Assembly (NCBI RefSeq): GCF_006575665.1
Contig: NZ_CP041253.1
Location: forward strand, 4,901,501-4,965,500
Length of the DNA: 64,000 bases
Direction: 5' to 3'
Source: Echinicola soli
Lineage (GTDB): Bacteria; Bacteroidota; Bacteroidia; Cytophagales; Cyclobacteriaceae
Below the pieces are notes generated by a model. That model ran no database searches, was not told the origin of the DNA, and worked only from the letters and a program-made list of their open reading frames with translations. How positions within the stretch are numbered: the first letter of the stretch is position 1; every line of letters starts with the position of its first letter. Below are positions 1 through 64,000 of the stretch, in pieces. The position numbers were made by a program, and so were the translations under genes.

Positions 1-1
1 C

Positions 2-286
2 ATGATCGATGCACAAGAAGCCAAGTCCCTCGGTTTGGTAAACTATGTGACCGACACCAAGGCCGAGGCAATCCAAAAAGCAGAAGAAATCCTGCAAAAG
101 ATCATGACCAAGGCACCACTGTCCATAGGAATGATCATTGATTGCATAAATGCCGTCTACAGCAATGACGAAAACGGTTATCTCATTGAGGCCAACAGTT
201 TTGCCCGGTGCGTAAAATCCGATGATTATTCCGAAGGAACCTCTGCCTTTTTAGAAAAACGAAAACCCAATTTTAAAGGGGAATAG
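2..286 (+). CDS. Enoyl-CoA hydratase/isomerase family protein, C-terminal part
   Basis: This is the last 94 residues of a crotonase-fold protein; the rest lies before the window. The visible part has the family's C-terminal order: a 'DAQEAKSLGLVN' segment, which in enoyl-CoA hydratases follows the active-site core, then the trimerisation helices, ending in 'SEGTSAFLEKRKPNFKGE', the typical closing motif of short-chain enoyl-CoA hydratases. Such enzymes hydrate trans-2-enoyl-CoA in fatty-acid or amino-acid catabolism. The ATG at base 2 is an internal Met and not the start. The flippase gene begins 21 bases after the stop, so the two may be co-transcribed, though their functions are not obviously linked. 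The oxyanion-hole and catalytic Glu region is outside the window, so the exact reaction cannot be given. Confidence 0.85.
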   Translation: MIDAQEAKSLGLVNYVTDTKAEAIQKAEEILQKIMTKAPLSIGMIIDCINAVYSNDENGYLIEANSFARCVKSDDYSEGTSAFLEKRKPNFKGE

Positions 287-307
287 GCCCCTGCTTATCC
301 CGATCCC

Positions 308-1822
308 ATGAGTAAACTCAAACAACTTGCCGGTCAAACCGCCATTTACGGGATCAGTAGTATTTTGGGAAGGGTTATTAACTTTCTCCTTCTCCCCCTC
401 TATATTGCTTACCTTTCGAAGGAAGACCTTGGCTCATTTACGGCCATCTACGCCTTCATCGCTTTTTTTAATGTGATCTTTACCTACGGTATGGAAACCA
501 CCTTCTTCAGGTTTTCAACCGGAAAAGGCCTGGATCCGCAAAAAGTCTATAACAATGTCCAATCACTGGTCCTGACCACTTCCCTGTCATTGGGTGCACT
601 GTTGTTTCTGAGTGCGGAGCAATTGAGTGTGTGGATGGAATACCCCGGTAAATCACACCTGTTTCAGTGGACGGCCATGATCCTGACCATTGACGCCGTC
701 CTGGCCATTCCCTATGCCAAACTGAGAGCTGAAAACAAATCCCTCAAATTTGCGCTGACCAAGCTGCTGAACATCCTGTTGAATGTCGGTTTCAATATCT
801 TCTTTATCGTGGTATGTCGGCACGTATACCAGGGGGATTACCTTGGTTTCCTTCAGCCGTTCGTTGGGAGTTTTTACCACCCTGAATGGGGCGTGGACTA
901 TATCCTGCTTTCCAACCTCTTTGCCAATGCCCTGATCATTCCGGTGCTGTTCTTCATGTCAGGAAAATTCAGCTGGCAGATGGACAAAAGCATCCTTGGT
1001 CCCATGTGGCATTATGCCCTTCCGCTGTTGTTTATGGGCCTTGCAGGGGTGACCAATGAAGTCTTTTCAAGGTTCTTGTTTGAATATGTCCTTCCGGAAA
1101 ATTTCTACCCAGGTCTTACAGCCCGTGAAGCAGGCGGTATCTTCGGCGCCAACTTCAAGTTGGCCATCTTTATGAACCTGATCATCCAGGCCTTCAAGTA
1201 CGCCGCTGAGCCGTTTTTCTTTTCCCAAAGCGAGGATAAAAACAGCCCACAGCTGTATGCAAGGGTCATGCATTGGTTCATCATTTTCTGCAGTGTACTG
1301 ATGATACTCGTCGCCGTAAACCTGGACATCATCAGCAAGATCATTCTGGGCAACAAAGGCTACCAGGCCGGTATGGACATCGTACCCATGCTGCTTATGG
1401 GCTACTTGATGCTGGGTGTATATTTTAACCTCAGCATCTGGTTCAAGATCACCGACCGGACCATTTACAGCTTTTACATCACCTTTACCGGCGCGGTGGT
1501 CACCATACTGGTGATTTTTCTGATGGTACCCCAATACGGCTACACTGGTGCTGCCATGAGTACCTTGGCCACTTATGTGATCATGTCTGTCATGTGTTAT
1601 TTCTTTGGTCAAAAGTACTACCCCATTCCCTACAAGACCGCCAATGATATTTTCTATTTGGTCATTGCCTTTGGCTTTTCTTACCTGGGTTTTTATATCC
1701 AACTGGATTCCGGCGTCCTTACATTCCTTGTCCACAACCTCCTTCCGTTGCTTTTTTTGGGCTTGGTGGTTTTGATGGAGCGGGAAGAAATCAGGCAACT
1801 CAAAAACCGGATACGGCGCTAG
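308..1822 (+). CDS. Polysaccharide biosynthesis / Wzx-like flippase (MOP superfamily)
   Basis: A 504-residue integral membrane protein with about 12-14 hydrophobic helices spread over its whole length. The N-terminal 'LAGQTAIYGISSILGRVINF' followed by 'LLPLYIAYLSKEDLG' is characteristic of the polysaccharide transport (PST/Wzx) branch of MOP exporters, which flip lipid-linked oligosaccharides to the periplasmic face. There is no signal peptide or extra domain, and the length is normal for the family. No glycosyltransferases flank it, so this is an orphan flippase whose substrate cannot be read from context. The ATG at 308 is the first in frame after the upstream stop. Confidence 0.9.
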   Translation: MSKLKQLAGQTAIYGISSILGRVINFLLLPLYIAYLSKEDLGSFTAIYAFIAFFNVIFTYGMETTFFRFSTGKGLDPQKVYNNVQSLVLTTSLSLGALLFLSAEQLSVWMEYPGKSHLFQWTAMILTIDAVLAIPYAKLRAENKSLKFALTKLLNILLNVGFNIFFIVVCRHVYQGDYLGFLQPFVGSFYHPEWGVDYILLSNLFANALIIPVLFFMSGKFSWQMDKSILGPMWHYALPLLFMGLAGVTNEVFSRFLFEYVLPENFYPGLTAREAGGIFGANFKLAIFMNLIIQAFKYAAEPFFFSQSEDKNSPQLYARVMHWFIIFCSVLMILVAVNLDIISKIILGNKGYQAGMDIVPMLLMGYLMLGVYFNLSIWFKITDRTIYSFYITFTGAVVTILVIFLMVPQYGYTGAAMSTLATYVIMSVMCYFFGQKYYPIPYKTANDIFYLVIAFGFSYLGFYIQLDSGVLTFLVHNLLPLLFLGLVVLMEREEIRQLKNRIRR

Positions 1823-2556
1823 TGTACATCCGGATGTGGGGTTTGGGATGGTAGATATTGACCTGCTTATGGCCGACATCCATAAGTCGAAAACGTAGTA
1901 CGAAAAAACTCAACCCGATGGAGAAAAGAAGGTCGCCCATGATGAAGAAAGGAGGAAATAGAAATCGAAAAGACTTCATCGGCACACCGGGAAACATCTA
2001 CCATGATTATCATTCTGCACAATTTAATCCAGATTATGCATTAGGAATCGTAGTAGCCTGTCCCGAAGGGTTTCGGGACAGGCTGACGAATATCGGCAAA
2101 GAGCTGAAAGTGCAGTAAAACCAGCTAGTTTGGAGGTATAACCGTAGCGGTGCTACAGTGTACCCTGTCTGGCCGCCAGGTAAACCCAAAAACTAAAGCG
2201 AAGCGGTTGATTTTAAAGCAATTTCAGGTCGCAACAGATCGGCTATTAATAATCATAAAGGCATCAAATACGATGCTTCTTCCGCCCTCCTTTATTTTGA
2301 TGCCATCAAAAGTTATTTTATACAAGTGCTAGTCTTTGGGTCAGGAAACTCTTATAATTATGACCTACCCTGTATAAATATAATGGTGAGTTAACGGACT
2401 TATCTGTGAGCCTCCTGTTGGGAAGCCATAAAAATTTAGTTTGTGAAATGTCATTAAAATTAGTAAAAAAACCATCTCTCTCCCTAATAATACCAAAAGC
2501 CAAAAAAAACACTATATGCAATACTTTGCTACTTTTTTTTACTTAAAAATGATTTC
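1823..2556. other. Gene-free spacer
   Basis: About 730 bases without a convincing coding region; the short open frames here have no family resemblance. It holds the REP-like hairpin at 2055-2084 and a weaker inverted repeat, GGCATCAAA at 2260-2268 with its complement at 2296-2304. The last part leads into the GH105 promoter. Confidence 0.6.
2055..2084. repeat. REP-like perfect hairpin
   Basis: A 13-bp perfect inverted repeat: AGCCTGTCCCGAA at 2055-2067 and its complement at 2072-2084, with a GGGT loop. It has no U-tract, lies 230 bases after the flippase stop and is not tied to any gene. Its compactness resembles the repetitive extragenic palindromes scattered in Bacteroidota genomes. No second copy is seen in this window. 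Confidence 0.5.
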
Positions 2557-2564
2557 TATATTTG
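2557..2564 (+). promoter_or_regulatory. Putative -7 box of the GH105 gene
   Basis: TATATTTG fits the Bacteroidota sigma-ABfr -7 consensus TAnnTTTG and lies 39 bases before the ATG at 2604. No well-spaced -33 TTTG is seen, so the call rests on the -7 box and its position. Confidence 0.5.
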
Positions 2565-2603
2565 GCACTCATACCTAAATACAATTATTTATATAAATTT
2601 CAA

Positions 2604-3731
2604 ATGAACAGCATTTTAAAAAAAGGAAAACTCACACTCACCATCCTGGCAATAGGCGTATATGGCACAGCGTGGGCACAAACTAGCGTCCCCACCAAAC
2701 AAGAAGTCCATAACAGCATGCAAAAAGTGGCTGACTGGCAAATCGAAAACTTCTGGGAGGCTGGGCACGGAAGGCGAGTGTACGAGCCGACCAACTGGAC
2801 CAATGGGGCCTTATATGTGGGCATGATGAAATGGGCTAACCTTTCGGATGATAAAACTTATACGGATTTTTTAAAAGGAATTGGCCAAAAAACCGATTGG
2901 AAACTGGGGTCACATCTTGGGCTTTATCATGCCGATGAACATGCCGTGGGCCAAATGTACCTGGAACTTTACCGGAAATTTGATGATGAAAAAATGCTGG
3001 AGCCTACCCGGAAGCAAATGGAGTATATCATCTACCACCCTTCCCAAAGCTCCCTGCACTGGAAAACTCCATACCACCAAGACCGCTGGAACTGGTGCGA
3101 TGCGCTGTTCATGTCTCCGCCAGTTTGGGCTAAGCTGTCCAAGATCACCGGTGATGAAAAATACTTGGATTTTATGGTATCCGAGTTCAAGGCCACCACT
3201 GATTTCCTGTTTGATAAGAAAGAAAGCCTCTATTATCGTGATGAAAACTTCTTTGACAAGACCGACCATGGTACCAAGATCTTTTGGTCCCGCGGAAATG
3301 GATGGGTATTTGCAGGATTGGCCAACATACTGGCCGAGCTAGAGCCGGGAACTTCCGAACACAAGTATTTTGTGAAAATTTATAAAAAAATGGCCAAAAA
3401 GCTTAAAGAGCTCCAAACCGCTGATGGCTATTGGGCGATGAGCCTCTTGGGTGCAGAACATTATCCAACGCCAGAAACCAGCGGTACCGGTTTTTTCACT
3501 TATGGTTTTGCATGGGGCGTCAATAACGGATTATTAGATAAAGAAGATTACCAAGAAGTAGCTTTGAAAGGATGGAACGCCTTGCAGCAATGCGTGACCG
3601 AGGAAGGTATGCTGGGCTATGTACAACCGATCGGCGCTGCACCGGGTCAGGCATGGCCGGATAAAACAGAGGTTTATGGTGTAGGTGCTTACCTCAGTGC
3701 AGGATCAGAAATCTATAAAATGGCCCGGTAA
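2604..3731 (+). CDS. GH105 unsaturated (rhamno)galacturonyl/glucuronyl hydrolase, exported
   Basis: A 375-residue enzyme of the GH88/GH105 (alpha/alpha)6-barrel type, related to YteR/YesR. These enzymes hydrolyse the terminal 4,5-unsaturated uronic acid left by polysaccharide lyases. Family motifs are the 'HADEHAVGQMYLELY' helix (about residues 109-123), 'WCDALFM' (164-170, with the Asp that should be the general acid) and 'FWSRGNGWVFAGL'. Residues 1-26 form a signal peptide ending AWA, so it acts in the periplasm. The start is the ATG at 2604: it directly precedes the signal peptide and sits behind a promoter box, while an earlier in-frame TTG at 2562 overlaps that box. It converges with the GH120 gene, with a shared hairpin between them. 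Its presence implies a lyase-generated substrate, but no recognised lyase is in the window. Confidence 0.9.
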   Translation: MNSILKKGKLTLTILAIGVYGTAWAQTSVPTKQEVHNSMQKVADWQIENFWEAGHGRRVYEPTNWTNGALYVGMMKWANLSDDKTYTDFLKGIGQKTDWKLGSHLGLYHADEHAVGQMYLELYRKFDDEKMLEPTRKQMEYIIYHPSQSSLHWKTPYHQDRWNWCDALFMSPPVWAKLSKITGDEKYLDFMVSEFKATTDFLFDKKESLYYRDENFFDKTDHGTKIFWSRGNGWVFAGLANILAELEPGTSEHKYFVKIYKKMAKKLKELQTADGYWAMSLLGAEHYPTPETSGTGFFTYGFAWGVNNGLLDKEDYQEVALKGWNALQQCVTEEGMLGYVQPIGAAPGQAWPDKTEVYGVGAYLSAGSEIYKMAR

Positions 3732-3802
3732 CGCTAACCCAAGCATTCGGAGATTCGCTGAAACCTGCAGTATTTCAAGGGGAATAATTGATAATTGACA
3801 TA

Positions 3803-3847
3803 AAAAAGTGGCTCTTTTCGTCTTACCACGAAGAGGATCACTTTTAA
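3803..3847. terminator. Bidirectional hairpin between convergent GH105 and GH120 genes
   Basis: Arms AAAAGTGG-CTCTT and AAGAG-GATCACTTTT pair with small bulges around a short loop. Each side has an A/T tract, so it could stop transcription in both directions. It lies between the GH105 stop (3731) and the GH120 stop (3854). Confidence 0.55.
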
Positions 3848-3853
3848 TAAATT

Positions 3854-5635
3854 CTAATATTTAGTCCATACCTTAATATCTGTTCCACTTTTTAATTCTT
3901 CATTAAAAGGACCGGGATAAATCGGTACTTCCCTTTCATTCCCAAAGTAATCTTGACTGATCTTTAATGGACTTCCATCAGGATGTTCAAACAACAATCC
4001 ACTGACTGTTGTTTTGCCCAGCATTTCAGTAGTCACCGGTTTGGTGTTTTTTTCTATAAGCGTTTCAAACGTAAAGGGTGATGTGTGTATAGTCACAGAA
4101 TCACCTTTTATTGAAAAAAGTGGTTTTGATTGCTCCATAAACACGTTTCCGGATTGTTGAATATCAACTGTATCATATACTGACAAATTGGTATTGATGA
4201 ACACATTATTGAAAAACCGTTGATCTCCTATGTGTTTATCAAATGATGCTAAGGTCATATTTCGTGTGTCATGAGCTTCAAAATAGGGAGTCAATCGCTT
4301 GTCTTTAATAACGCCTTTCACTTCACCGGCGATCAAATTGTGCACAAATGCTCCACCTTGGGACCAGTTATGGATGGACACTTCTCCGAGTGATATATTA
4401 TTATCCACTAAATAGGGGCCGTGGTTGACTTCAAAAAACATGTCCCTTTCATTATCGTGCAGCAGATTTGAACTGACGCGTGTACCTTGGGTCATCCAAT
4501 CAAGCCAAATGCCGAGAATAGTATGATGGATATAATTGCCACGAATTTGAGTGTCGATTGGTCCATGAAATTTAATCGCCGCCATTTCATACCCACTAAA
4601 AAGTCGGTCCACATGTATGTCATAAATATGATTATTTTCAATGGTACTGTATGAGCAGCCCATGCTGCCCACCATGCCAGCCTGTTCACAGTGTGATATG
4701 GTGTTGTTTCTAACAATATGGTGCCCAATATTATCTCGGTTCCATCCGTTTTTTAGGGCTCTTTTAATGGTTTCCACATACCCTTCCGCCTTATCTTCAG
4801 AAGTATTGTCGTATTCATCACCATATTTACCTAAGGTAATGCCCGTACATTTTGAATAGCGAACGGTATTGTTTTCTATGATCCATCCTTTGCTCCAATT
4901 TGTACCAATGGCACCTTTTTGTTCGGCAGTTGGCGGGGCCCAGTTTGTTGCGGCATGACTGATGTGAAAACCGCTCAAGGTGATGTAATTAATGCCGGTC
5001 TTTTCGGGATAAAATATGGTCTGTCTGACATTTATTTCCGTTAGATTTGAATTAGGGTTATAGTCAGGGAATTGCGCCCAAATTGAGGTGGTTTTGTCAT
5101 CTACTTTTCCAAACCATAAATGGCGTTCTTTCACTGGCCCTAACACATCTTCTAATGAAGCTGCTTCAGCCAACCAATGTCCCTCTCTGTATACGGCCCC
5201 TGTATGGTGAACTCGTCCGAGTCTATGAAACCAATCTCCTGAAATGGAATCTTTATAAGGATTAAAGTCGCCGAAAAAAGAATTCGGCAATTCTACTTTC
5301 CATACATCCCCGCTTACTTTCATCCAATGTTGAATTCGTTCCGATCCTTTTATTTCCACCTGTCCATCTCCTGCGGTTCGATAGGTGATTCGTTTGGAAT
5401 CAGAAATGCCTCCTCTTGGAGGATTGATTTGTTCCCGGTAAACGCCTGCGTGAACGATCACAACACCTCCAGGCATTGCACGATTAGAAGCTTCCGATAT
5501 TGTTTTCAGTGGCTGTTTATTGCTCCCCGAAAAGCGATCATTTCCATTTACGGAAACATGGATTTCATTTTGTGAAAAGACATCGTTAGTCAGCAAAAAC
5601 ATAAACAAAACAAAAGAGAGGAGATACTTTATCAT
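3854..5635 (-). CDS. GH120 beta-xylosidase, exported right-handed beta-helix
   Basis: A 593-residue protein with a signal peptide (residues 1-21, ending VFSQ) and a parallel beta-helix rich in 'NNTI/NNHIY' rungs. It matches what I recall of the GH120 beta-xylosidase of Thermoanaerobacterium along most of its length: 'ITYRTAGDGQVEIKGSERIQ', 'WKVELPNSFFGDFNPYK', 'HAATNWAPPTAEQKGAIG' and 'NWSKGWIIENN'. The GH120 catalytic pair is kept: Asp in 'GIWLDWMTQGTRVS' (about D379) and Glu in 'MFFEVNHGPYLVDNN' (about E402). It should release xylose from xylo-oligosaccharides by a retaining mechanism in the periplasm. Many pipelines would name it only 'right-handed parallel beta-helix protein'. It is transcribed away from the unassigned gene at 5774-7213, with 138 bases between them. 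Confidence 0.85.
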   Translation of the reverse strand: MIKYLLSFVLFMFLLTNDVFSQNEIHVSVNGNDRFSGSNKQPLKTISEASNRAMPGGVVIVHAGVYREQINPPRGGISDSKRITYRTAGDGQVEIKGSERIQHWMKVSGDVWKVELPNSFFGDFNPYKDSISGDWFHRLGRVHHTGAVYREGHWLAEAASLEDVLGPVKERHLWFGKVDDKTTSIWAQFPDYNPNSNLTEINVRQTIFYPEKTGINYITLSGFHISHAATNWAPPTAEQKGAIGTNWSKGWIIENNTVRYSKCTGITLGKYGDEYDNTSEDKAEGYVETIKRALKNGWNRDNIGHHIVRNNTISHCEQAGMVGSMGCSYSTIENNHIYDIHVDRLFSGYEMAAIKFHGPIDTQIRGNYIHHTILGIWLDWMTQGTRVSSNLLHDNERDMFFEVNHGPYLVDNNISLGEVSIHNWSQGGAFVHNLIAGEVKGVIKDKRLTPYFEAHDTRNMTLASFDKHIGDQRFFNNVFINTNLSVYDTVDIQQSGNVFMEQSKPLFSIKGDSVTIHTSPFTFETLIEKNTKPVTTEMLGKTTVSGLLFEHPDGSPLKISQDYFGNEREVPIYPGPFNEELKSGTDIKVWTKY

Positions 5636-5773
5636 ATTATACTAATTTTTATTTTTTTTCTGGACAATACATTAATAATAGCATAACCTGAACTACATGC
5701 CTCAAAATTCAGGTCTAATTAGGAACACTGTTTCTTGTGATTCAGCCATAACATGAAAAAAACCAAAAAAAGT

Positions 5774-7213
5774 TTAAAACCCCTTGTTTGTAAACTTGGG
5801 TTCACTTACAAGCTTCAGCGTCTCGATGATATAGGCGGTCATCGCCTTATCGGCCACCCATTCTTCACGGGAGGCATAGCTGTCTTCTTTTGCATCCAGG
5901 TAAGTATGGCCGTCTTCAAAGCGGCTTTGCATATCCAATACCACCTGTCCCTGCTTCAGCTCCCAGTCCAGTGCCCTCATCCTCATGTCTGAATCGTTCG
6001 TAAAGGAAGCTGCTATGCTATTAAACATTGAAAAGTTCATACGGCGGCCTTTTCCCCAATCGGTTCCCAAAGGATAAAAAATATCGCCGGATCCCTCTTT
6101 AAAAATAGTGCCTCCAGGATCCTTTACCTGGCCTCCTGTAAGTTTTTCGCCAGGCCCAAAACGCAAGTCGGCAAAAGCACTAAATACCTTGTCAATATTA
6201 AACTTCAAGGCCGTTGGAATGCTCTGGTCTGCCAACCAAAAGTATTTGATAGGATTAAATTCGAAAGGAGACGTCATATAATCGGGATGAATAAAATGAT
6301 GGTTTACCACCGTTCCGTCTTCATTCAGATTTGTGCCCACTAACCACTCATGTAAAGGTTTCCCATTATACCATTTTCTACTTTCCAGATCACTTGGCCG
6401 CGCCAAAGCATTCAATGTCAACCATATCACTTTATTTATCCGCTCATCATATTCAGGGCTTTCAGGCATCATGGCACAGGCAACGGTAAGAATAAGACTG
6501 TCCCAGGCATTTTCCTCCCCACCGGTATCACCCGGACTGATAATTTCCCCATTAAGGTCCCGATACGTTTTTATACCGGGCAGCTCTTTATCGTCCATTA
6601 TCCAGGCACACTCGGTAGTTATCATTGCCAAAGTCTCCAATCGTGTCTGTTCATCAAGCTTGGGCCACATCATCCAGGCAGCAAACGAAGTATAACCCGC
6701 CCATAACGCGGACTGCCATTTTTCACCCCATCCCCCGGGTTTGTTGGCCAGATGCGTGTGGACCAGACTACGGATCATCTGAACGGTCTTGGCTTCCGCT
6801 TCTTGTTTCGAAACTCCAGTAAATGTACCGTCATAAAGTCCCATCTGTAAAGAGGCCGCCAATGCCTCCGCCTCTGCGGCAACCGGTCGTATTTTATGTT
6901 CGGAAACTCCTCCTAAGTCAAGATAATCATCTATGGAAATGCCGCTGAACCCACGCTTTTCCCACCAGGTAGTCAAGGCATATTTATTGGCATTGAGTAA
7001 TATTTTACCCATCAAAATTTGCTGGGGAGATGGTGTTACCTCGGCTTCGAAGCGGGACCAGTCAATGGGCTTGACCCATTCCACTTCCTCTTTCAAACTG
7101 ATGGTAGGGTTGGTCCCCACATGTTGGGCTTGTACACAAAAAGTAGCGGAACAAAATAAGAGCAGTAAGTAGTCCTTTAAATGATGAATTATAGGTTGTA
7201 ACATTTTTATCAT
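5774..7213 (-). CDS. Exported protein of unknown function, probable alpha/alpha-toroid
   Basis: A 479-residue protein with an N-terminal signal region (hydrophobic 'DYLLLLFCSATFCVQAQ', residues 14-30). I do not recognise a named family. The body is helix-rich with many Trp ('WTKPID'-like start, 'GGWGEKWQSALWAGYTSFAAW', 'GGEENAWDSLILTVA', 'RKWYNGKPLHEWLVGTN'). It also has a His/Tyr-rich stretch, 'GTVVNHHFIHPDYM', around residue 310. This composition suits an (alpha/alpha)n toroid such as those in GH88/105-type hydrolases, DUF-type uronidases or several polysaccharide lyase families. Its neighbours are GH120 and GH105, so a glycan-active role is likely, and a lyase would supply GH105 with substrate. 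That role is inference; no catalytic residue is proven. Confidence 0.75.
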   Translation of the reverse strand: MIKMLQPIIHHLKDYLLLLFCSATFCVQAQHVGTNPTISLKEEVEWVKPIDWSRFEAEVTPSPQQILMGKILLNANKYALTTWWEKRGFSGISIDDYLDLGGVSEHKIRPVAAEAEALAASLQMGLYDGTFTGVSKQEAEAKTVQMIRSLVHTHLANKPGGWGEKWQSALWAGYTSFAAWMMWPKLDEQTRLETLAMITTECAWIMDDKELPGIKTYRDLNGEIISPGDTGGEENAWDSLILTVACAMMPESPEYDERINKVIWLTLNALARPSDLESRKWYNGKPLHEWLVGTNLNEDGTVVNHHFIHPDYMTSPFEFNPIKYFWLADQSIPTALKFNIDKVFSAFADLRFGPGEKLTGGQVKDPGGTIFKEGSGDIFYPLGTDWGKGRRMNFSMFNSIAASFTNDSDMRMRALDWELKQGQVVLDMQSRFEDGHTYLDAKEDSYASREEWVADKAMTAYIIETLKLVSEPKFTNKGF

Positions 7214-7454
7214 AGTTACTAAATATAACCAATCACCTATAAAAAAACAAATAAACGAAAGAAATCGACATGTTTCGAAAGATTTTGTTCACAAAACCAG
7301 CAAGGGAAAAACTTGGGTTAATAGGAATAGAACCCTGTCGGAAAGGTCATGAACAGCAAAGGATCAGGTCACTACGAAAGGTCAGACCAAAACCATCATT
7401 GCTTTGGAACACCTATTTTTCACCTCTTCATTCCGACAAATAAAAATAACCGCC

Positions 7455-7462
7455 TATCTTTG
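7455..7462 (+). promoter_or_regulatory. Putative -7 box of dut
   Basis: TATCTTTG matches TAnnTTTG and lies 30 bases before the dUTPase ATG at 7493. No good -33 box is seen. Confidence 0.5.
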
Positions 7463-7492
7463 GTCCCAAGTAACCATCAAAATCAAACTACC

Positions 7493-7927
7493 ATGCAGGT
7501 CAACGTCATCAACCAATCCAAGCATCCCCTTCCTGAATACCAAACGGCCCTTTCTGCAGGTCTGGACCTAAGGGCCAATTTATCAGAACCTATACTACTG
7601 GAGCCGCTGGAAAGAACCTTGGTCGGTACAGGGCTGTTTATGGAATTGCCTGCCGGCCATGAAGCACAGATCCGCCCCAGAAGTGGCCTGGCCTATAAGC
7701 ATGGGGTCACCGTACTCAATTCCCCCGGAACCATCGATGCGGATTACAGGGGTGAGATAAAGGTCCTTTTGGTGAACCTTTCCAATGAGCCTTTCGAAAT
7801 CAACGATGGAGAGCGCATCGCCCAGATGGTGGTGGCACAACACGAGCAGATCCAGTGGAAAGAAGCTGCCGAGGTATCGGAAACCCAACGAGGAGCAGGT
7901 GGATTTGGCAGTACGGGAAAATCCTGA
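7493..7927 (+). CDS. dut: Deoxyuridine 5'-triphosphate nucleotidohydrolase
   Basis: A 144-residue trimeric dUTPase that splits dUTP to dUMP and pyrophosphate, keeping uracil out of DNA. All five signature motifs are present in order: 'SAGLDLRA', 'RPRSGLA', '[13 protein letters not shown]' (with the Asp that activates water), 'GERIAQMVV' and the C-terminal lid '[10 protein letters not shown]'. The start is the ATG at 7493, because the family begins directly with 'MQVNVINQS'; the open frame upstream to 7349 is not conserved and would read through the promoter box. It heads the long plus-strand housekeeping block. The TPR gene starts 119 bases later. Confidence 0.95.
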
Positions 7928-8046
7928 TCACGTTAAATTTCGTGAAATGGCTTTTGGGGAATGAACCAAAAAGACCTAAAGTTTGTACGTTTTGTCAGGT
8001 AGAGACCATATATCTTCCTGATAATTTTACCAGTTCGAAACATAGC

Positions 8047-9795
8047 ATGCGATTAACTAACATCAAGCAATTCCTCCTCTTTTTAGCATTGACCGTGCCA
8101 TTGGTGTTCCTTGGTCCTACAGCAAAAGCACAGTTCAATCTCTTTAAAAGTGCCAAAAAGGAAAAGAAAGAAGAAGATATGGCGGCACGCCTGTTCATTG
8201 AGGGCGAAAAGCATATGATGCTGGAAGACTATGAAAAAGCTTATTTTTACTTTGACAAGGCCTATGACCTGACCCCGGAATCAGGGGCGGTCAACTTTAA
8301 GATGGCCGAAATCCTCGCGCGTGCCAACCAAAACGAAAAGGCATTGGAACATGGCCAAAAAGCCATCGAGGCAGATCCTGAAAACAAATACTACCACCTG
8401 CTCATCGCAGAAGTCTACACCAAGCAAAACCAACCGGAAAAAGCTGCTGAAATCCTGAGCACCCTTATCGAAAGCTCTGATGACAACCAACAGTACATCC
8501 TGGAGCTGGCATCACTGTACCTGTCCACCCAGCAATTTGACAAAGCCCTTATAGCCTTGGACAAAGCCGAGGAATATTATGGGGTGGTCGAACAGCTTTC
8601 TGTGCAAAAGCAGCGCATTTACCTGAAGCAAAACAACCTGGATGCGGCCATCAAAGAGGGAGAAAAGCTTATCGATGCCAATCCCGGAAACTCACGCTAT
8701 GTGCTGGCATTGGTGGAAATGCTGTTTAATAACAACCGCACCGACCAAGCCCTTGACGTGGTAAACGCCTCATTAGGGGACTACCCCAACCAAGCAGACC
8801 TCCACCTGGCCGCCTACACCCTCTATAAAAAGAAAAGTGCACTCACTATTGCACGGGAACATCTTTTCACCGCTTTCCACAGTCCCGATCTGGAAGGAGA
8901 GATAAAGGCGCAGACCTTTGGGGACATCCTGCAAAAGGACCTGAGGACCAAAGAACGTGAAGCCATGCTGGACAGCTTGGAAAACCTCATGGTCAAAACC
9001 AGTCCCAAAAGTGCCCCGGTCTTCACCATTTTGGGCGACCGGGCCATGCAAAACCAGCAGCCTGCCAAAGCCTTGGAATATTACCAACAGTCCATTGCCA
9101 TCCATCCCCAAGATGCCAAAGTCCTGCAGGGCGTCATCAGCCTGATGTTTGAACAGGGCAAGGATTTTAAGGAAATTGAAGAATATACCGTCATTGGCAC
9201 GGAAGAATTCCCCAAAAAACCAGAATTCTGGTTTTTTGATGGTACCGCAAAACTGGCCCTCAAACAACATTCGGCTGCCGAAGCCTCGCTAAAGCAAAGC
9301 CTCGAGCTCAATGATGGCGTGAACAAACAACTAGACCTGATGGTCCTGGGCCAGCTTGGCGACACCTATCATGCCCTTGACAAAGAAGACCAAGCCTTTG
9401 AAGCATATGGTAAGGTTTTGGAGATTTCACCAGAAGATGAACACGTCCTGAACAATTACGCTTATTTTTTATCGTTGGAAAAAAAGGACTTGGACAAGGC
9501 GCTGGAAATGTCATCCAAACTGGTTAAAAGATTCCCGGACAATGCCACCTACCTGGACACCCATGCTTGGGTACTCTTCCAGAAAAAGGCCTACCAAGAT
9601 GCTGAAAAATACATGAAAAAGGCCCTCGAACTAGAGGACAGTCCCAGTGGGATAATGCTGGAGCATTATGGCGATATACTTTATCACTTGGGGGATAAAA
9701 CCGGCGCCATGGACTATTGGGAAAAGGCTGCCGGCCAAAGTGATGTCTCCGATGAGCTGGACCAAAAAATAAAGAATAAAAAATACTATGAATAA
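8047..9795 (+). CDS. Exported tetratricopeptide-repeat protein
   Basis: A 582-residue protein with a signal peptide (about residues 1-24, ending AKAQ), a short Lys/Glu-rich linker ('SAKKEKKEEDM'), then a solenoid of roughly a dozen TPR units. Clear units include 'YEKAYFYFDKAYDLTPESG', 'NEKALEHGQKAIEADPENK' and 'QPAKALEYYQQSIAIHPQDA'. The start is the ATG at 8047 in front of the signal peptide; an earlier in-frame start would lie within dut. TPR proteins are scaffolds, and the family is common in Bacteroidota beside the DUF4292 lipoprotein, whose ATG overlaps this stop by 8 bases. That linkage suggests a joint envelope role, perhaps in outer-membrane assembly; this is inference. Confidence 0.85.
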   Translation: MRLTNIKQFLLFLALTVPLVFLGPTAKAQFNLFKSAKKEKKEEDMAARLFIEGEKHMMLEDYEKAYFYFDKAYDLTPESGAVNFKMAEILARANQNEKALEHGQKAIEADPENKYYHLLIAEVYTKQNQPEKAAEILSTLIESSDDNQQYILELASLYLSTQQFDKALIALDKAEEYYGVVEQLSVQKQRIYLKQNNLDAAIKEGEKLIDANPGNSRYVLALVEMLFNNNRTDQALDVVNASLGDYPNQADLHLAAYTLYKKKSALTIAREHLFTAFHSPDLEGEIKAQTFGDILQKDLRTKEREAMLDSLENLMVKTSPKSAPVFTILGDRAMQNQQPAKALEYYQQSIAIHPQDAKVLQGVISLMFEQGKDFKEIEEYTVIGTEEFPKKPEFWFFDGTAKLALKQHSAAEASLKQSLELNDGVNKQLDLMVLGQLGDTYHALDKEDQAFEAYGKVLEISPEDEHVLNNYAYFLSLEKKDLDKALEMSSKLVKRFPDNATYLDTHAWVLFQKKAYQDAEKYMKKALELEDSPSGIMLEHYGDILYHLGDKTGAMDYWEKAAGQSDVSDELDQKIKNKKYYE

Positions 9796-10528
9796 GCACT
9801 TTTTACTGGGCTTTATGGCGGTCATTTTACTTTTGGCAGGTTGTGCCAAAAAGACAAGCATCTATTCTTCAGATGAAGCCATGAAAGAGTTTACCCCCTC
9901 CTACTTTGACTATCATTACCTCAGTGCCAAAGCCCGCGTGGTCATGGAAGAACAAAGTGGCAAAACCACTCGCGGCACACTCAACCTCAGGGCAAAAAGG
10001 GACAGTATCATTTGGTTTAGCATCAGCCCGGGGCTGGGCATCGAAGCCGCCAGGGGTGTCATCACACGGGAGGACATCAGGGTATTTGACCGGATAAACA
10101 ACAAGGCCATCAACCTCACCTTTAACCAATTCCAAAACACCTATGGCCTTAAGCTTTCCCTGGACTTGTTTGAGAATGTACTGTTTGCCAATATCCCCTA
10201 TGGCGTCAGTTACAGGGATAGATTGATCCGAGTGGGAAAGACCTTCGAGCTTACCCAACGACGGGACGGCATCACTTACGAATCGGTCATTGGAGTGCAG
10301 CACGGAAAGGTCACCGAGCTGGCCACTGCTTCCCGGTTTCACAAGGGCAAGCTATCGGCCAGTTATCCGGAATTTGAGGACCTTGATGGACAGCCTTATG
10401 CTTATAAAATTCTCTTGGAGTTATTGATGGAAAATGCTTCTTCTGATGTGCAGTCAACATTGGTCAATCTGGAATTCAACAAAGTGGAACTCCAGGATTC
10501 CCCACTGTCATTTCCTTATAATTTCTGA
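9788..10528 (+). CDS. DUF4292 lipoprotein (LolB-like fold)
   Basis: A 246-residue predicted lipoprotein: Lys/His n-region, hydrophobic stretch and lipobox 'LLLAGC' with Cys at about residue 19. The mature part is beta-rich and starts with 'YHYLSAKARVVMEEQ', then 'GTLNLRAKRDSIIWFSIS', the pattern of Bacteroidota DUF4292. That domain is thought to have a LolB/LppX-like half-barrel able to hold a lipid. Its start overlaps the TPR gene and the EnvC-like gene begins 3 bases after its stop, so the three are probably translated from one message. Role inferred: lipoprotein or lipid handling at the outer membrane. Confidence 0.85.
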   Translation: MNKHFLLGFMAVILLLAGCAKKTSIYSSDEAMKEFTPSYFDYHYLSAKARVVMEEQSGKTTRGTLNLRAKRDSIIWFSISPGLGIEAARGVITREDIRVFDRINNKAINLTFNQFQNTYGLKLSLDLFENVLFANIPYGVSYRDRLIRVGKTFELTQRRDGITYESVIGVQHGKVTELATASRFHKGKLSASYPEFEDLDGQPYAYKILLELLMENASSDVQSTLVNLEFNKVELQDSPLSFPYNF

Positions 10529-10531
10529 TCT

Positions 10532-11782
10532 ATGAAACACATTCTGGCGCTCGCTTTTTTGTTTACCTTTACTTGGATGGCCATTCCCGAACAGGGAAAC
10601 CTGATGGCCCAGACTTCCAAGTCAAGGGTCCAGCTGGAAAAGGAAAAGGCCGAAGTGCTGCAGCGCTTGAAGGAATTCGATGAGATTCTAAAAAAGACTT
10701 CTGCCAGAAAAAAAAACACGATCAGCGAGCTGAACCTGGTCAGCAAGCAACTGGAAACCAGGGTCAGTTTCATCCAGACCCTAAATAACGAAGTAGCCCT
10801 GCTCAACAGGGAAATCAAGGAAACCAATAACCTCATTGGATCCCTGGAAGACGACCTGGAGACCTTAAAGGAAGAATATGCCCAAATGGTCTACGTGTCC
10901 GCTAAGCTCAACAGCGGGGTGACCATCCTGACATTTATCTTCAGTTCGTCCACCTTCAAGCAGCTATACATGCGGATCAGGTACCTGAAACAGTACAGTG
11001 ATGCCCGTGAAAAACAGGTCGAGCAAATCGAAAAGGTAAGTGCAGACCTCAAGCAGCAACAGACAAAACTGGAAAAGCAGAAAACTGATAAGCAGGCTGC
11101 CCTGCAAGAAGAAAGGAGCCAGAAAAAAGAACTGGACCAGCTCAAGGAAGAGCAGCAGTCCATCGTCAACACCCTTTCGAACAAGGAAGATGAAATCCGC
11201 AAGGACATTACCGAGACCAAAAAACAGCAGGAAGAGCTGAACAGGTTGATCCGTAAGGTAATCGAAGAAGAAATCAAGCGAGCAGAGGCAGAGGCCAAGA
11301 AGGCCAATACCAAAACCACCAAATCTTCTGCGAACAGCATGCCGATGACACCAGAAGCTGCCGCCCTCTCCAGTTCCTTTGCCAGCAACCGCGGAAAATT
11401 GCCGTGGCCTGTAGCCAGTGGTTTTGTTTCGGAAGCTTACGGGGACCATCCCCACCCGACCCTAAAGGGCATTATGATCACCAATGACGGCATCGACATC
11501 CAGACCAATCCTGACGAAATCGTCCGGGCAGTCTTCGACGGTGTGGTCACCAAAGTTTCTACCATTCCCGGCATGGGCGGCACGATCATCATTCGTCATG
11601 GAGAATACTATACCATGTACAGCAGGTTACAGACCATAACGGTAAAATCCGGCCAAAACGTAAAGGCTAATGACAAAATCGGGGAAGTGGCCACAGGTGG
11701 TAGCGGGGTATCTGAAGTCCACTTCCAGACCTGGAAAGGATTACAAAAGATGAACCCTTCTTCTTGGCTGGCCGGGAAGTAA
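10532..11782 (+). CDS. EnvC-like murein hydrolase activator (degenerate LytM/M23)
   Basis: A 416-residue exported protein: signal peptide (about residues 1-27, ending LMAQ), a long coiled coil (about 30-260, charged heptads such as 'EKQVEQIEKVSADLKQQQ'), a Thr/Ala/Ser linker and a C-terminal LytM domain (about 290-416). LytM zinc ligands are normally the His of HxGxD and the HxH pair. Here the first position reads 'TNDGIDI' (His to Asn) and the second 'SEVHFQTW' (first His to Glu), so a hydrolytic metal site is unlikely. That is the EnvC pattern: a coiled coil plus a dead LytM domain that activates amidases during cell separation. It is coupled tightly to DUF4292 upstream. Confidence 0.85.
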   Translation: MKHILALAFLFTFTWMAIPEQGNLMAQTSKSRVQLEKEKAEVLQRLKEFDEILKKTSARKKNTISELNLVSKQLETRVSFIQTLNNEVALLNREIKETNNLIGSLEDDLETLKEEYAQMVYVSAKLNSGVTILTFIFSSSTFKQLYMRIRYLKQYSDAREKQVEQIEKVSADLKQQQTKLEKQKTDKQAALQEERSQKKELDQLKEEQQSIVNTLSNKEDEIRKDITETKKQQEELNRLIRKVIEEEIKRAEAEAKKANTKTTKSSANSMPMTPEAAALSSSFASNRGKLPWPVASGFVSEAYGDHPHPTLKGIMITNDGIDIQTNPDEIVRAVFDGVVTKVSTIPGMGGTIIIRHGEYYTMYSRLQTITVKSGQNVKANDKIGEVATGGSGVSEVHFQTWKGLQKMNPSSWLAGK

Positions 11783-12017
11783 GACCGGTAGCGGGTATCA
11801 GGCACCCCGTATTCAGGATGGGTAAGATAGGCCCGAACCTACTCAGGGCTTAAGCTGGATATTTGTCAGTCAATTAAGGAGGGGAAGAACGTTTCACCAT
11901 TAAAAACCTTCCACCACCCTTCCCCTGTAATTCATCATATGCTATGAGCATTTCTGCGATAATATGAGTATCTTTACAAAAAAGATATTGAAAAAAACAA
12001 GAACTGTGTTCGATTCC

Positions 12018-12048
12018 TTTGTGTTAGTAAGACACAGTTATATCTTTG
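12018..12048 (+). promoter_or_regulatory. Promoter of the tatA-gatA unit
   Basis: TTTG at 12018-12021, a 19-base spacer, then TATCTTTG at 12041-12048. Both boxes and the spacing fit the Bacteroidota housekeeping consensus (TTTG-N19-21-TAnnTTTG). It lies 20 bases before the tatA ATG. This is the best promoter match in the window. Confidence 0.7.
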
Positions 12049-12068
12049 TACAGATTTAAAACTTAAAT

Positions 12069-12284
12069 ATGCTTATCATGACTACATTGGGTTTCATTCA
12101 GAATATAGGAGGTGGTTCCTTGGTTGTTATCATCTTGGTTGTCATCCTTCTATTCGGAGCAAAACGAATCCCTGAACTGGCTCGCGGGCTGGGCAGAGGC
12201 ATCAAAGAGTTCAAAGATGCCACTAAAGAGATTCAGGATGACATTGAAGATGGCATCAAGGGAGACAGTAAAAAGAAAAGTTAA
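12069..12284 (+). CDS. tatA: Sec-independent translocase protein TatA/E
   Basis: A 71-residue single-span membrane protein of the twin-arginine translocation system. It has a short N-terminus, one hydrophobic helix ('[21 protein letters not shown]'-type, residues about 17-33), the family hinge '[20 protein letters not shown]', an amphipathic helix and an acidic/Lys tail ending 'GDSKKKS'. The Phe-Gly at the hinge and the following Lys/Arg-Ile-Pro are diagnostic of TatA/E. A second ATG at 12078 gives 'MTTLGF', which is an equally good start. TatB and TatC are not in the window. gatA follows 14 bases after the stop. Confidence 0.93.
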
Positions 12285-12298
12285 AAAAATAACTACCA

Positions 12299-13726
12299 TT
12301 GGAAAAATTCCATTCTTTCGACGAAATTAAACGTTCGCTTGAAAATAAAGAAACTGATTGTAAAGCGATCGTCAATTATTATCTCAAGAACATTCAAACG
12401 AAGGCGCATCTCAACGCCTTCGTTGAAGTTTATGAGCAATCCGCTTTGGAACAAGCAGAAAAAGTGGATCAAAAAATCAAGGACGGCACTGCCGGGAAAC
12501 TGGCGGGGATGGTCATTGGGATCAAAGATGTCCTTTGCTATGCAGACCATCAGGTCAACGCCTCCAGTAAAATTTTAGAGGGATTCCATTCCCAATTTAC
12601 CGCTACTGCCGTACAAAAGCTCATTGACGAAGATGCGATCATCATCGGTCGTCTGAACTGTGATGAGTTTGGTATGGGATCATCCAATGAGAACACTGTT
12701 CATGGCAAGGTACTCAATGCCCTGGACGAAGAACGCGTACCTGGCGGTTCGTCCGGTGGATCTGCGGTAGCTGTCCAGGCCAATCTCTGCACCACCTCTC
12801 TGGGTACCGACACGGGAGGTTCGGTCCGCCAACCGGCAGCCTTCACTGGCTTGGTCGGCATAAAACCTACCTACTCCAGGGTTTCCCGATTTGGGCTGAT
12901 CGCCTATGCATCGTCCTTTGACACCATCGGCGTATTTTCCACCAATGTAAAGGACAATGCCCTGGTCCTGGAGGTCATTGCAGGCCAAGACGATAACGAC
13001 AGTACCGTTTCCCGCAAGGAAGTCCCTCCATATACCGAGCAGCTTGCCTTGAACGGTCCGGTAAAAGTAGCCTATCTGAAAGAAACCATCGAATCGGAGG
13101 CATTACAGCCAGCGATCAAGGAGCACACCCTAGATATGCTTAACAAGCTTAAGGAAGAAGGCCATCAAGTAGAAGAGGTTGATTTCCCGTTACTTGAATA
13201 TGTCCTTCCTACTTATTATATTCTTACCACTGCAGAGGCCAGTTCAAACCTTTCGCGCTTCGATGGCGTAAAATATGGGTATCGGACACCCAATGCCCAT
13301 AACCTGGAAAGCATGTACAAGCTTACCCGCTCTGAAGGTTTCGGAGAGGAAGTAAAAAGAAGGATTATGCTGGGGACTTTTGTGTTAAGCGCCAGCTATT
13401 ATGATGCTTATTTCACCAAAGCCCAGAAAGTAAGAAGGTTAATCAAGGAGTTCACAGAAGATTTGTTGAACAAATTTGATTATATTGTCTTACCGACTAC
13501 GCCTTCTACTGCGTTTAAGTTTGGAGAGCACAGCGATGATCCTGTAGCCATGTATTTGGAAGACCTGTACACCGTACAAGCGTCAGTATCGGGAGTTCCG
13601 GCCATCTCCATACCCAATGGAAAAGATGAAAAAGGCCTTCCGATTGGTTTGCAGATCATCACCAACTCCTTTAAGGAGGCAAGGCTTTATGCTTTTGCGG
13701 ACTATTTAATGAACATCAAGAAATAA
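12299..13726 (+). CDS. gatA: Glutamyl-tRNA(Gln)/aspartyl-tRNA(Asn) amidotransferase subunit A
   Basis: A 475-residue amidase-signature enzyme that, within GatCAB, releases ammonia from glutamine to amidate misacylated Glu-tRNA(Gln). The Ser-cisSer-Lys triad is intact: Lys in 'IGIKDV' (K76), Ser in 'PGGSSGGSA' (151/152) and nucleophile Ser in 'TDTGGSVRQPAAF' (S175), at the usual 75- and 24-residue spacing. The start is TTG at 12299: an in-frame TAA at 12290-12292 rules out anything upstream, and the first residues 'MEKFHSFDEI' match the usual N-terminus. It sits 14 bases after tatA and probably shares its promoter. Confidence 0.95.
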   Translation: MEKFHSFDEIKRSLENKETDCKAIVNYYLKNIQTKAHLNAFVEVYEQSALEQAEKVDQKIKDGTAGKLAGMVIGIKDVLCYADHQVNASSKILEGFHSQFTATAVQKLIDEDAIIIGRLNCDEFGMGSSNENTVHGKVLNALDEERVPGGSSGGSAVAVQANLCTTSLGTDTGGSVRQPAAFTGLVGIKPTYSRVSRFGLIAYASSFDTIGVFSTNVKDNALVLEVIAGQDDNDSTVSRKEVPPYTEQLALNGPVKVAYLKETIESEALQPAIKEHTLDMLNKLKEEGHQVEEVDFPLLEYVLPTYYILTTAEASSNLSRFDGVKYGYRTPNAHNLESMYKLTRSEGFGEEVKRRIMLGTFVLSASYYDAYFTKAQKVRRLIKEFTEDLLNKFDYIVLPTTPSTAFKFGEHSDDPVAMYLEDLYTVQASVSGVPAISIPNGKDEKGLPIGLQIITNSFKEARLYAFADYLMNIKK

Positions 13727-13741
13727 AACTATACACCTGTT

Positions 13742-15136
13742 ATGAGCAACTGGAAATTACTTACACTCCTATCACCGATGATATTCTGTGTGGCAATTGC
13801 CAGTGCCCAAAACCAGGAAGAGAATGGTTTCATAGCAGCCGAAGAGGATTTTGTCCAACCTACCTATCATTACGAATACATTCCTGACTTCACCTATCAT
13901 GAAGTCAATGAACGGGTGGACAAGATGGATACCGATATGCCTTTCGAGCTAAATGAAACCATTTTTGCGTTTATAAATTACTTTACGGTCAGAAACCGGG
14001 AATATGCAAAGATGACCTTGGCCAGAAAGGAAATCTATTTTCCTCTTTTCGAAAAAGAGCTCAAGGAACATGGAATGCCGGAGGAAATCAAATACCTGGC
14101 CATCATCGAGTCCGGCCTCAACCCAAAAGCCAAATCCCGTGTGGGGGCTATGGGGCTTTGGCAGTTTATGCCTGCCACCGGAAGGGTCTATGACCTGCAC
14201 GTGACCAGGGATATCGACGATCGGATGGATCCAGAACTGGCCACTGAAGCTGCCTGCCGTTACCTCAAGACACTGCACCGCATGTTCGATGACTGGGAGC
14301 TTGCCCTGGCGGCCTATAACTGCGGTCCGGGGAATGTCCGAAAAGCCATCAGGCGATCCGGTGGAAAACGTACCTTTTGGGGGATTTATAACTGGCTCCC
14401 GAGGGAAACCAGGGGATATATCCCACAGTTCCAAGCCATTATGTATGTATTTAATCATGCTGATGAGCATAATCTCATTCTAGAGGACGGCACCTTCCCT
14501 ATAGCCCATGAGAAAGTGAAATTTGACCAGGAGCTGGACCTAAAAAGACTGGCAGACATCAGTGGAACCTGCTTGGAGGAATTGGAGTTTTTGAATCCTG
14601 CCATCCAAAACAGTAAAATCCCCGCCAGTACGGGTTATTATGCCCTTCGGGTTCCAAAGGCAAAAGCAGACTATATCGCTTCCAATGTACACTGGATGAT
14701 GGACAGCATAAACCTTCAGGAAGAACGGCTTCTTGCCAAACAAGAGGCGAAGAAACCTCAAGAAAAAGAACCTGAAAAACTGATTTATAAGGTAAGACGG
14801 GGCGATGCACTGGGCAAGATCGCCAGCATGTATGGCACAACGGTCTCGGAAATCAAAACATGGAACGGACTGTCCTCCAACAATATTAAAATCGGCCAGC
14901 ACCTGACCATCTACCAAGACGGCGATGCCTTCACCAGAAACCTTGCTGCAGACAATCCTAGTCAACAGGATGCTACTTTTGTCAAAGGTACTCCAAAAAC
15001 CTATACTGTACAGCCAGGCGACTCTCTCTGGCTTATCGCCAAAAAACTTGAAGGTGTGACCATAGAAGAGATAAAACGCCTCAATAAACTCAGCAACAAT
15101 AAAATCAAACCAGGCCAGAAACTTATTATTGGTTAA
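13742..15136 (+). CDS. MltD-like lytic transglycosylase with two LysM domains
   Basis: A 464-residue exported enzyme that cleaves peptidoglycan between MurNAc and GlcNAc with 1,6-anhydro formation. Signal peptide at about residues 1-22 (ending ASAQ). The SLT domain (about 110-250) has the catalytic Glu in 'LAIIESGLNPKAKS' (E123), 'GAMGLWQFMPATGR' and 'ALAAYNCGPGNVRKAI', all hallmark motifs. Two LysM modules follow (about 350-398 and 418-462), each with 'VRRGDALGKIASMYG' or 'VQPGDSLWLIAKKLE' patterns that bind glycan strands. The domain order is that of E. coli MltD, but it lacks a lipobox. It starts 15 bases after gatA, so co-transcription is likely. Confidence 0.92.
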   Translation: MSNWKLLTLLSPMIFCVAIASAQNQEENGFIAAEEDFVQPTYHYEYIPDFTYHEVNERVDKMDTDMPFELNETIFAFINYFTVRNREYAKMTLARKEIYFPLFEKELKEHGMPEEIKYLAIIESGLNPKAKSRVGAMGLWQFMPATGRVYDLHVTRDIDDRMDPELATEAACRYLKTLHRMFDDWELALAAYNCGPGNVRKAIRRSGGKRTFWGIYNWLPRETRGYIPQFQAIMYVFNHADEHNLILEDGTFPIAHEKVKFDQELDLKRLADISGTCLEELEFLNPAIQNSKIPASTGYYALRVPKAKADYIASNVHWMMDSINLQEERLLAKQEAKKPQEKEPEKLIYKVRRGDALGKIASMYGTTVSEIKTWNGLSSNNIKIGQHLTIYQDGDAFTRNLAADNPSQQDATFVKGTPKTYTVQPGDSLWLIAKKLEGVTIEEIKRLNKLSNNKIKPGQKLIIG

Positions 15137-15228
15137 GTAAAATTAACAACTAAATATTTAGTAGTTTCTTTCCTACTGCCGTTCATTTTTTATAAATTGT
15201 ACACGGTAACGTTATAAATCCATTTACA

Positions 15229-16326
15229 ATGAATAAGAAAAACAGTTTGTTTCTGGCCCTATTTATCTTAGCAGCAAGCATTTTGGTAAGCTGTCAGGAT
15301 GGTAAAAACGGAAGTAACTCCAATAAGCCCAAAGCAAGGGGAGCCAGCGGAGAGATACTTTTGGTCATTGATTCGGTAAAATACAAGGGGCCAGTAGGTG
15401 ATGCCCTAAAGGGAATCTTTGAAGAAGACATCAAAGGACTTGTCCGACAGGAAACCCTTTTCGACATGCGAAAAGTAGACCCGAGATCCATGACAAGGAT
15501 CCTGAAAATGGCCTATAACATCGTGTATGTCACCACTTTTGACGACAAGAAGGCCGGCAGCCGCATGATCAGCAACCAATTCAGCCCGGCGTCCAAGGAA
15601 AAAGCTGCTGCAGATCCATCACTGTTCATGCTGAGAAACGAAGATGAATTTGCCCAAGGACAGGAAGTAGTTTACCTATTTGGCAATACCGAAGAGGAAC
15701 TGATCAACAACCTGCGCAAGAACAAGGATAAACTTCAGAACCTTTTTGAAGTAAGGGAAAGAAACCGTCTGGGAGACGCCATCCTCGAACGTACCAGTGG
15801 AAAAGTACAATCCAAAGGTAAGGAAATCTTGGGACTGAATCTAAAAATCCCTGCCTCCTATCAATATGTCAAGGAAGAGGAAAACTTCCTCTGGGCAAGG
15901 CAGCCGACGCCCACCACCCAGCGGGCAGACATCAGCCTGATCTTTTATCAAACCGATTACACCTCCGAGGAACAGGTCTTTCCGGAAAACATCATCAAAT
16001 TACGCGATGAAATCCTTAAAACCCGTGTCTTTGGTGATCCGGAAAAGCCAACTTCCTATTTGGAAACAGAAAAACAAATAGTACCTTCCTTCAGAAACAT
16101 GCAAATCGACGGGCACTACGCCATCGAGATGCGGGGACAATGGAAAACCCACACCATCAGTATGGGCGGGTCATTCGTTTCCTACACGATAGTCGATGAA
16201 GCCAAAGGAAAACTTTATTATTTGGAAGGATTTTTATATTATCCGAATGAAACCCATAAAAAGGCCCTTCGGGAAATCGAAGCTATCTTGATGGCCACCA
16301 CTTTCCCCGAGGACAACAGTAACTAA
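15229..16326 (+). CDS. DUF4837 lipoprotein
   Basis: A 365-residue lipoprotein: 'MNKKNSLFLALFILAASILVSC' has a lipobox LVSC with Cys at about residue 22, followed by a Gly/Asn/Ser/Lys linker. The remainder matches Bacteroidota DUF4837: 'GEILLVIDSVKYKGPVGDAL', a mid-region 'NLRKNKDKLQNLFEVRER', and near the end 'MRGQWKTHTISMGGSFVSYT' and 'DEAKGKLYYLEGFLYYP'. No biochemical role is known to me. It lies between a murein hydrolase and malic enzyme, with a 92-base AT-rich gap upstream that could hold its own promoter. Confidence 0.88.
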   Translation: MNKKNSLFLALFILAASILVSCQDGKNGSNSNKPKARGASGEILLVIDSVKYKGPVGDALKGIFEEDIKGLVRQETLFDMRKVDPRSMTRILKMAYNIVYVTTFDDKKAGSRMISNQFSPASKEKAAADPSLFMLRNEDEFAQGQEVVYLFGNTEEELINNLRKNKDKLQNLFEVRERNRLGDAILERTSGKVQSKGKEILGLNLKIPASYQYVKEEENFLWARQPTPTTQRADISLIFYQTDYTSEEQVFPENIIKLRDEILKTRVFGDPEKPTSYLETEKQIVPSFRNMQIDGHYAIEMRGQWKTHTISMGGSFVSYTIVDEAKGKLYYLEGFLYYPNETHKKALREIEAILMATTFPEDNSN

Positions 16327-16346
16327 ATCCAATTTATAGCTTAACA

Positions 16347-18620
16347 ATGGCGATTAAAATCAGAAAAGAAGATGCTTTGGGCTACCATTCCCAAGGCAGT
16401 CCAGGAAAAATCGAGGTCGTTCCGACGAAACCACTCTCCAGCCAGCTAGACCTGGCCTTGGCCTATTCACCAGGAGTGGCAGAGCCTTGTTTGGAAATCG
16501 CCAAGAAGAAAGAAAACGTCTATAAGTATACTGCAAAGGGAAACCTTGTGGCCGTGATTTCTAATGGAACTGCCGTACTGGGCCTTGGGGACATTGGGCC
16601 TGAGGCGGGCAAACCTGTCATGGAAGGAAAAGGCGTTCTTTTCAAAAAATTCGCAGGTATCGACGTTTTCGATATTGAAATCGACGAAAAAGATCCCCAG
16701 AAACTCATCCAAATCATTAAATCCCTTGAGCCTACCTTTGGTGGGATCAACTTGGAAGACATCAAGGCCCCTGAATGCTTCGAAATCGAGCAGGCGCTCA
16801 AAGAGCAAATGCAAATCCCTGTCATGCACGATGACCAGCATGGAACGGCTATCATCTCGGGAGCAGCCCTGCTAAATGCACTAGAAATCGTTGACAAAAA
16901 AATAGAGGACATTCGCTTGGTGGTTTGTGGTGCAGGTGCCGCAGCTGTTTCCTGTACCCGTTTTTATATGTCATTAGGGGTAAAAAGGGAAAATTTGGTA
17001 ATGGTCGATATTGAAGGAGTTATCCGGACAGACCGGCCAAACCTTGATGAGATCAGGAAGGAATTTGCCACTTCACGGGCAGCTCTCCACACCCTTACCG
17101 ATGCGATGAAAGGAGCGGATGTATTTCTGGGCCTTTCGGCAGGAAACATCGTTTCTCCTGAGCAAATCAAATCCATGGCGGACAATCCCATCGTTTTTGC
17201 GTTGGCAAATCCGACCCCGGAAATAGATTATGACCTGGCCACCTCCTCCCGTGATGACCTCATCATGGCCACAGGAAGATCTGACTTTCCCAATCAAGTA
17301 AACAATGTCCTGGGCTTTCCCTACATCTTCAGGGGAGCACTGGACGTAAGGGCGACGGCCATCAATGAAGAAATGAAGCTGGCCACTGCCCAGGCCATTG
17401 CCAAGCTGGCCAAAGAACCTGTTCCCGAAATTGTCAATAAGGCGTATGGTGATGACCAACTGGGTTTTGGAAGGAATTACCTGATTCCAAAACCATTGGA
17501 TCCAAGACTGATCACCACCATCGCACCCGCCGTGGCCAAAACAGCCATGGAAACGGGCGTGGCCCAGAGGGCTATTACCGATTGGGAGACCTATGAATTG
17601 GAGCTTCAAGAAAGGATCGGCATCGATCAGCGCTTGATGTCCAGGGTGATCGCCAGGGCCAAAAAACAGCCTAAGCGCGTGGTATTTGCGGAAGCAGACA
17701 ATACCAAAATCCTGAAAGCTGCCCAGCTCATCAATGATGAACGGATCTGTGATCCTATCCTGTTGGGCAATAAAAAGACCATTCTCAAGCTTATAGAGGA
17801 ACATTCCCTGGACCTGAGCAATGTACCGATCATTGATCCATATGAAGAACCAGAGCGACTCGAAAAATTCGGGAACCTGCTCTATAATAAACGTCAGCGC
17901 AAAGGCCTGACACCTTTCGAGGCCCAGAAGATGATGCGTGACCGCACCTACTTTGGAGCCATGATGGTGGAGACAGGTGAAGCCGATGCCCTGATTTCCG
18001 GTCTTACCAAGGATTATCCAAAAACCATCCTTCCTGCACTGCATGTCATCGGAGTGAAGCAGGACGTGGACAGGGTAGCGGGGATGTATATCATGAATTC
18101 TGACAAAGGCCCATATTTCTTTGCTGACACCACCGTAAACGTGGATCCTACTGCTGACCAAATTGTGGAAATAATCGGGTTGACTGCCGATGCGGTAAAA
18201 TTCTTCGACCTGGAGCCAAAAGTAGCGGTACTCTCCTACTCAAACTTCGGTTCGGCAAAAGGAAATACACCGACCAAAACAGCCCTGGCTACCGCCAAGG
18301 CCAAGGAAAAATTCCCCGACCTGATCATCGAAGGAGAAATGCAGGCAAATGTGGCCATCAACGAAGCCATCCAAAAGGAAAATTATCCTTTCAGTGCCCT
18401 TGCCAACAAAAAAGCAAACACGCTGATCTTCCCCAACCTCAGCTCGGGGAACATTGCCTACAAACTGTTGGCAGAAATCGGCAATGCAGAGGCCATCGGT
18501 CCGGTTTTGTTGGGGATGAACAAACCCGTTCACATCCTTCAACTGGGGAGTTCAATACGGGAAATTATCAATATGGTAGCCATTGCTGTAGTGGATGCCC
18601 AAAGTCATGACAATATATGA
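16347..18620 (+). CDS. maeB: NADP-dependent malic enzyme, MaeB type with phosphotransacetylase-like domain
   Basis: A 757-residue cytoplasmic enzyme that oxidatively decarboxylates malate to pyruvate. The malic N-domain (about 1-165) has '[13 protein letters not shown]' and '[20 protein letters not shown]', with the conserved Asp-Asp metal ligands. The NAD(P)-binding domain has '[16 protein letters not shown]', a variant of the GxGxxA loop, then '[12 protein letters not shown]'. The C-terminal third (about 430-757) is a phosphate acetyltransferase-like domain, used in MaeB enzymes for allosteric control by acetyl-CoA. Length is normal for this hybrid class. Its stop overlaps the ruvA ATG by four bases (ATGA). 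Confidence 0.95.
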
Positions 18621-19216
18621 TCGATTATCTAAAAGGAAAACTGGTTGTTAAGGATCCTACCTTTGTAATAATTGACATCAACGGTATCGGTTATCACGTC
18701 AAAGTATCGTTAAACACTTATTCGCAGATCAAGGATGAGGAGCAAGTCAAGCTCCTCACCCATCTGCACATCAAAGAAGATGCACATACGCTTTACGGAT
18801 TTAAGGAAGAAATGGAAAAACGGTTGTTCCTACTGCTGATTTCCATTTCGGGAGTAGGTCCAAACACCGGGCTGATGATCCTTTCTTCGCTGTCAGGAGG
18901 AGAGTTGGAAGCGGCAATTGCCCAGGAAGACCATAAGACCATCCAGCGTGTCAAAGGAGTAGGTGCAAAGACCGCCCAGCGTATTGTTTTGGAGCTAAAA
19001 GACAAGATAAACAAGGATAACCTGACCGAATCCCATCTGGTTTCCAGTGGCTTTATCCAACAAAACCAGCACCTCAAAGAAGAAGCTTTGCAAGCATTGA
19101 TTACCCTGGGATTTACCAAGGCAGTGGCAGAAAAAAATATTGCCGCTGTTTTGAAAAAAAGCGGCTCAGAAATTTCGTTGGAAGAATTAATTAAAGCATC
19201 TTTAAGGTCAACCTAA
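18617..19216 (+). CDS. ruvA: Holliday junction branch migration protein RuvA
   Basis: A 199-residue DNA-binding subunit of the RuvAB branch-migration machine. The N-terminal OB-fold begins '[28 protein letters not shown]'-like; the middle has two helix-hairpin-helix motifs, 'ISGVGPNTGLMILSSLS' and 'VKGVGAKTAQRIVLELK', which contact the junction; the C-terminal UBA-like domain ('EEALQALITLGFTKAVAEKNI') binds RuvB. The ATG overlaps the maeB stop, implying translational coupling, although the two functions are unrelated. ruvB and ruvC are not in the window. Confidence 0.96.
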   Translation: MIDYLKGKLVVKDPTFVIIDINGIGYHVKVSLNTYSQIKDEEQVKLLTHLHIKEDAHTLYGFKEEMEKRLFLLLISISGVGPNTGLMILSSLSGGELEAAIAQEDHKTIQRVKGVGAKTAQRIVLELKDKINKDNLTESHLVSSGFIQQNQHLKEEALQALITLGFTKAVAEKNIAAVLKKSGSEISLEELIKASLRST

Positions 19217-19228
19217 TTTCTAGGAAGT

Positions 19229-22200
19229 TTGACTATTACTGGATCATATTTTTTTAAAGGCTTTAGCAACCCAAAAAACTTTTCAGCAACACTTTCACTG
19301 TTGTTGGCGGTGTTTCTTTTGTCCGGGTGGCAAGCCGCACAGGCGCAAGGCGTCTCTTCAGATAGTATTCCAAGTAAAATGGATTCACTAGAAGAGCGAA
19401 GGGCGTTGCCATCTTTTCTATTATGGGACAATTACCGTACCAATCCACTCTACCCGAAGCAGAGTCCTTTGGATTACCGTCATTCACCATTTTATAATCA
19501 AGCTCCTCAAGAACAGCAAGTGGAAATCGAGCTGGATTCCACCCTGCAATACCGTGTGTATGACCAAATGGATTCCACCGATGTCAATCCTGGCTATAGG
19601 TTCGACTTTGAGGAATTTTCCAAAATCCAAGAGCTGCGGATGCGCCAGCAATATTGGCGTGACCGCTCCAAGGGCATGTACGGCGAAAGTGCCGTCAGCG
19701 GACGGGGGCTGATCCCACCTATCACCATGAGCCCTACTTTTGATCGGCTTTTTGGTGGAAGTGAAATCAATATTGTCCCCACAGGCTATATCAATTTGGA
19801 CTTTGGCGGGATCTTTAGACGCATTGATAACCCTTCCATTCCCATCCGACAGCAGCGTAATGGTGGATTTAATTTTGATCAACAGATCCAGATGAGTGTC
19901 AACGGAAATTTGGGTGAAAAGATGCAGATCAATGCAAACTTTGACAGCAATAATTCCTTTGACTTCCAAAACCAACTGAAGGTCGAGTACCGGGGCTTTG
20001 AAGAGGATATAATCAAGAGCGTAGAAATCGGGAATGTCAGCATGCCTGTCCAAAACAGCCTGATTCAAGGCTCCCAGAACCTTTTCGGAGTAAAAACCCA
20101 ACTTCAGTTTGGCAAGCTCTTTATGACGGCCGTCGCCTCCACTCAGCGGGGGCAGCGTGACGAAATCGTCATCGAAGGCAATGGACAGGGACGACCCTTT
20201 GAGCTCCGGGCATCCGAATACGATGACAACAGGCACTTTTTCCTGGCGCACTTTTTCCGTGAAAACTACGAACGATGGCTCCGGGGACTTCCCCAGATCC
20301 TCTCCGGGGTAAATATCACCCGGGTGGAAGTATACATCATGAACAGGGCAAACAATACCGAAACCCTAAGAAACTTCACGGCTTTCATGGACCTTGGTGA
20401 AGGGAACCGAATTTACCGGCCTGGCAATCCCAACATCGGCTCGGGCACACCCGGAAGTCCAGCTTCCAATGATGCCAACGACCTGTTCGATAACCTGACA
20501 GCCAATCCCAATTTCCGGCCATATGATCAGGCTTCCAACCAGATCGAAAGTGGCCTGGGACTGGTCAAGGGAACCGACTTCGTCCAGGTGAATGGAGCCA
20601 GAAAGCTGGCAGACAATGAATATACCTTTCATAAAGAACTCGGCTACCTGAGCCTGAACAGGAAAATCCTCAACGATGAAGTGGTGGCCGTATCCTTTGA
20701 ATACACCTATAATGGACAGGCCTATAAGGTCGGGGAAATGTCCGAAGACTACCAAAACCGTCCTGAATCCGATGTGCTGTTCCTCAAGCTCCTGCGCCCT
20801 GCCCGGATCAACACGAATGTCCCCACTTGGGACTTGATGATGAAAAATGTTTACAGCTTCAATGCCAACCAAATCCAAAAGGAGGGCTTCCAGCTCCAGG
20901 TAATCTACCGGGATGACCGCACGGGTCTGGACAATCCCAGTCTATTGGAAGGGCAGCAGGTCAAGGATGTTCCTTTGGTCCGGCTGATGGGGCTCGATAA
21001 CCTCAATCCACAAAATGACCCTGCACCGGACGGGAATTTCGATTTTGTTCCTGGATTGACCATTTTGCCAGAAAAGGGAATGCTGATCTTCCCCAAGCTG
21101 GAACCCTTTGGCCAGACATTGGCCGATAATTTCCTGCCCAATGAAGAAAGCTTGAAGGATAAATTCGTCTATGACACGCTATACCGTACCACCAAGGCCG
21201 ATGCCGAGCTGGTCACACGACTTAACAAATATTATATCAAAGGTAGTCTGACAGCCGGATCTTCCTCAGAAATCATGCTTCCTGGCCTGAATATCTCCGA
21301 GGGATCCGTTATCGTCAATGCAGGTAATATTCCCCTGACCGAAGGGGTGGACTATACGGTGGATTATAATATTGGAAGGGTCATGATCATCAATGAGGGC
21401 ATATTGGCCTCCGGCAAAAGGATTACCATCAGTTTTGAAAAAGCAGATTTGGTATCCTTCCAGACCAGAAGCCTTCTGGGGACGCGCTTTGATTATGTCT
21501 TTAATAACAACTTGACCCTTGGGGGTACCTTCCTATACCTGAATGAACGTCCCAACATCACCAGGATCAGTACGGGAAGTGAAACCATCAAAAACAGCCT
21601 TTGGGGACTTGACTTAAACTACAGTGAAAAATCAAGATGGTTGACAAAACTGGCCGATGCACTGCCCTTTACCGATACCAAAGACGAGTCTTTGGTGACC
21701 TTTAGTGGTGAATTTGCCCACCTAATTCCCGGGACTTCCAACCAAGTCGATGGGGAAGGCGCGTCCTATATCGACGACTTCGAAACGGCCATTACCCCGT
21801 TCAGCCTTGGCGGCAGCCCACAGAACTGGAAACTCTCATCCACACCAAAGACCAATGACAACAGGTTTGACATGAGCATGCAGACCGAGGACCAATTGGG
21901 CAATGCCTACCGAAGGGCGCGACTTGCATGGTACAATATTGATAACGTCTTTTACCGACGAAGTGGCCAAGGAGTGCCTGAAAACATCACTGACGAGGAT
22001 CGCCAAAACTACTATGTCAAGTCCTTTTCTCCTCAGGAAATCTTCGAAGGACGTGATCAGGACGCCATTGTGCTGCCCGAGCCTTTGTTTGACCTGGCAT
22101 ATTATCCTTCCGAAAGAGGGATGTACAACTATAATCCCGCCCTGGACAGTGAAGGCCTCCTTCCCAATCCGGAAGACAATTATGGCGGGATCTCCAGGGT

Positions 22201-25200
22201 CATCACCTCTGATGTGGATTTTGACCGGACCAATATCGAATACATCGAATTCTGGATGCTGGATCCTTTCATCTCCGGGCCGAATGGGCGGGTTCTGGAT
22301 GGGGTCTTCAACGAAAACAACACCACAGGGGGAAAGCTGGTCTTCAACCTTGGTGAAATTTCCGAGGACGTGATGAAAGACGGCCGCCAGGCATTTGAAA
22401 ACGGCCTTCCAAAAGATGGTGATCCTTCCGAAACCACTGAAAACGAATGGGGCCGGGTCACCAACCAACAGTACCTGACACCAGGTTTTGACAATTCTCC
22501 GGAATCACGGGCATTTCAGGACGTGGGACTGGACGGGCTAAACAGCGAGCAAGAAGCGGATTACTTTCAGGACAGGTTTTTGAGCCGATTAAATGTAAAT
22601 GGCGAAGCTTATGAAAAGATCGCAGCGGATCCATCAGCAGATACATTCCAGTACTACCTTGGAGAGGAACTCGACCAGCAGAACGTAAAGATCCAAGAGC
22701 GGTACAAGTACTTCAATGGTATGGAAAACAACACCCCCATTTCGGCCAATTCCAACCAAGCCTATACGGCTTCCGGCTCCAATAAACCCGACAACGAAGA
22801 CCTCAATGGTGACAATACCATCAATGAGGTGGAAAACTATTATGAGTATGAAATTGACCTTGAACCGGGAGGTTTGGAAGTAGGAAGAAACCATGTAGTG
22901 GGGAAATCCACCCGTAACGTCAACGGCCAGGACATCACCTGGTACCAATTCCGTATTCCCGTCAGACAGCCTGACAATGTCCAGGGGGACATTTCAGGTT
23001 TTAAGTCCTTGCGGTTTCTCCGAACATACCTGACCGACTTCGAGCAGCCAGTAGTATTGAGAATGGCCCAGTTCAGGATGGTCGGCAGCCAATGGCGGAC
23101 TTTCCGTGAATCACTCTATGAGCGGGGACTCTTTGAAGTACCTGAACCAGATGTGTCCAATATGACCGTGGGCGTGGTCAATATCGAAGAAAATGGCCAG
23201 GGAAATTCCAGGCAAAGCCCTTATGTCCTTCCTCCGGGCATCAACCGCGATCGGGACAACACCTCCACCGTGGAGCGGCAGCTCAATGAACAGTCGCTCA
23301 GCCTGTGCATAGACAACCTTCAAAGCCGCGATGCCCGGGCGGTATTTAAGAACAGCAACCTGGATTTGGTACAGTATGGAAGGCTTAAGATGTTTTTCCA
23401 TGCTGACAGTGAAGACGCTTTGGATGGGGAACTTACTGCTTTTTTACGGCTGGGAACAGATTACACGGACAACTACTATGAGATCGAAGTACCGCTGAAC
23501 ATCACACCAAAAGGCACCCGTGATCCCAGCCAAATCTGGCCAAGTGCCAATGAAATAGACATCGCTATCGAGGAAATCGTAGGGGTAAAATCTGCAAGGG
23601 ACAATAACCAGCATCCCCAAAACCTCCCCTATACCGAACAGGTCAGGCAGTATAATGTAACGGTAGTGGGCCGGCCGGAACTAAACTATGTCCAGGGATT
23701 GATGATCGGTGTACGAAACCCGGCATCTACTGGAAGCGCCAGCAAATCCATCTGTGTCTGGGCAAATGAGCTGAGGGTGGTTGATTTCAACAAATCCAAT
23801 GGCTGGGCGGCCAATGCACGCCTGAATGCCAAAATTGCTGATGTGGCTACCATTTCCAGCAGCATCCGCCACAATACCTTTGGGTTCGGTGGTCTGGAAA
23901 CGCGGCTTTCTGAAAGGTCCCGGGAGTCCACCACACAGTATGACGTTTCTGCAAACGTCCAAGTGGACAGATTACTCCCAGCAGGATTAAACCTGAGCAT
24001 TCCTATGTACGTCAGCATGGAAAACAGCACCACAAAACCGCAGTTCGATCCGTTAAATCCTGATGTTCCATTTGAGCTTGCCTTGAGCAAATTCCGGACT
24101 AACTCCGAACGGGAAGCCTATCGTGACCTGGTACTCGATCAAGTCAAGCGCCGTAATATCAGCTTCTCCAATGTACGAAAGCTGCCCGGTGAAAAGAAAG
24201 AGAAAAACCACATTTATGACCTGTCGAATTTTTCCTTTTCCTACGCCTACGGGATCGTAAAGCAAAGTAATATCAACACCGAGGATTATACTTATGAATC
24301 ATACCGCGGCAATATTTCTTATAATTATGCTCCCAATCCGGTGGTCGTGGAGCCGTTTAAAAATTGGGGAATATTCAAAAGCCCCCATCTTCAGCTGATA
24401 CGGGACTTTAACCTTAACCTGGCCCCCAGTCAGGTCACCGCGAGCCTGGATGTAGACAGAAAATTCATGCGCACCCAGTATCGAAATGACCAGCTGACCA
24501 CCGATGGGGTAGATCCTCTTTTCCAGAAGAGCTTTTATATCAACCGCTTTTTTGGCCTCAACTGGGACTTAACACAGAACCTGAGCTTTGACTATCGTGC
24601 AAATGTCAATGCCATCGTGGACGAGCCACAGGGCGATCTGGACACGGAAACCAAGCAGGATTCGGTTAAAAACAACTTCAAAAAATTGGGAAGGCCTACC
24701 AATTACAACCACTCCTTCATTGCCAATTATACCATACCGCTGGACAAGGTACCGGCGCTGGATTGGATAAGTGCCGATTTCAGGTACGAAGCCACTTACA
24801 GTTGGCTTACCGGTTCCATTGGCCAAAGGGATACCCTGGGAAATGTGATCCAAAATACCAGAAACAGGACATTGAACGGAAAAATGGACTTTGTAGGGCT
24901 CTATAACAAGTCTGCCAAATTGCGCGCACTGAACGCTCCAAAACGGCCAAGCATTCCAGGTCAAAAAGAAAACCAGCAAGACAGCATCACCACCGATGGC
25001 TTTGGCAACGGACTCCTGAAATTTGCCATGATGCTGAAAGAAATCTCCGGTCAATACAGTATTACCGAAGGGACCTTTTTGCCCGGCTATATGGAAAACA
25101 CCGGATTGTTCGGGCTGGACAGGAGTTTTATGAATCCGGGACTTGGCTTCCTGTTTGGTAGCCAAAATGCGGACATCCGCTATGACCTTGCCAACAGGGG

Positions 25201-26365
25201 TGTCATGGCCCCCAGTTCGGAACTCACACAGGCATTCCGGCAAAACCAGGTGAAAAACCTGCAGGTTCAAGCCATCCTGGAACCCACGCGGGATTTTAGG
25301 ATCACCTTGGACATGAGAAAAAGGGAAACGGGCCAATACAGTGAAATTTTCCGTAGCGAAAGTGAGACCAGCAGTGACTATCTCTCGGTAAACCCTAATC
25401 GGTTGGGAGCCTATAACATCACTTACAATATGATCAAGACCACATTTGCCAAGGATGATGCTGATAACAATTCTCCACTATTTGATGATTTTGAGTCCTA
25501 TCGGTCCGTGATCAAAGGCAGACTGGATGCTTTCAATCCAGGGGGAGAATACAATATCAATGGGCAAGATGTACTGGTCCCCGCTTTTCTGGCGGCCTAC
25601 AGTGGCAAGTCTCCCCAAGAAATCCCATTGAACCCATTTCCTAAGTTCCCACTGCCCAATTGGCGTGTGGAATACAGAGGGCTTTCCCGCTTGTCCCTGT
25701 TTGAAGAAAGTTTCAGCTCCATCAACCTGACACACAACTATACCTCCACGTACGATGTGAGCAATTTCTCTTCTTCCCTACTCTACCAAAATGGCCTGGA
25801 ACTGTACAATAAGCTTGAAAATTATCCGGCTGCCAGCATGACCGATGAGTATGGCAGTTATATTCCGGTATTTATCCTTAACCAAGTGGTCCTATCCGAA
25901 CGGTTTGGCCCATTCATTGGCGTGGACATCCTGACCAAAAACCGGATGAACATCTCATTTGAGTTCAACAAAGAAAGGGCCATCGGGCTCAACTTTTCCA
26001 ACGCCCAGGTTACCGAACAAAAAAGTAAGGATTTTAGGTTTGAGCTGGGCTATACCAAGTCCGGTGTCAAGATCCCTTTCAAGATCCAAGGGCAACAGGA
26101 AATACTGGACAATGACCTGGAAATAAGGATCAGCACCAGCATTGTGGATACCCAAACGCTCCAGAGGAAGCTGGAGGAAGGCAGCACCATTACCAATGGC
26201 AATGTCAATTTGCAGTTCAGGCCAAGCCTGGGCTATATCATTAACCAAAACCTAAAAGTGACCTTCTACTTTGACAGGACGGTGAACGATCCGCGGATAA
26301 CCACAGCCTACCGCAGAAGTTCCACGGCCTTTGGAGGACAATTACGATTTAATTTAGGGCAATAG
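19229..26365 (+). CDS. sprA: Cell surface protein SprA (type IX secretion translocon / gliding)
   Basis: A giant protein of 2378 residues, the usual SprA length. SprA is the very large single-chain outer-membrane beta-barrel channel of the type IX secretion system, needed for gliding and for export of proteins with T9SS signals. Evidence is length, an N-terminal signal region ('SLLLAVFLLSGWQAAQAQ', about residues 23-40), repeated beta-strand-rich stretches and family phrases such as 'GRGLIPPITMSPTFDRLFGG' and 'QMSVNGNLGEKMQINANFD'. Others are 'GEGASYIDDFE', 'YNYNPALDSEGLLPNPEDN' and a C-terminus ending in strand 'GGQLRFNLGQ'. The start is TTG at 19229, 12 bases after ruvA; no better start precedes the signal region. 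The ruvA-sprA order may reflect one operon. Confidence 0.93.
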   Translation: MTITGSYFFKGFSNPKNFSATLSLLLAVFLLSGWQAAQAQGVSSDSIPSKMDSLEERRALPSFLLWDNYRTNPLYPKQSPLDYRHSPFYNQAPQEQQVEIELDSTLQYRVYDQMDSTDVNPGYRFDFEEFSKIQELRMRQQYWRDRSKGMYGESAVSGRGLIPPITMSPTFDRLFGGSEINIVPTGYINLDFGGIFRRIDNPSIPIRQQRNGGFNFDQQIQMSVNGNLGEKMQINANFDSNNSFDFQNQLKVEYRGFEEDIIKSVEIGNVSMPVQNSLIQGSQNLFGVKTQLQFGKLFMTAVASTQRGQRDEIVIEGNGQGRPFELRASEYDDNRHFFLAHFFRENYERWLRGLPQILSGVNITRVEVYIMNRANNTETLRNFTAFMDLGEGNRIYRPGNPNIGSGTPGSPASNDANDLFDNLTANPNFRPYDQASNQIESGLGLVKGTDFVQVNGARKLADNEYTFHKELGYLSLNRKILNDEVVAVSFEYTYNGQAYKVGEMSEDYQNRPESDVLFLKLLRPARINTNVPTWDLMMKNVYSFNANQIQKEGFQLQVIYRDDRTGLDNPSLLEGQQVKDVPLVRLMGLDNLNPQNDPAPDGNFDFVPGLTILPEKGMLIFPKLEPFGQTLADNFLPNEESLKDKFVYDTLYRTTKADAELVTRLNKYYIKGSLTAGSSSEIMLPGLNISEGSVIVNAGNIPLTEGVDYTVDYNIGRVMIINEGILASGKRITISFEKADLVSFQTRSLLGTRFDYVFNNNLTLGGTFLYLNERPNITRISTGSETIKNSLWGLDLNYSEKSRWLTKLADALPFTDTKDESLVTFSGEFAHLIPGTSNQVDGEGASYIDDFETAITPFSLGGSPQNWKLSSTPKTNDNRFDMSMQTEDQLGNAYRRARLAWYNIDNVFYRRSGQGVPENITDEDRQNYYVKSFSPQEIFEGRDQDAIVLPEPLFDLAYYPSERGMYNYNPALDSEGLLPNPEDNYGGISRVITSDVDFDRTNIEYIEFWMLDPFISGPNGRVLDGVFNENNTTGGKLVFNLGEISEDVMKDGRQAFENGLPKDGDPSETTENEWGRVTNQQYLTPGFDNSPESRAFQDVGLDGLNSEQEADYFQDRFLSRLNVNGEAYEKIAADPSADTFQYYLGEELDQQNVKIQERYKYFNGMENNTPISANSNQAYTASGSNKPDNEDLNGDNTINEVENYYEYEIDLEPGGLEVGRNHVVGKSTRNVNGQDITWYQFRIPVRQPDNVQGDISGFKSLRFLRTYLTDFEQPVVLRMAQFRMVGSQWRTFRESLYERGLFEVPEPDVSNMTVGVVNIEENGQGNSRQSPYVLPPGINRDRDNTSTVERQLNEQSLSLCIDNLQSRDARAVFKNSNLDLVQYGRLKMFFHADSEDALDGELTAFLRLGTDYTDNYYEIEVPLNITPKGTRDPSQIWPSANEIDIAIEEIVGVKSARDNNQHPQNLPYTEQVRQYNVTVVGRPELNYVQGLMIGVRNPASTGSASKSICVWANELRVVDFNKSNGWAANARLNAKIADVATISSSIRHNTFGFGGLETRLSERSRESTTQYDVSANVQVDRLLPAGLNLSIPMYVSMENSTTKPQFDPLNPDVPFELALSKFRTNSEREAYRDLVLDQVKRRNISFSNVRKLPGEKKEKNHIYDLSNFSFSYAYGIVKQSNINTEDYTYESYRGNISYNYAPNPVVVEPFKNWGIFKSPHLQLIRDFNLNLAPSQVTASLDVDRKFMRTQYRNDQLTTDGVDPLFQKSFYINRFFGLNWDLTQNLSFDYRANVNAIVDEPQGDLDTETKQDSVKNNFKKLGRPTNYNHSFIANYTIPLDKVPALDWISADFRYEATYSWLTGSIGQRDTLGNVIQNTRNRTLNGKMDFVGLYNKSAKLRALNAPKRPSIPGQKENQQDSITTDGFGNGLLKFAMMLKEISGQYSITEGTFLPGYMENTGLFGLDRSFMNPGLGFLFGSQNADIRYDLANRGVMAPSSELTQAFRQNQVKNLQVQAILEPTRDFRITLDMRKRETGQYSEIFRSESETSSDYLSVNPNRLGAYNITYNMIKTTFAKDDADNNSPLFDDFESYRSVIKGRLDAFNPGGEYNINGQDVLVPAFLAAYSGKSPQEIPLNPFPKFPLPNWRVEYRGLSRLSLFEESFSSINLTHNYTSTYDVSNFSSSLLYQNGLELYNKLENYPAASMTDEYGSYIPVFILNQVVLSERFGPFIGVDILTKNRMNISFEFNKERAIGLNFSNAQVTEQKSKDFRFELGYTKSGVKIPFKIQGQQEILDNDLEIRISTSIVDTQTLQRKLEEGSTITNGNVNLQFRPSLGYIINQNLKVTFYFDRTVNDPRITTAYRRSSTAFGGQLRFNLGQ

Positions 26366-26389
26366 GTTTTATGATTTGTCGAAAGCTTG

Positions 26390-26397
26390 TATTTTTG
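26390..26397 (+). promoter_or_regulatory. Possible -7 box of gcvH
   Basis: TATTTTTG fits TAnnTTTG and lies 26 bases before the gcvH ATG, after the sprA stop at 26365. There is no matching -33 element at the right spacing. Confidence 0.35.
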
Positions 26398-26423
26398 GCT
26401 TTACTTAATCCTAAATATAACAT

Positions 26424-26801
26424 ATGGACTTCCCTAAAGACTTAAAGTACACAAAAGACCACGAGTGGGTAAAAATCGAAGGAGACACCGCGACAATCGG
26501 CATTACTGAATTTGCCCAAAGAGAATTGGGTGACATCGTATATGTGGAAGTGGAAACCGTCGGTGAAACTATTGAGACCGGAGAAGTGTTTGGTACAGTA
26601 GAGGCCGTGAAAACCGTTTCGGATCTATTCATGCCACTAAATGGCGAAATCACTGAATTTAACGAAGAACTGGAAGGTTCTCCGGAACTGGTCAATGATT
26701 CACCTTATAAAGACGGCTGGATGATCAAAGTGAAATTTGAAGGAGCACTTCCTGACGATCTGCTTTCTGCCGAAGCTTACGCCGAACTGGTTGGTGAATA
26801 A
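26424..26801 (+). CDS. gcvH: Glycine cleavage system H protein
   Basis: A 125-residue lipoyl carrier that shuttles the aminomethyl group between the P, T and L proteins of the glycine cleavage complex. The swinging-arm site is in '[14 protein letters not shown]', with the lipoylated Lys at about residue 63. The N-terminus '[15 protein letters not shown]' and the end '[14 protein letters not shown]' are also diagnostic. Length matches the family. It stands alone here without gcvP or gcvT. The VanZ-like gene begins within its last codons. Confidence 0.97.
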
Positions 26802-27186
26802 GAAGGAGTATTTTAGCGAGCGACTATTACCTGCTATCATTTGGTCTCTCATCCTGGCTTGGTTGATCCTTTCACCCGGCAACAAACTGCCGGATGTCTC
26901 AAAAGTGCCGGGCATGGACAAGATTGGCCATTTCGGTTTATTTGCAGGGCTGCTCTTCTTTTGGAACAGAGTCTGGAACCATTCCCATAAGCCTTTTAGC
27001 AAAAAGAAATTTATTACTAATTATTTAGTTTTAGGAATTATTTTTGCTATATTGGTAGAATGGTTGCAGCAACTGGCTCCTAACAGGGCATTTGACCTGT
27101 TGGATATTGCCGCAAACTTGTTGGGAAGTGCAGTCGGTACCGTTTGTTTTTATATTTTATATAAGAAGAAAAGTAAGCTTGTATAA
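26794..27186 (+). CDS. VanZ-like family membrane protein
   Basis: A 130-residue membrane protein with about four hydrophobic helices and the VanZ-like pattern: '[16 protein letters not shown]', '[17 protein letters not shown]' (conserved Asp-Lys-x-x-His) and '[26 protein letters not shown]' (conserved Glu and the Arg-x-x-Asp-x-x-D pattern). Function is unknown for most members. The proposed start is GTG at 26794, overlapping gcvH by eight bases; a frame open further upstream lies entirely within gcvH and is not conserved. The gcvH-vanZ arrangement is familiar in Bacteroidota and probably gives translational coupling. Confidence 0.8.
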
Positions 27187-27259
27187 GTAAAAATAAATGG
27201 TTAGAATTGTTATCGCTAAGAAGCAAAGAATTATTAACCTTTATATGAAGTATTAAACT

Positions 27260-27934
27260 ATGGAAGCTAAAAAGACACCAAAAGCTGATCTGAGCAAAAA
27301 GTCAGGAATGTTCCTGAACTTGGGGCTTCTTGTCAGCGTTGGTCTTACGCTGTTTGCTTTCGAGTACAAAACGTACGAATCAGGAGAGCTGATGGATCTA
27401 GGAACAGTGGAAGACGATTTCGAGGAATTATTGGATATTCCTATCACCGAACAACCGCCGCCACCACCACCACCAGTAGAACAGCCTATCATCGAGGAAA
27501 TTCCTGATGAAGTAGAAATCGAAGAGAAAATAGAAGTAAACTTCGATGTGGAAGTGCAGGAGGAAACAGTGATCAAAGAAGTAGTGATTGCCGATGCACC
27601 TGTACAAGAGAAAGCTGACGAGATCTTTGACGTGGTAGAAACCATGCCAACTCCTCCAGGAGGAATGGAAGGCTGGAACAAATACCTAAGCAAAAACCTG
27701 AAATACCCCACCCAAGCACGAAGAATGGGAATCGAAGGAACGGTATATGTAGTATTCGTAGTAAATACGGATGGTTCTATCCAAGACGTCGGTATCCTTA
27801 GGGGCATTGGAGGTGGCTGTGATGAAGAAGCCATGCGTGTAGTAAGAAACGCACCTAAGTGGGAACCCGGTAAGCAAAGGGGACGACCGGTTAGGGTAAA
27901 AATGAGATTACCGATTCGATTCAAGCTTAGCTGA
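27260..27934 (+). CDS. tonB: TonB family energy transducer
   Basis: A 224-residue inner-membrane-anchored protein that passes proton-motive energy to TonB-dependent receptors such as SusC. It has a cytoplasmic Lys-rich start ('MEAKKTPKADLSKKSG'), one TM helix (about residues 19-35), a proline stretch ('EQPPPPPPPVEQP') and an acidic periplasmic spacer. The C-terminal TonB domain (about 135-224) carries 'YPTQARRMGIEGTVYVVFVV', 'GSIQDVGILRGIGGGCDEEA' and 'APKWEPGKQRGRPVRVKMRL'. A truncated paralogue with nearly the same C-terminal domain lies at 43066-43593. No exbB/exbD is seen nearby. Confidence 0.93.
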   Translation: MEAKKTPKADLSKKSGMFLNLGLLVSVGLTLFAFEYKTYESGELMDLGTVEDDFEELLDIPITEQPPPPPPPVEQPIIEEIPDEVEIEEKIEVNFDVEVQEETVIKEVVIADAPVQEKADEIFDVVETMPTPPGGMEGWNKYLSKNLKYPTQARRMGIEGTVYVVFVVNTDGSIQDVGILRGIGGGCDEEAMRVVRNAPKWEPGKQRGRPVRVKMRLPIRFKLS

Positions 27935-27954
27935 TCGATCGAACAATTTATAGT

Positions 27955-27990
27955 AAAAGGGCTGTCATTAATTTGACAGCCCTTTTTTTT
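27955..27990 (+). terminator. Intrinsic terminator after tonB
   Basis: AAAAGGGCTGTCA (27955-27967) pairs with TGACAGCCCTTTT (27974-27986) around a six-base loop, followed by a run of eight T from 27983. It is a strong rho-independent terminator 21 bases after the tonB stop and ends the plus-strand housekeeping block. Confidence 0.9.
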
Positions 27991-28243
27991 ATTATGTGCT
28001 ATCACCATTATTTAAAAATTATGCACCAAGGAATATTTCACATTAAAACATGTCCACTTGGCACAGGAAAAAGCTGTTTTCTTTCTCACTGAAAAACGCT
28101 AAAGAGGGTGTTTTTACATAACTTGTTCTTCTCCAGTAATTTCAGGGCTTGTTTTACCTGATCATCGAAATAATTGATCTATGCCAGTTAATCCCTGAAT
28201 TTGGATATTGACGGGTCGGTACTTGGATTAAGTGGCAGTGGAA

Positions 28244-28384
28244 TTATAGAGCCTTGCCCCGCGGATTATGCGGCCCCTTGAAATAACTGTAAACGCAAAA
28301 ATTATCCCCTTTGGTTTTGGCTTCCTGCAGGAATTCATCAATCCTTTCATACTGGGGAATTTCCCTTCGCTCAATACTGTACAA
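28244..28384 (-). pseudogene. Possible short gene remnant
   Basis: Read on the minus strand, these 47 codons are open between two stops and give a protein-like stretch with 'QYERIDEFLQEAKTKGDNF' followed by 'CVYSYFKGPHNPRG'. The second half resembles the 'FFLYLSFNAPHxP' strand of type I sulfatases, and an intact sulfatase lies just upstream on the same strand (28593-30023). There is no start codon and stops close both sides, so if real it is a decayed fragment. The rest of 27991-28592 holds nothing I can support. Confidence 0.25.
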
Positions 28385-28592
28385 CTACCCATAATCAAAC
28401 CGTCTGGGGAAGAATGCGTCGCTTCTCAGCTCAAGCCATTCTATAGCCTAATGGCTGAAGATTATCCATGGCGGATGTTATGTTTTCTCTTATATGTACT
28501 TTCAGTTCCGAACGAGCAAACGTTCATTATGCAGGCTATTTAATTCCTGCAAAGTTGTCTTCGCTACATTTATGGATATTTCAATAATCCTG

Positions 28593-30023
28593 CTAGAAAT
28601 CATAAATGTTCCATTCCTTGGGGGCTTGGAATCCTTCTTTGCCGATGTGGTAAGGGGGGACTTCCATGGGTGGATTGATCGACTCGAAAGCCTTAATCCA
28701 TGAATTCAAATTTTGAAATGCTTCCCCCATTTCATTGCTTCTGTTCTTGGCTTCAGTAGGATCATTCCATAGGTCAAACAATACATCTTCCTTTACATTC
28801 ATAGTTGGATTTCCACCGCTTTCCAAAACCAATTTCCATCTATGGTTCACTGCCGCTCCACACCCCAGGTAAAAATTCCTTTCAATCGTGTCCTTCTGTC
28901 CATTCCAAATGGTTCGCATACTCCTACCATCAAGTGCATTTGGAAAACCTACTTCAAGGCCAACAATATCGGCCAATGTAGGTAAAATATCTATGTAGCC
29001 CATCACTTGCTCACTTCTTTTCCCAGCTTTTATATGATTTTCCCAATAGACCAAAGCAGGCACCCGTACACCCCCTTCCCACTCTTGGAATTTGTGACCT
29101 CTCAGGCCACCTGAACTTCCAGCATATGCTGGTGCAGGGCCATTATCACTGTGAAATATCACTATGGTATTGTCGGCAATTCCCTCTTCGTCCAGGGCTT
29201 TCATGACCTTTCCTATCCCTCGGTCCAAAGCCATCACCATCGCATGGTACGTTTGCTCCTTTGTGTTTCCCCTGCCTTCTCTTCCATAATCTTTCTGATG
29301 GGAAAACCGTGGCTTCCCTGGGTCAAAACCGCAAGCAATCAAATCTTCCTTTTTAGCCTGGAGCGGGCTGTGGGGTGCATTGAAAGCTAGGTAAATGAAA
29401 AACGGCGCATCACCCTTATATTTCTGGATGCATGATACCGCCTCATCGGCCAATAAATCGGTAGCGTAACCTTGGTCATGGCTACTCTCATAATCATTAT
29501 GCCAATCCAGTTCTCCCTCTCTTTTGTGGGTAAAGTAATCGATGGCACCATTAAAATGGCCATAGAAATGCGTAAAACCACGACTCATTGGGTGATATTC
29601 TTTTCTGGAATGCCCCAAATGCCATTTTCCTATCATGGCACGATGCTGATACCCAGCATTTCCAAGGATTTCCGGCATAAATACCTCTGAAGTATCTACT
29701 CCAAAATCCCTCCAAGGAGGAATAACGGTTTCCCTTAATCCAAAGCGATCAGGATACCGTCCTGTCATCAGTCCTGCCCGAGTGGGTGAGCAAACGGGCG
29801 CTACATAGAACCGGTTCAAAACCATCCCACCACTGGCTAAATCATCAATATGGGGCGTGGGAAATGTACTCTCATTAAATCCCACATCCCCAAATCCCAA
29901 ATCATCGGCTACGATCAGTATGATATTGGGCCGTTCTTGGCCTTTGGCAGCTAAGGGTAACCATAATAGGCAGACTAAAAGGGGAAGTGCTGCAAAAGTT
30001 CCACTCAATGTTTTTGAAGGCAT
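28593..30023 (-). CDS. Type I sulfatase, arylsulfatase B-like, exported
   Basis: A 476-residue sulfatase that should remove sulfate esters from a glycan in the periplasm. A signal peptide covers about residues 1-28 (ending AAKGQ). The metal-binding start 'RPNIILIVADDLGFGD' (Asp40, Asp41) and the formylglycine site 'APVCSPTRAGLMTGRYP' (Cys78; C-x-P-x-R) are intact, as are 'IGKWHLGH' and 'FHSDNGP'. The order 'MSRGFTHFYGHFNGAIDYFTH' recalls N-acetylgalactosamine-4-sulfatase/arylsulfatase B. It is the last gene of the SusC-to-sulfatase locus, 89 bases after the regulator gene. Its activity needs a formylglycine-generating enzyme, not seen here. The exact sulfate position cannot be read. Confidence 0.92.
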   Translation of the reverse strand: MPSKTLSGTFAALPLLVCLLWLPLAAKGQERPNIILIVADDLGFGDVGFNESTFPTPHIDDLASGGMVLNRFYVAPVCSPTRAGLMTGRYPDRFGLRETVIPPWRDFGVDTSEVFMPEILGNAGYQHRAMIGKWHLGHSRKEYHPMSRGFTHFYGHFNGAIDYFTHKREGELDWHNDYESSHDQGYATDLLADEAVSCIQKYKGDAPFFIYLAFNAPHSPLQAKKEDLIACGFDPGKPRFSHQKDYGREGRGNTKEQTYHAMVMALDRGIGKVMKALDEEGIADNTIVIFHSDNGPAPAYAGSSGGLRGHKFQEWEGGVRVPALVYWENHIKAGKRSEQVMGYIDILPTLADIVGLEVGFPNALDGRSMRTIWNGQKDTIERNFYLGCGAAVNHRWKLVLESGGNPTMNVKEDVLFDLWNDPTEAKNRSNEMGEAFQNLNSWIKAFESINPPMEVPPYHIGKEGFQAPKEWNIYDF

Positions 30024-30112
30024 AACGGTCGGTTATTAATGTTCAAACTAAATTAACATGTCTTTATTGGTCCCACCGGAATTGCTCCGATAAGGCTTTT
30101 GGCCTGCTTTAA

Positions 30113-33100
30113 CTATGTATCTGGTGATGATCGATTATCGATGAAGGCTTGCAAGTCTCCCTTCTTATTATCCTTTGACTCACATTCTCCTTTGTATTCA
30201 GACGGAGGAACGCCATATTTCTCTTTAAACGCCCTGCTGAAGTAGTTGGGATCATTGAAGCCCACTTTGTAGGCTACTTCCGAGACATTGCTTCCTGCTT
30301 TTAATAAGTTGGTAGATTTTTTCAATCGGATGGCCTTCACAAATTCAGTGGCACTGAGATTGACCAGTTTTTTTAGTTTCATGTGAAGGAGGGTCCTGCT
30401 GACACCAGCTTCTTTACTGAATCCCGCGATATTGAAAGCAGGATCATCCAGGTTCTGATGAACGATCTCGATCAGTTTGTTGAGGAATTTATGGTCCTTA
30501 TTGTTTACAGGACGCTCATAATTGTCCACACTTCCAAATTTCAGGAAATGGTGTTTTAGACTATTCCGGGACTCCAGGGTGTTCTTCACCATAAGTCTTA
30601 GCTCCTGTAAATTAAATGGCTTGGGTAAATATGCATCCGCTCCGATCTCCAACCCTTCGATTTTACTCTCCATAGTAGATTTGGCGGTGAGCAATATAAA
30701 TGGAATATGACTGGTGTCGATATTATTTTTAATGGTGATACAGAGTTCGTCCCCGCCCATTTTGGGCATGACCACATCGGAAATAATCACGTCTGGAACA
30801 CGTTTGCCTATAATTTCTAACGCTGCAATACCATCATTTGCCGTGGTCACTTTATAGCATCTTGAAAAATAGGAGGCCAAAAATTTTCGCATCTCTTCAT
30901 TATCTTCCACTATCAACAATTCATAGGTCACTTCCCCTTCAAGATTATTTTTTTGTGAATCATCTGCTTTGACTTCCAGATGGTAATAGTCTTCATCGAT
31001 AAGGAGGCCTTTATTGCCTTCGACTTTAATGTACTCTTGTTTCTTATCTGAAGTAGTTTGAAGCGGAAGGTTTACGGTAATCCTGGTCCCCTGATCCACG
31101 GTACTTTCTGCAATTATGGAGCCACCGAGGTATTTGGTAAGGCTATTTACCAGAGCAAGTCCAATCCCTGATCCTGCTTCAGCTGGCGATGGATTATCTC
31201 CTTGATAGAAAGGCATGAATATTTTATCCAGTTCCTCTTTTGGCAAGCCTCTACCATTATCTTCCACGTGGATACTGAGCCAGGCATGCCCAGGAATAGC
31301 TGATGCTTTCATTTCGGCTTGCATCGTAATTTCACCAAATGTCGGAGTGCTCTTGATTGCATTTGACACTAGGTTAGTGACGATCTTTTCAAGTTTATCA
31401 TCATCAAATAGCGCCTCGAATGCCCGACAATCAGTTGTAAAATGATAGGTAATATCCTTTTTATGGTAAAGCGGTACAAAAGCCGAAAAAGTATCTCGTA
31501 AAAATAAGATCACATCTCCCCACTTCGGTTTTAGGTCGGTATGATCGGATTCAGTTTTTCGAAACTCCATCAACTGGTCAATTAAGAAATGTAAACGCGA
31601 AGCATTGCGCTTTATCAATTTAAAATCCTCCTTTTGATGGCTGGAATGGTCCTGGTGATCCAGAAATTTATCAATTACCGCTATGATCAATGTCAGGGGA
31701 GTCTTGAATTCATGGGAGATATAAGTGAAAAAATTGAGCTTGTGTTGGTTGAGCTCCTGCATTTTTTCCTTTTCTACCTTTTCCAGCTGATAGGTCATTT
31801 TTTCCTGATGCCTGAGATAAAGATACCTTCTATATCCAAAAACGGCAGCTACGACCAATAACCCATAAATGACCTTAGCCCAAGATGTCCACCAAAAAGG
31901 CGGTGCCACGGTAAGTAAAATCGTTCTTTCTCTGGACCATACACCATCAGGATTCGCTGCCTTTACATGGAAGGTATACCTCCCGGGGGACAGGTTGGTG
32001 TATGTGGCTGAATGCTTTTCATCTGGCTTGTTCCAATCTTTTTCAAACCCTTCCAAATAATAGGCATAAACATTTTTTCCTGGCGAAAAATAATTGGTGG
32101 CCACAAAATCAAAGGTAATTACATTTTGGCTGTACTTTAAGGTGATCGACTCTACCTCGTCAATCTGCGAAAAAAGTATCCCGTCGGCCCCTCCCACTTC
32201 CAATGGTTTGTTAAATAGCTTCAGTTCCGTAAAATGGATGCTAGGAGGAGTCTTGATAGCATTAATGCTGTCTGGGTGAAAATGATACATTCCATTTACT
32301 GTACCAAAGTACATCCTCCCACCTTTATCCTTATAACTTGACTTAAAGTTAAACTGGGCATCCTGCAGCCCATTGGATTTATCATAGATCTTCGTTTGAC
32401 CGGTTGTTGGGTCCAACACGGTCAGCCCATTATTGGTACTGAGCCAAAGGTTACCTTGCTGGTCTTCCAGAATTCCATACACATTATTATTGGACAATCC
32501 ATCGCTTTTGGTAAAGGCGCTAAAACGTTTAGCAGTCCTGTCCCATTGCAGTACACCTCCATTAAGGGTCCCAAACCAAAGCCTGTTTTTGGAATCTTGA
32601 AATACATGAATGACCTTGTTTACAGTAAGTCCATGGTTATCATGATGATCCTTGTTAAACCATTCCAATTGGTCTGTAACAGGATCATATCTGAAAATTC
32701 CATCATTTCTGGTACAGATCCAAATCTTGCCTAGGTCATCCTCCAACAAATCATACACAAAACGCTCTCCCACCCCTTGCGGTTTGAACTTTCTGAAATG
32801 ATCCTTCTTTCTATCATAAATATTGATACCTTCCCATGTTCCCACCCATAAATTGTCCCTGGAATCACACAAGAGGGAAAACACATTGTTATGTGAGATC
32901 GTGGAACTGTCGGTGGGGTCGTGCCTATAGTTTGTGAATTTACCAGTGGCGGGATCGTACCTGTCTAGCCCTTCCAGGAAAGTCCCCAGCCAGATATTTC
33001 CTTCCCCATCTTGCTGGAGGGCATGGACATTATTTCCACTGATGCTGCTCGGACTGTTTTTACTGGTAAAATAGGTGAAATGTTGGCGTTCCTTGTCCCA

Positions 33101-34213
33101 TACGCTCACTCCAGCATCTTCGGAGCCTATCCATAACCTTCCCTGCCTGTCCTCTGTGAGCTGGCTTACCGCTTTTCCGCTTAAACTATTTTCTCCACCA
33201 TCAGGAACCACCTTGACAAAACCCGATTCCCGCAACTTCACAAAATTCACCCCACCAAAGTAGGTTCCCATCCACATGATATTTTCCCGGCTTTTAAGAA
33301 TACAATATACTGACTGATCACTTAGGGCATAGGGAGACTGATCAAAGGACTGTGCATAATGCTCCGTGTTTCCGCTCACCTTGTCATAAACGTACATACC
33401 CTTCTCTGTCCCGATCCAAATCCTGTTCTGATCGTCTTCATTGATTGCACGAACCAATGAAACCGCTGATTTCTCTTCGGCCGTTTCCACCTTTTCGAAC
33501 TTGTCTTTTTGGGGCAGATACCAAAATGCCCCTTCTTGGGTACCCACCCACATCGTTCCTTGGTTGTCCTTAAACAGACAGTAAAAATTATTCCTTGTCT
33601 TTAGATTAGGCTTGAGATCGGCATATTCCTTGATAACATCCCCCATCTTGTTCACCAGATAGACGCCCTTACTGGTCATCAACCAAAACACATCCGTTTT
33701 ATATTCGGCAATTGCCAGGGTATTGCTTTCCTCACTTAATCGAGTGGCCTTATTTTGTTTATCAATCAGATAAAGTCCGCTTTCTGCACAGACATAAAGC
33801 AAAGCATCACTCGATTCGAAAAGACATTTGATATAGCCAAGGGGTTTCCCTTGATAATGGATATTTTCAACCCTATCAGTCTGATAATCATACCGGTCCA
33901 ACCCTTCTGATGTTCCGATAAAAAGTCGCTGTTCACTCGCAGGTTTCAGACAAAGAATCCTATCAGCGCTCAACCCTCCTGTATTCTCTTGCCCATTATA
34001 ATACGTCTTCAATCCATAACTATTGTACCTGTTGAGCCCTTCACGCGTACCTATCCATATATATCCCTTATGATCCTGGGCAATAGTATATACCGTACTG
34101 TGTGAAAGGCCGTCATGGGTAGTTATCTTATGGAACACTGGTTTTTCTCCAGCAGTTGTTTCCACTGATATTGCTAAAGCAAGAAACAATATGCAGAGCA
34201 CAATCCGTTGCAT
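30113..34213 (-). CDS. Hybrid two-component system sensor-regulator (HTCS)
   Basis: A 1366-residue one-protein two-component system, the typical controller of Bacteroidota glycan loci. In order: signal peptide (about 1-22); two beta-propellers of Reg_prop repeats ('GYIWIGTREGLNRYN', 'GTMWVGTQEG', 'GRLWIGSEDAGVSVWD' and others, about 25-690); a Y_Y_Y domain (about 700-765); one TM helix ('WAKVIYGLLVVAAVFGY'). Then come a histidine kinase with phospho-His in 'YISHEFKTPLTLI' and ATPase boxes 'DNGRGLP' and 'GSGIGLALV', a receiver with 'DVIISDVVMPKMGG', and a C-terminal AraC-type DNA-binding domain ('VAYKVGFNDPNYFSRAFKEK YG'-type). The periplasmic part senses an oligosaccharide and the AraC domain would activate the SusC operon. 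It lies between the two sulfatase genes on the same strand. Confidence 0.96.
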   Translation of the reverse strand: MQRIVLCILFLALAISVETTAGEKPVFHKITTHDGLSHSTVYTIAQDHKGYIWIGTREGLNRYNSYGLKTYYNGQENTGGLSADRILCLKPASEQRLFIGTSEGLDRYDYQTDRVENIHYQGKPLGYIKCLFESSDALLYVCAESGLYLIDKQNKATRLSEESNTLAIAEYKTDVFWLMTSKGVYLVNKMGDVIKEYADLKPNLKTRNNFYCLFKDNQGTMWVGTQEGAFWYLPQKDKFEKVETAEEKSAVSLVRAINEDDQNRIWIGTEKGMYVYDKVSGNTEHYAQSFDQSPYALSDQSVYCILKSRENIMWMGTYFGGVNFVKLRESGFVKVVPDGGENSLSGKAVSQLTEDRQGRLWIGSEDAGVSVWDKERQHFTYFTSKNSPSSISGNNVHALQQDGEGNIWLGTFLEGLDRYDPATGKFTNYRHDPTDSSTISHNNVFSLLCDSRDNLWVGTWEGINIYDRKKDHFRKFKPQGVGERFVYDLLEDDLGKIWICTRNDGIFRYDPVTDQLEWFNKDHHDNHGLTVNKVIHVFQDSKNRLWFGTLNGGVLQWDRTAKRFSAFTKSDGLSNNNVYGILEDQQGNLWLSTNNGLTVLDPTTGQTKIYDKSNGLQDAQFNFKSSYKDKGGRMYFGTVNGMYHFHPDSINAIKTPPSIHFTELKLFNKPLEVGGADGILFSQIDEVESITLKYSQNVITFDFVATNYFSPGKNVYAYYLEGFEKDWNKPDEKHSATYTNLSPGRYTFHVKAANPDGVWSRERTILLTVAPPFWWTSWAKVIYGLLVVAAVFGYRRYLYLRHQEKMTYQLEKVEKEKMQELNQHKLNFFTYISHEFKTPLTLIIAVIDKFLDHQDHSSHQKEDFKLIKRNASRLHFLIDQLMEFRKTESDHTDLKPKWGDVILFLRDTFSAFVPLYHKKDITYHFTTDCRAFEALFDDDKLEKIVTNLVSNAIKSTPTFGEITMQAEMKASAIPGHAWLSIHVEDNGRGLPKEELDKIFMPFYQGDNPSPAEAGSGIGLALVNSLTKYLGGSIIAESTVDQGTRITVNLPLQTTSDKKQEYIKVEGNKGLLIDEDYYHLEVKADDSQKNNLEGEVTYELLIVEDNEEMRKFLASYFSRCYKVTTANDGIAALEIIGKRVPDVIISDVVMPKMGGDELCITIKNNIDTSHIPFILLTAKSTMESKIEGLEIGADAYLPKPFNLQELRLMVKNTLESRNSLKHHFLKFGSVDNYERPVNNKDHKFLNKLIEIVHQNLDDPAFNIAGFSKEAGVSRTLLHMKLKKLVNLSATEFVKAIRLKKSTNLLKAGSNVSEVAYKVGFNDPNYFSRAFKEKYGVPPSEYKGECESKDNKKGDLQAFIDNRSSPDT

Positions 34214-34253
34214 GGTAATTTGGGTTATGGGCGTTCGGGAATTCCGTATTTCA

Positions 34254-35696
34254 TTATGGTAGGTTACGCTTCCAAAAGAGCACTTTAGCAGACATTTCTT
34301 TGACCATTTCAGGATGACTATCTGCTATATTTCTGGTCTCTGCAATATCTTTGGAAATATCATACAGCTCCACATGGGTGCTATCGTCATTTATGAGCAG
34401 CTTATACTCCCCCTCCATGATGGCCAGCCGGGGACTTCTGTACCTTGGATTTCCGGGTGATATATCAAACCGACTTCCATATTCCCAATAAATGGGAGCT
34501 GATCGACCGGATTCCTTTCCCTGAAGCACTTGACTCCTGTTTTCTCCATCCAATGCCACCGTGGGTGTCTCCAAGTTCAGGAGATTGGACAAGGTAGGCA
34601 ACAAATCTGTAGCATGCACGGTGGACTCCATAACTTTTCCTGGGGTGATATGCCCTGGCCATCTGGCCATAAAAGGCACCCTGATACCTCCTTCGTAAAG
34701 GCTCCACTTCCTTCCACGAAATGGACCGGCATCTCCTGGGGGATTATAATTTTCTTTGTAATAATAGCTCCAGTCGGTGGGACCATTATCACTGGTAAGG
34801 ATAATGAGGGTATTGTCCAACTCCTCCATATCCTCTAAGCCTTTCAACAACCTACCAATCTCTTGATCGAGTTGGTAAATTACGGCCAGGTACTCCTGAA
34901 GGTAATGATTGTTGGCGTAATTTGGAAACAGGCCGAGGTGCTTTTCCTTTGGGCGGAACGGATCATGTACATCATTTGGCCAAAGATTAATGTAAAATGG
35001 TTCACCCTTGTTTTTTTGTATAAACTCCAAGGTTCTGTCTACATAAATAGGTGTCTTCTGGTGCTTCTCTACCCATGTGATCTTTCCCCTGCCCAGTTCA
35101 GCACTTTGTTTGGAAAGCCCGTCATTTTTATCAAGCAAGCGATCTCCGAGCCCTTCAAATGAAACCAAGGACTCATCAAACCCGTAAGACGCTGGTAAAG
35201 GCGCTTCTCCAACATCCCTGCCTCCTCCCATGTGCCATTTACCAAAGTGGGCCGTTGCATAGCCTTCTGCTTTAAACATATCGGCTATCGTAGGCACGCT
35301 TTCATCCAAATAATTGGCCATGCCCCTTTTTTCATTGCGCTCCCTACTGGCCAAAAATGAAGTGATTCCAAATTTCGAAGGATACTGCCCTGTCATTAAC
35401 GTTATCCTGGAAGGAGAACAAATGGGTGACCCAACATAAAACCTGTTGAGGGTCACCCCTTCTTTTCCTATCCTGTCCATATTGGGAGTGGTAATATCGC
35501 AATTTCCATAAGCACTCAGATCACCATAGCCCATATCATCGATAAAGATCATGATGACATTCGGTTTATCTTCTATGCTACTACTGGTTTGACCATAGCT
35601 GTAATAGGGCACCATCCACAAAACCAACATCCATAGGATGGCCGGTGGGAATGATTTCACATTGGACAAGGTATAAAATAGTTTAAACGGTATCAT
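34254..35696 (-). CDS. Type I sulfatase, N-acetylgalactosamine-6-sulfatase-like, exported
   Basis: A 480-residue sulfatase of a different subgroup from the one at 28593. The metal site 'KPNVIMIFIDDMGYGDLSAYG', the formylglycine motif 'SPICSPSRITLMTGQYP' (C-x-P-x-R) and 'FGKWHMGGGRDVGEAPLPAS', 'TSDNGPTDW' are all present. The ATG at 35696 is chosen because it directly precedes the hydrophobic export signal ('PAILWMLVLWMVPYYSYGQ'); a TTG 45 bases upstream (35741) would only add charged residues. It follows the GH2 gene by 69 bases and precedes the regulator by 40, so it belongs to the operon. Two sulfatases imply at least two sulfate ester positions on the substrate. Confidence 0.92.
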   Translation of the reverse strand: MIPFKLFYTLSNVKSFPPAILWMLVLWMVPYYSYGQTSSSIEDKPNVIMIFIDDMGYGDLSAYGNCDITTPNMDRIGKEGVTLNRFYVGSPICSPSRITLMTGQYPSKFGITSFLASRERNEKRGMANYLDESVPTIADMFKAEGYATAHFGKWHMGGGRDVGEAPLPASYGFDESLVSFEGLGDRLLDKNDGLSKQSAELGRGKITWVEKHQKTPIYVDRTLEFIQKNKGEPFYINLWPNDVHDPFRPKEKHLGLFPNYANNHYLQEYLAVIYQLDQEIGRLLKGLEDMEELDNTLIILTSDNGPTDWSYYYKENYNPPGDAGPFRGRKWSLYEGGIRVPFMARWPGHITPGKVMESTVHATDLLPTLSNLLNLETPTVALDGENRSQVLQGKESGRSAPIYWEYGSRFDISPGNPRYRSPRLAIMEGEYKLLINDDSTHVELYDISKDIAETRNIADSHPEMVKEMSAKVLFWKRNLP

Positions 35697-35765
35697 ATTC
35701 TTTAATGGTAATTGGTTTTGTTTATCAGCCTCCTTGGACAAAAGATATAGATTACATGGAGCTTT

Positions 35766-38087
35766 TCATTGCCCAATCATATCTGAACTATACAATCCCA
35801 TGTCAAAGGCTCCTTCTCCAGGATCGGCGCTGACTCTCACTGCTATTACATTTTTGCCTGTTTTCAAGAATTTCTCTGCCCCTTCCAAGGAGATGTGGGT
35901 ATAATGTCTTTTCCGCCCCCCTCCATCTTCAAGGGTACGCACCAATTCCCCATTAATATAAAGTACTGCTTTTGACTTGGGGGCGTAGTATTTGAGATAA
36001 AGCTTATTTGGTACCGCTTGCACATGAAAATCCCTTCTTAGGTACAATTCACCTCCCTTCCAAGCGGAAGAAGGGGGTAAAAATGGATTGGCACTTCCAC
36101 TAAAAGGAGCTGCGCATACCTCCCAATTTGCATCATTGTAATCCATTAATATCCAGTCTTCCCGTGGTGGTTGCATGGTGATTTTCCAGTCAGAAGGCTT
36201 GTGTTCGGAATCAGGCAAAAGCGCATGCTTTTTCCACCATGGTTGGTAAAGCGGTGCTATCCATTCACGTACCTTTGAGGGATCCAGCTTGACCACTTCC
36301 CTATCATAGGTCATTAGTCCATTTACCTCTCCTTCCACATCGGTGGTTTGCGTGTAAATTGCTGCTGACAATCCCCAGCTGATCAGTCCTTCGAGATTTT
36401 TGATGATGGCCTGAAACTCCTTTTCATAAACCGCCTTATCTTCATACGTCAAGTAACCCCAGTTACGCTTGTTCCACCAGAGGTGGTTGGGTACTGGCAG
36501 TCCCACTCCTCCAAATTCCCCCAAAACAGAGGCCCTGTTCTCTTCTGGCAGCTCCATTCCTGGCCCAGGATAGAGATGCACATCGATCATATCCCCCACT
36601 TTTCGGTCTGCCCAGCCACTGGGAGCATCTACTAACCTGCTGGGATCGTATTGTTTTGTCCAGGTGGCCAGTTTTTCGGTTTCATATTGACCCCAGCCTT
36701 CGTTAAGCGGGACCCATACCAAGATAGAGGGAAAATTAAATAAATTGTCGATCATCGCCTTTAATTCCGCCTCAAATTGGACAGCAGACTCCAACGGCCG
36801 TTTCCAATCCTGTTGGGCATCGTGTTTGACATGTTGGGTGTCTTTTTCCTTGCTTATAAAGCCTGACGGCATGTCCTGCCAGACCAGCATCCCCATTTGG
36901 TCACAATGATAATAGAATCTGGCTGGTTCCACTTTCACGTGCTTCCTAAGCATATTGAAGCCCATTTCCTTGGTCATTTTGATATCATACACCATCGCTT
37001 CTTCAGTAGGGGCTGTATACAGCCCGTCCGGCCACCATCCTTGATCCAAAAGCCCAAATTGGAAAAGTGGCTCATTGTTCAGCATGATGCGGGAGTAACC
37101 GTTTCCATCTTTGCCAAGGGAAACTTTACGCATTCCAAAATAGCTTTCCACCTCATCGGTTATGGCTCCATTTGTATCCTTTAGGGATATTTGCAAGTCG
37201 TAAAGATGTGGATGGTCTGGAGACCATAATACCATTTCTTTCAGAGGTAATGAGGTGGAAAAATACGCCGATTTTGCTCCCAAAGCTATCGCTCTTTTGG
37301 CTACTTCAATACCTTCTGTGAAGGCGGTAATTTCTACCACATGATCACTGGAAAGTGCTGAAAGTTCAGCTTCTATTTTTACTGTTTTATGATCAATATC
37401 CGGTGTAATAAAAAGTGCTTTGATATAATCCTGAGGCACCTGCTCCATCCAGACGGTCTGCCAAATTCCTGTCACTGGAGTATACCAAATGCCTTTCGGG
37501 TCGGATACTTGCTTTCCTCTGGCCTGCATCCCTTCGTCAGTAGGATCCGATACACGTACTAACAGCTCGTTGTCTCCTTCATGAATATAGGCTGAAATAT
37601 CAAAGGAAAAAGGGTCATATCCACCCCTGTGTTCTCCAACTTTCTCTCCATTGATATAGACAACTGTTTCCCAGTCCACTGCACCAAAATGTAGCAAGGT
37701 ATGCTGCCCTGTCCCCGAAGGATCACCGGTGAGGTTTCTGCGGTACCAAAGGTAGTGATCGCTTCCAATCGTTTTTTTAACACCACTTAAGGTAGATTCT
37801 ATTGGAAAGGGCACCATTACTTCACCTTCAAAATGATCCGGTTGGCCCGATTTGCGTGGACTAATGACATAATCCCAAGTCCCGTTAAGGTTAGTCCATT
37901 GCTCACGTTGGAGTTGTGGCCTGGGATAGCCTGACCAGACATTATCCCCATCCACTTGGTCTGTCCATCGGGTTTTCATTTCATAAGAAAGGAGCTCTTC
38001 ATTTTGCTCTTGGCCGTATAATGGCTGCAGTCCAAGGAAAATGATACAGGCCTGTAAAAAACCTGTGAGGCGATAAGCATTCTTCAT
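35766..38087 (-). CDS. GH2 family glycoside hydrolase, exported
   Basis: A 773-residue retaining exo-hydrolase. After a signal peptide (about 1-25, ending LYGQ) come the GH2 sugar-binding jelly roll (about 50-215, 'RPQLQREQWTNLNGTWDYVI', 'VDWETVVYINGEKVGEHRGGY'), an immunoglobulin-like domain and the TIM barrel (about 325-610). The acid/base Glu is in 'VPLNEGWGQYE' (about E463) and the nucleophile Glu in 'SVLGEFGGVGLP' (about E524). A second jelly-roll-like module (about 655-770) closes the chain. GH2 covers beta-galactosidase, beta-glucuronidase, beta-mannosidase and others; the sequence alone does not choose. It sits third in the SusC operon, 127 bases after susD. Confidence 0.9.
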   Translation of the reverse strand: MKNAYRLTGFLQACIIFLGLQPLYGQEQNEELLSYEMKTRWTDQVDGDNVWSGYPRPQLQREQWTNLNGTWDYVISPRKSGQPDHFEGEVMVPFPIESTLSGVKKTIGSDHYLWYRRNLTGDPSGTGQHTLLHFGAVDWETVVYINGEKVGEHRGGYDPFSFDISAYIHEGDNELLVRVSDPTDEGMQARGKQVSDPKGIWYTPVTGIWQTVWMEQVPQDYIKALFITPDIDHKTVKIEAELSALSSDHVVEITAFTEGIEVAKRAIALGAKSAYFSTSLPLKEMVLWSPDHPHLYDLQISLKDTNGAITDEVESYFGMRKVSLGKDGNGYSRIMLNNEPLFQFGLLDQGWWPDGLYTAPTEEAMVYDIKMTKEMGFNMLRKHVKVEPARFYYHCDQMGMLVWQDMPSGFISKEKDTQHVKHDAQQDWKRPLESAVQFEAELKAMIDNLFNFPSILVWVPLNEGWGQYETEKLATWTKQYDPSRLVDAPSGWADRKVGDMIDVHLYPGPGMELPEENRASVLGEFGGVGLPVPNHLWWNKRNWGYLTYEDKAVYEKEFQAIIKNLEGLISWGLSAAIYTQTTDVEGEVNGLMTYDREVVKLDPSKVREWIAPLYQPWWKKHALLPDSEHKPSDWKITMQPPREDWILMDYNDANWEVCAAPFSGSANPFLPPSSAWKGGELYLRRDFHVQAVPNKLYLKYYAPKSKAVLYINGELVRTLEDGGGRKRHYTHISLEGAEKFLKTGKNVIAVRVSADPGEGAFDMGLYSSDMIGQ

Positions 38088-38214
38088 TGATCAGTCTTTA
38101 TGAGTTGAATAGGTATTATTTATAATATTACGCTGTTGGGGCCACTACCTGTAAAAGGCCAGTCGATGCCTCTCCCAAACAGGGATAAAGGCATCAACTG
38201 ACTGACCTTAACCC

Positions 38215-39645
38215 TCAATATCCTTCATTCTGAACCAAGTTTTCATTGGCATTGATTTCACTCTGGGGGAAAGGGTATAAAACATGGTAGGGCTTGGCAT
38301 CTTTATCCCTGTCCAGTGCCTGTTCGATAAACTTCCCATGACGAAGCAGGTCACTTCTTCGCTTGGCCTCTGAATAAAATTCCCATGCCCGCTCATCGAG
38401 AATTTGGTCCCTTAATCCAACTTGGTCAAAGGCACCGGGTTGCAACAGTTCCATGTTCTGGCCAGCTCTTTGCCTAATTTGATTGATCAGGTCAATGCTT
38501 TCCTGATTGGGCCCCTGCAATTCATTGAGTGCTTCGGCCTTGGAAAGTAAGATATCCGCATACCTCACCACAGGAAAATCATTTTCCTGATCTGCCCCTA
38601 TACGCCCTGGATCCCGAAATTTAAAACTCCTGGAATTGTCATTGCCCAATAATTCCACCTGCTGTCCATCATTGCTGACATAACTGGTGAGGATGAGGTT
38701 TTTCCGGCTATCATCAGGATCAAAAGAATTGACAAAAGCATCATAGTAGCGGAATTGGGCGGCAAAGTTGGGGCCATCTTCAGGATAGGCAGGAGGCAGT
38801 GAAAGTGACAGCCACTCGGTGCCCATACCGGATGCATCCCTTGTCTGTGGCATGACAAAAATAAACTCCGAATTGCCTTCATTTTCAGGTGCGAACATTC
38901 CCTCATAATTGGGATAAAGTCCATACACTCCAAGACCAATGACTTCATCGGCTGTATCCATGCATTTTTGCCATTGTTTGGAGTTCAAGAAGAATTTGGT
39001 CAGCACAGCCAATGCTGCACCTTTCGTGATCCTGTTTTCTTCTGCCTGTATCACAGGAAGCATATCTGCAACCGCCCTGAGCTCATCTTCGATAAATTGG
39101 TTCATTTCACTTGCAGGTGTCTTTGTTGGATACAATTCAGGAGTACTGCTCAAGATCAGTGGTACTTCCCCAAACCATTTGTTCAAAAGGTAATAATTGA
39201 ACACACGGATAAAACGGGCTTCGGCTATGCGCATGTCTTTTTCGGTTTGGGTAAATGTCACGCCCTCTACATTGTCCAAAAACAGGTTTACGTCCCTAAT
39301 CGCATTCCAAAGGCCATCATAAGCTCCTCCAATCCAGGGGTGTTCTGCATCGAAGGTAAAATCCTGGATAAAAGCAGCATTCCTTCCCTGCCCTCCGCCT
39401 GTTTCAAAGAACAAGTCGGAAGGTCCCTCTTCAAGGTAGTGCCACTGTATCAGCCCAAACCGGTGGACTTGCATATTCCCATAAGCTGAATTAAGCAAGG
39501 ATTCCAGCCCAACTTCATTATTGAGGATATTGTCAGGAATGAGCTGGTCAAAGGGTTCCTCTGCCAATTGCTCTTCACAGGAATTCAACGTTGACATTAG
39601 CAAGAGTCCAGCGATATATAGATTAATTTTTTTCATTTTCTTCAA
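38215..39645 (-). CDS. SusD/RagB family glycan-binding lipoprotein
   Basis: A 476-residue surface lipoprotein that captures oligosaccharides and forms the lid over its SusC partner. Signal peptide with lipobox 'MSTLNSC' (Cys about residue 23). The TPR-containing SusD fold is marked by 'NILNNEVGLESLLNSAYGNM', 'WNAIRDVNLFLDNVEGV', 'RFIRVFNYYLLNKWFGEVPL', 'YADILLSKAEALNEL' and the C-terminal 'RAWEFYSEAKRRSDLLRHG'. It begins 20 bases after the SusC stop, the standard order. Confidence 0.96.
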   Translation of the reverse strand: MKKMKKINLYIAGLLLMSTLNSCEEQLAEEPFDQLIPDNILNNEVGLESLLNSAYGNMQVHRFGLIQWHYLEEGPSDLFFETGGGQGRNAAFIQDFTFDAEHPWIGGAYDGLWNAIRDVNLFLDNVEGVTFTQTEKDMRIAEARFIRVFNYYLLNKWFGEVPLILSSTPELYPTKTPASEMNQFIEDELRAVADMLPVIQAEENRITKGAALAVLTKFFLNSKQWQKCMDTADEVIGLGVYGLYPNYEGMFAPENEGNSEFIFVMPQTRDASGMGTEWLSLSLPPAYPEDGPNFAAQFRYYDAFVNSFDPDDSRKNLILTSYVSNDGQQVELLGNDNSRSFKFRDPGRIGADQENDFPVVRYADILLSKAEALNELQGPNQESIDLINQIRQRAGQNMELLQPGAFDQVGLRDQILDERAWEFYSEAKRRSDLLRHGKFIEQALDRDKDAKPYHVLYPFPQSEINANENLVQNEGY

Positions 39646-39665
39646 TTTTTAATTCACAGAGAAAC

Positions 39666-42600
39666 TTAAAATGTAAGCCTAAAACCCAAGCTGTAGGTAC
39701 GTGCATTTGGGTAGGAATTATAGTCCGCCCTGGCCGAATTGGACCCATTGTTCAGGGAGTTAACTTCCGGGTCAAAACCCATATAGTCAGTGATAAGCAA
39801 GAGATTGCTTCCCTGAAGGTAAATATTGGCACCTCTGATAAACTTATGGTTGATGACATTGAAGTCGTAGCTCAGCCTCAAATTCCTCAACCGCACAAAA
39901 GTAGCGTCCTCCACTGACAGGCTGTTTACCGTACTTCCTCCATACGATGTAGGATTTACGCCAGATGGCCATTGGGTGGATGGATTCTCAGGTGTCCATC
40001 GGTTCAAGAGTGGCTCCGCCATACGATTTCGCCTTACCTCTATAGGGTAAAGGGAGCTCAGTAGGTTTTGATTGAGCAATTGCTGGCCAAAATCACCCGC
40101 AAAAAACACATCCAAACTCAAATTGTCATACCTAAAGGTATTCCGAAAGCCCAGCGAAAAATCAGGAAAGGGACTTCCAATAACCGTTTTATCGGCATCA
40201 GTGATGGCACCATCGGGCAGCCCTTCAGGGCCACTGATGTCCCTGAATTTCGGATAGCCTGGCTCGGCATTAGGCTGGGCTGAATTGGCAATATCTTCCC
40301 CTTCCTGCCATATCCCATCCACCACATGGCCATAGTAGCTATTGAGCGGTTGACCTTCGGTCACAATGGTAATATCCGAGGTAAAGGGAAGTCCGCCCTG
40401 CAGGATTTGCTCGCTACTGGCCAAATCGGTTACTTCGTTTTTCACGCTTGTAAAATTGAAGCTGGTCGTCCATGTGAATTTTTCCCTGTCAATATTGAAT
40501 GTTTCTATTCCAAGCTCGATTCCCTTGTTTTCTACAGCCCCCACGTTATCCAGAATTGAGTTAAAGCCAGAGGATTTTGGTAGCGGCAAATTGAGCAATA
40601 GGTCATCGGTATTACGGATAAAATAATCAGCTACCAGGTTCACTCGCCCATGCCACAGTTCCAGGTCTATGCCCACGTCGGTCTGGGTAGTTGTCTCCCA
40701 TTTCAAATTGGGATTGGGAATCCTGGTAGCGGTAATGCCCTGCTGCTGTAGGCCATTGATCAGCGCCAGTCCTCCTGCTCCCAATGTGGAGAGCGACTGA
40801 AAGTTTCCGATACTCTGATTTCCGGTCTGCCCCCAGCTCGTTCTCAGCTTCAAGCTGGAAATCACTTCTGAGTTCCTCAGAAAAGGCTCTTCGGATAATT
40901 TCCACGATAAGGCCATACTTGGGAAGTAACCGTATTTGTTGTTTTCACCAAATTTTGAGGAGCCGTCCGCCCTCATCGAAAAGGTGAAATAGTACTTACC
41001 ATTGTAGATATAATTGATTCTGGAGAGATAGGAAATCAATTTGCTGCTGTTTTTATAACTGTTCAGGTCGTCTCTTTCTGTATCACCGAGGCCAAAGTTA
41101 TTGGTCAGCAAAGCGTCAGAAGGAAAACCATCAATACTTCCACTGAATCCCTTGTTCATAAAATCCTGAAAGGTATATCCAGCCAAAAAGTTAAACTGAT
41201 GTGAAGACCAAGTTTTCTTATAATTGACCGTGGCCTCTACCATTTTATTGGATTTCTCGCCAGTAATGATGGTACCTATACCGCTTCCATTGGCTATTCC
41301 GGTCTTTGTGGTGGACTGTACATAAGTATCCTTGCGGGCATCCAGTTTATCAAAACCTACCGTCAGTTTCACATTGAGGTCTGGGATAATGGAATATTCA
41401 CCAAAGACACTCCCCAAAAGCCGCGTATTTTCATCCTCGGTAAATACATCGGAAATGATCAGGGGATTGTCCATATCGATACTAAAATCCTGCAGAGGCG
41501 ACCCATCAGGATTAAATTTATCGATAGTCGGATCTATTTCCATTGCAGAATTGACCACCCCTGCACTGGCATTAAAGCCTGTACCAAATGGCACATTGTC
41601 ATTTTTCACATAGGAATTGGTTAGATTGATGCCATACTTGAACTTGTCGCTTGGCTTAAATTCAGCATTTACACGAGCTGACAGGCGCTCCATGCCTGAG
41701 CTCACTACGATTCCATCTTGGTTATAGTAACTGACCGAGGAGTAAAAGGAATTCTTCTCGTTTCCACCACTAACCGAAAGATTATGGTTTTGGATATAGC
41801 CAGTTCTGGTGATTTCATCCAGCCAATCGGTTTGTTCAGTTACTTCATCCATATTGTAAATGGGTGGTTGGCCGCTGCTCTCCTCGATGTCGTTTACCAC
41901 TTGGGCAAATTGCCTCGAACTTAACAGATCCACCTTATTGGCCATGTGCTGGATACTGCCAGAAAAATCATACGTAACCCGTGTACCGCTTTGGGAACCT
42001 CTTTTGGTAGTGATCATAATGACACCATTGGCACCTCTGGAACCATAGATGGCCGTCGCTGATGCATCTTTGAGTACTTCAATAGAAGCGATATCATTGG
42101 GGTTGATCAGGTTTAGGGGGTTTTTGGGATTTCTGTTGTCACTAATACCTGAACCTGATCCAGAAATGGAGGGGCTATTGTCAATGGGCATCCCATCAAT
42201 TACATAAAGTGGTTCATTGCCGGCATTGATAGAGCCTACTCCGCGAATTCTGACATTGACAGATCCTCCGGGTTCTGCACTGTTTTGGTTGATCTGTACC
42301 CCTGGCATCCTGCCGGTCATCATTTGATCGATATTCTGCAGGGATCCTAAGTTGAGCTCATCAGGTTTGACAGAAGCCACTGCGCCTGTTAAATCACTCT
42401 TTTTAACGGTTCCGTAACCTACCACTACTATTTCATCTAGATCAGAAAGATCTTCTTCCAGGGTGACATTTATAAATTCCTGATTGCCTACAGGAATTTC
42501 TTTGGAGGTAAACCCCAAATAAGAAAACACCAATACCTGCTCACTTGATGCACCAATGCTAAATTTCCCCTCCAAGTCGGTCACTGTCCCGCTGGAAGTA

Positions 42601-42770
42601 CCTTTGATGACAATATTGACCCCGGGAAGGCTTTCTCCTTCCCTGTCAATTACCAATCCGCTGATTTGTGACTCCTGGGCAAAACTAAAAGATGCCATCA
42701 AACACAATATGCTCAATAGCCACCGCCCCTTCTTCATGGGCCATTGCTGTTGTAAAATTTTTCCTTTCAT
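39666..42770 (-). CDS. SusC/RagA family TonB-linked outer membrane transporter
   Basis: A 1034-residue TonB-dependent porin that imports oligosaccharides. After the signal peptide comes a carboxypeptidase-regulatory-like domain ('ISGLVIDREGESLPGVNIVI', about 34-115) and the TonB-box region 'LDEIVVVGYGTVKKSDLTGA'. The plug domain follows ('PGVQINQNSAEPGGSVNVRI', then 'PLYVIDGMP' and 'IEVLKDASATAIYGSRGANG'), and then a 22-strand barrel ending 'ARTYSLGFRLTF'. An in-frame Met 12 residues in ('MKKGRWLLSILC') gives a cleaner signal peptide and may be the true start (42737). It heads the minus-strand locus. Its TonB could be the product of 27260-27934. Confidence 0.96.
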   Translation of the reverse strand: MKGKILQQQWPMKKGRWLLSILCLMASFSFAQESQISGLVIDREGESLPGVNIVIKGTSSGTVTDLEGKFSIGASSEQVLVFSYLGFTSKEIPVGNQEFINVTLEEDLSDLDEIVVVGYGTVKKSDLTGAVASVKPDELNLGSLQNIDQMMTGRMPGVQINQNSAEPGGSVNVRIRGVGSINAGNEPLYVIDGMPIDNSPSISGSGSGISDNRNPKNPLNLINPNDIASIEVLKDASATAIYGSRGANGVIMITTKRGSQSGTRVTYDFSGSIQHMANKVDLLSSRQFAQVVNDIEESSGQPPIYNMDEVTEQTDWLDEITRTGYIQNHNLSVSGGNEKNSFYSSVSYYNQDGIVVSSGMERLSARVNAEFKPSDKFKYGINLTNSYVKNDNVPFGTGFNASAGVVNSAMEIDPTIDKFNPDGSPLQDFSIDMDNPLIISDVFTEDENTRLLGSVFGEYSIIPDLNVKLTVGFDKLDARKDTYVQSTTKTGIANGSGIGTIITGEKSNKMVEATVNYKKTWSSHQFNFLAGYTFQDFMNKGFSGSIDGFPSDALLTNNFGLGDTERDDLNSYKNSSKLISYLSRINYIYNGKYYFTFSMRADGSSKFGENNKYGYFPSMALSWKLSEEPFLRNSEVISSLKLRTSWGQTGNQSIGNFQSLSTLGAGGLALINGLQQQGITATRIPNPNLKWETTTQTDVGIDLELWHGRVNLVADYFIRNTDDLLLNLPLPKSSGFNSILDNVGAVENKGIELGIETFNIDREKFTWTTSFNFTSVKNEVTDLASSEQILQGGLPFTSDITIVTEGQPLNSYYGHVVDGIWQEGEDIANSAQPNAEPGYPKFRDISGPEGLPDGAITDADKTVIGSPFPDFSLGFRNTFRYDNLSLDVFFAGDFGQQLLNQNLLSSLYPIEVRRNRMAEPLLNRWTPENPSTQWPSGVNPTSYGGSTVNSLSVEDATFVRLRNLRLSYDFNVINHKFIRGANIYLQGSNLLLITDYMGFDPEVNSLNNGSNSARADYNSYPNARTYSLGFRLTF

Positions 42771-42814
42771 ATGTTGGATTTATTGTAATGGAAAATAGGT
42801 CTAGTCATCCGTTA

Positions 42815-42830
42815 TTACCCATTTGGGTAA
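42815..42830. promoter_or_regulatory. Palindrome upstream of susC, candidate operator
   Basis: TTACCCA at 42815-42821 and TGGGTAA at 42824-42830 form a 7-bp inverted repeat with a TT spacer, 45-60 bases upstream of the susC start. AraC-type output domains usually bind direct repeats, so this may serve another regulator. No TAnnTTTG box was found in this upstream region. Confidence 0.35.
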
Positions 42831-43065
42831 AAGCAGGAAAACTTATTAGGTTATTTATCAAGACACATTTTCAAATAGACATTCGGAAACGTCTTAATTT
42901 GTCCAATGCTAATTGCTGGTTAAATGTACCATTAAGTAAAAATCACCGTTAGCACACATGTGCAAAAAATCTGTGACTATGTTTAAATGGGGTATAAATG
43001 ATAAAAATTAGTTTTTCGAAAGTTCTTTCTCTCACCGAATAGTTTCTTTTGATAGTTTCCTTTCA

Positions 43066-43593
43066 GACAAAAAAGCTTGGGCAGTTCTTGGTGTCCCCTT
43101 TACTTCCCATCAAGTTCCCAAGCCACCAAAGATCGAGCAACCAAAAATCAACGAAGTCCCCAATGATGAGGAAATCCAAGAGAAATTCGAGCCTATTCTG
43201 GACATAGAATTTCCAGAGCAGCCCGTTATCAATACCCCAGCCCTCCCAACAGGTCCTCCTATAGAGGATAAGGCAGATGAAATCATAGACTTTGCCGAGA
43301 AGATGCCTGCTCCTCCAGGTGGCATGGAAGGCTGGAACAACTACCTCAGCAAAAATTTGAAATACCCCAGACAGGCCGTCCAATTGGGAATTGAAGGTAC
43401 TGTGTTTTTGGCTTTTGTCGTGAACAAAGATGGTTCGATCCAAGATGTGGAAATTTTGAGAGGTGTGGGCGGTGGCTGTAGTGAAGAGGCTATCCGGGTG
43501 CTCGAAAATGCCCCTGACTGGAAACCAGGCCTCCAAGGAGGTCGACCAGTTAGGGTAAAAATGCGATTGCCCATTAAGTTCAAACTAAACTAG
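43066..43593 (+). pseudogene. 5'-truncated TonB paralogue
   Basis: The frame is open from a TAG at 43009-43011 to the stop at 43591, but has no ATG until 43303, inside the C-terminal domain. From about 43114 it reads as a TonB periplasmic spacer ('PPKIEQPKINEVPNDEEI', then 'PPIEDKADEIIDFAEKM') and then a full TonB domain with 'PAPPGGMEGWNNYLSKNLKY', 'GIEGTVFLAFVVNKDGSIQD' and 'GRPVRVKMRLPIKFKLN'. This parallels the intact TonB at 27260-27934 nearly motif by motif. The cytoplasmic start and TM anchor are missing, so it cannot couple to the membrane. Initiation at 43303 would give a 96-residue domain without export signal. Confidence 0.75.
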
Positions 43594-43794
43594 TTTCCAC
43601 CAACCTATATCCCTGAGGCCGCTTACATAAGTGGCCTCTTTTGTTATTGGTAAGGCAATAAATAAATCATCCTTACTCTATTTGACAGGTTTTCGTATCA
43701 CGTATCATGCTGAGCTCGGTTGTCAATAAGGTATCGACAGTGAGCCGCCTAAATAATGAATGACAATTTTCTTTATCGGGAACTAAATTTATGG

Positions 43795-43802
43795 TATTTT
43801 TG
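43795..43802 (+). promoter_or_regulatory. Putative -7 box of ssrA
   Basis: TATTTTTG fits TAnnTTTG and ends 16 bases before the mature tmRNA 5' end. A TTTA, one base off the TTTG -33 box, lies at 43772-43775, exactly 19 bases upstream. Confidence 0.6.
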
Positions 43803-43818
43803 TCATCCTTTACCGAAT

Positions 43819-44225
43819 GGGGCTGACCGGTTTTGACAGTAGGTGTGAAGACTGGGCTCGCATGTCGGGTGGAGCATGTACGCCCGTGAATAATTCATGC
43901 GATCTATAATTGGCGAATCTAATTACGCCATGGCTGCCTAATCAGACCCTAACAGGGACTGATACTGCTTAAAGGGTTGAGTCCGCTAGGCGGATTCCCC
44001 AGCCACATCCCGCAGCGCTCTGTCTTGGCAGCGCTGATCTTGGGGTGTCGACTTGCCAGGACTAGTGTTACCGATGCTATTAAAGTAATGCGAAACTCAA
44101 ATAGCTAAGCGTGCCGGTAGCTGTGTCATCCAGCGGCCCAACGACGAAAACCCAATAGATGACTAAACATGTAGACGGTACAGTGTTTCCCTATCTGGAC
44201 CAGGGTTCGACTCCCTGCAGCTCCA
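43819..44225 (+). ncRNA. ssrA: Transfer-messenger RNA
   Basis: About 407 bases. The 5' end GGGGCTGACCGG and 3' end CAGCTCCA pair as a tRNA-Ala-like acceptor stem (GGGGCTG with CAGCTCC, one G-U), and GGTTCGACTCC gives the T-arm. The tag frame at 43912-43938 reads Gly-Glu-Ser-Asn-Tyr-Ala-Met-Ala-Ala and ends in TAA (43939-43941). The 3' CCA is not encoded: the discriminator A is followed by CAT. It rescues stalled ribosomes with SmpB. A terminator follows at once. The 3' end is duplicated at 49774-49787, which marks an island insertion site. Confidence 0.97.
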
Positions 44226-44231
44226 CATTAC
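44218..44231. repeat. Left copy of the putative attachment repeat (tmRNA 3' end)
   Basis: CAGCTCCACATTAC spans the last acceptor-stem bases of ssrA and six bases beyond. The identical 14-mer occurs at 49774-49787. The 3' end of ssrA is a well-known integration target of tyrosine recombinases. Confidence 0.6.
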
Positions 44232-44232
44232 A

Positions 44233-44267
44233 AAAACGAGGTGAAGACTCATCTCGTTTTTTATTTT
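44233..44267 (+). terminator. Intrinsic terminator after ssrA
   Basis: AAAACGAGGTGA (44233-44244) pairs with TCATCTCGTTTT (44249-44260) with one G-U pair and a four-base loop, then T-rich sequence. The remaining spacer to 44509 is AT-rich with nothing recognisable. Confidence 0.85.
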
Positions 44268-44509
44268 TATTGCAAAAATCAATCAACAAACATTATTTTT
44301 ACATATATATTAAGTTATTAATTCAAAAATTTGATCACCAAAAACCAGTTCTGTCAAAAATCATACGATTAAATAAATGATTCGATCAATCTCATTGGCT
44401 TAGCTAACAGGATCCGAACCAAATTTTAAACAGATTTATCACCAAATACCGTTAATTATTTCGAATTCATCAGCTAAACTCATTTTTAAAGTTAAAATTC
44501 AAAACAAAC

Positions 44510-47500
44510 CTAAACCAACCGTTCTTCCAATTGTCCTTTCCAAAGGATATACCCCTTTCTTGGATCCGAATAATCATGGTTTAACCTACTGAACCTTTCC
44601 GGGTAGTTTTCAATAAAAGCTTGCCTTCCCTTATTCTTTATAAACTGGAGATCCGATTCTACCTCATCCAGTCTTTTTCCAAGCAGGGATTGGGAAATTC
44701 CTCTTCCATTAACCATGATTTCCGTGTGCCATATATAGGTAGCCTCTTCCGTATCCAAGGTTTCTAAAACGATATGGTAAAATTTATTCCCCTTTAGGAT
44801 AAAGACGAACGAGAAAGGTTTTAGTAGAAACCTGATTTTTAACAAAGAACCTTCATGTTTTGATGCCAAGTACCTCAGTTGTTTGAAATGCCTGTATTTT
44901 TCATCTCCAATTAGGTTATTGATCAGTTGCTCTTCGGTAAAATGAGAGCCGGGAAATTGATTGGATTTTCTTAAATCTTCAAGATCAGAAGTAGACCTAT
45001 TGTCATTTTGATGATTTGGATCATTTTTAATTTCATCGATGGCAAACTGAAACCTGAGACTCTCTATGGTGTCTTGATTAATCTTTTCCAAGTCTTCGGA
45101 TTCAGCTTTTTGAGCCACTAACATTCCATTTTCAAATTCAGCAAAAATCTCCACATAGGCATACTTCATTTTTAGTGACTTGGAGAAGTATGGTTTTAAT
45201 ACTTCCAACTCGGGACGGACATATTCATTTTCCAGCTCAAATTCAATTTCTGTATTGAGTTCTTTGACGGGATAATTAAAGGCAATGCTGCCATACCTGA
45301 AATCCAATTTGTCCAGTGCAATTTTAACCGTCTTGTCAATGGTGACAGAACTCATTTCTCCAGGCTCGATTAGATCCATAAACAAGTCGGCTTCTTTCTT
45401 AAGTTTTCTATAATAGGTGTTCCTCTTCAAAAACAAACGGTCAAGATAATCAACCAAATAATCCCGATAATCATATATCACAGGGGCCAGTTCGGAGCGC
45501 TGTACCCTCCCTATATATTGGATAAGTTTGCCCTTGAAAGAAAAAGGATAGACCAAAAACAGCCTTGATATGTTTTGCAAATCCACACCTTCCCCCATCA
45601 ACTGTCCGGTAGTAATCAAGACCTGGAAATCTCCTCTGGATATCTGGCCCCATTTATCCTTGCGGCTACGTTCATTATCTTCTCCACTCAACGTGATTAC
45701 TTCAAAAACCCCTTTCAAATAGTGGTTTAACGTAGCGATATGCTCTCTTCTTTCTGTAATAACCACTACACTTCCCCCTTCATTCACCTCTTTTATAATA
45801 TCTTTTATGATGAGCTGATTTCTGGCTGAATCGTTCACCAATATCTTTGAAAGTGTCTCAAAACTATCAGTTTTTGGATTGAACGGTACTTGCAAGGCGG
45901 TTTTCTTTACTTTCACCGTCGCCGGCCGATAATTCTTGATTTCCTTGGTATCAATACTGGCAATTACATCACCCAGATAAATAAAAATGAGCCTCCCATC
46001 ATTTCCCTTTCTAAATGGTGTCGCCGTCAATCCATACAGGTAAAAAGTAGAGAGCCTGGACAAGTTAGTCCGAAAATTCTCTGCTGATATGCGGTGGCAT
46101 TCATCAATTATGACCGTACCGAATGTGTCATAATATTCACTTGATTCAGGTTTGTCCAAAAACTTGCCCAGGCTTTGGAACATTGCAACGGTTACTTTTT
46201 CACCGATTTTAGCACGCCCTTGTCCAATTCTTCCTATTTCAACCTTCCTTAATCCCATAAAAGACTGGATTCTTTCCAACCATTGTTCCATAAGTTGTTT
46301 CCGATGGACGATAATAAGTGTTGGTTGTTTCTTATTGGCTATTATCTGTAAACCTATTATTGTCTTTCCTGTACCAGGGGGAGCCACAATAACCCCAAAC
46401 TGCTTCTTTTCCGCTGCAGAGACTGCTTTCTCCTGATGTTCCCTTAGTTTAAAAGTGGTGTTAAAGGAGATTTTCAGTTGTAGTTTTCTTTCATCTTTAA
46501 ATTCAAACAGAATGTTTTGGGCTGTACAAAACCTCACCAACTTACCCATAATACCCCTGGGGATGACAACATTATTTTCGGTTTCATCAATCAAACGGAA
46601 ATGAGATGGTGTACCATGGGTGCTTCGTCCAACCTTCTTCTTTACGAAATAGGCTGAATTGGAAAAATTCAGTTCTTCCTTTAAAAAATCAGTTAACTCT
46701 GTTGTAATTGCAGACTTATTGAGTCGAATATTGTTACTCAGTTTGATCAATAACTTCTTTGAAGTATTGAACTCTGAGGGGCTTGATCCATGGTCGACCA
46801 ATGTTAATTCGTTATATAATGCATCTAATCGGTCCACTGAAATCTTTTTGACGGATTTCAGGAAAGTCCACTGGTCCTGATATGGTTCCATATCATCATT
46901 CAGGAAACCACCATTTCCTTTTTCCAAAACGACTTGATTTAAGGGAAGCGCAATTAAATTACCAAGCCCTTTCCCTGATAGATAATCCTGATTTGGAAAC
47001 AGTCGGTCAAAACTGGAAAACTTATCAAATTCAGAAATCGATTGGGATTCCTTTAGAAGATGGATAAGTATCTTTCTGCTTTTTCTCGCAGGATAGGAAT
47101 TCTCGAAAAATATCCAAACATGCCCCCCATTTCCGGATCTTGATCTTTCAAGATATGCAGGAATGCTTTTGGATTTACATTGCTCTATTACTTTTTTGCA
47201 TTCCTCTTCCCGATTTTTTCCATCAAAATCGGCAGCAATAAACCATGAAGTATTGTCCTGTAAAAGAGGGTAAATACCGATATGGTGTTCTCCATTAAGA
47301 TGCTTCAGAACTTCAATGCCTTTTAACGGGATATAGCTTTTGTCCTTGTAGGTTTTGAATGTACCACCATTACGTTTATGGCGTCGACACATATAGGGAT
47401 CATAATGGTATACGGGCATATATCCGGCTTTGGCTCCCTTCTCCCAGCGAACAGCAAAAACATCTGACCTCCCCTTAAAGAGCCCATTGAATATTTCCAG

Positions 47501-47539
47501 TTTATCCGATTCTGAATAAGTTATTACAAAATTCCCCAT
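44510..47539 (-). CDS. Primase-like (AEP) domain fused to SF2 DEAD/DEAH helicase
   Basis: A 1009-residue protein without signal peptide. The N-terminal third looks like an archaeo-eukaryotic primase domain: acidic pair in 'SWFIAADFDGKNREE' (about D104, D106), 'RSRSGNGGHVWIFFE' (about 133-146, the sGxGxH motif) and 'GLGNLIALPLN' (about 191-201). The helicase core follows: Walker A 'VAPPGTGKTIIGLQ' (386-393), 'VIIDECHRIS' (479-482), 'YGLTATPFRKG' (502-512), 'GEGVDLQNISRLF' and 'LIQYIGRVQRS' (674-682). About 280 C-terminal residues have no family I know. This AEP plus SF2 layout resembles proteins described in TOTE-type conflict systems and is often annotated only as a DEAD/DEAH helicase. It lies within the putative ssrA island, divergent from the broken AlbA_2 gene. 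A DNA-targeting defence or mobile-element role is inference. Confidence 0.85.
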   Translation of the reverse strand: MGNFVITYSESDKLEIFNGLFKGRSDVFAVRWEKGAKAGYMPVYHYDPYMCRRHKRNGGTFKTYKDKSYIPLKGIEVLKHLNGEHHIGIYPLLQDNTSWFIAADFDGKNREEECKKVIEQCKSKSIPAYLERSRSGNGGHVWIFFENSYPARKSRKILIHLLKESQSISEFDKFSSFDRLFPNQDYLSGKGLGNLIALPLNQVVLEKGNGGFLNDDMEPYQDQWTFLKSVKKISVDRLDALYNELTLVDHGSSPSEFNTSKKLLIKLSNNIRLNKSAITTELTDFLKEELNFSNSAYFVKKKVGRSTHGTPSHFRLIDETENNVVIPRGIMGKLVRFCTAQNILFEFKDERKLQLKISFNTTFKLREHQEKAVSAAEKKQFGVIVAPPGTGKTIIGLQIIANKKQPTLIIVHRKQLMEQWLERIQSFMGLRKVEIGRIGQGRAKIGEKVTVAMFQSLGKFLDKPESSEYYDTFGTVIIDECHRISAENFRTNLSRLSTFYLYGLTATPFRKGNDGRLIFIYLGDVIASIDTKEIKNYRPATVKVKKTALQVPFNPKTDSFETLSKILVNDSARNQLIIKDIIKEVNEGGSVVVITERREHIATLNHYLKGVFEVITLSGEDNERSRKDKWGQISRGDFQVLITTGQLMGEGVDLQNISRLFLVYPFSFKGKLIQYIGRVQRSELAPVIYDYRDYLVDYLDRLFLKRNTYYRKLKKEADLFMDLIEPGEMSSVTIDKTVKIALDKLDFRYGSIAFNYPVKELNTEIEFELENEYVRPELEVLKPYFSKSLKMKYAYVEIFAEFENGMLVAQKAESEDLEKINQDTIESLRFQFAIDEIKNDPNHQNDNRSTSDLEDLRKSNQFPGSHFTEEQLINNLIGDEKYRHFKQLRYLASKHEGSLLKIRFLLKPFSFVFILKGNKFYHIVLETLDTEEATYIWHTEIMVNGRGISQSLLGKRLDEVESDLQFIKNKGRQAFIENYPERFSRLNHDYSDPRKGYILWKGQLEERLV

Positions 47540-48276
47540 AAATTTCTTTGATATCCTTTTCTGTTTGCCAATGACTTCAAAAATGTTACATAATATAGAT
47601 TTTAAGCGATAGGGGAAGTTAAGAAATCAAGATTACTTTATTATTCTTTAAGCTTTTAGTTAATTTGCCTATCTATATCCATCCAAAAAGTTCCGTATAA
47701 CTGTCACAATAGAAAAATGTCCTTAATCGATCAAATTCAAAAAGGAGAGAGTAAAACGCTCGAATTAAAAGAAAGCCTTCCAAAAAATGAAAGTATCGCT
47801 AAAACAATAGTAGCTTTCTCAAACACAAGTGGCGGCAAACTGATCATTGGAGTGAATGATCAATTAAGCATTGTTGGCATTGATGATTCAACGTTATTTG
47901 AAATACAGGATAAGATTGCATCAATTATTTCTGACAGTTGTTTCCCTGGGATTATTCCTGATATCTACAGTGTAAATATAGAAAACAAACTTGTCTTGGT
48001 TGTTGAAGTAGTTCGTGGCAATCAAAAACCTTATTTTTTGAAAAGCAGAGGAAGGGAAGATGGTTGCTATGTTAGAATAGGTGCCACCAACCGTCTCGCA
48101 GATTCCACTACAATTGCCGAGCTTGAACGTCAAAAACATCATATAAGCTATGATGAGGAAGTTTATCACGACCTGGAGCTTAACAGACTTGACATGTCCC
48201 CCCTTCTTGACAAATTCAAACAAACGGGAAAGACTGTTACCAAGGAGAAGCTAGAAAACTTAAAACTAATGAACTA

Positions 48277-48298
48277 CCCCGACGCAGAGCGATCGAGG
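48277..48298. repeat. Left end hairpin repeat of the IS200-type element
   Basis: CCCCGACGCAGAGCG then ATCGAGG, nearly identical to the right end (one extra A). It lies in the AlbA_2 reading frame and codes Pro-Asp-Ala-Glu-Arg there. Confidence 0.6.
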
Positions 48299-48300
48299 TA

Positions 48301-48747
48301 TCAAAATAATGTTAGTTGATTTGTATATAACTTTTTGTATTCTTTTTCTGTTCCTTGATCCTTTACGTAAGCCCTTATCACTTCTTCATTAGCGTATTGA
48401 CCAACTGTATTGGCGTAAAATCCACTTGTCCAAAATTTTCCACCCCATAACTTCACCTTGATTTCTGGAAACCTCTTGAACAATTCTTTTGCCGTGATAC
48501 TTTTCAACATCGTTATCATTTTTGAAACCGAATAGCTCGGAACACTTTGAACTAAAAAATGAACATGGCCTGGTTCGTGTCCTATCTCTACAAAATGTAC
48601 TTCATATCGCTCCGAAATATCCAAGCAGATTTGCTTTAAACCTGCCCCTATTTCATCTGTTATAACTGATTTCCTGTACTTCAATGGAAAAACCAGATGA
48701 TACAACAATAGTGTCTTATTATGCCTTTTGAAAATATGATCTCCCAT
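48301..48747 (-). CDS. tnpA: IS200/IS605 family transposase TnpA
   Basis: A 148-residue Y1 HUH transposase. Family motifs: 'LLYHLVFPLKYRKSVIT' at the N-terminus, the metal-binding His pair in 'EPGHVHFLVQS' (H61, H63), 'KLWGGKFWTSGFYANTVG' and the catalytic Tyr in 'VIRAYVKDQG' (Y127). It cuts and joins single-stranded DNA at hairpin ends. Length and motifs look complete, so it could be active. There is no TnpB/IscB partner. It is oriented against the host gene. Confidence 0.92.
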   Translation of the reverse strand: MGDHIFKRHNKTLLLYHLVFPLKYRKSVITDEIGAGLKQICLDISERYEVHFVEIGHEPGHVHFLVQSVPSYSVSKMITMLKSITAKELFKRFPEIKVKLWGGKFWTSGFYANTVGQYANEEVIRAYVKDQGTEKEYKKLYTNQLTLF

Positions 48748-48813
48748 TTCTCAAAAGTACACTTTTTCAAAGTGTCATGAAAAACTCTCTGTTTTTCAAA
48801 CTTTTCAGCTGAA

Positions 48814-48834
48814 CCCCGACGCAGAGCGTCGAGG
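48814..48834. repeat. Right end hairpin repeat of the IS200-type element
   Basis: CCCCGACGC-AGA-GCGTCGAGG: imperfect stem of nine pairs with one C-A mismatch and a three-base loop. It begins exactly 537 bases (179 codons) after the left copy. Confidence 0.6.
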
Positions 48835-49478
48835 AATTCTTCAGATTAAAACAATTAACGACAAAAACTATCCTTCAAATGCCTTGATGATTATTTTAGG
48901 AAAATTCCCTCACTGTCCTATTAAATGCGCCCGGTTTAAGGGAACTACCATGGAGACTTTTATCGATAAGAAGGAATATAGTGGCGATATTTTTACGGCT
49001 CTTGAAAACACCCAAAATTTTGTATTGAACCATATCAATCTTCAAGCCGAAATAAAAGGGCTATATAGGGATGAAAAATATGAAATCCCCGTGGTCGCTT
49101 TAAGGGAAGCTTTGGTTAATGCAATTATTCATCGGGACTATGTTAACCAAGGCAGGGATATCAAAGTGGGTATCTATGATGATATTGTGAATATTGTATC
49201 GCCTGGTAGCTTACCCTATAATATAACCATGGATGATATTTTTAATGGTCGTAGTGAAGTTCGCAATAGAGTATTGGCAAATGTATTTAAGGAGCTAGGT
49301 TTGATCGAGCAATGGGGAAGTGGAATTAACAGGATCATCAATACTTGTAAAAGCTATGGTCTTCAGTCCCCAATAATCCAAGAGAAGAATGACTATTTTG
49401 ACATTGAATTTATTCGACCACAGGTAAGTGCATCCTCAAAGGAAAGCTTTTAGCAAGACCAACCAATAAGACAAGATC

Positions 49479-49508
49479 ACGAACGATTACGAACGATTAT
49501 GAACGATT
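49479..49508 (+). repeat. Tandem 10-bp repeat, three copies
   Basis: ACGAACGATT occurs twice in tandem (49479-49498) followed by one copy with a single change, ATGAACGATT (49499-49508). It lies in the third piece of the broken AlbA_2 gene. The unit is not a multiple of three, so a change in copy number would shift the frame. Confidence 0.75.
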
Positions 49509-49683
49509 AGAGAAAGAAAAACAAACCATCCTTTTATACTTACTTGAAAAAGGAAAAATCTCAAGGAAAGAGGCTACAATCCTATTGGACTTAAAAAACA
49601 CAAAAACTTACGAAATTCTCACTGAAATGGTAGACAAAGATCTTATCAAAAAACAGGGCAAAGGGAGAGCCACTTACTACAAA

Positions 49684-49791
49684 CTATAGTAGCTCCTCTC
49701 CAAACTTCCCTAAAACTATAAGCTTCTCTATCATTTCCATTTCATCCAAAATAGAGTTCGATCCACGTAACGCCAGCTCCACATTACTCAT
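49684..49791 (-). CDS. Possible 35-residue small protein, unknown
   Basis: The minus strand has an ATG at 49791 and a stop at 49684-49686, giving 35 residues with a plausible amphipathic helix ('ILDEMEMIEKLIVLGKFGEE'). It overlaps the right attachment-like repeat and converges on the broken AlbA_2 gene. No family is recognised. It may be a chance frame, or the start of a gene cut by the island boundary. Confidence 0.2.
   Translation of the reverse strand: MSNVELALRGSNSILDEMEMIEKLIVLGKFGEELL
49757..49787. repeat. Right copy of the putative attachment repeat (ssrA 3' end remnant)
   Basis: CAGCTCCACATTAC at 49774-49787 is identical to the tmRNA 3' end (44218-44231). Just upstream, GTTCGATCC at 49757-49765 has the T-loop form found in tmRNA (GTTCGACTCC), with degenerate sequence between. 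This is what a displaced ssrA 3' end looks like after integration and decay. Confidence 0.55.
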
Positions 49792-49793
49792 TG

Positions 49794-49835
49794 TAAACCC
49801 TTAAATTACAGCTAATTGCAAGGGGGTTTATTTTT
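49794..49835 (+). terminator. Possible terminator right of the attachment repeat
   Basis: TAAACCCTT (49794-49802) can pair with AAGGGGGTTTA (49820-49830) with a bulge, followed by five T. Placed right after the ssrA-end remnant, it could be the original ssrA terminator; this is speculative. From here to 50071 no supported gene is seen. Confidence 0.35.
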
Positions 49836-50071
49836 CTAGTCACAAAGTTTATTTTTCTATAAAAAAATTTTTCTCGCCTCTATAATTTTACGGCTCTAAA
49901 TGATTTAGTATGGCTAAACCTGCTAAACACTGTGACTCCTTTGTTTATGTTCGTAGGATGAATAGTTCACAGATTTTCGAGAAGCCTTGGTACGTAATGG
50001 AGATTAAAATGGACAAAGCCGAAGGTGCCTTTCGTCAGAAAAAACCAGCGAGAAGGCAATCACAATATAAT

Positions 50072-50326
50072 TTAGCTTATGTCATGCTTCTTCAGGAATT
50101 CATTGAGCTCGAGTATGGTGGGATTTTTGAGAAAGTCGTCGCCAAACATGACTGTAGGAAATTTTAATTTCCCCTCATACAATGCACGTACCCTGGTGCC
50201 TGCTTCGGCATTGGTTTCCACATTAAAATCATTAAATTCTATCCATTTTCTTTGCATGTAATTGCGCAAGGCAGATGACTTGGGGCACCAATCTGTTCCG
50301 TATAGGTGCAATTTTAATTTAGGCAT
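50072..50326 (-). CDS. Glutaredoxin-like protein
   Basis: An 84-residue thioredoxin-fold protein. The active site is 'YGTDWCPKSSALRNYM' (C-P-K-S, a monothiol-like variant since the second Cys is Ser), and the cis-Pro loop is 'KLKFPTVMFGDDFLKNP'. Its start overlaps the antiporter stop by eight bases, so it is translationally coupled to it. Glutaredoxin beside a Kef-type antiporter suggests thiol-linked control of ion flux, but the thiol cofactor used by this organism is not known from the sequence. Confidence 0.88.
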   Translation of the reverse strand: MPKLKLHLYGTDWCPKSSALRNYMQRKWIEFNDFNVETNAEAGTRVRALYEGKLKFPTVMFGDDFLKNPTILELNEFLKKHDIS

Positions 50327-51500
50327 ATTTAGTTGTCATTTTAGTAATTAAGGGATGGATTTTCTCCGCGTTGCTGACTATAAATGGCGTTACCGACATC
50401 AAAATAATGGACACCGCCAGAAAGATCTGATAATTGTTGGCGCTTATCAGTTCATACTCTAATCCGCTTTGGGCAAGTACAAAAGAAAACTCCCCGATTT
50501 GGGCGATGGAGAATCCTACGGCAAGTGCTGTTTTCCATTCCAGTCCCATCACTTTTACAGCAAGTATCCCGGCGGCAGCTTTTACGGCAAATGCAAATAA
50601 TGTCCAGAACACAATCCATTCAAAATCAGTCACGAAAATTTCATAGTTCAGCAACATTCCCATAGAAATGAAAAAGAAACTCATAAACACATATCTGAAA
50701 GGCAAAAAGCAGGATATTGCCATATGGTTATAATCGGTTTCAGCAATGATCAAACCGGCGATAAAAGCACCCAAAGCCAAGGACAGGCCCAATTGCTCGG
50801 TAAGCAAAGCAATACCGGTAACGATAAAGATCAGGGCAATTAAAAACACCTCCTGACTCTGCACTTTCATAACCGTTTTTAAAAGGTACGGAATTACATA
50901 ACGAGCCAGTAAATATGCTATGCCGCCCATCAATACCAACTTACCCAATAACCATCCAAGTGCAGGTAGCAAATCACCCCCTACGCCCGCAACAATAGGC
51001 GTAAATAGCATCAAAGGCACAATCATGATATCTTGAAAAAGCAGTACCGCCAGTATAAACTTGCCATGGAGAGTTGCTATCTTATTGGCATCCTGCAATG
51101 TCTTGATCACAATAGCGGTACTGCTCAGCGCATACAAAAATCCCCAAAATATACTTTCTTCCCAACCAGGCCGCATCACCAGCCAGATAAGTACTGCAGT
51201 AATGACAATGGTAAAGAACACCTGAGCGCTACCACCACCCAATACGTATCGCTGAATTTTCCTCAGGTTGGCAAATGAAAACTCCAGACCGATGGTAAAC
51301 AAAAGCAGGATGATTCCTATTTCGGCATACACATCTACCTCTTCCATATCGGCAAAATAGGTGGAAGTATTCGGGCTGAGTAACACCCCCGTAATCAGAT
51401 ACCCGATGATGTACCTGATTTTAAGGAACCGGCAAATGATGATAACCGCTGTAGCCACTCCAAAAAGTGCACAGATGTTTATGAGAATGTGGTGCTGCAT
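50319..51500 (-). CDS. Kef-type cation:proton antiporter (CPA2)
   Basis: A 393-residue membrane protein with 11-12 helices covering almost the whole length. CPA2 features include 'IGYLITGVLLSPNTS', 'EIGIILLLFTIGLEFSFANL', 'ALSSTAIVIKTLQD' and 'LSLALGAFIAGLIIAETDY'. It lacks the cytoplasmic TrkA-N regulatory domain of KefB/KefC, stopping after the transport core, which many Bacteroidota homologues also do. It likely exchanges K+ or Na+ for H+. It lies 141 bases after the flavin oxidoreductase gene and overlaps the glutaredoxin gene. Confidence 0.9.
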   Translation of the reverse strand: MQHHILINICALFGVATAVIIICRFLKIRYIIGYLITGVLLSPNTSTYFADMEEVDVYAEIGIILLLFTIGLEFSFANLRKIQRYVLGGGSAQVFFTIVITAVLIWLVMRPGWEESIFWGFLYALSSTAIVIKTLQDANKIATLHGKFILAVLLFQDIMIVPLMLFTPIVAGVGGDLLPALGWLLGKLVLMGGIAYLLARYVIPYLLKTVMKVQSQEVFLIALIFIVTGIALLTEQLGLSLALGAFIAGLIIAETDYNHMAISCFLPFRYVFMSFFFISMGMLLNYEIFVTDFEWIVFWTLFAFAVKAAAGILAVKVMGLEWKTALAVGFSIAQIGEFSFVLAQSGLEYELISANNYQIFLAVSIILMSVTPFIVSNAEKIHPLITKMTTKYA

Positions 51501-51641
51501 ACGCTGTGGTTTTGGATTTTTGGCAATTAAAGGTGAGAATCAGTTTTGCTTTTTAAAGTACATGCTAAAGCATTACTATTCCGGCTTAACTCCTTTGTGG
51601 TTTATCAATGCTGCTCCAACGAATTATTTTAACGTCAGATT

Positions 51642-52661
51642 TTAAGATTTCTTTATTAGTGGGATCACCTTAGTGCCGATTAATTCAATGGACTGTAACA
51701 ATTGCTGGTGTGATAATCCGGCGTTATCCATTTGGAAGGTAAATCGTTCTACACCGCCAAGTGCTTCGCTGTGCCTAGCTAATTTTTCAGCTACCTGTTC
51801 AGGTCCACCCACCACCAATACTCCCTCTGGAGCAATCAACGAATTGAATTGCGATCGGGTCACCGGTGGCCATCCTCGTTCTTTACCCAATTTTGTCCAT
51901 AATTCAGCATAGCCCGGATAATAATCCGCAATGGCCCGCTCATAGGTTTCGGCCACATAACCGGGTGAATGCAGCCCGACCTTTAATTGATCTGGTGAAA
52001 ATCCTGCCCGTCGGCCTGCTTCACGGTACAAATCTATCAGGGGACGAAAGCGAGCTGTTTCTCCGCCAATGACGGCCACCATAAGCGGTAACCCCAACGA
52101 TCCGGCACGTACAAAAGATGCTGGTGTGCCGCCCACCCCCAGCCATATGGGTAGTTTTTTCTGCAAGGCTCTTGGGTAAACCGGTTGGTTATTCATGGCC
52201 GGTCTGAACTTTCCTGACCAGGTAATATATTCCTGGTCGCGTACCTGTAGCAGCATATCCAGTTTTTCAGCAAAAAGTGTATCATAGTCATCAAGATCAA
52301 ATCCAAAAAGCGGGAAGGCCTCTATGGCAGACCCACGCCCAACGACCAGTTCTGCTCGTCCCTTTGAAATAAGATCCAGGGTGGCAAAACGCTGGTATAC
52401 CCGCACGGGGTCATCGGTACTTAATACTTTAACCGCACTGTTCAGACGGATCCGTTTGGTGCGGGCAGCAGCGGCTGAGAGGATCACCGCTGGTGCAGAA
52501 TCAAGAAATTCCTTTTTATGGTGCTCGCCAATCCCAAACACATGAAGTCCTGCTTCATCGGCCCTTACAATCCTGTCCAACAACTGTTCCATGGCATCTG
52601 CACTGCTCAGGGTGGTACTTCCGTACATGGCCGATGCAAAACTATCAATTCCTATTTCCAT
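51642..52661 (-). CDS. LLM class flavin-dependent oxidoreductase
   Basis: A 339-residue luciferase-like TIM-barrel enzyme. Typical features: 'GLHVFGIGEHHKKEFLDSAP', 'ILSAAAARTKRIRLNSAV', 'RVYQRFATLDLISKGRAELV' followed by 'VGRGS', and 'LPIWLGVGGTPASFVRAGSL'. The family uses reduced F420 or FMN to oxidise aldehydes, alkanes and other compounds; F420 is not expected in Bacteroidota, so FMN is more likely. It shares strand and locus with the Crp, DUF5996 and antiporter genes, suggesting a detoxification set. Substrate unknown. Confidence 0.9.
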   Translation of the reverse strand: MEIGIDSFASAMYGSTTLSSADAMEQLLDRIVRADEAGLHVFGIGEHHKKEFLDSAPAVILSAAAARTKRIRLNSAVKVLSTDDPVRVYQRFATLDLISKGRAELVVGRGSAIEAFPLFGFDLDDYDTLFAEKLDMLLQVRDQEYITWSGKFRPAMNNQPVYPRALQKKLPIWLGVGGTPASFVRAGSLGLPLMVAVIGGETARFRPLIDLYREAGRRAGFSPDQLKVGLHSPGYVAETYERAIADYYPGYAELWTKLGKERGWPPVTRSQFNSLIAPEGVLVVGGPEQVAEKLARHSEALGGVERFTFQMDNAGLSHQQLLQSIELIGTKVIPLIKKS

Positions 52662-52818
52662 TATATTCTATATTGTAGATCGTTAAAACGGTACGTACTT
52701 ACCCTGTTTTGGCCTTGCTGTTCATCCCAAAGGGACCATTCTGGTCTTTTTCATTTTTAAAGTTTTCAATCAAGAAAATATTACTTGAATAAATACTTTC
52801 CCTATCTCGAGCGATTGG

Positions 52819-53319
52819 TCATGCTCGAACATCGTCAATTTCCTTGTACGTGTCAAACACCTTCTTTGCGAAAGGGCACAATGGCAGGATTTTCAGATTG
52901 TTGTCTCGGGCATATTCCACTGCTGCCATCACCATTTGCTTGCCCATCCCTCTTCCACTGTAATTTTCCTCAACGCCAGTATGGTCAATAATAAACTTTG
53001 ATTTACCAGCCCACACGTAGGTCATTTCCCCTGCAAATTTGTCGTTTTCATAAATAACAAAGCGTCCTTTTCTTCGGTCTTCTTCCCTTTCTATTTTTAT
53101 CATTGTTTTATGTTTCTGTTTTAGGCTCAGTGCTCCCGAAGGACAGGCAGCAACCTGCACGATAAGTTCTTCCGAACTGGCGTTTTCCGGTTTCACCCAT
53201 GGTCTTTCTTTGGGGTTGTACACCTGGGGCAAGGTCTTAACGCACAATCCAGCATGGATGCACTTTTCGGGTTTCCAAACAATGGTTACCTCACCGTTTG
53301 AATATTCTTTGGTTGACAT
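52819..53319 (-). CDS. Fusion of a YjdI-like iron-sulfur domain and a YjdJ-like GNAT domain
   Basis: A 166-residue protein with two parts. Residues about 1-70 form a mono-cluster Fe-S domain ('VWKPEKCIHAGLCVKTLPQV', then 'VAACPSGAL'), the (4Fe-4S) mono-cluster/Fer4_19 pattern of E. coli YjdI. Residues about 73-160 form a short GNAT-like domain ('RFVIYENDKFAGEMTYVW', then 'VEENYSGRGMGKQMVMAAVE'), matching YjdJ and its G-x-G-x-G/A acetyl-CoA loop. In enterobacteria these are separate neighbouring genes; here they are one. The partner role is unknown. It starts 12 bases after DUF5996. Confidence 0.85.
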   Translation of the reverse strand: MSTKEYSNGEVTIVWKPEKCIHAGLCVKTLPQVYNPKERPWVKPENASSEELIVQVAACPSGALSLKQKHKTMIKIEREEDRRKGRFVIYENDKFAGEMTYVWAGKSKFIIDHTGVEENYSGRGMGKQMVMAAVEYARDNNLKILPLCPFAKKVFDTYKEIDDVRA

Positions 53320-53331
53320 AGCTGCTAAACT

Positions 53332-54417
53332 TTAAATATTATCCAGTTCGGGTACTTTCATTTTCTCAATATCCCAGTCGGCTTTCTTGGCTCCGGCGAT
53401 ATAGGCCGATTCCAAAAATCCAAGAAGGGCTGCACGTGGGTCGGTTGCTTTTAACAGATTGTTGTAGGTCAACAGCGCCATGGGACTGCCGTTACTGTCA
53501 ACCCATTGGGCCGTAGAAGGTATCAAAGGTTCCTGATCCACTCCTGAGGGTGACGGGTAGGTATATGAGTAGAAAGCAGGTTCGGGCATTTTTTCATCAC
53601 CTCCCCAAAAACCAAAACTGATGCACTCGTGCGAGTAGGCATCCTTGTCCGATATCCTGGCTTCTGCTGGCATAGCGGGTGCCTGCTTGCCCGAAAAGCG
53701 GGTCACAGCCAGATCCATGGAATGCCAGTAAAGATGTACCGGACAGGTTTTACCATAAAAGCGGCCGCTGAACTCTTTGAAAACACCATCTACCCACAGC
53801 AGAATTCGCCAGAAATTTTGCGTGTAGGTCTCTTCGTAGTGGTGGTATTGCGTGATTTGCTCAAATGGTTTACCAATAGTTACATCGTAGGGTTTATCCA
53901 GAATGGAAACGGAAATATTGAACCTCCTGAGGATTTCAGAAAGCTGCTGGTAGAAATCTGCCACGCTTGTTCCATGGAGCAAGGAGAAACCCGCAGCTTC
54001 CCCTTTACTGGTGCTCACTTCCAGTTGGTGCCGGTGCACATTGATCGTAATGTCAAAGGTATCCATTCCCTCATTGTAGGGGATGGGGCCGGTCGTGATG
54101 CCTTTGGTGGTCACATACTCGGTAACGTACCACCAATGGTTTTTGCGGGGGGTTGATTTCAAACGGATCTTTCCCATGATCTGTAAAAACAGGTGCAGGG
54201 TCATTTTCTTTTGTTCGTTTCCCTTGTAATCCAGAAGGGGCAATTGGGCTGAATGGTGCATAAAGAGATCGTATCTATAATTGCGAATGTAGGCTTCCCA
54301 TACGGCGGATTGGACGCAAAAAGCGCTCATTGGCCTGTGCGGGGAATTCCATGGCCGTTGTTGTCTTACTTTCAATGTCTCACTAACAAATCTACCATGG
54401 GTAACAAGATTTTGCAT
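53332..54417 (-). CDS. DUF5996 family protein
   Basis: A 361-residue cytoplasmic protein. From about residue 58 it follows the DUF5996 pattern: 'LHLFLQIMGKIRLKSTPRKN' then 'HWWYVTEYVTTKGITTGPIP', 'YTQNFWRILLWVDGVFKEF', 'CPVHLYWHSMDLAVTRFSG' and 'AYSHECISFGFWGG'. Function unknown. The first about 52 residues are not typical of the family; a Met at about residue 53 ('MHHSAQLPLLDYKG') would give a more usual N-terminus (start near 54261). It lies 21 bases after the Crp/Fnr gene and is probably under its control. Confidence 0.85.
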   Translation of the reverse strand: MQNLVTHGRFVSETLKVRQQRPWNSPHRPMSAFCVQSAVWEAYIRNYRYDLFMHHSAQLPLLDYKGNEQKKMTLHLFLQIMGKIRLKSTPRKNHWWYVTEYVTTKGITTGPIPYNEGMDTFDITINVHRHQLEVSTSKGEAAGFSLLHGTSVADFYQQLSEILRRFNISVSILDKPYDVTIGKPFEQITQYHHYEETYTQNFWRILLWVDGVFKEFSGRFYGKTCPVHLYWHSMDLAVTRFSGKQAPAMPAEARISDKDAYSHECISFGFWGGDEKMPEPAFYSYTYPSPSGVDQEPLIPSTAQWVDSNGSPMALLTYNNLLKATDPRAALLGFLESAYIAGAKKADWDIEKMKVPELDNI

Positions 54418-54438
54418 TGATGTATGATAAGAACTGCT

Positions 54439-55026
54439 TCATGATTTATTTTTGACCAACTCCCGACGCACCCGGCTTAAACTTTCCGGTGTTATCCCCA
54501 GGTACGAAGCTACCATGGTCTGCGGTACCCTTAAAAGAATGTCGGGGTAAGTGTCCACAAACTGCAGATAGCGGTCTTCAGCAGAGGCACTCAGCAGCAG
54601 GTTGATCCTTTTCTGTAAATGGCGGATGTGGTTGTGAAGCAGCCGGGTATTGAAATCTGTGAATTCGGGAATTTTTTTACACAGCAGCTGAATAAAACTT
54701 TCATCTATCATAGTTACCTGGCTGTCTTCCAGTGCCTGAATAAAATAGACAGACGGCTTATTGAAATAGGCACTTTCCCGGTCACTCACAATCCAGTTTT
54801 CAGGAGCAAAAGAAATAATATGTTCCTTTCCTTTCTTATCAACTGAGAATTGCCGCAACAATCCTTTTTCCACAAAAAAGCCATGCTTGCAGATTTCTTT
54901 TTCACGCAGAAGGTATTGGCCTTTTTTGATTTTTTTTACGGGGCATTTTTCTATGATTGACGAGATTTCCCTTTCGTCAATCATAAGATTTAAGCTCAAA
55001 TATGTCTTAAAATTGGTACTAATCAT
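54439..55026 (-). CDS. Crp/Fnr family transcriptional regulator
   Basis: A 195-residue regulator with an N-terminal cyclic-nucleotide-binding-like barrel (about 15-130, 'IKKGQYLLREKEICKHGFFV', then 'EKGLLRQFS') and a C-terminal helix-turn-helix ('VPQTMVASYLGITPESLSRV', then 'RREL'). There is no Cys cluster like Fnr and the cAMP-contact residues are not evident, so the ligand is open. This small form is widespread in Bacteroidota. It heads the minus-strand cluster reaching to the glutaredoxin and probably controls it. Confidence 0.9.
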   Translation of the reverse strand: MISTNFKTYLSLNLMIDEREISSIIEKCPVKKIKKGQYLLREKEICKHGFFVEKGLLRQFSVDKKGKEHIISFAPENWIVSDRESAYFNKPSVYFIQALEDSQVTMIDESFIQLLCKKIPEFTDFNTRLLHNHIRHLQKRINLLLSASAEDRYLQFVDTYPDILLRVPQTMVASYLGITPESLSRVRRELVKNKS

Positions 55027-55617
55027 GTTACTACGAATGGTCCGATTTGAATATTCTCTACTTGTGCATAAAAAACAGCATCCTTGGTAGCGACAATCAA
55101 CAGGGCTTCATCAGTAATTCAACCGACTTTACCACAAGGTAAAAATGAACTTTTTAAAGCTAAACCGAAACCAGCATACGATATTTTTTTTAAAGCAGCA
55201 GTTATAATCTTAATCAAAAGTTTGTAGTTAACCGAATAACACAGAATGGAAATAACCCCAAATGACTCATAATCTGCAATTTAGACACAATGAGATGTTA
55301 TATACCAAAAAAGAATTTTCCTTATCTCAGAACGAATCATTTTAGGTATACCCTTCATTACAGCCAACCCCTGTTGATGAAGTACATCTGGACTTTCAGC
55401 ACGTTTATAAACCCTAGCGACAGCCCAATATCCTTTCCTATGCAGCCTTCACAAACATATTCTCCCTGAAGGCCTCCCCTGCCGCCCATGGGTAAGGGAC
55501 AATATGGAAACTAGTGTTATATTATCCTTCAAAAACAACCTTACAGCTGATTATATCGAACATAAATGTATAAATCCACTTATGACCTCCATAATTTTAT
55601 TCGCTTCTTGAACATTA

Positions 55618-55649
55618 AAAAACCAGAAAGGACCTCCATTCTGGTTTTT
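55618..55649 (-). terminator. Hairpin with U-tract, second terminator of the minus-strand xylan genes
   Basis: AAAAACCAGAA (55618-55628) pairs perfectly with TTCTGGTTTTT (55639-55649) around AGGACCTCCA. On the minus strand the stem is followed by T residues, so it can terminate leftward transcription, and it works nearly as well on the plus strand. It lies about 380 bases beyond the GH43 stop, with a similar hairpin in between. Confidence 0.65.
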
Positions 55650-55928
55650 GAACTAATAAACCCCTAATATGAACATGGCTATGCAAATCACCATACTACA
55701 TATTAACTAATACCAACTTACCTTGGTGTTTTTAATGTATCTCACCTTTCTTTGGAGCTGGCATTTTTACTCTTAAAGAAAGTTTTCGATGTGCTCTATT
55801 AGAAAATGTGAATCAAATAGATGCCGCTCGTCTTTAAGATGAAAAGAAGTCGTATTATTTTAAATAACACCTTACTGTCATTTATTGCTCCATACCAAAG
55901 TGCATCGATATAGCTGATAGCTTTGGAA

Positions 55929-55957
55929 AAAATCAGGAAGGACCCCTTCCCGATTTT
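55929..55957 (-). terminator. Terminator of the GH43 gene
   Basis: AAAATCAGGAAGG (55929-55941) pairs with CCTTCCCGATTTT (55945-55957) with one mismatch and an ACC loop. On the minus strand a run of six T follows. It lies 75 bases beyond the GH43 stop. Confidence 0.7.
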
Positions 55958-56031
55958 CAAATCTAGTATAACCCTAAATGATCATGAAACACGAAATTTA
56001 ACTTTCTTACTACCATATCCCTATCGCTCTC

Positions 56032-57186
56032 TTATTTGGACATATTGCCCATTGGGTCTATGGTTTTTATACTCCCATCATTCAGATGTTCCAGCGACGC
56101 CATTTTTATATTCCTTAGATGGGTCTTCCCGGACAATTGGGTGTCGTGGTAGAACAGGTACCACTGATCGTCCACTTTTACTATGGAATGGTGATTTGTC
56201 CATCCCTGTACGGGCTCCAATATCACTCCCTGGTAGGTAAACGGACCATAGGGACTGCTACCCGTTGCGTAAGCGATATTATGCGTATCTCCCGTGGAAT
56301 AGGAGAAATAATAGGTCCCTGCATGTTTGTGTACCCATGCTGCCTCAAAAAATCGCCTATCATGATCTCCCGCTTTAATAGGCTCACCTCCTTTGTCCAA
56401 AATAATCACCTCCCGTGGTTCTTCCGAAAACTCGATCATGTTATCAGCCAATTTGGCTACTTTAGGAGCAATCGCCGGTTCATGATCTGCGGGTTCATCC
56501 GCATAGGGACTGTCACTGGTCGAAAGATATTTTCCTGTCCTCCATTTTTGGAGCTGCCCTCCCCAAATTCCTCCCCAATACATATAATACTCTCCTTGGT
56601 CATCCTTAAATACGGCCGGGTCAATGCTAAAACTACCCGATATAGGCCTATCCATGGGTTCAAAAGGACCACTAGGACTGGTAGACACCGCGACGCCAAT
56701 TCTAAAAATATCTGCCGTATCCTTAGCAGGAAAATACAGGAAATATTTCCCGTCCCTTTCGGCAGCATCCGGAGCCCACATTTGCCTTTTGGCCCATTTT
56801 ACTTCATTAACATCGAGCACCTTACCATGGTCCACTACCTCTGCGGTGGGGCTATCCATCGAATACACATGGTAATCCTTCATGTTAAAATGCCCGCCTG
56901 TATCATCCTCTTCCACTTCGGATTCCACGTCGTGGGAAGGATAAATGAATATTTTACCTTCAAATACGTGAGCGGATGGATCCGCCGTATAAGGTGATTG
57001 GATCAGTGGTTCATGAAGATAGGATACCTCCGTGGAATCCGCATTATCCTGAGTATCCTGTTCAACAGGTTTACTTTTGCAAGCCATCATCGTTGCAGCG
57101 GCCATCCAAAAGTACCGATGATGCTTAAATCGAAATGTAAACACCAAGGGTTTACCGATAATAAAATGAAAATTCGTTTTTCTCAT
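56032..57186 (-). CDS. GH43 family glycoside hydrolase, probable lipoprotein or exported
   Basis: A 384-residue five-bladed propeller enzyme. Catalytic landmarks of GH43 are seen: general base Asp in 'SPYTADPSAHVFEGKIFIYP' (about D69), the pKa-modulating Asp in 'SFSIDPAVFKDDQGEYYMYW' and acid Glu in 'DRRFFEAAWVHKHAGTYYFS'. The Trp-Ala-Pro-Asp step 'RQMWAPDAAERDGKYFLYFP' is also typical. GH43 covers beta-xylosidases and alpha-arabinofuranosidases. The N-terminus has a basic/aromatic stretch and then 'MAAATMMACKSKP', a possible lipobox, so it may be membrane-anchored. It lies downstream of the GH10 xylanase (152-base gap), supporting xylan use. Confidence 0.9.
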   Translation of the reverse strand: MRKTNFHFIIGKPLVFTFRFKHHRYFWMAAATMMACKSKPVEQDTQDNADSTEVSYLHEPLIQSPYTADPSAHVFEGKIFIYPSHDVESEVEEDDTGGHFNMKDYHVYSMDSPTAEVVDHGKVLDVNEVKWAKRQMWAPDAAERDGKYFLYFPAKDTADIFRIGVAVSTSPSGPFEPMDRPISGSFSIDPAVFKDDQGEYYMYWGGIWGGQLQKWRTGKYLSTSDSPYADEPADHEPAIAPKVAKLADNMIEFSEEPREVIILDKGGEPIKAGDHDRRFFEAAWVHKHAGTYYFSYSTGDTHNIAYATGSSPYGPFTYQGVILEPVQGWTNHHSIVKVDDQWYLFYHDTQLSGKTHLRNIKMASLEHLNDGSIKTIDPMGNMSK

Positions 57187-57338
57187 GATATAAATTAATA
57201 AATTTCAACTACAATCCTTAAACCACATATTTTTAAAAGCAATCAAATTGCGTCAAGGGAAATCGTTTCTGTTAATCCAACACTGACCAATTGCCCAGCC
57301 TATTTTCCATAGCCAATAAAGCAGATTTTGCATTTCTT

Positions 57339-58520
57339 TTACTTGAAAGAAAGTTGACCTTGGAAAGCCTGTTGTATTTTGGTACCATTCTTATAGGTTT
57401 TCTTCAAATGCAACAATTTATCGAAAAGGTATTTTTTTAATCTGTAGTCTTGATCAAAAAACAGCGGATAAGCTGTCCTTCCTGGAATTGGCCAATTGTT
57501 CAGCCAACTGTCCTGGTCCCTTACGCCCCAAAAAGTCACCCTGTCTATATGGTCCTTATATTTCAGGAACAACTTGAAAATATCCCGGTACCTGTTGGCC
57601 AACATTTCTTTCAACTCATTGGGTAAGCCATTTTGATAAGGATCATATTGGGCTTCATAAGGGAAGTTGGCGTCTATATCAGCACCTTGGCGGCCACTGG
57701 GATTGGGCAATACGTCGATATCAAGTTCTGTTATGGAAATGTTGAACCCGCGGTCCACAATTTTCTGGATGGCCTCCTCCAACTGCCCTATGGTTGGGTA
57801 CTCCAGGCCCAAATGACATTGCATGCCAATACCATGGATTTCTACGCCCTCCTCGCGCATTCTTGAAACAAAGGACAGGATGCCATCAGTCTTCTTTGGT
57901 TTCCAAACATTATAATCATTATAGTACAATTCTGCTTGTGGATCGATTTTATGGGCAGCTTCGAACGCCAATTTTATAAAATCTTCTCCCAATACATTGA
58001 ACCAGGTTGACCGTCTAAATTGGCCATCATCTGTAAATGCTTCGTTGACCACATCCCATATGTCAATCCTTCCTTTGTAGCGACGCATTACCATTTGGAT
58101 ATGGCTTTTCATCAGGAAGGATAGTTCCTCACGTGACCTGCCCGTCCCATCTTTATGCTGAAAAACCCAATCAGGTGTTTGTTTATGCCATACCAGGGTA
58201 TGGCCAACCAAGTGACTATCCATACCTTCTCCCATTTCAACGTACCTATCTGCCCGATCAAAATTGAATCTGTCAGGCTCTGGGTGGATACTTTGCCATT
58301 TCAATAAATTCTCAGGGCTAAGGCTATTGAAATTACTCCTGAGTGGCACCATCAGCTCTTGGGACTGATTTTGGACATCACGACCGGATAATGCCGTTCC
58401 GATATAAAAATCTCCGGCAAACAGGTCTTTAATCCCTGATGTATTTTCAAAATTCCTTAAGGGTAAATAGATGCCATACCATATGACAGACAGTGAGATA
58501 GGGATGAGGTAAATTTTCAT
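57339..58520 (-). CDS. GH10 endo-beta-1,4-xylanase
   Basis: A 393-residue retaining xylanase. The GH10 barrel shows 'FNSLSPENLLKWQSIHPEPD', 'HLVGHTLVWHKQTPDWVF', the acid/base Glu in 'DIWDVVNEAFTDDG' (about E160) and the nucleophile Glu in 'NISITELDIDVLPN' (about E265), plus 'VTFWGVRDQDSWLNNWP'. A hydrophobic start ('MKIYLIPISLSVIWYGIYL') acts as a signal peptide or anchor. It would cut xylan backbones for GH43 and GH3 to finish. A promoter box is found upstream on the minus strand. Confidence 0.95.
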   Translation of the reverse strand: MKIYLIPISLSVIWYGIYLPLRNFENTSGIKDLFAGDFYIGTALSGRDVQNQSQELMVPLRSNFNSLSPENLLKWQSIHPEPDRFNFDRADRYVEMGEGMDSHLVGHTLVWHKQTPDWVFQHKDGTGRSREELSFLMKSHIQMVMRRYKGRIDIWDVVNEAFTDDGQFRRSTWFNVLGEDFIKLAFEAAHKIDPQAELYYNDYNVWKPKKTDGILSFVSRMREEGVEIHGIGMQCHLGLEYPTIGQLEEAIQKIVDRGFNISITELDIDVLPNPSGRQGADIDANFPYEAQYDPYQNGLPNELKEMLANRYRDIFKLFLKYKDHIDRVTFWGVRDQDSWLNNWPIPGRTAYPLFFDQDYRLKKYLFDKLLHLKKTYKNGTKIQQAFQGQLSFK

Positions 58521-58583
58521 TTTTTAGTTAGGTTGTTTCGGGCAATTGCTTTTTTAATTAGGGTTCCCCCACTTAAGCATAAC

Positions 58584-58591
58584 CAAATATA
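58584..58591 (-). promoter_or_regulatory. Putative -7 box of the GH10 gene
   Basis: On the minus strand this reads TATATTTG, a match to TAnnTTTG, 64 bases before the GH10 ATG. A matching -33 TTTG at normal spacing is not seen. The rest of the spacer up to 59009 holds no recognisable gene. Confidence 0.5.
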
Positions 58592-59009
58592 CCTTCATCC
58601 AAGATTAGATAAAAACCCTACAAATCATTGCAATACATTCATTATCAGTATTATACATAATTATAATCGCTTACATGAAGAGAAAAAATCTATCTATACC
58701 GCTACCGTCGGCAGTTCTAGGCTATCCTAAAAAAGGAAAAACAGGAATAAACCGTGCAGATAGAACATGTAGAACGAGCCATTGTTATTGCGGATAAATC
58801 AAACCGCTAATAACCAGCGATTTATAAGTTTTATTACTTAAATAAAACTCACCTGAACACGCTGAGCAGCAATTCTCCCTCGGAGTCAAATTACCTTTTC
58901 AAGGTTAGTTATTAGGAATTTTTTACCTAAAGGCAAAATAGCATAGGTAGAAATCGTAGATATCACTATATTCAATACCACTTTATGTCATCAACCCAGC
59001 AAAATAACC

Positions 59010-60917
59010 GTGATTAGACTACTCTCTCATTTTCTATGGATATTTCTATCGATGTTTTTATTGGTATCGGCAAATGCAGCTGGCCAAGAACGATCTGTAA
59101 TTGATTTGCAAAAGGATTCCAAATGGATTCCTGAAATCATTCAACGTCTTGATTATTTCGTTGATACCACCAATACACTGGATATCAAAAAGGTGACCTC
59201 TCCTGGTTTTCAGGAAATGTTCAGGCACATATCTGACCCGCATATTGTGTATGAAAACATTGCTGATTTTATATGGATCAGGATGACAGTGGCCAACCAT
59301 CAACAGAACGACCATTACAGCTGGTATTTCGAATCCTGGGGATATGACCTTGATGAGATCACCTTCTATTCACCGCAAGGGGACAAAGGCTATTTTCCTA
59401 TGAAAGCTGGCTACGATTATCCCTTTGGAGACCGGGATATCCTGCATAAAAATTTCAATTACTTTCTCAATATCCGTCCTGGAGAGACCAAAACCTATTA
59501 TATTAAAATCAGGAGAAGCTATCCTTTGACCTTTTCGTTCCACCTACGAACCAATGATGAATTTATCTCCCATTCCCTAAATGAATACTTTTTTTTGGGG
59601 CTTTATTATGGCATTTTGCTACTCATTCTCACCCTTCACTTATACCTTGTGGTAAAATTAAAGGAGAATCTCTACCTGTTTTCCTCTATTTTGATCTTAT
59701 CCAGCATTTGGTTTTCCCTTGGTAGGGACGGCCTTGGATTCCAGTATTTATGGCCATCAGTCCCCGGCATTAACTCGATCACCAATTTCAGTAGCTTGAC
59801 GGAGCTATTTGTCATTATCTCCACCTTGCTTTTCTCTTATTTCTTTGTCCAAAAATATAAGAAGAACCCTAAACTCAGGTCCCTGACGTTGGCTGCCATA
59901 GCCATCATGGTGGGCATGTTCTTAAATCAAAATTATGGACTGGTCATGGATGCCATACCCTATATGGTCATATCCTTTCTGATCTTACTGGTTCCGTTCA
60001 CCATTGGCCTAAGGTCACTTCTTTCCATGGGCAGGTTTTCATTATCCTATACGTTGGCCTATGTATGTCTTTTTCTTATCATTATCCACAGCTATACCCG
60101 TGCCTTTGCACTGTTCAATGATCCTGTATTAAACTGGTATTTTGTCCACCCGGTCATCATTGTGGAAATGGTCCTGTTTTCCCTTTCCATCCTTAACCAG
60201 ATCAAATATTTACAGGAAGAGTATAAAAAGGCCAACCTGGAAAAAACAACTGCCCTGGAAGAAAAAAACCGGGTAACCTATGAAATGAACAACAAGCTCC
60301 ATCAAAAGGTAAAAGAGCGAACGGAGGAAATCGAGAACATGGCATCTGACCTTGCCCAGAAGAATGTTGCCCTCCAGACCACCAACCTCAAGCTTGAAGA
60401 GTTGAATACCCAGATTTCAAATATCAATCGATACCTGAAAGAAAACAACGACAAGCTTCGGAGCAATGTGGAAGAAATCACCAAGGACATGGCCTTGATG
60501 AAAGGATTTGAATTTGAGGATTTCAAAAAAGTCTTTCCGGACAAAGAAACTTGTCTAAAGTTCCTGTCAGAATTAAAATGGCAACAAAAATTCATCTGTA
60601 AAAAGTGTGGGTACAACAAATCCACTGAAAGCAGGAACCATGGACGCAGGTGCAAAAACTGTAATTATTATGAATCTCCTACCGCGGACACCTTGTTCCA
60701 TAAATTGAAATTCCCCATCGAAAAGGCCTTTTACATCCTGTATCTCTCCAACAGAAAGGATGTAGAGCTTACCCTAAATGAACTATCCGAAATTTTGGAC
60801 CTAAGAAGGGAAACCTGTTGGGCATTCAAGAACAAAATTGCCCAGGCCATGGAGAAAGTCGGGCATAATAAAGATCTCAGCGGTTGGGAAACCTTGGCTT
60901 TGGTCCATTTGGAGTAA
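59010..60917 (+). CDS. 7TM-DISM membrane sensor fused to an IS1595-type zinc-ribbon/HTH module
   Basis: A 635-residue receptor. In order: signal peptide (about 1-27), a periplasmic 7TMR-DISMED2-like beta-sandwich (about 30-180, 'DFIWIRMTVANHQQNDHYSW', then 'YFESWG'), seven TM helices (about 188-395), a coiled coil (about 400-500, 'LHQKVKERTEEIENMASDLA') and a C-terminal module (505-635). That module has 'FKKVFPDKETCLKFLSELKW', Cys pairs 'FICKKCGYN' (C530, C533) and 'RRCKNCNYY' (C548, C551), 'TADTLFHKLKFPIEKAFYIL' and a helix-turn-helix ('LTLNELSEILDLRRETCWAF'). These are the N-terminal parts of IS1595-family transposases; the DDE nuclease is absent. It starts with GTG (59010) before the signal peptide. 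A sensor that binds DNA directly is the inference. It lies between GH10 and GH3 on the opposite strand. Confidence 0.85.
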   Translation: MIRLLSHFLWIFLSMFLLVSANAAGQERSVIDLQKDSKWIPEIIQRLDYFVDTTNTLDIKKVTSPGFQEMFRHISDPHIVYENIADFIWIRMTVANHQQNDHYSWYFESWGYDLDEITFYSPQGDKGYFPMKAGYDYPFGDRDILHKNFNYFLNIRPGETKTYYIKIRRSYPLTFSFHLRTNDEFISHSLNEYFFLGLYYGILLLILTLHLYLVVKLKENLYLFSSILILSSIWFSLGRDGLGFQYLWPSVPGINSITNFSSLTELFVIISTLLFSYFFVQKYKKNPKLRSLTLAAIAIMVGMFLNQNYGLVMDAIPYMVISFLILLVPFTIGLRSLLSMGRFSLSYTLAYVCLFLIIIHSYTRAFALFNDPVLNWYFVHPVIIVEMVLFSLSILNQIKYLQEEYKKANLEKTTALEEKNRVTYEMNNKLHQKVKERTEEIENMASDLAQKNVALQTTNLKLEELNTQISNINRYLKENNDKLRSNVEEITKDMALMKGFEFEDFKKVFPDKETCLKFLSELKWQQKFICKKCGYNKSTESRNHGRRCKNCNYYESPTADTLFHKLKFPIEKAFYILYLSNRKDVELTLNELSEILDLRRETCWAFKNKIAQAMEKVGHNKDLSGWETLALVHLE

Positions 60918-61261
60918 AAGCCCCGGTCCTCTTCCTTGCTTTCTAGGGATTCCTATCAAAACGCAGGGGGCCATACATCATTGTCCCTTCCAAATTTGCT
61001 TGGGACAATGATGTATTCTAAAACCAGCACGGTTTTTATAGCCTTGGAACCACCAACTTCAGTTCGATTTTAAAAGCGTCACTGCAAGCTTGTCTGGAGC
61101 CAAACAGGGCTTAGAGGGAGATTTAAAGGGAGCAAGCCGCGGCAGTTTCAGTATTTCGGGATTGCCAAACCCTCCTAAAAAGGGCCATCTTGGGCAGACA
61201 GGTTCGAAATGACGTTTTTAATATTATAAAACTCAGGTTACCACAAAAAGTGACACACCGA
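60918..61261. other. Spacer with a 15-bp inverted repeat
   Basis: No gene is seen. ATACATCATTGTCCC (60973-60987) and GGGACAATGATGTAT (61002-61016) form a perfect inverted repeat with a 14-base loop, between convergent genes. No T-tract follows, so it may be a weak terminator or a protein site. Confidence 0.6.
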
Positions 61262-63982
61262 CTAAAGTTCTGCAAGTTCCTGACTCCCTACGACCAGTAC
61301 TTCCCCACTCACTACCTCTGTGGATTCCGCGTCCAGATCACCGCTAAATCCAGGCTGCTCGCCCCCTACATGAACCTTGAACGTCCCCTCCTCGATGATC
61401 CTTTTGGACTGTTCATTGATCATGGAAAGCTGTCTGGGAGATAGGGTAAATTTCACCACTTTGCTTTCTCCCGGTTTTAGGTGTATTCGTTCAAATGCCT
61501 CCAGCTGCCGAATAGGCCTCTCGGTGGAAGCCTCTTGGTCTGTCAGGTACAACTGAATCACCTCATCTCCTGCCCTATCTCCGGAATTGGTGACCTTTAC
61601 ATGGACTGACATTTCTTCTCCCGCCTTTACCTGGGAGGGGACTGTCAGGTCCGAATACTCAAAACGAGTGTAACTGAGCCCATAGCCAAATGGATAGAGT
61701 GGTACTCCTTCAAAATATCGATAGGTTCTACCGCTCATATCATAATCTTCAAATGGTGGCAAATCCTCAACGGACCGATAATAGGTAATGGGCAATCTAC
61801 CAGCAGGGTTATAATCCCCGAACATTACGTCTGCAAGTGCATTTCCCCCTTCCTCTCCAGGATAACCGACACTGATGATAGCATCCACATTTTCCTTTGC
61901 CCAGTTGATGGCCATGGCACTGCCCGCATTTAATACCAAAATCACGGGCTTACCTGTTGCTTTCACCGCCTTGAGCAAAGCTTCCTGTTGGGCCGGCAGG
62001 GTGATGGTGGTACGGTCTCCTCCATCAAACCCCGGGGTGACTACATCCATGCTTTCCCCTTCCAGCCTTTGGGACAATCCCAGCACTACCACGGCCAAGT
62101 CGGCACTTTTTGCCAGTGCCACCGCTTCATCCATTTTGTCCACATCCGGTCTTGCCCATAGCGCCTGGGCAAGGGCATTGGTCTCATCACTGAAGTAGCT
62201 CACCTCAACTCTGTACCTTTTCCCCTCTTCCAGAGAAACTATATCGGTGGCATATCTGCCCCGGTGGATGGTGCCTTCCCCATTCGATATTTCCTTTCCA
62301 TTGATCCGTATTTTCATGCCCCTTTTTGAAAACACTCCGAATTCATATCGGCCGCTTGCCGGAGGCACCAGGTATCCTTTCCACTTCACCGAGAAATTAT
62401 CGACCAATTCTTTGGAGATGGGCTGGTGTTCCCATGAAAAATCAATTTGATCATCTATACGCTCCAAAACCGGTTCTCCCTCCCAATTTACATTATCGTA
62501 ATAGGAAGCTTCCAGTCCCTGACGTCCATCATCGGTTTCAAAATAGGCGGAAGGAATGGGCTTTAGGTTATAAAAACCTTCTGCAGGATGTGTACCTGCT
62601 GAGTACAGCACCTCCGCCTTTGGTCCCACTTTGTGCTTTATTCCCTCCAGAAAGGTGACCGGCTTTTTGGGGATGCCATGGTAATTTCCAAGAAGTGACT
62701 CTACGTGGTCCGCATTGGGACCTATTACCGCTATCCTTTTGACCTGATCCACCGATAAGGGCAGTAAATTATCCTGGTTTTTAAGCAGCACCATGCTTTT
62801 CTGGGCCGCTTGTCTAGCCAGGGTATTGTGCGCTTCCGAACAGACTATGCCAAAGGGAATCTGCGCAAAGGAAACCACATCTTCAGGATCAAACATCCCA
62901 AGTTTGAACCGGGCCAAGAACAATCTTTTCACTGCTGTATCGATTTCCTCTTCACTTACCAAGCTCTGGGCTACCGCTTCGGTCAGGTGGACATAATAAC
63001 TTCCACAATTCAGGTCACAGCCACCTGAAACCCCGATAGCGGCAGCTTCCGCTTCAGTATTGGCGAGGTGATGTCCTGTCTGAATGTCCTGAATAGCCCC
63101 GCAGTCCGACACCACGTAGCCTTCGAATCCCCACTGCTTTCTTAGCACCTCGTTCAACAGAAAATCATGGCCGCTGCATGATTCTCCCCTAAACCGGTTG
63201 TAGGCACCCATGATGGAATACACTCCTGCCTCCTTTACTGTTTTGCGGAATGCCGGAAGATAGGTTTCATATAGGTCCCGATCACTCACATCCACATCAA
63301 AAGAATGGCGAAGCGGTTCTGGCCCGGAATGGACTGCGAAATGCTTGGAGGTAGCAATGGTCTTTAGGTACTTTCCATCATATTCCTGCAATCCCTCAAT
63401 AAACCGGGAAGCCAACTCGCCGGTAAGGTAAGGATCCTCTCCGTAGGTTTCATGTCCCCTTCCCCATCGCGGGTCCCGAAAGATATTGATGTTGGGCGAC
63501 CAAAAATCCAGCCCGGTGTAAATCCCCCGTTTGCCATTTCGGATAAACTCATGGTGCTTGGCCCTGGCCTCATCCGAAATAACCGAACCTATTTCACTCA
63601 AAAGGTTTTTGTCAAATGAGGCAGCTACAGAAATGGACTGGGGAAAGACCGTGGCATACCCTGCCCTGGCCACTCCATGAAGGCATTCGTTCCACCAATT
63701 GTATTGGGGTACTTTCAGGCGTGGAATGGCCGGGGAATCATTCATCATTTGGCTGACTTTCTCCTCAAGTGTCATCTGATTTACTAAAATATCCACCCGC
63801 TCTTCGAAGTTTTTATCGATGTCCAAAAAGGAAAAATCAGGCTCGCTTTCTTGGGCATGGCTACCCATATTTCCGGTCATTAAGTATAACAGCAACCCTA
63901 GTTTAAAGAACCTAAATCTAATGGTACTAAAACAAAACCCTATTTTGGGTATTGGTGGTTTTTCTAAAGTTTTCATTTTCAT
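61262..63982 (-). CDS. GH3 family beta-glycosidase with PA14 insert, exported
   Basis: A 906-residue exo-enzyme, probably a beta-xylosidase or beta-glucosidase. Signal region about 26-43 ('LGLLLYLMTGNMGSHAQ'). The GH3 N-domain has 'VPQYNWWNECLHGVARAG', 'FRDPRWGRGHETYGEDPYLT', 'KTIATSKHFAVHSGPE' and the nucleophile Asp in 'GYVVSDCGAIQD' (about D293). The (alpha/beta)6 sandwich follows ('KSMVLLKNQDNLLPLS'), with a PA14-like insert (about 505-620, 'FSVKWKGYLVPPASGRYEFG'), and the chain ends with a fibronectin III-like domain ('AGDEVIQLYLTDQEAS'). The order and the 'NECLHGVARAG' motif favour the xylosidase-type branch. It completes a xylan set with GH10 and GH43. Confidence 0.93.
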   Translation of the reverse strand: MKMKTLEKPPIPKIGFCFSTIRFRFFKLGLLLYLMTGNMGSHAQESEPDFSFLDIDKNFEERVDILVNQMTLEEKVSQMMNDSPAIPRLKVPQYNWWNECLHGVARAGYATVFPQSISVAASFDKNLLSEIGSVISDEARAKHHEFIRNGKRGIYTGLDFWSPNINIFRDPRWGRGHETYGEDPYLTGELASRFIEGLQEYDGKYLKTIATSKHFAVHSGPEPLRHSFDVDVSDRDLYETYLPAFRKTVKEAGVYSIMGAYNRFRGESCSGHDFLLNEVLRKQWGFEGYVVSDCGAIQDIQTGHHLANTEAEAAAIGVSGGCDLNCGSYYVHLTEAVAQSLVSEEEIDTAVKRLFLARFKLGMFDPEDVVSFAQIPFGIVCSEAHNTLARQAAQKSMVLLKNQDNLLPLSVDQVKRIAVIGPNADHVESLLGNYHGIPKKPVTFLEGIKHKVGPKAEVLYSAGTHPAEGFYNLKPIPSAYFETDDGRQGLEASYYDNVNWEGEPVLERIDDQIDFSWEHQPISKELVDNFSVKWKGYLVPPASGRYEFGVFSKRGMKIRINGKEISNGEGTIHRGRYATDIVSLEEGKRYRVEVSYFSDETNALAQALWARPDVDKMDEAVALAKSADLAVVVLGLSQRLEGESMDVVTPGFDGGDRTTITLPAQQEALLKAVKATGKPVILVLNAGSAMAINWAKENVDAIISVGYPGEEGGNALADVMFGDYNPAGRLPITYYRSVEDLPPFEDYDMSGRTYRYFEGVPLYPFGYGLSYTRFEYSDLTVPSQVKAGEEMSVHVKVTNSGDRAGDEVIQLYLTDQEASTERPIRQLEAFERIHLKPGESKVVKFTLSPRQLSMINEQSKRIIEEGTFKVHVGGEQPGFSGDLDAESTEVVSGEVLVVGSQELAEL

Positions 63983-64000
63983 AATGAGGTCATTTTGATG

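Follow-up and report, generated by a model that had tools for sequence, protein, structure and literature searches.

We analysed a stretch of 64,000 nucleotides from Echinicola soli (NZ_CP041253.1, positions 4,901,501 to 4,965,500), hereafter called the window, which sits in a single-contig genome of 5.55 Mb. The receptor gene at the centre of this study is an intact open reading frame with a GTG start and is flanked by genes for glycoside hydrolases (GH) on both sides (Table 1). Elsewhere in the window, a DUF5996 gene adjoins a gene with a cyclic-nucleotide-binding domain (53332-55026, both on the minus strand).

Table 1 Genes, receptor domains and candidate regulatory element at the locus, with positions in the window and residue numbers of the receptor.
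Feature	Position	Strand	Basis
GH43 gene, likely part of the same locus	56032-57186	-	domain scan
Divergently oriented neighbour, a GH10 gene and likely target	57339-58520	-	GH10 adjacent in 13/20 group A loci
Candidate cis-element TTTGATTTATCCGCAATA, oriented toward the divergent GH10 gene	58786-58803	-	motif fit; held-out p 0.007 for this region, from a site one base off the one given
7TM-DISM receptor gene with IS1595-type zinc ribbon and helix-turn-helix (HTH) output, 635 aa	59010-60917	+	ORF, Pfam, NCBIfam, homologues
7TMR-DISMED2 jelly-roll, predicted periplasmic, residues 46-180	59145-59549	+	Pfam 2.8e-26; model like RetS
7TMR-DISM membrane domain, residues 192-394	59583-60191	+	Pfam 7TMR-DISM_7TM 3.4e-20; model helices
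Coiled-coil linker, about residues 400-490, with KVxxRTxE motif	60207-60479	+	alignment, model
Cys4 zinc ribbon, IS1595 type, residues 511-553 (C530/C533/C548/C551)	60540-60668	+	Pfam Zn_ribbon_IS1595
HTH, IS1595 type, residues 567-625	60708-60884	+	NCBIfam; model helices; weak HTH-fold matches
GH3/PA14 gene, other side of the receptor	61262-63982	-	also adjoins receptor at L043, L113

Pfam, NCBIfam and structure modelling bore out the layout that an earlier note had read from the letters of the DNA, i.e. a 7TM-DISM sensor followed by a coiled coil, a Cys4 zinc ribbon and an HTH, with no catalytic DDE domain. A hydrophobic helix at the N-terminus precedes the DISMED2 domain, and both DISM domains, the extracellular and the 7TM one, pass their Pfam cut-offs. 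The zinc ribbon scored 22.9 bits (8.6e-5) in the Pfam protein scan, just under the curated cut-off of 25.4, and 27.9 bits, above the cut-off, in a six-frame search of the genome; its four cysteines are invariant in an alignment of 52 sequences. Residues 567-625 align to positions 3-62 of the 215 positions of the NCBIfam model for IS1595 transposases (2.1e-5) with 24.5 bits, far under the cut-off of 75 that is set for the whole transposase. Since the chain stops 10 residues past this match, a DDE domain would not fit, and neither Pfam nor NCBIfam gave an acceptable score for a kinase, receiver, AraC output or DDE domain. In an AlphaFold2 model of the whole receptor (52 sequences, pLDDT 85, pTM 0.63), a beta domain (about residues 31-181) is followed by the helices of the membrane domain from residue 182, which is left by a single helix (379-480); residues 469-498 are of low confidence, and the zinc-ribbon/HTH unit (about 502-617), hereafter called the module, is mostly confident, with pLDDT values mostly of 85-90. 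Modelled alone (46 sequences), the module reached a pLDDT of 85 and a pTM of 0.79. The model of the ectodomain resembles the periplasmic domain of RetS (3jyb) with a TM-score of 0.72 (target length) and a Foldseek E-value of 1.9e-3.

A homologue search with residues 400-635 yielded 145 proteins; 115 of the 120 listed carry a 7TM-DISM Pfam domain, so that the pairing of module and receptor is not due to chance. The nearest named protein, among the matches listed, stems from Echinicola rosea and is 98% identical across these residues. Five of the 120 (P0101, P0104, P0109, P0117 and P0120) have Y_Y_Y instead of 7TM-DISM, and a search seeded with P0104 returned 45 proteins, 29 of them with Reg_prop/Y_Y_Y. 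A second sensor type, Reg_prop/Y_Y_Y, which is the type used by hybrid two-component systems, bears the same output cassette, and two of these propeller receptors were scanned for a kinase, receiver or AraC output and gave none. At most 80 residues follow the module in the receptors scanned, and the window protein does not have the DDE domain of IS1595 transposases. The module was matched in 151 of the 391 genomes of the order (E<=1e-25), seven of which matched only at 1e-30 to 1e-34 and a few of which may represent transposases. In a sample of the phylum, 32 of 392 genomes matched at 1e-15, many of them via transposases, and receptor-length frames were present in 12 genomes. The named genomes encode at least 527 relatives, of which the best 80, being those most like the window protein and not a random sample, all keep the four cysteines; likewise, the Cys4 pattern was found in all of the 81 receptor genes and 157 receptor proteins examined. 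The receptor architecture recurs in many genera. Thus, the search for proteins of the same layout that the earlier note had proposed led to a widespread family with two sensor types, not to a one-off. At one locus (L078:3683-7511), two module-bearing receptor genes lie in tandem with an overlap of 11 bases.

Among the matches listed, the names given by the source either say little ('7TM-DISM domain-containing protein', 'signal transduction protein') or mislead ('transposase', 'LadS'). 7TMR-DISM proteins were reportedly defined in 2003 by Anantharaman and Aravind in BMC Genomics, a paper that lay outside our literature search. Within that search, which included excerpts of PMC1592074, PMC5342196 and PMC3942029, no description of the receptor family was found. 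The excerpt of PMC1592074 states that HTH domains are, at low frequency, among the partners that a signalling helix joins to signalling domains.

The origin of the module was addressed by a careful tree of 68 hand-picked rows and 125 columns, rooted on other IS1595 transposases. All 43 receptors formed one clade among the IS1595 transposases (UFBoot 100, SH-aLRT 94), in agreement with a quick tree for which 133 rows had been thinned to 103 (SH-aLRT 94). A single capture is the simplest history because all 43 receptors form one nested clade, and the position of the root makes capture by the receptor the simplest direction; the order of the inner branches, including a derivation of the propeller type from the 7TM type, is unsure as the columns are few. 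Capture from a transposon, as suggested in the earlier note, is well supported by this nesting, and the output cassette appears to have once been the DNA-binding half of a transposase of the IS1595 type. The sister of the receptor clade is L025, a stand-alone zinc-ribbon/HTH protein of 137 residues on a long branch, and the transposases follow outside in steps. L025 and L144:1194-1607 (genome G160) both represent such a 137-residue protein without a DDE domain. In another genome (G162), we observed seven open, divergent paralogues of IS1595 length (L125-L131), and in P0121-P0125 and the fragments P0126 and P0127, six of these seven proteins being named Membranihabitans marinus, other residues occupy the first two of the catalytic acidic positions; the L125-L131 paralogues look like a second, independent domestication.

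For the analysis of genomic context, 80 named loci and the window were divided into a window-type group A (20 genes with more than 400 bits to the window protein, L059 being set apart) and a group B (61 genes), and compared to a background of 291 genes from eight family-carrying genomes, in which 32 stretches had been taken from long contigs at round coordinates. A GH10 gene was directly adjacent to the receptor in 13/20 loci of group A, 0/61 of group B and 0/291 of the background, and SusC/SusD was directly adjacent in 5/20, 39/61 and 4/291, respectively. SusC/D or a listed glycan enzyme was encoded at most two genes away in 20/20, 42/61 and 12/291 cases, but SusC/SusD is the cleaner measure because the enzyme classes were picked after viewing the loci and their profiles were built from the same loci. 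The receptor is thus encoded at glycan loci across genomes (20/20 for the window type), the opposite of a placement mostly away from such loci, which the earlier note had named as evidence against its proposal. Group A loci also contain genes for GH43, GH67, GH115, an esterase and GH3, and the enzyme complement of this group, as predicted from sequence, is one for xylan. In group B, the receptor gene lies just upstream of susC-susD in the same direction in 36/61 loci, and a PF10091-cluster protein ('putative glucoamylase', with PF10091 in the sampled member) is encoded within four genes in 34/60, a count that places L059 in group A. No SusC/D was present within four genes in 21/61 loci of group B, and neither SusC/D nor a listed enzyme in 16/61, some of these loci being near contig ends. 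Among 27 further receptor genes from the numbered genomes, 23 had SusC/D within four genes by hand count; these 27 include the host genome's own paralogue L132, L134/L138, which repeat the named loci L118/L115, and three genes picked for a nearby motif. A Reg_prop/Y_Y_Y receptor gene directly precedes SusC-SusD at L213, and the order receptor, GH3, SusC, SusD was found five times (L141, L143, L221, L224 and L230). The wider family is located at other polysaccharide loci, comprising SusC/SusD with the PF10091 protein, GH3 or GH16. Accordingly, the control of xylan use put forward in the earlier note fits the window's own subgroup (GH10, GH43, GH67, GH115) but does not extend to the family as a whole. 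At L225, the receptor gene is followed by one for a pfkB-type kinase and, two genes on, for an ADP-ribosylglycohydrolase-family protein, without SusC/SusD; the gene lengths at L226 equal those at L225, where the scan was done. The host genome is rich in glycan loci, with 77 SusD-like matches, 74 of them above the cut-off.

Conserved elements were detected upstream of the neighbouring genes in both groups. The group B motif tTgAaATCaATGTTTTTtatccGtaAAAAa, fitted to 36 gaps between receptor and susC, reached a log-likelihood of 319 compared to 113-121 for four shuffled sets, and the group A motif TTTtATTTAAGCGCAATa, present in 11/12 loci with a divergent neighbour, reached 94 compared to 51-56 for five shuffled sets; as more restarts were used for the real sets than for the shuffled ones, the comparison favours the real sets. 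In a held-out test, in which each region and those similar to it were removed from the motif fit, the group B element was recovered at p<=0.05 toward the target in 28/36 regions, on the opposite strand in 6/36 and in 6/102 control upstream regions. The corresponding numbers for group A were 10/13, 2/13 and 5/54, with L052, L060 and L043 missing this threshold; all 13 divergent-neighbour loci were included here, and 12 of them, without L052, in the fit of TTTtATTTAAGCGCAATa. These p-values overstate the independence of the regions, which are partly related by descent. In loci outside the fit, the group B matrix matched toward the target in 10/23 cases and on the opposite strand in 1/23, or toward the target in 7/20 without three loci chosen for the motif, the set of 23 being what remained after a near-copy and three loci lacking a codirectional next gene had been taken out. 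Of the five loci with GH3 in place of SusC behind the receptor, two (L141, L224) had a significant group B element.

As judged by cross-matching, the two elements are not convincingly versions of the same one. The group A matrix matched 10/36 group B regions, compared to 0/36 on the opposite strand and 3/88 controls, and just 2/23 loci outside the fit on either strand; the right half of the group B motif matched 2/12 group A regions, equal to the opposite strand. A reading by eye of both elements as one and the same was dropped, as the group B matrix matched 0/19 group A regions at p<=0.05 and 3/52 controls. The bare pattern TTGAAATCVATGTTTTT, with one mismatch allowed, was matched in 243/391 genomes of the order, including genomes without the module, and is thus not specific; three of the matches listed lie 119-153 bp past a module match. 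Some candidates were discarded: counting k-mers in group A gave a weak signal (CGCTTA in 9/20 sequences; the top 25 7-mers each in at most 9/20, which is the shuffle maximum for 7-mers with at least three G/C), and a CGCTTA pattern, when scanned for across entire group A loci, gave matches also inside genes and elsewhere. A leave-out figure of 25/36 at p<=0.02, with 2/101 controls, was superseded, as it had begun from the all-sequence matrix. Terminal repeats, as searched for around transposase relatives, were considered as ancestors of the elements, and those at L028, L233 and L234 turned out to be unlike them by eye; at L231, the closest transposase locus, no clear terminal repeats were found.

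The window protein combines a sensor and a predicted DNA-binding architecture in one chain, with conserved elements near by. We regard its gene, with a probability of roughly 0.77, as coding for a transcription regulator of the one-component, transmembrane type that acts on a polysaccharide-utilization locus. The architecture, homology, conservation, context and conserved elements are observed, and from these we infer sugar sensing, dimerisation, DNA binding and activation. The periplasmic jelly-roll would sense a saccharide, probably a xylan fragment in the case of the window subgroup. In line with the structural model, the signal would cross the membrane domain and reach the cytoplasm along one continuous helix and coiled coil, which probably pairs two protomers and would set the spacing or activity of the zinc-ribbon/HTH units. 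These would bind the element upstream of the neighbouring target, here GH10 and elsewhere susC or GH3, and the bound receptor would most likely activate the target gene.

An improbable alternative is that the zinc-ribbon/HTH end binds a protein, e.g. RNA polymerase or a partner regulator, instead of specific DNA, and that the receptor still regulates the glycan locus; the homology of the module to the N-terminal half of transposases and the conserved, oriented elements before neighbouring genes argue against this. Slightly less probable still is that these elements are promoter parts or sites of another regulator, and that the receptor has another target or none but itself. The elements could belong to another factor and lie upstream of related target genes, in keeping with the doubtful identity of the group A and group B elements and with the genomes that contain the bare group B core but not the module. 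However, other upstream regions of the same loci, used as held-out controls, are without them, and the group B element is significant also in two of the receptor-GH3 loci.

The host genome contains three 7TM-DISM genes, i.e. the window gene, L002 and L005. L002 codes for a paralogue of 631 residues with the same tail that is 31% identical to the window protein, and L005 for one carrying a histidine kinase. The KVxxRTxE linker motif is common to the window protein and the kinase paralogue, and the broader form [VIL]xxRT is present in 80/81 receptors; the common motif fits a swap of outputs behind one shared linker. In addition, there is one IS1595-type transposase ORF in the host genome (L006, 318 residues), along with two decayed IS1595-type transposase genes (L003, L004; 86-91% DNA likeness over the aligned pieces). 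InsA of IS1 is a soluble protein, unlike the membrane-bound receptor. In the excerpt of PMC12428005, InsA is described as a zinc finger and HTH protein that represses transcription, so that this half of a transposase can affect transcription alone, but InsA is encoded by the transposon and represses the transposon's own promoter. With this precedent, and with an IS1595-family ORF and two broken copies in the same genome, the receptor could be thought of as a tethered transposase competitor that controls IS1595 transposition, its placement at glycan loci being incidental. We consider this very unlikely in view of the strong bias in glycan context and of the terminal repeats mentioned above, which by eye do not resemble the receptor-side elements.

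The mean identity over 1326 pairs was 0.589 for the module, 0.405 for the coil, 0.344 for the membrane domain and 0.302 for the ectodomain. dN/dS was tried on seven pairs, in five of which the module was saturated at synonymous sites; the two unsaturated pairs, L046/L048 (0.018/0.394) and L090/L104 (0.016/0.145, with a module dN not below that of the rest of the protein, 0.006), both indicate that the module is under purifying selection. That an IS1595 fragment was recently joined to a 7TM-DISM gene by accident and without function, for which the IS1595 gene fragments in the host genome might speak, is contradicted by this low dN/dS and by the higher conservation of the module compared to the rest. 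The same architecture across many genera also argues against this reading, which is highly improbable.

A one-component regulator of this kind would combine features of several known systems. With 7TMR-DISM receptors of the RetS, LadS and SagS type, the window protein shares the DISMED2 jelly-roll and the 7TM-DISM domain, including an ectodomain model close to RetS, but its output is a transposase-type zinc ribbon/HTH and not a kinase or cyclase. With IS1595-family transposases, it has the zinc ribbon and HTH in common, the homology extending along the module, but it is devoid of DDE, fused to a membrane sensor and conserved beside glycan genes. The position of the sensor beside susC/susD resembles that of the hybrid two-component systems of Bacteroidota polysaccharide loci, from which the absence of kinase, receiver and AraC domains in the window protein and the two scanned propeller receptors sets it apart. 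A DNA-binding output on a 7TMR-DISM protein is not unprecedented, since, according to the excerpt of PMC8092284, ChiS-family DNA-binding domains occur at the C-terminus of sensory proteins, including 7TMR-DISM, in Proteobacteria; the window protein differs from these in having another kind of DNA-binding domain, derived from a transposon and found in Bacteroidota at polysaccharide loci.

On balance, we lean slightly towards the view that the family represents a further class of polysaccharide regulators in Bacteroidota, beside hybrid two-component and ECF-sigma systems. This class would consist of one-chain membrane receptors whose output cassette goes back to a single capture from an IS1595-type transposase and later moved between two unrelated sensors, 7TM-DISM and Reg_prop/Y_Y_Y. 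The receptors would have spread through Cytophagales and into some further Bacteroidota, with an own conserved operator for each subgroup. If true, this would explain the control of many polysaccharide loci in environmental Bacteroidota, given the share of genomes of the order in which the module was matched, and, since the likely target lies next door, would provide a readable map from sensor to target. It would also be a clear bacterial case of the DNA-binding half of a transposase turned into a regulator of its host.
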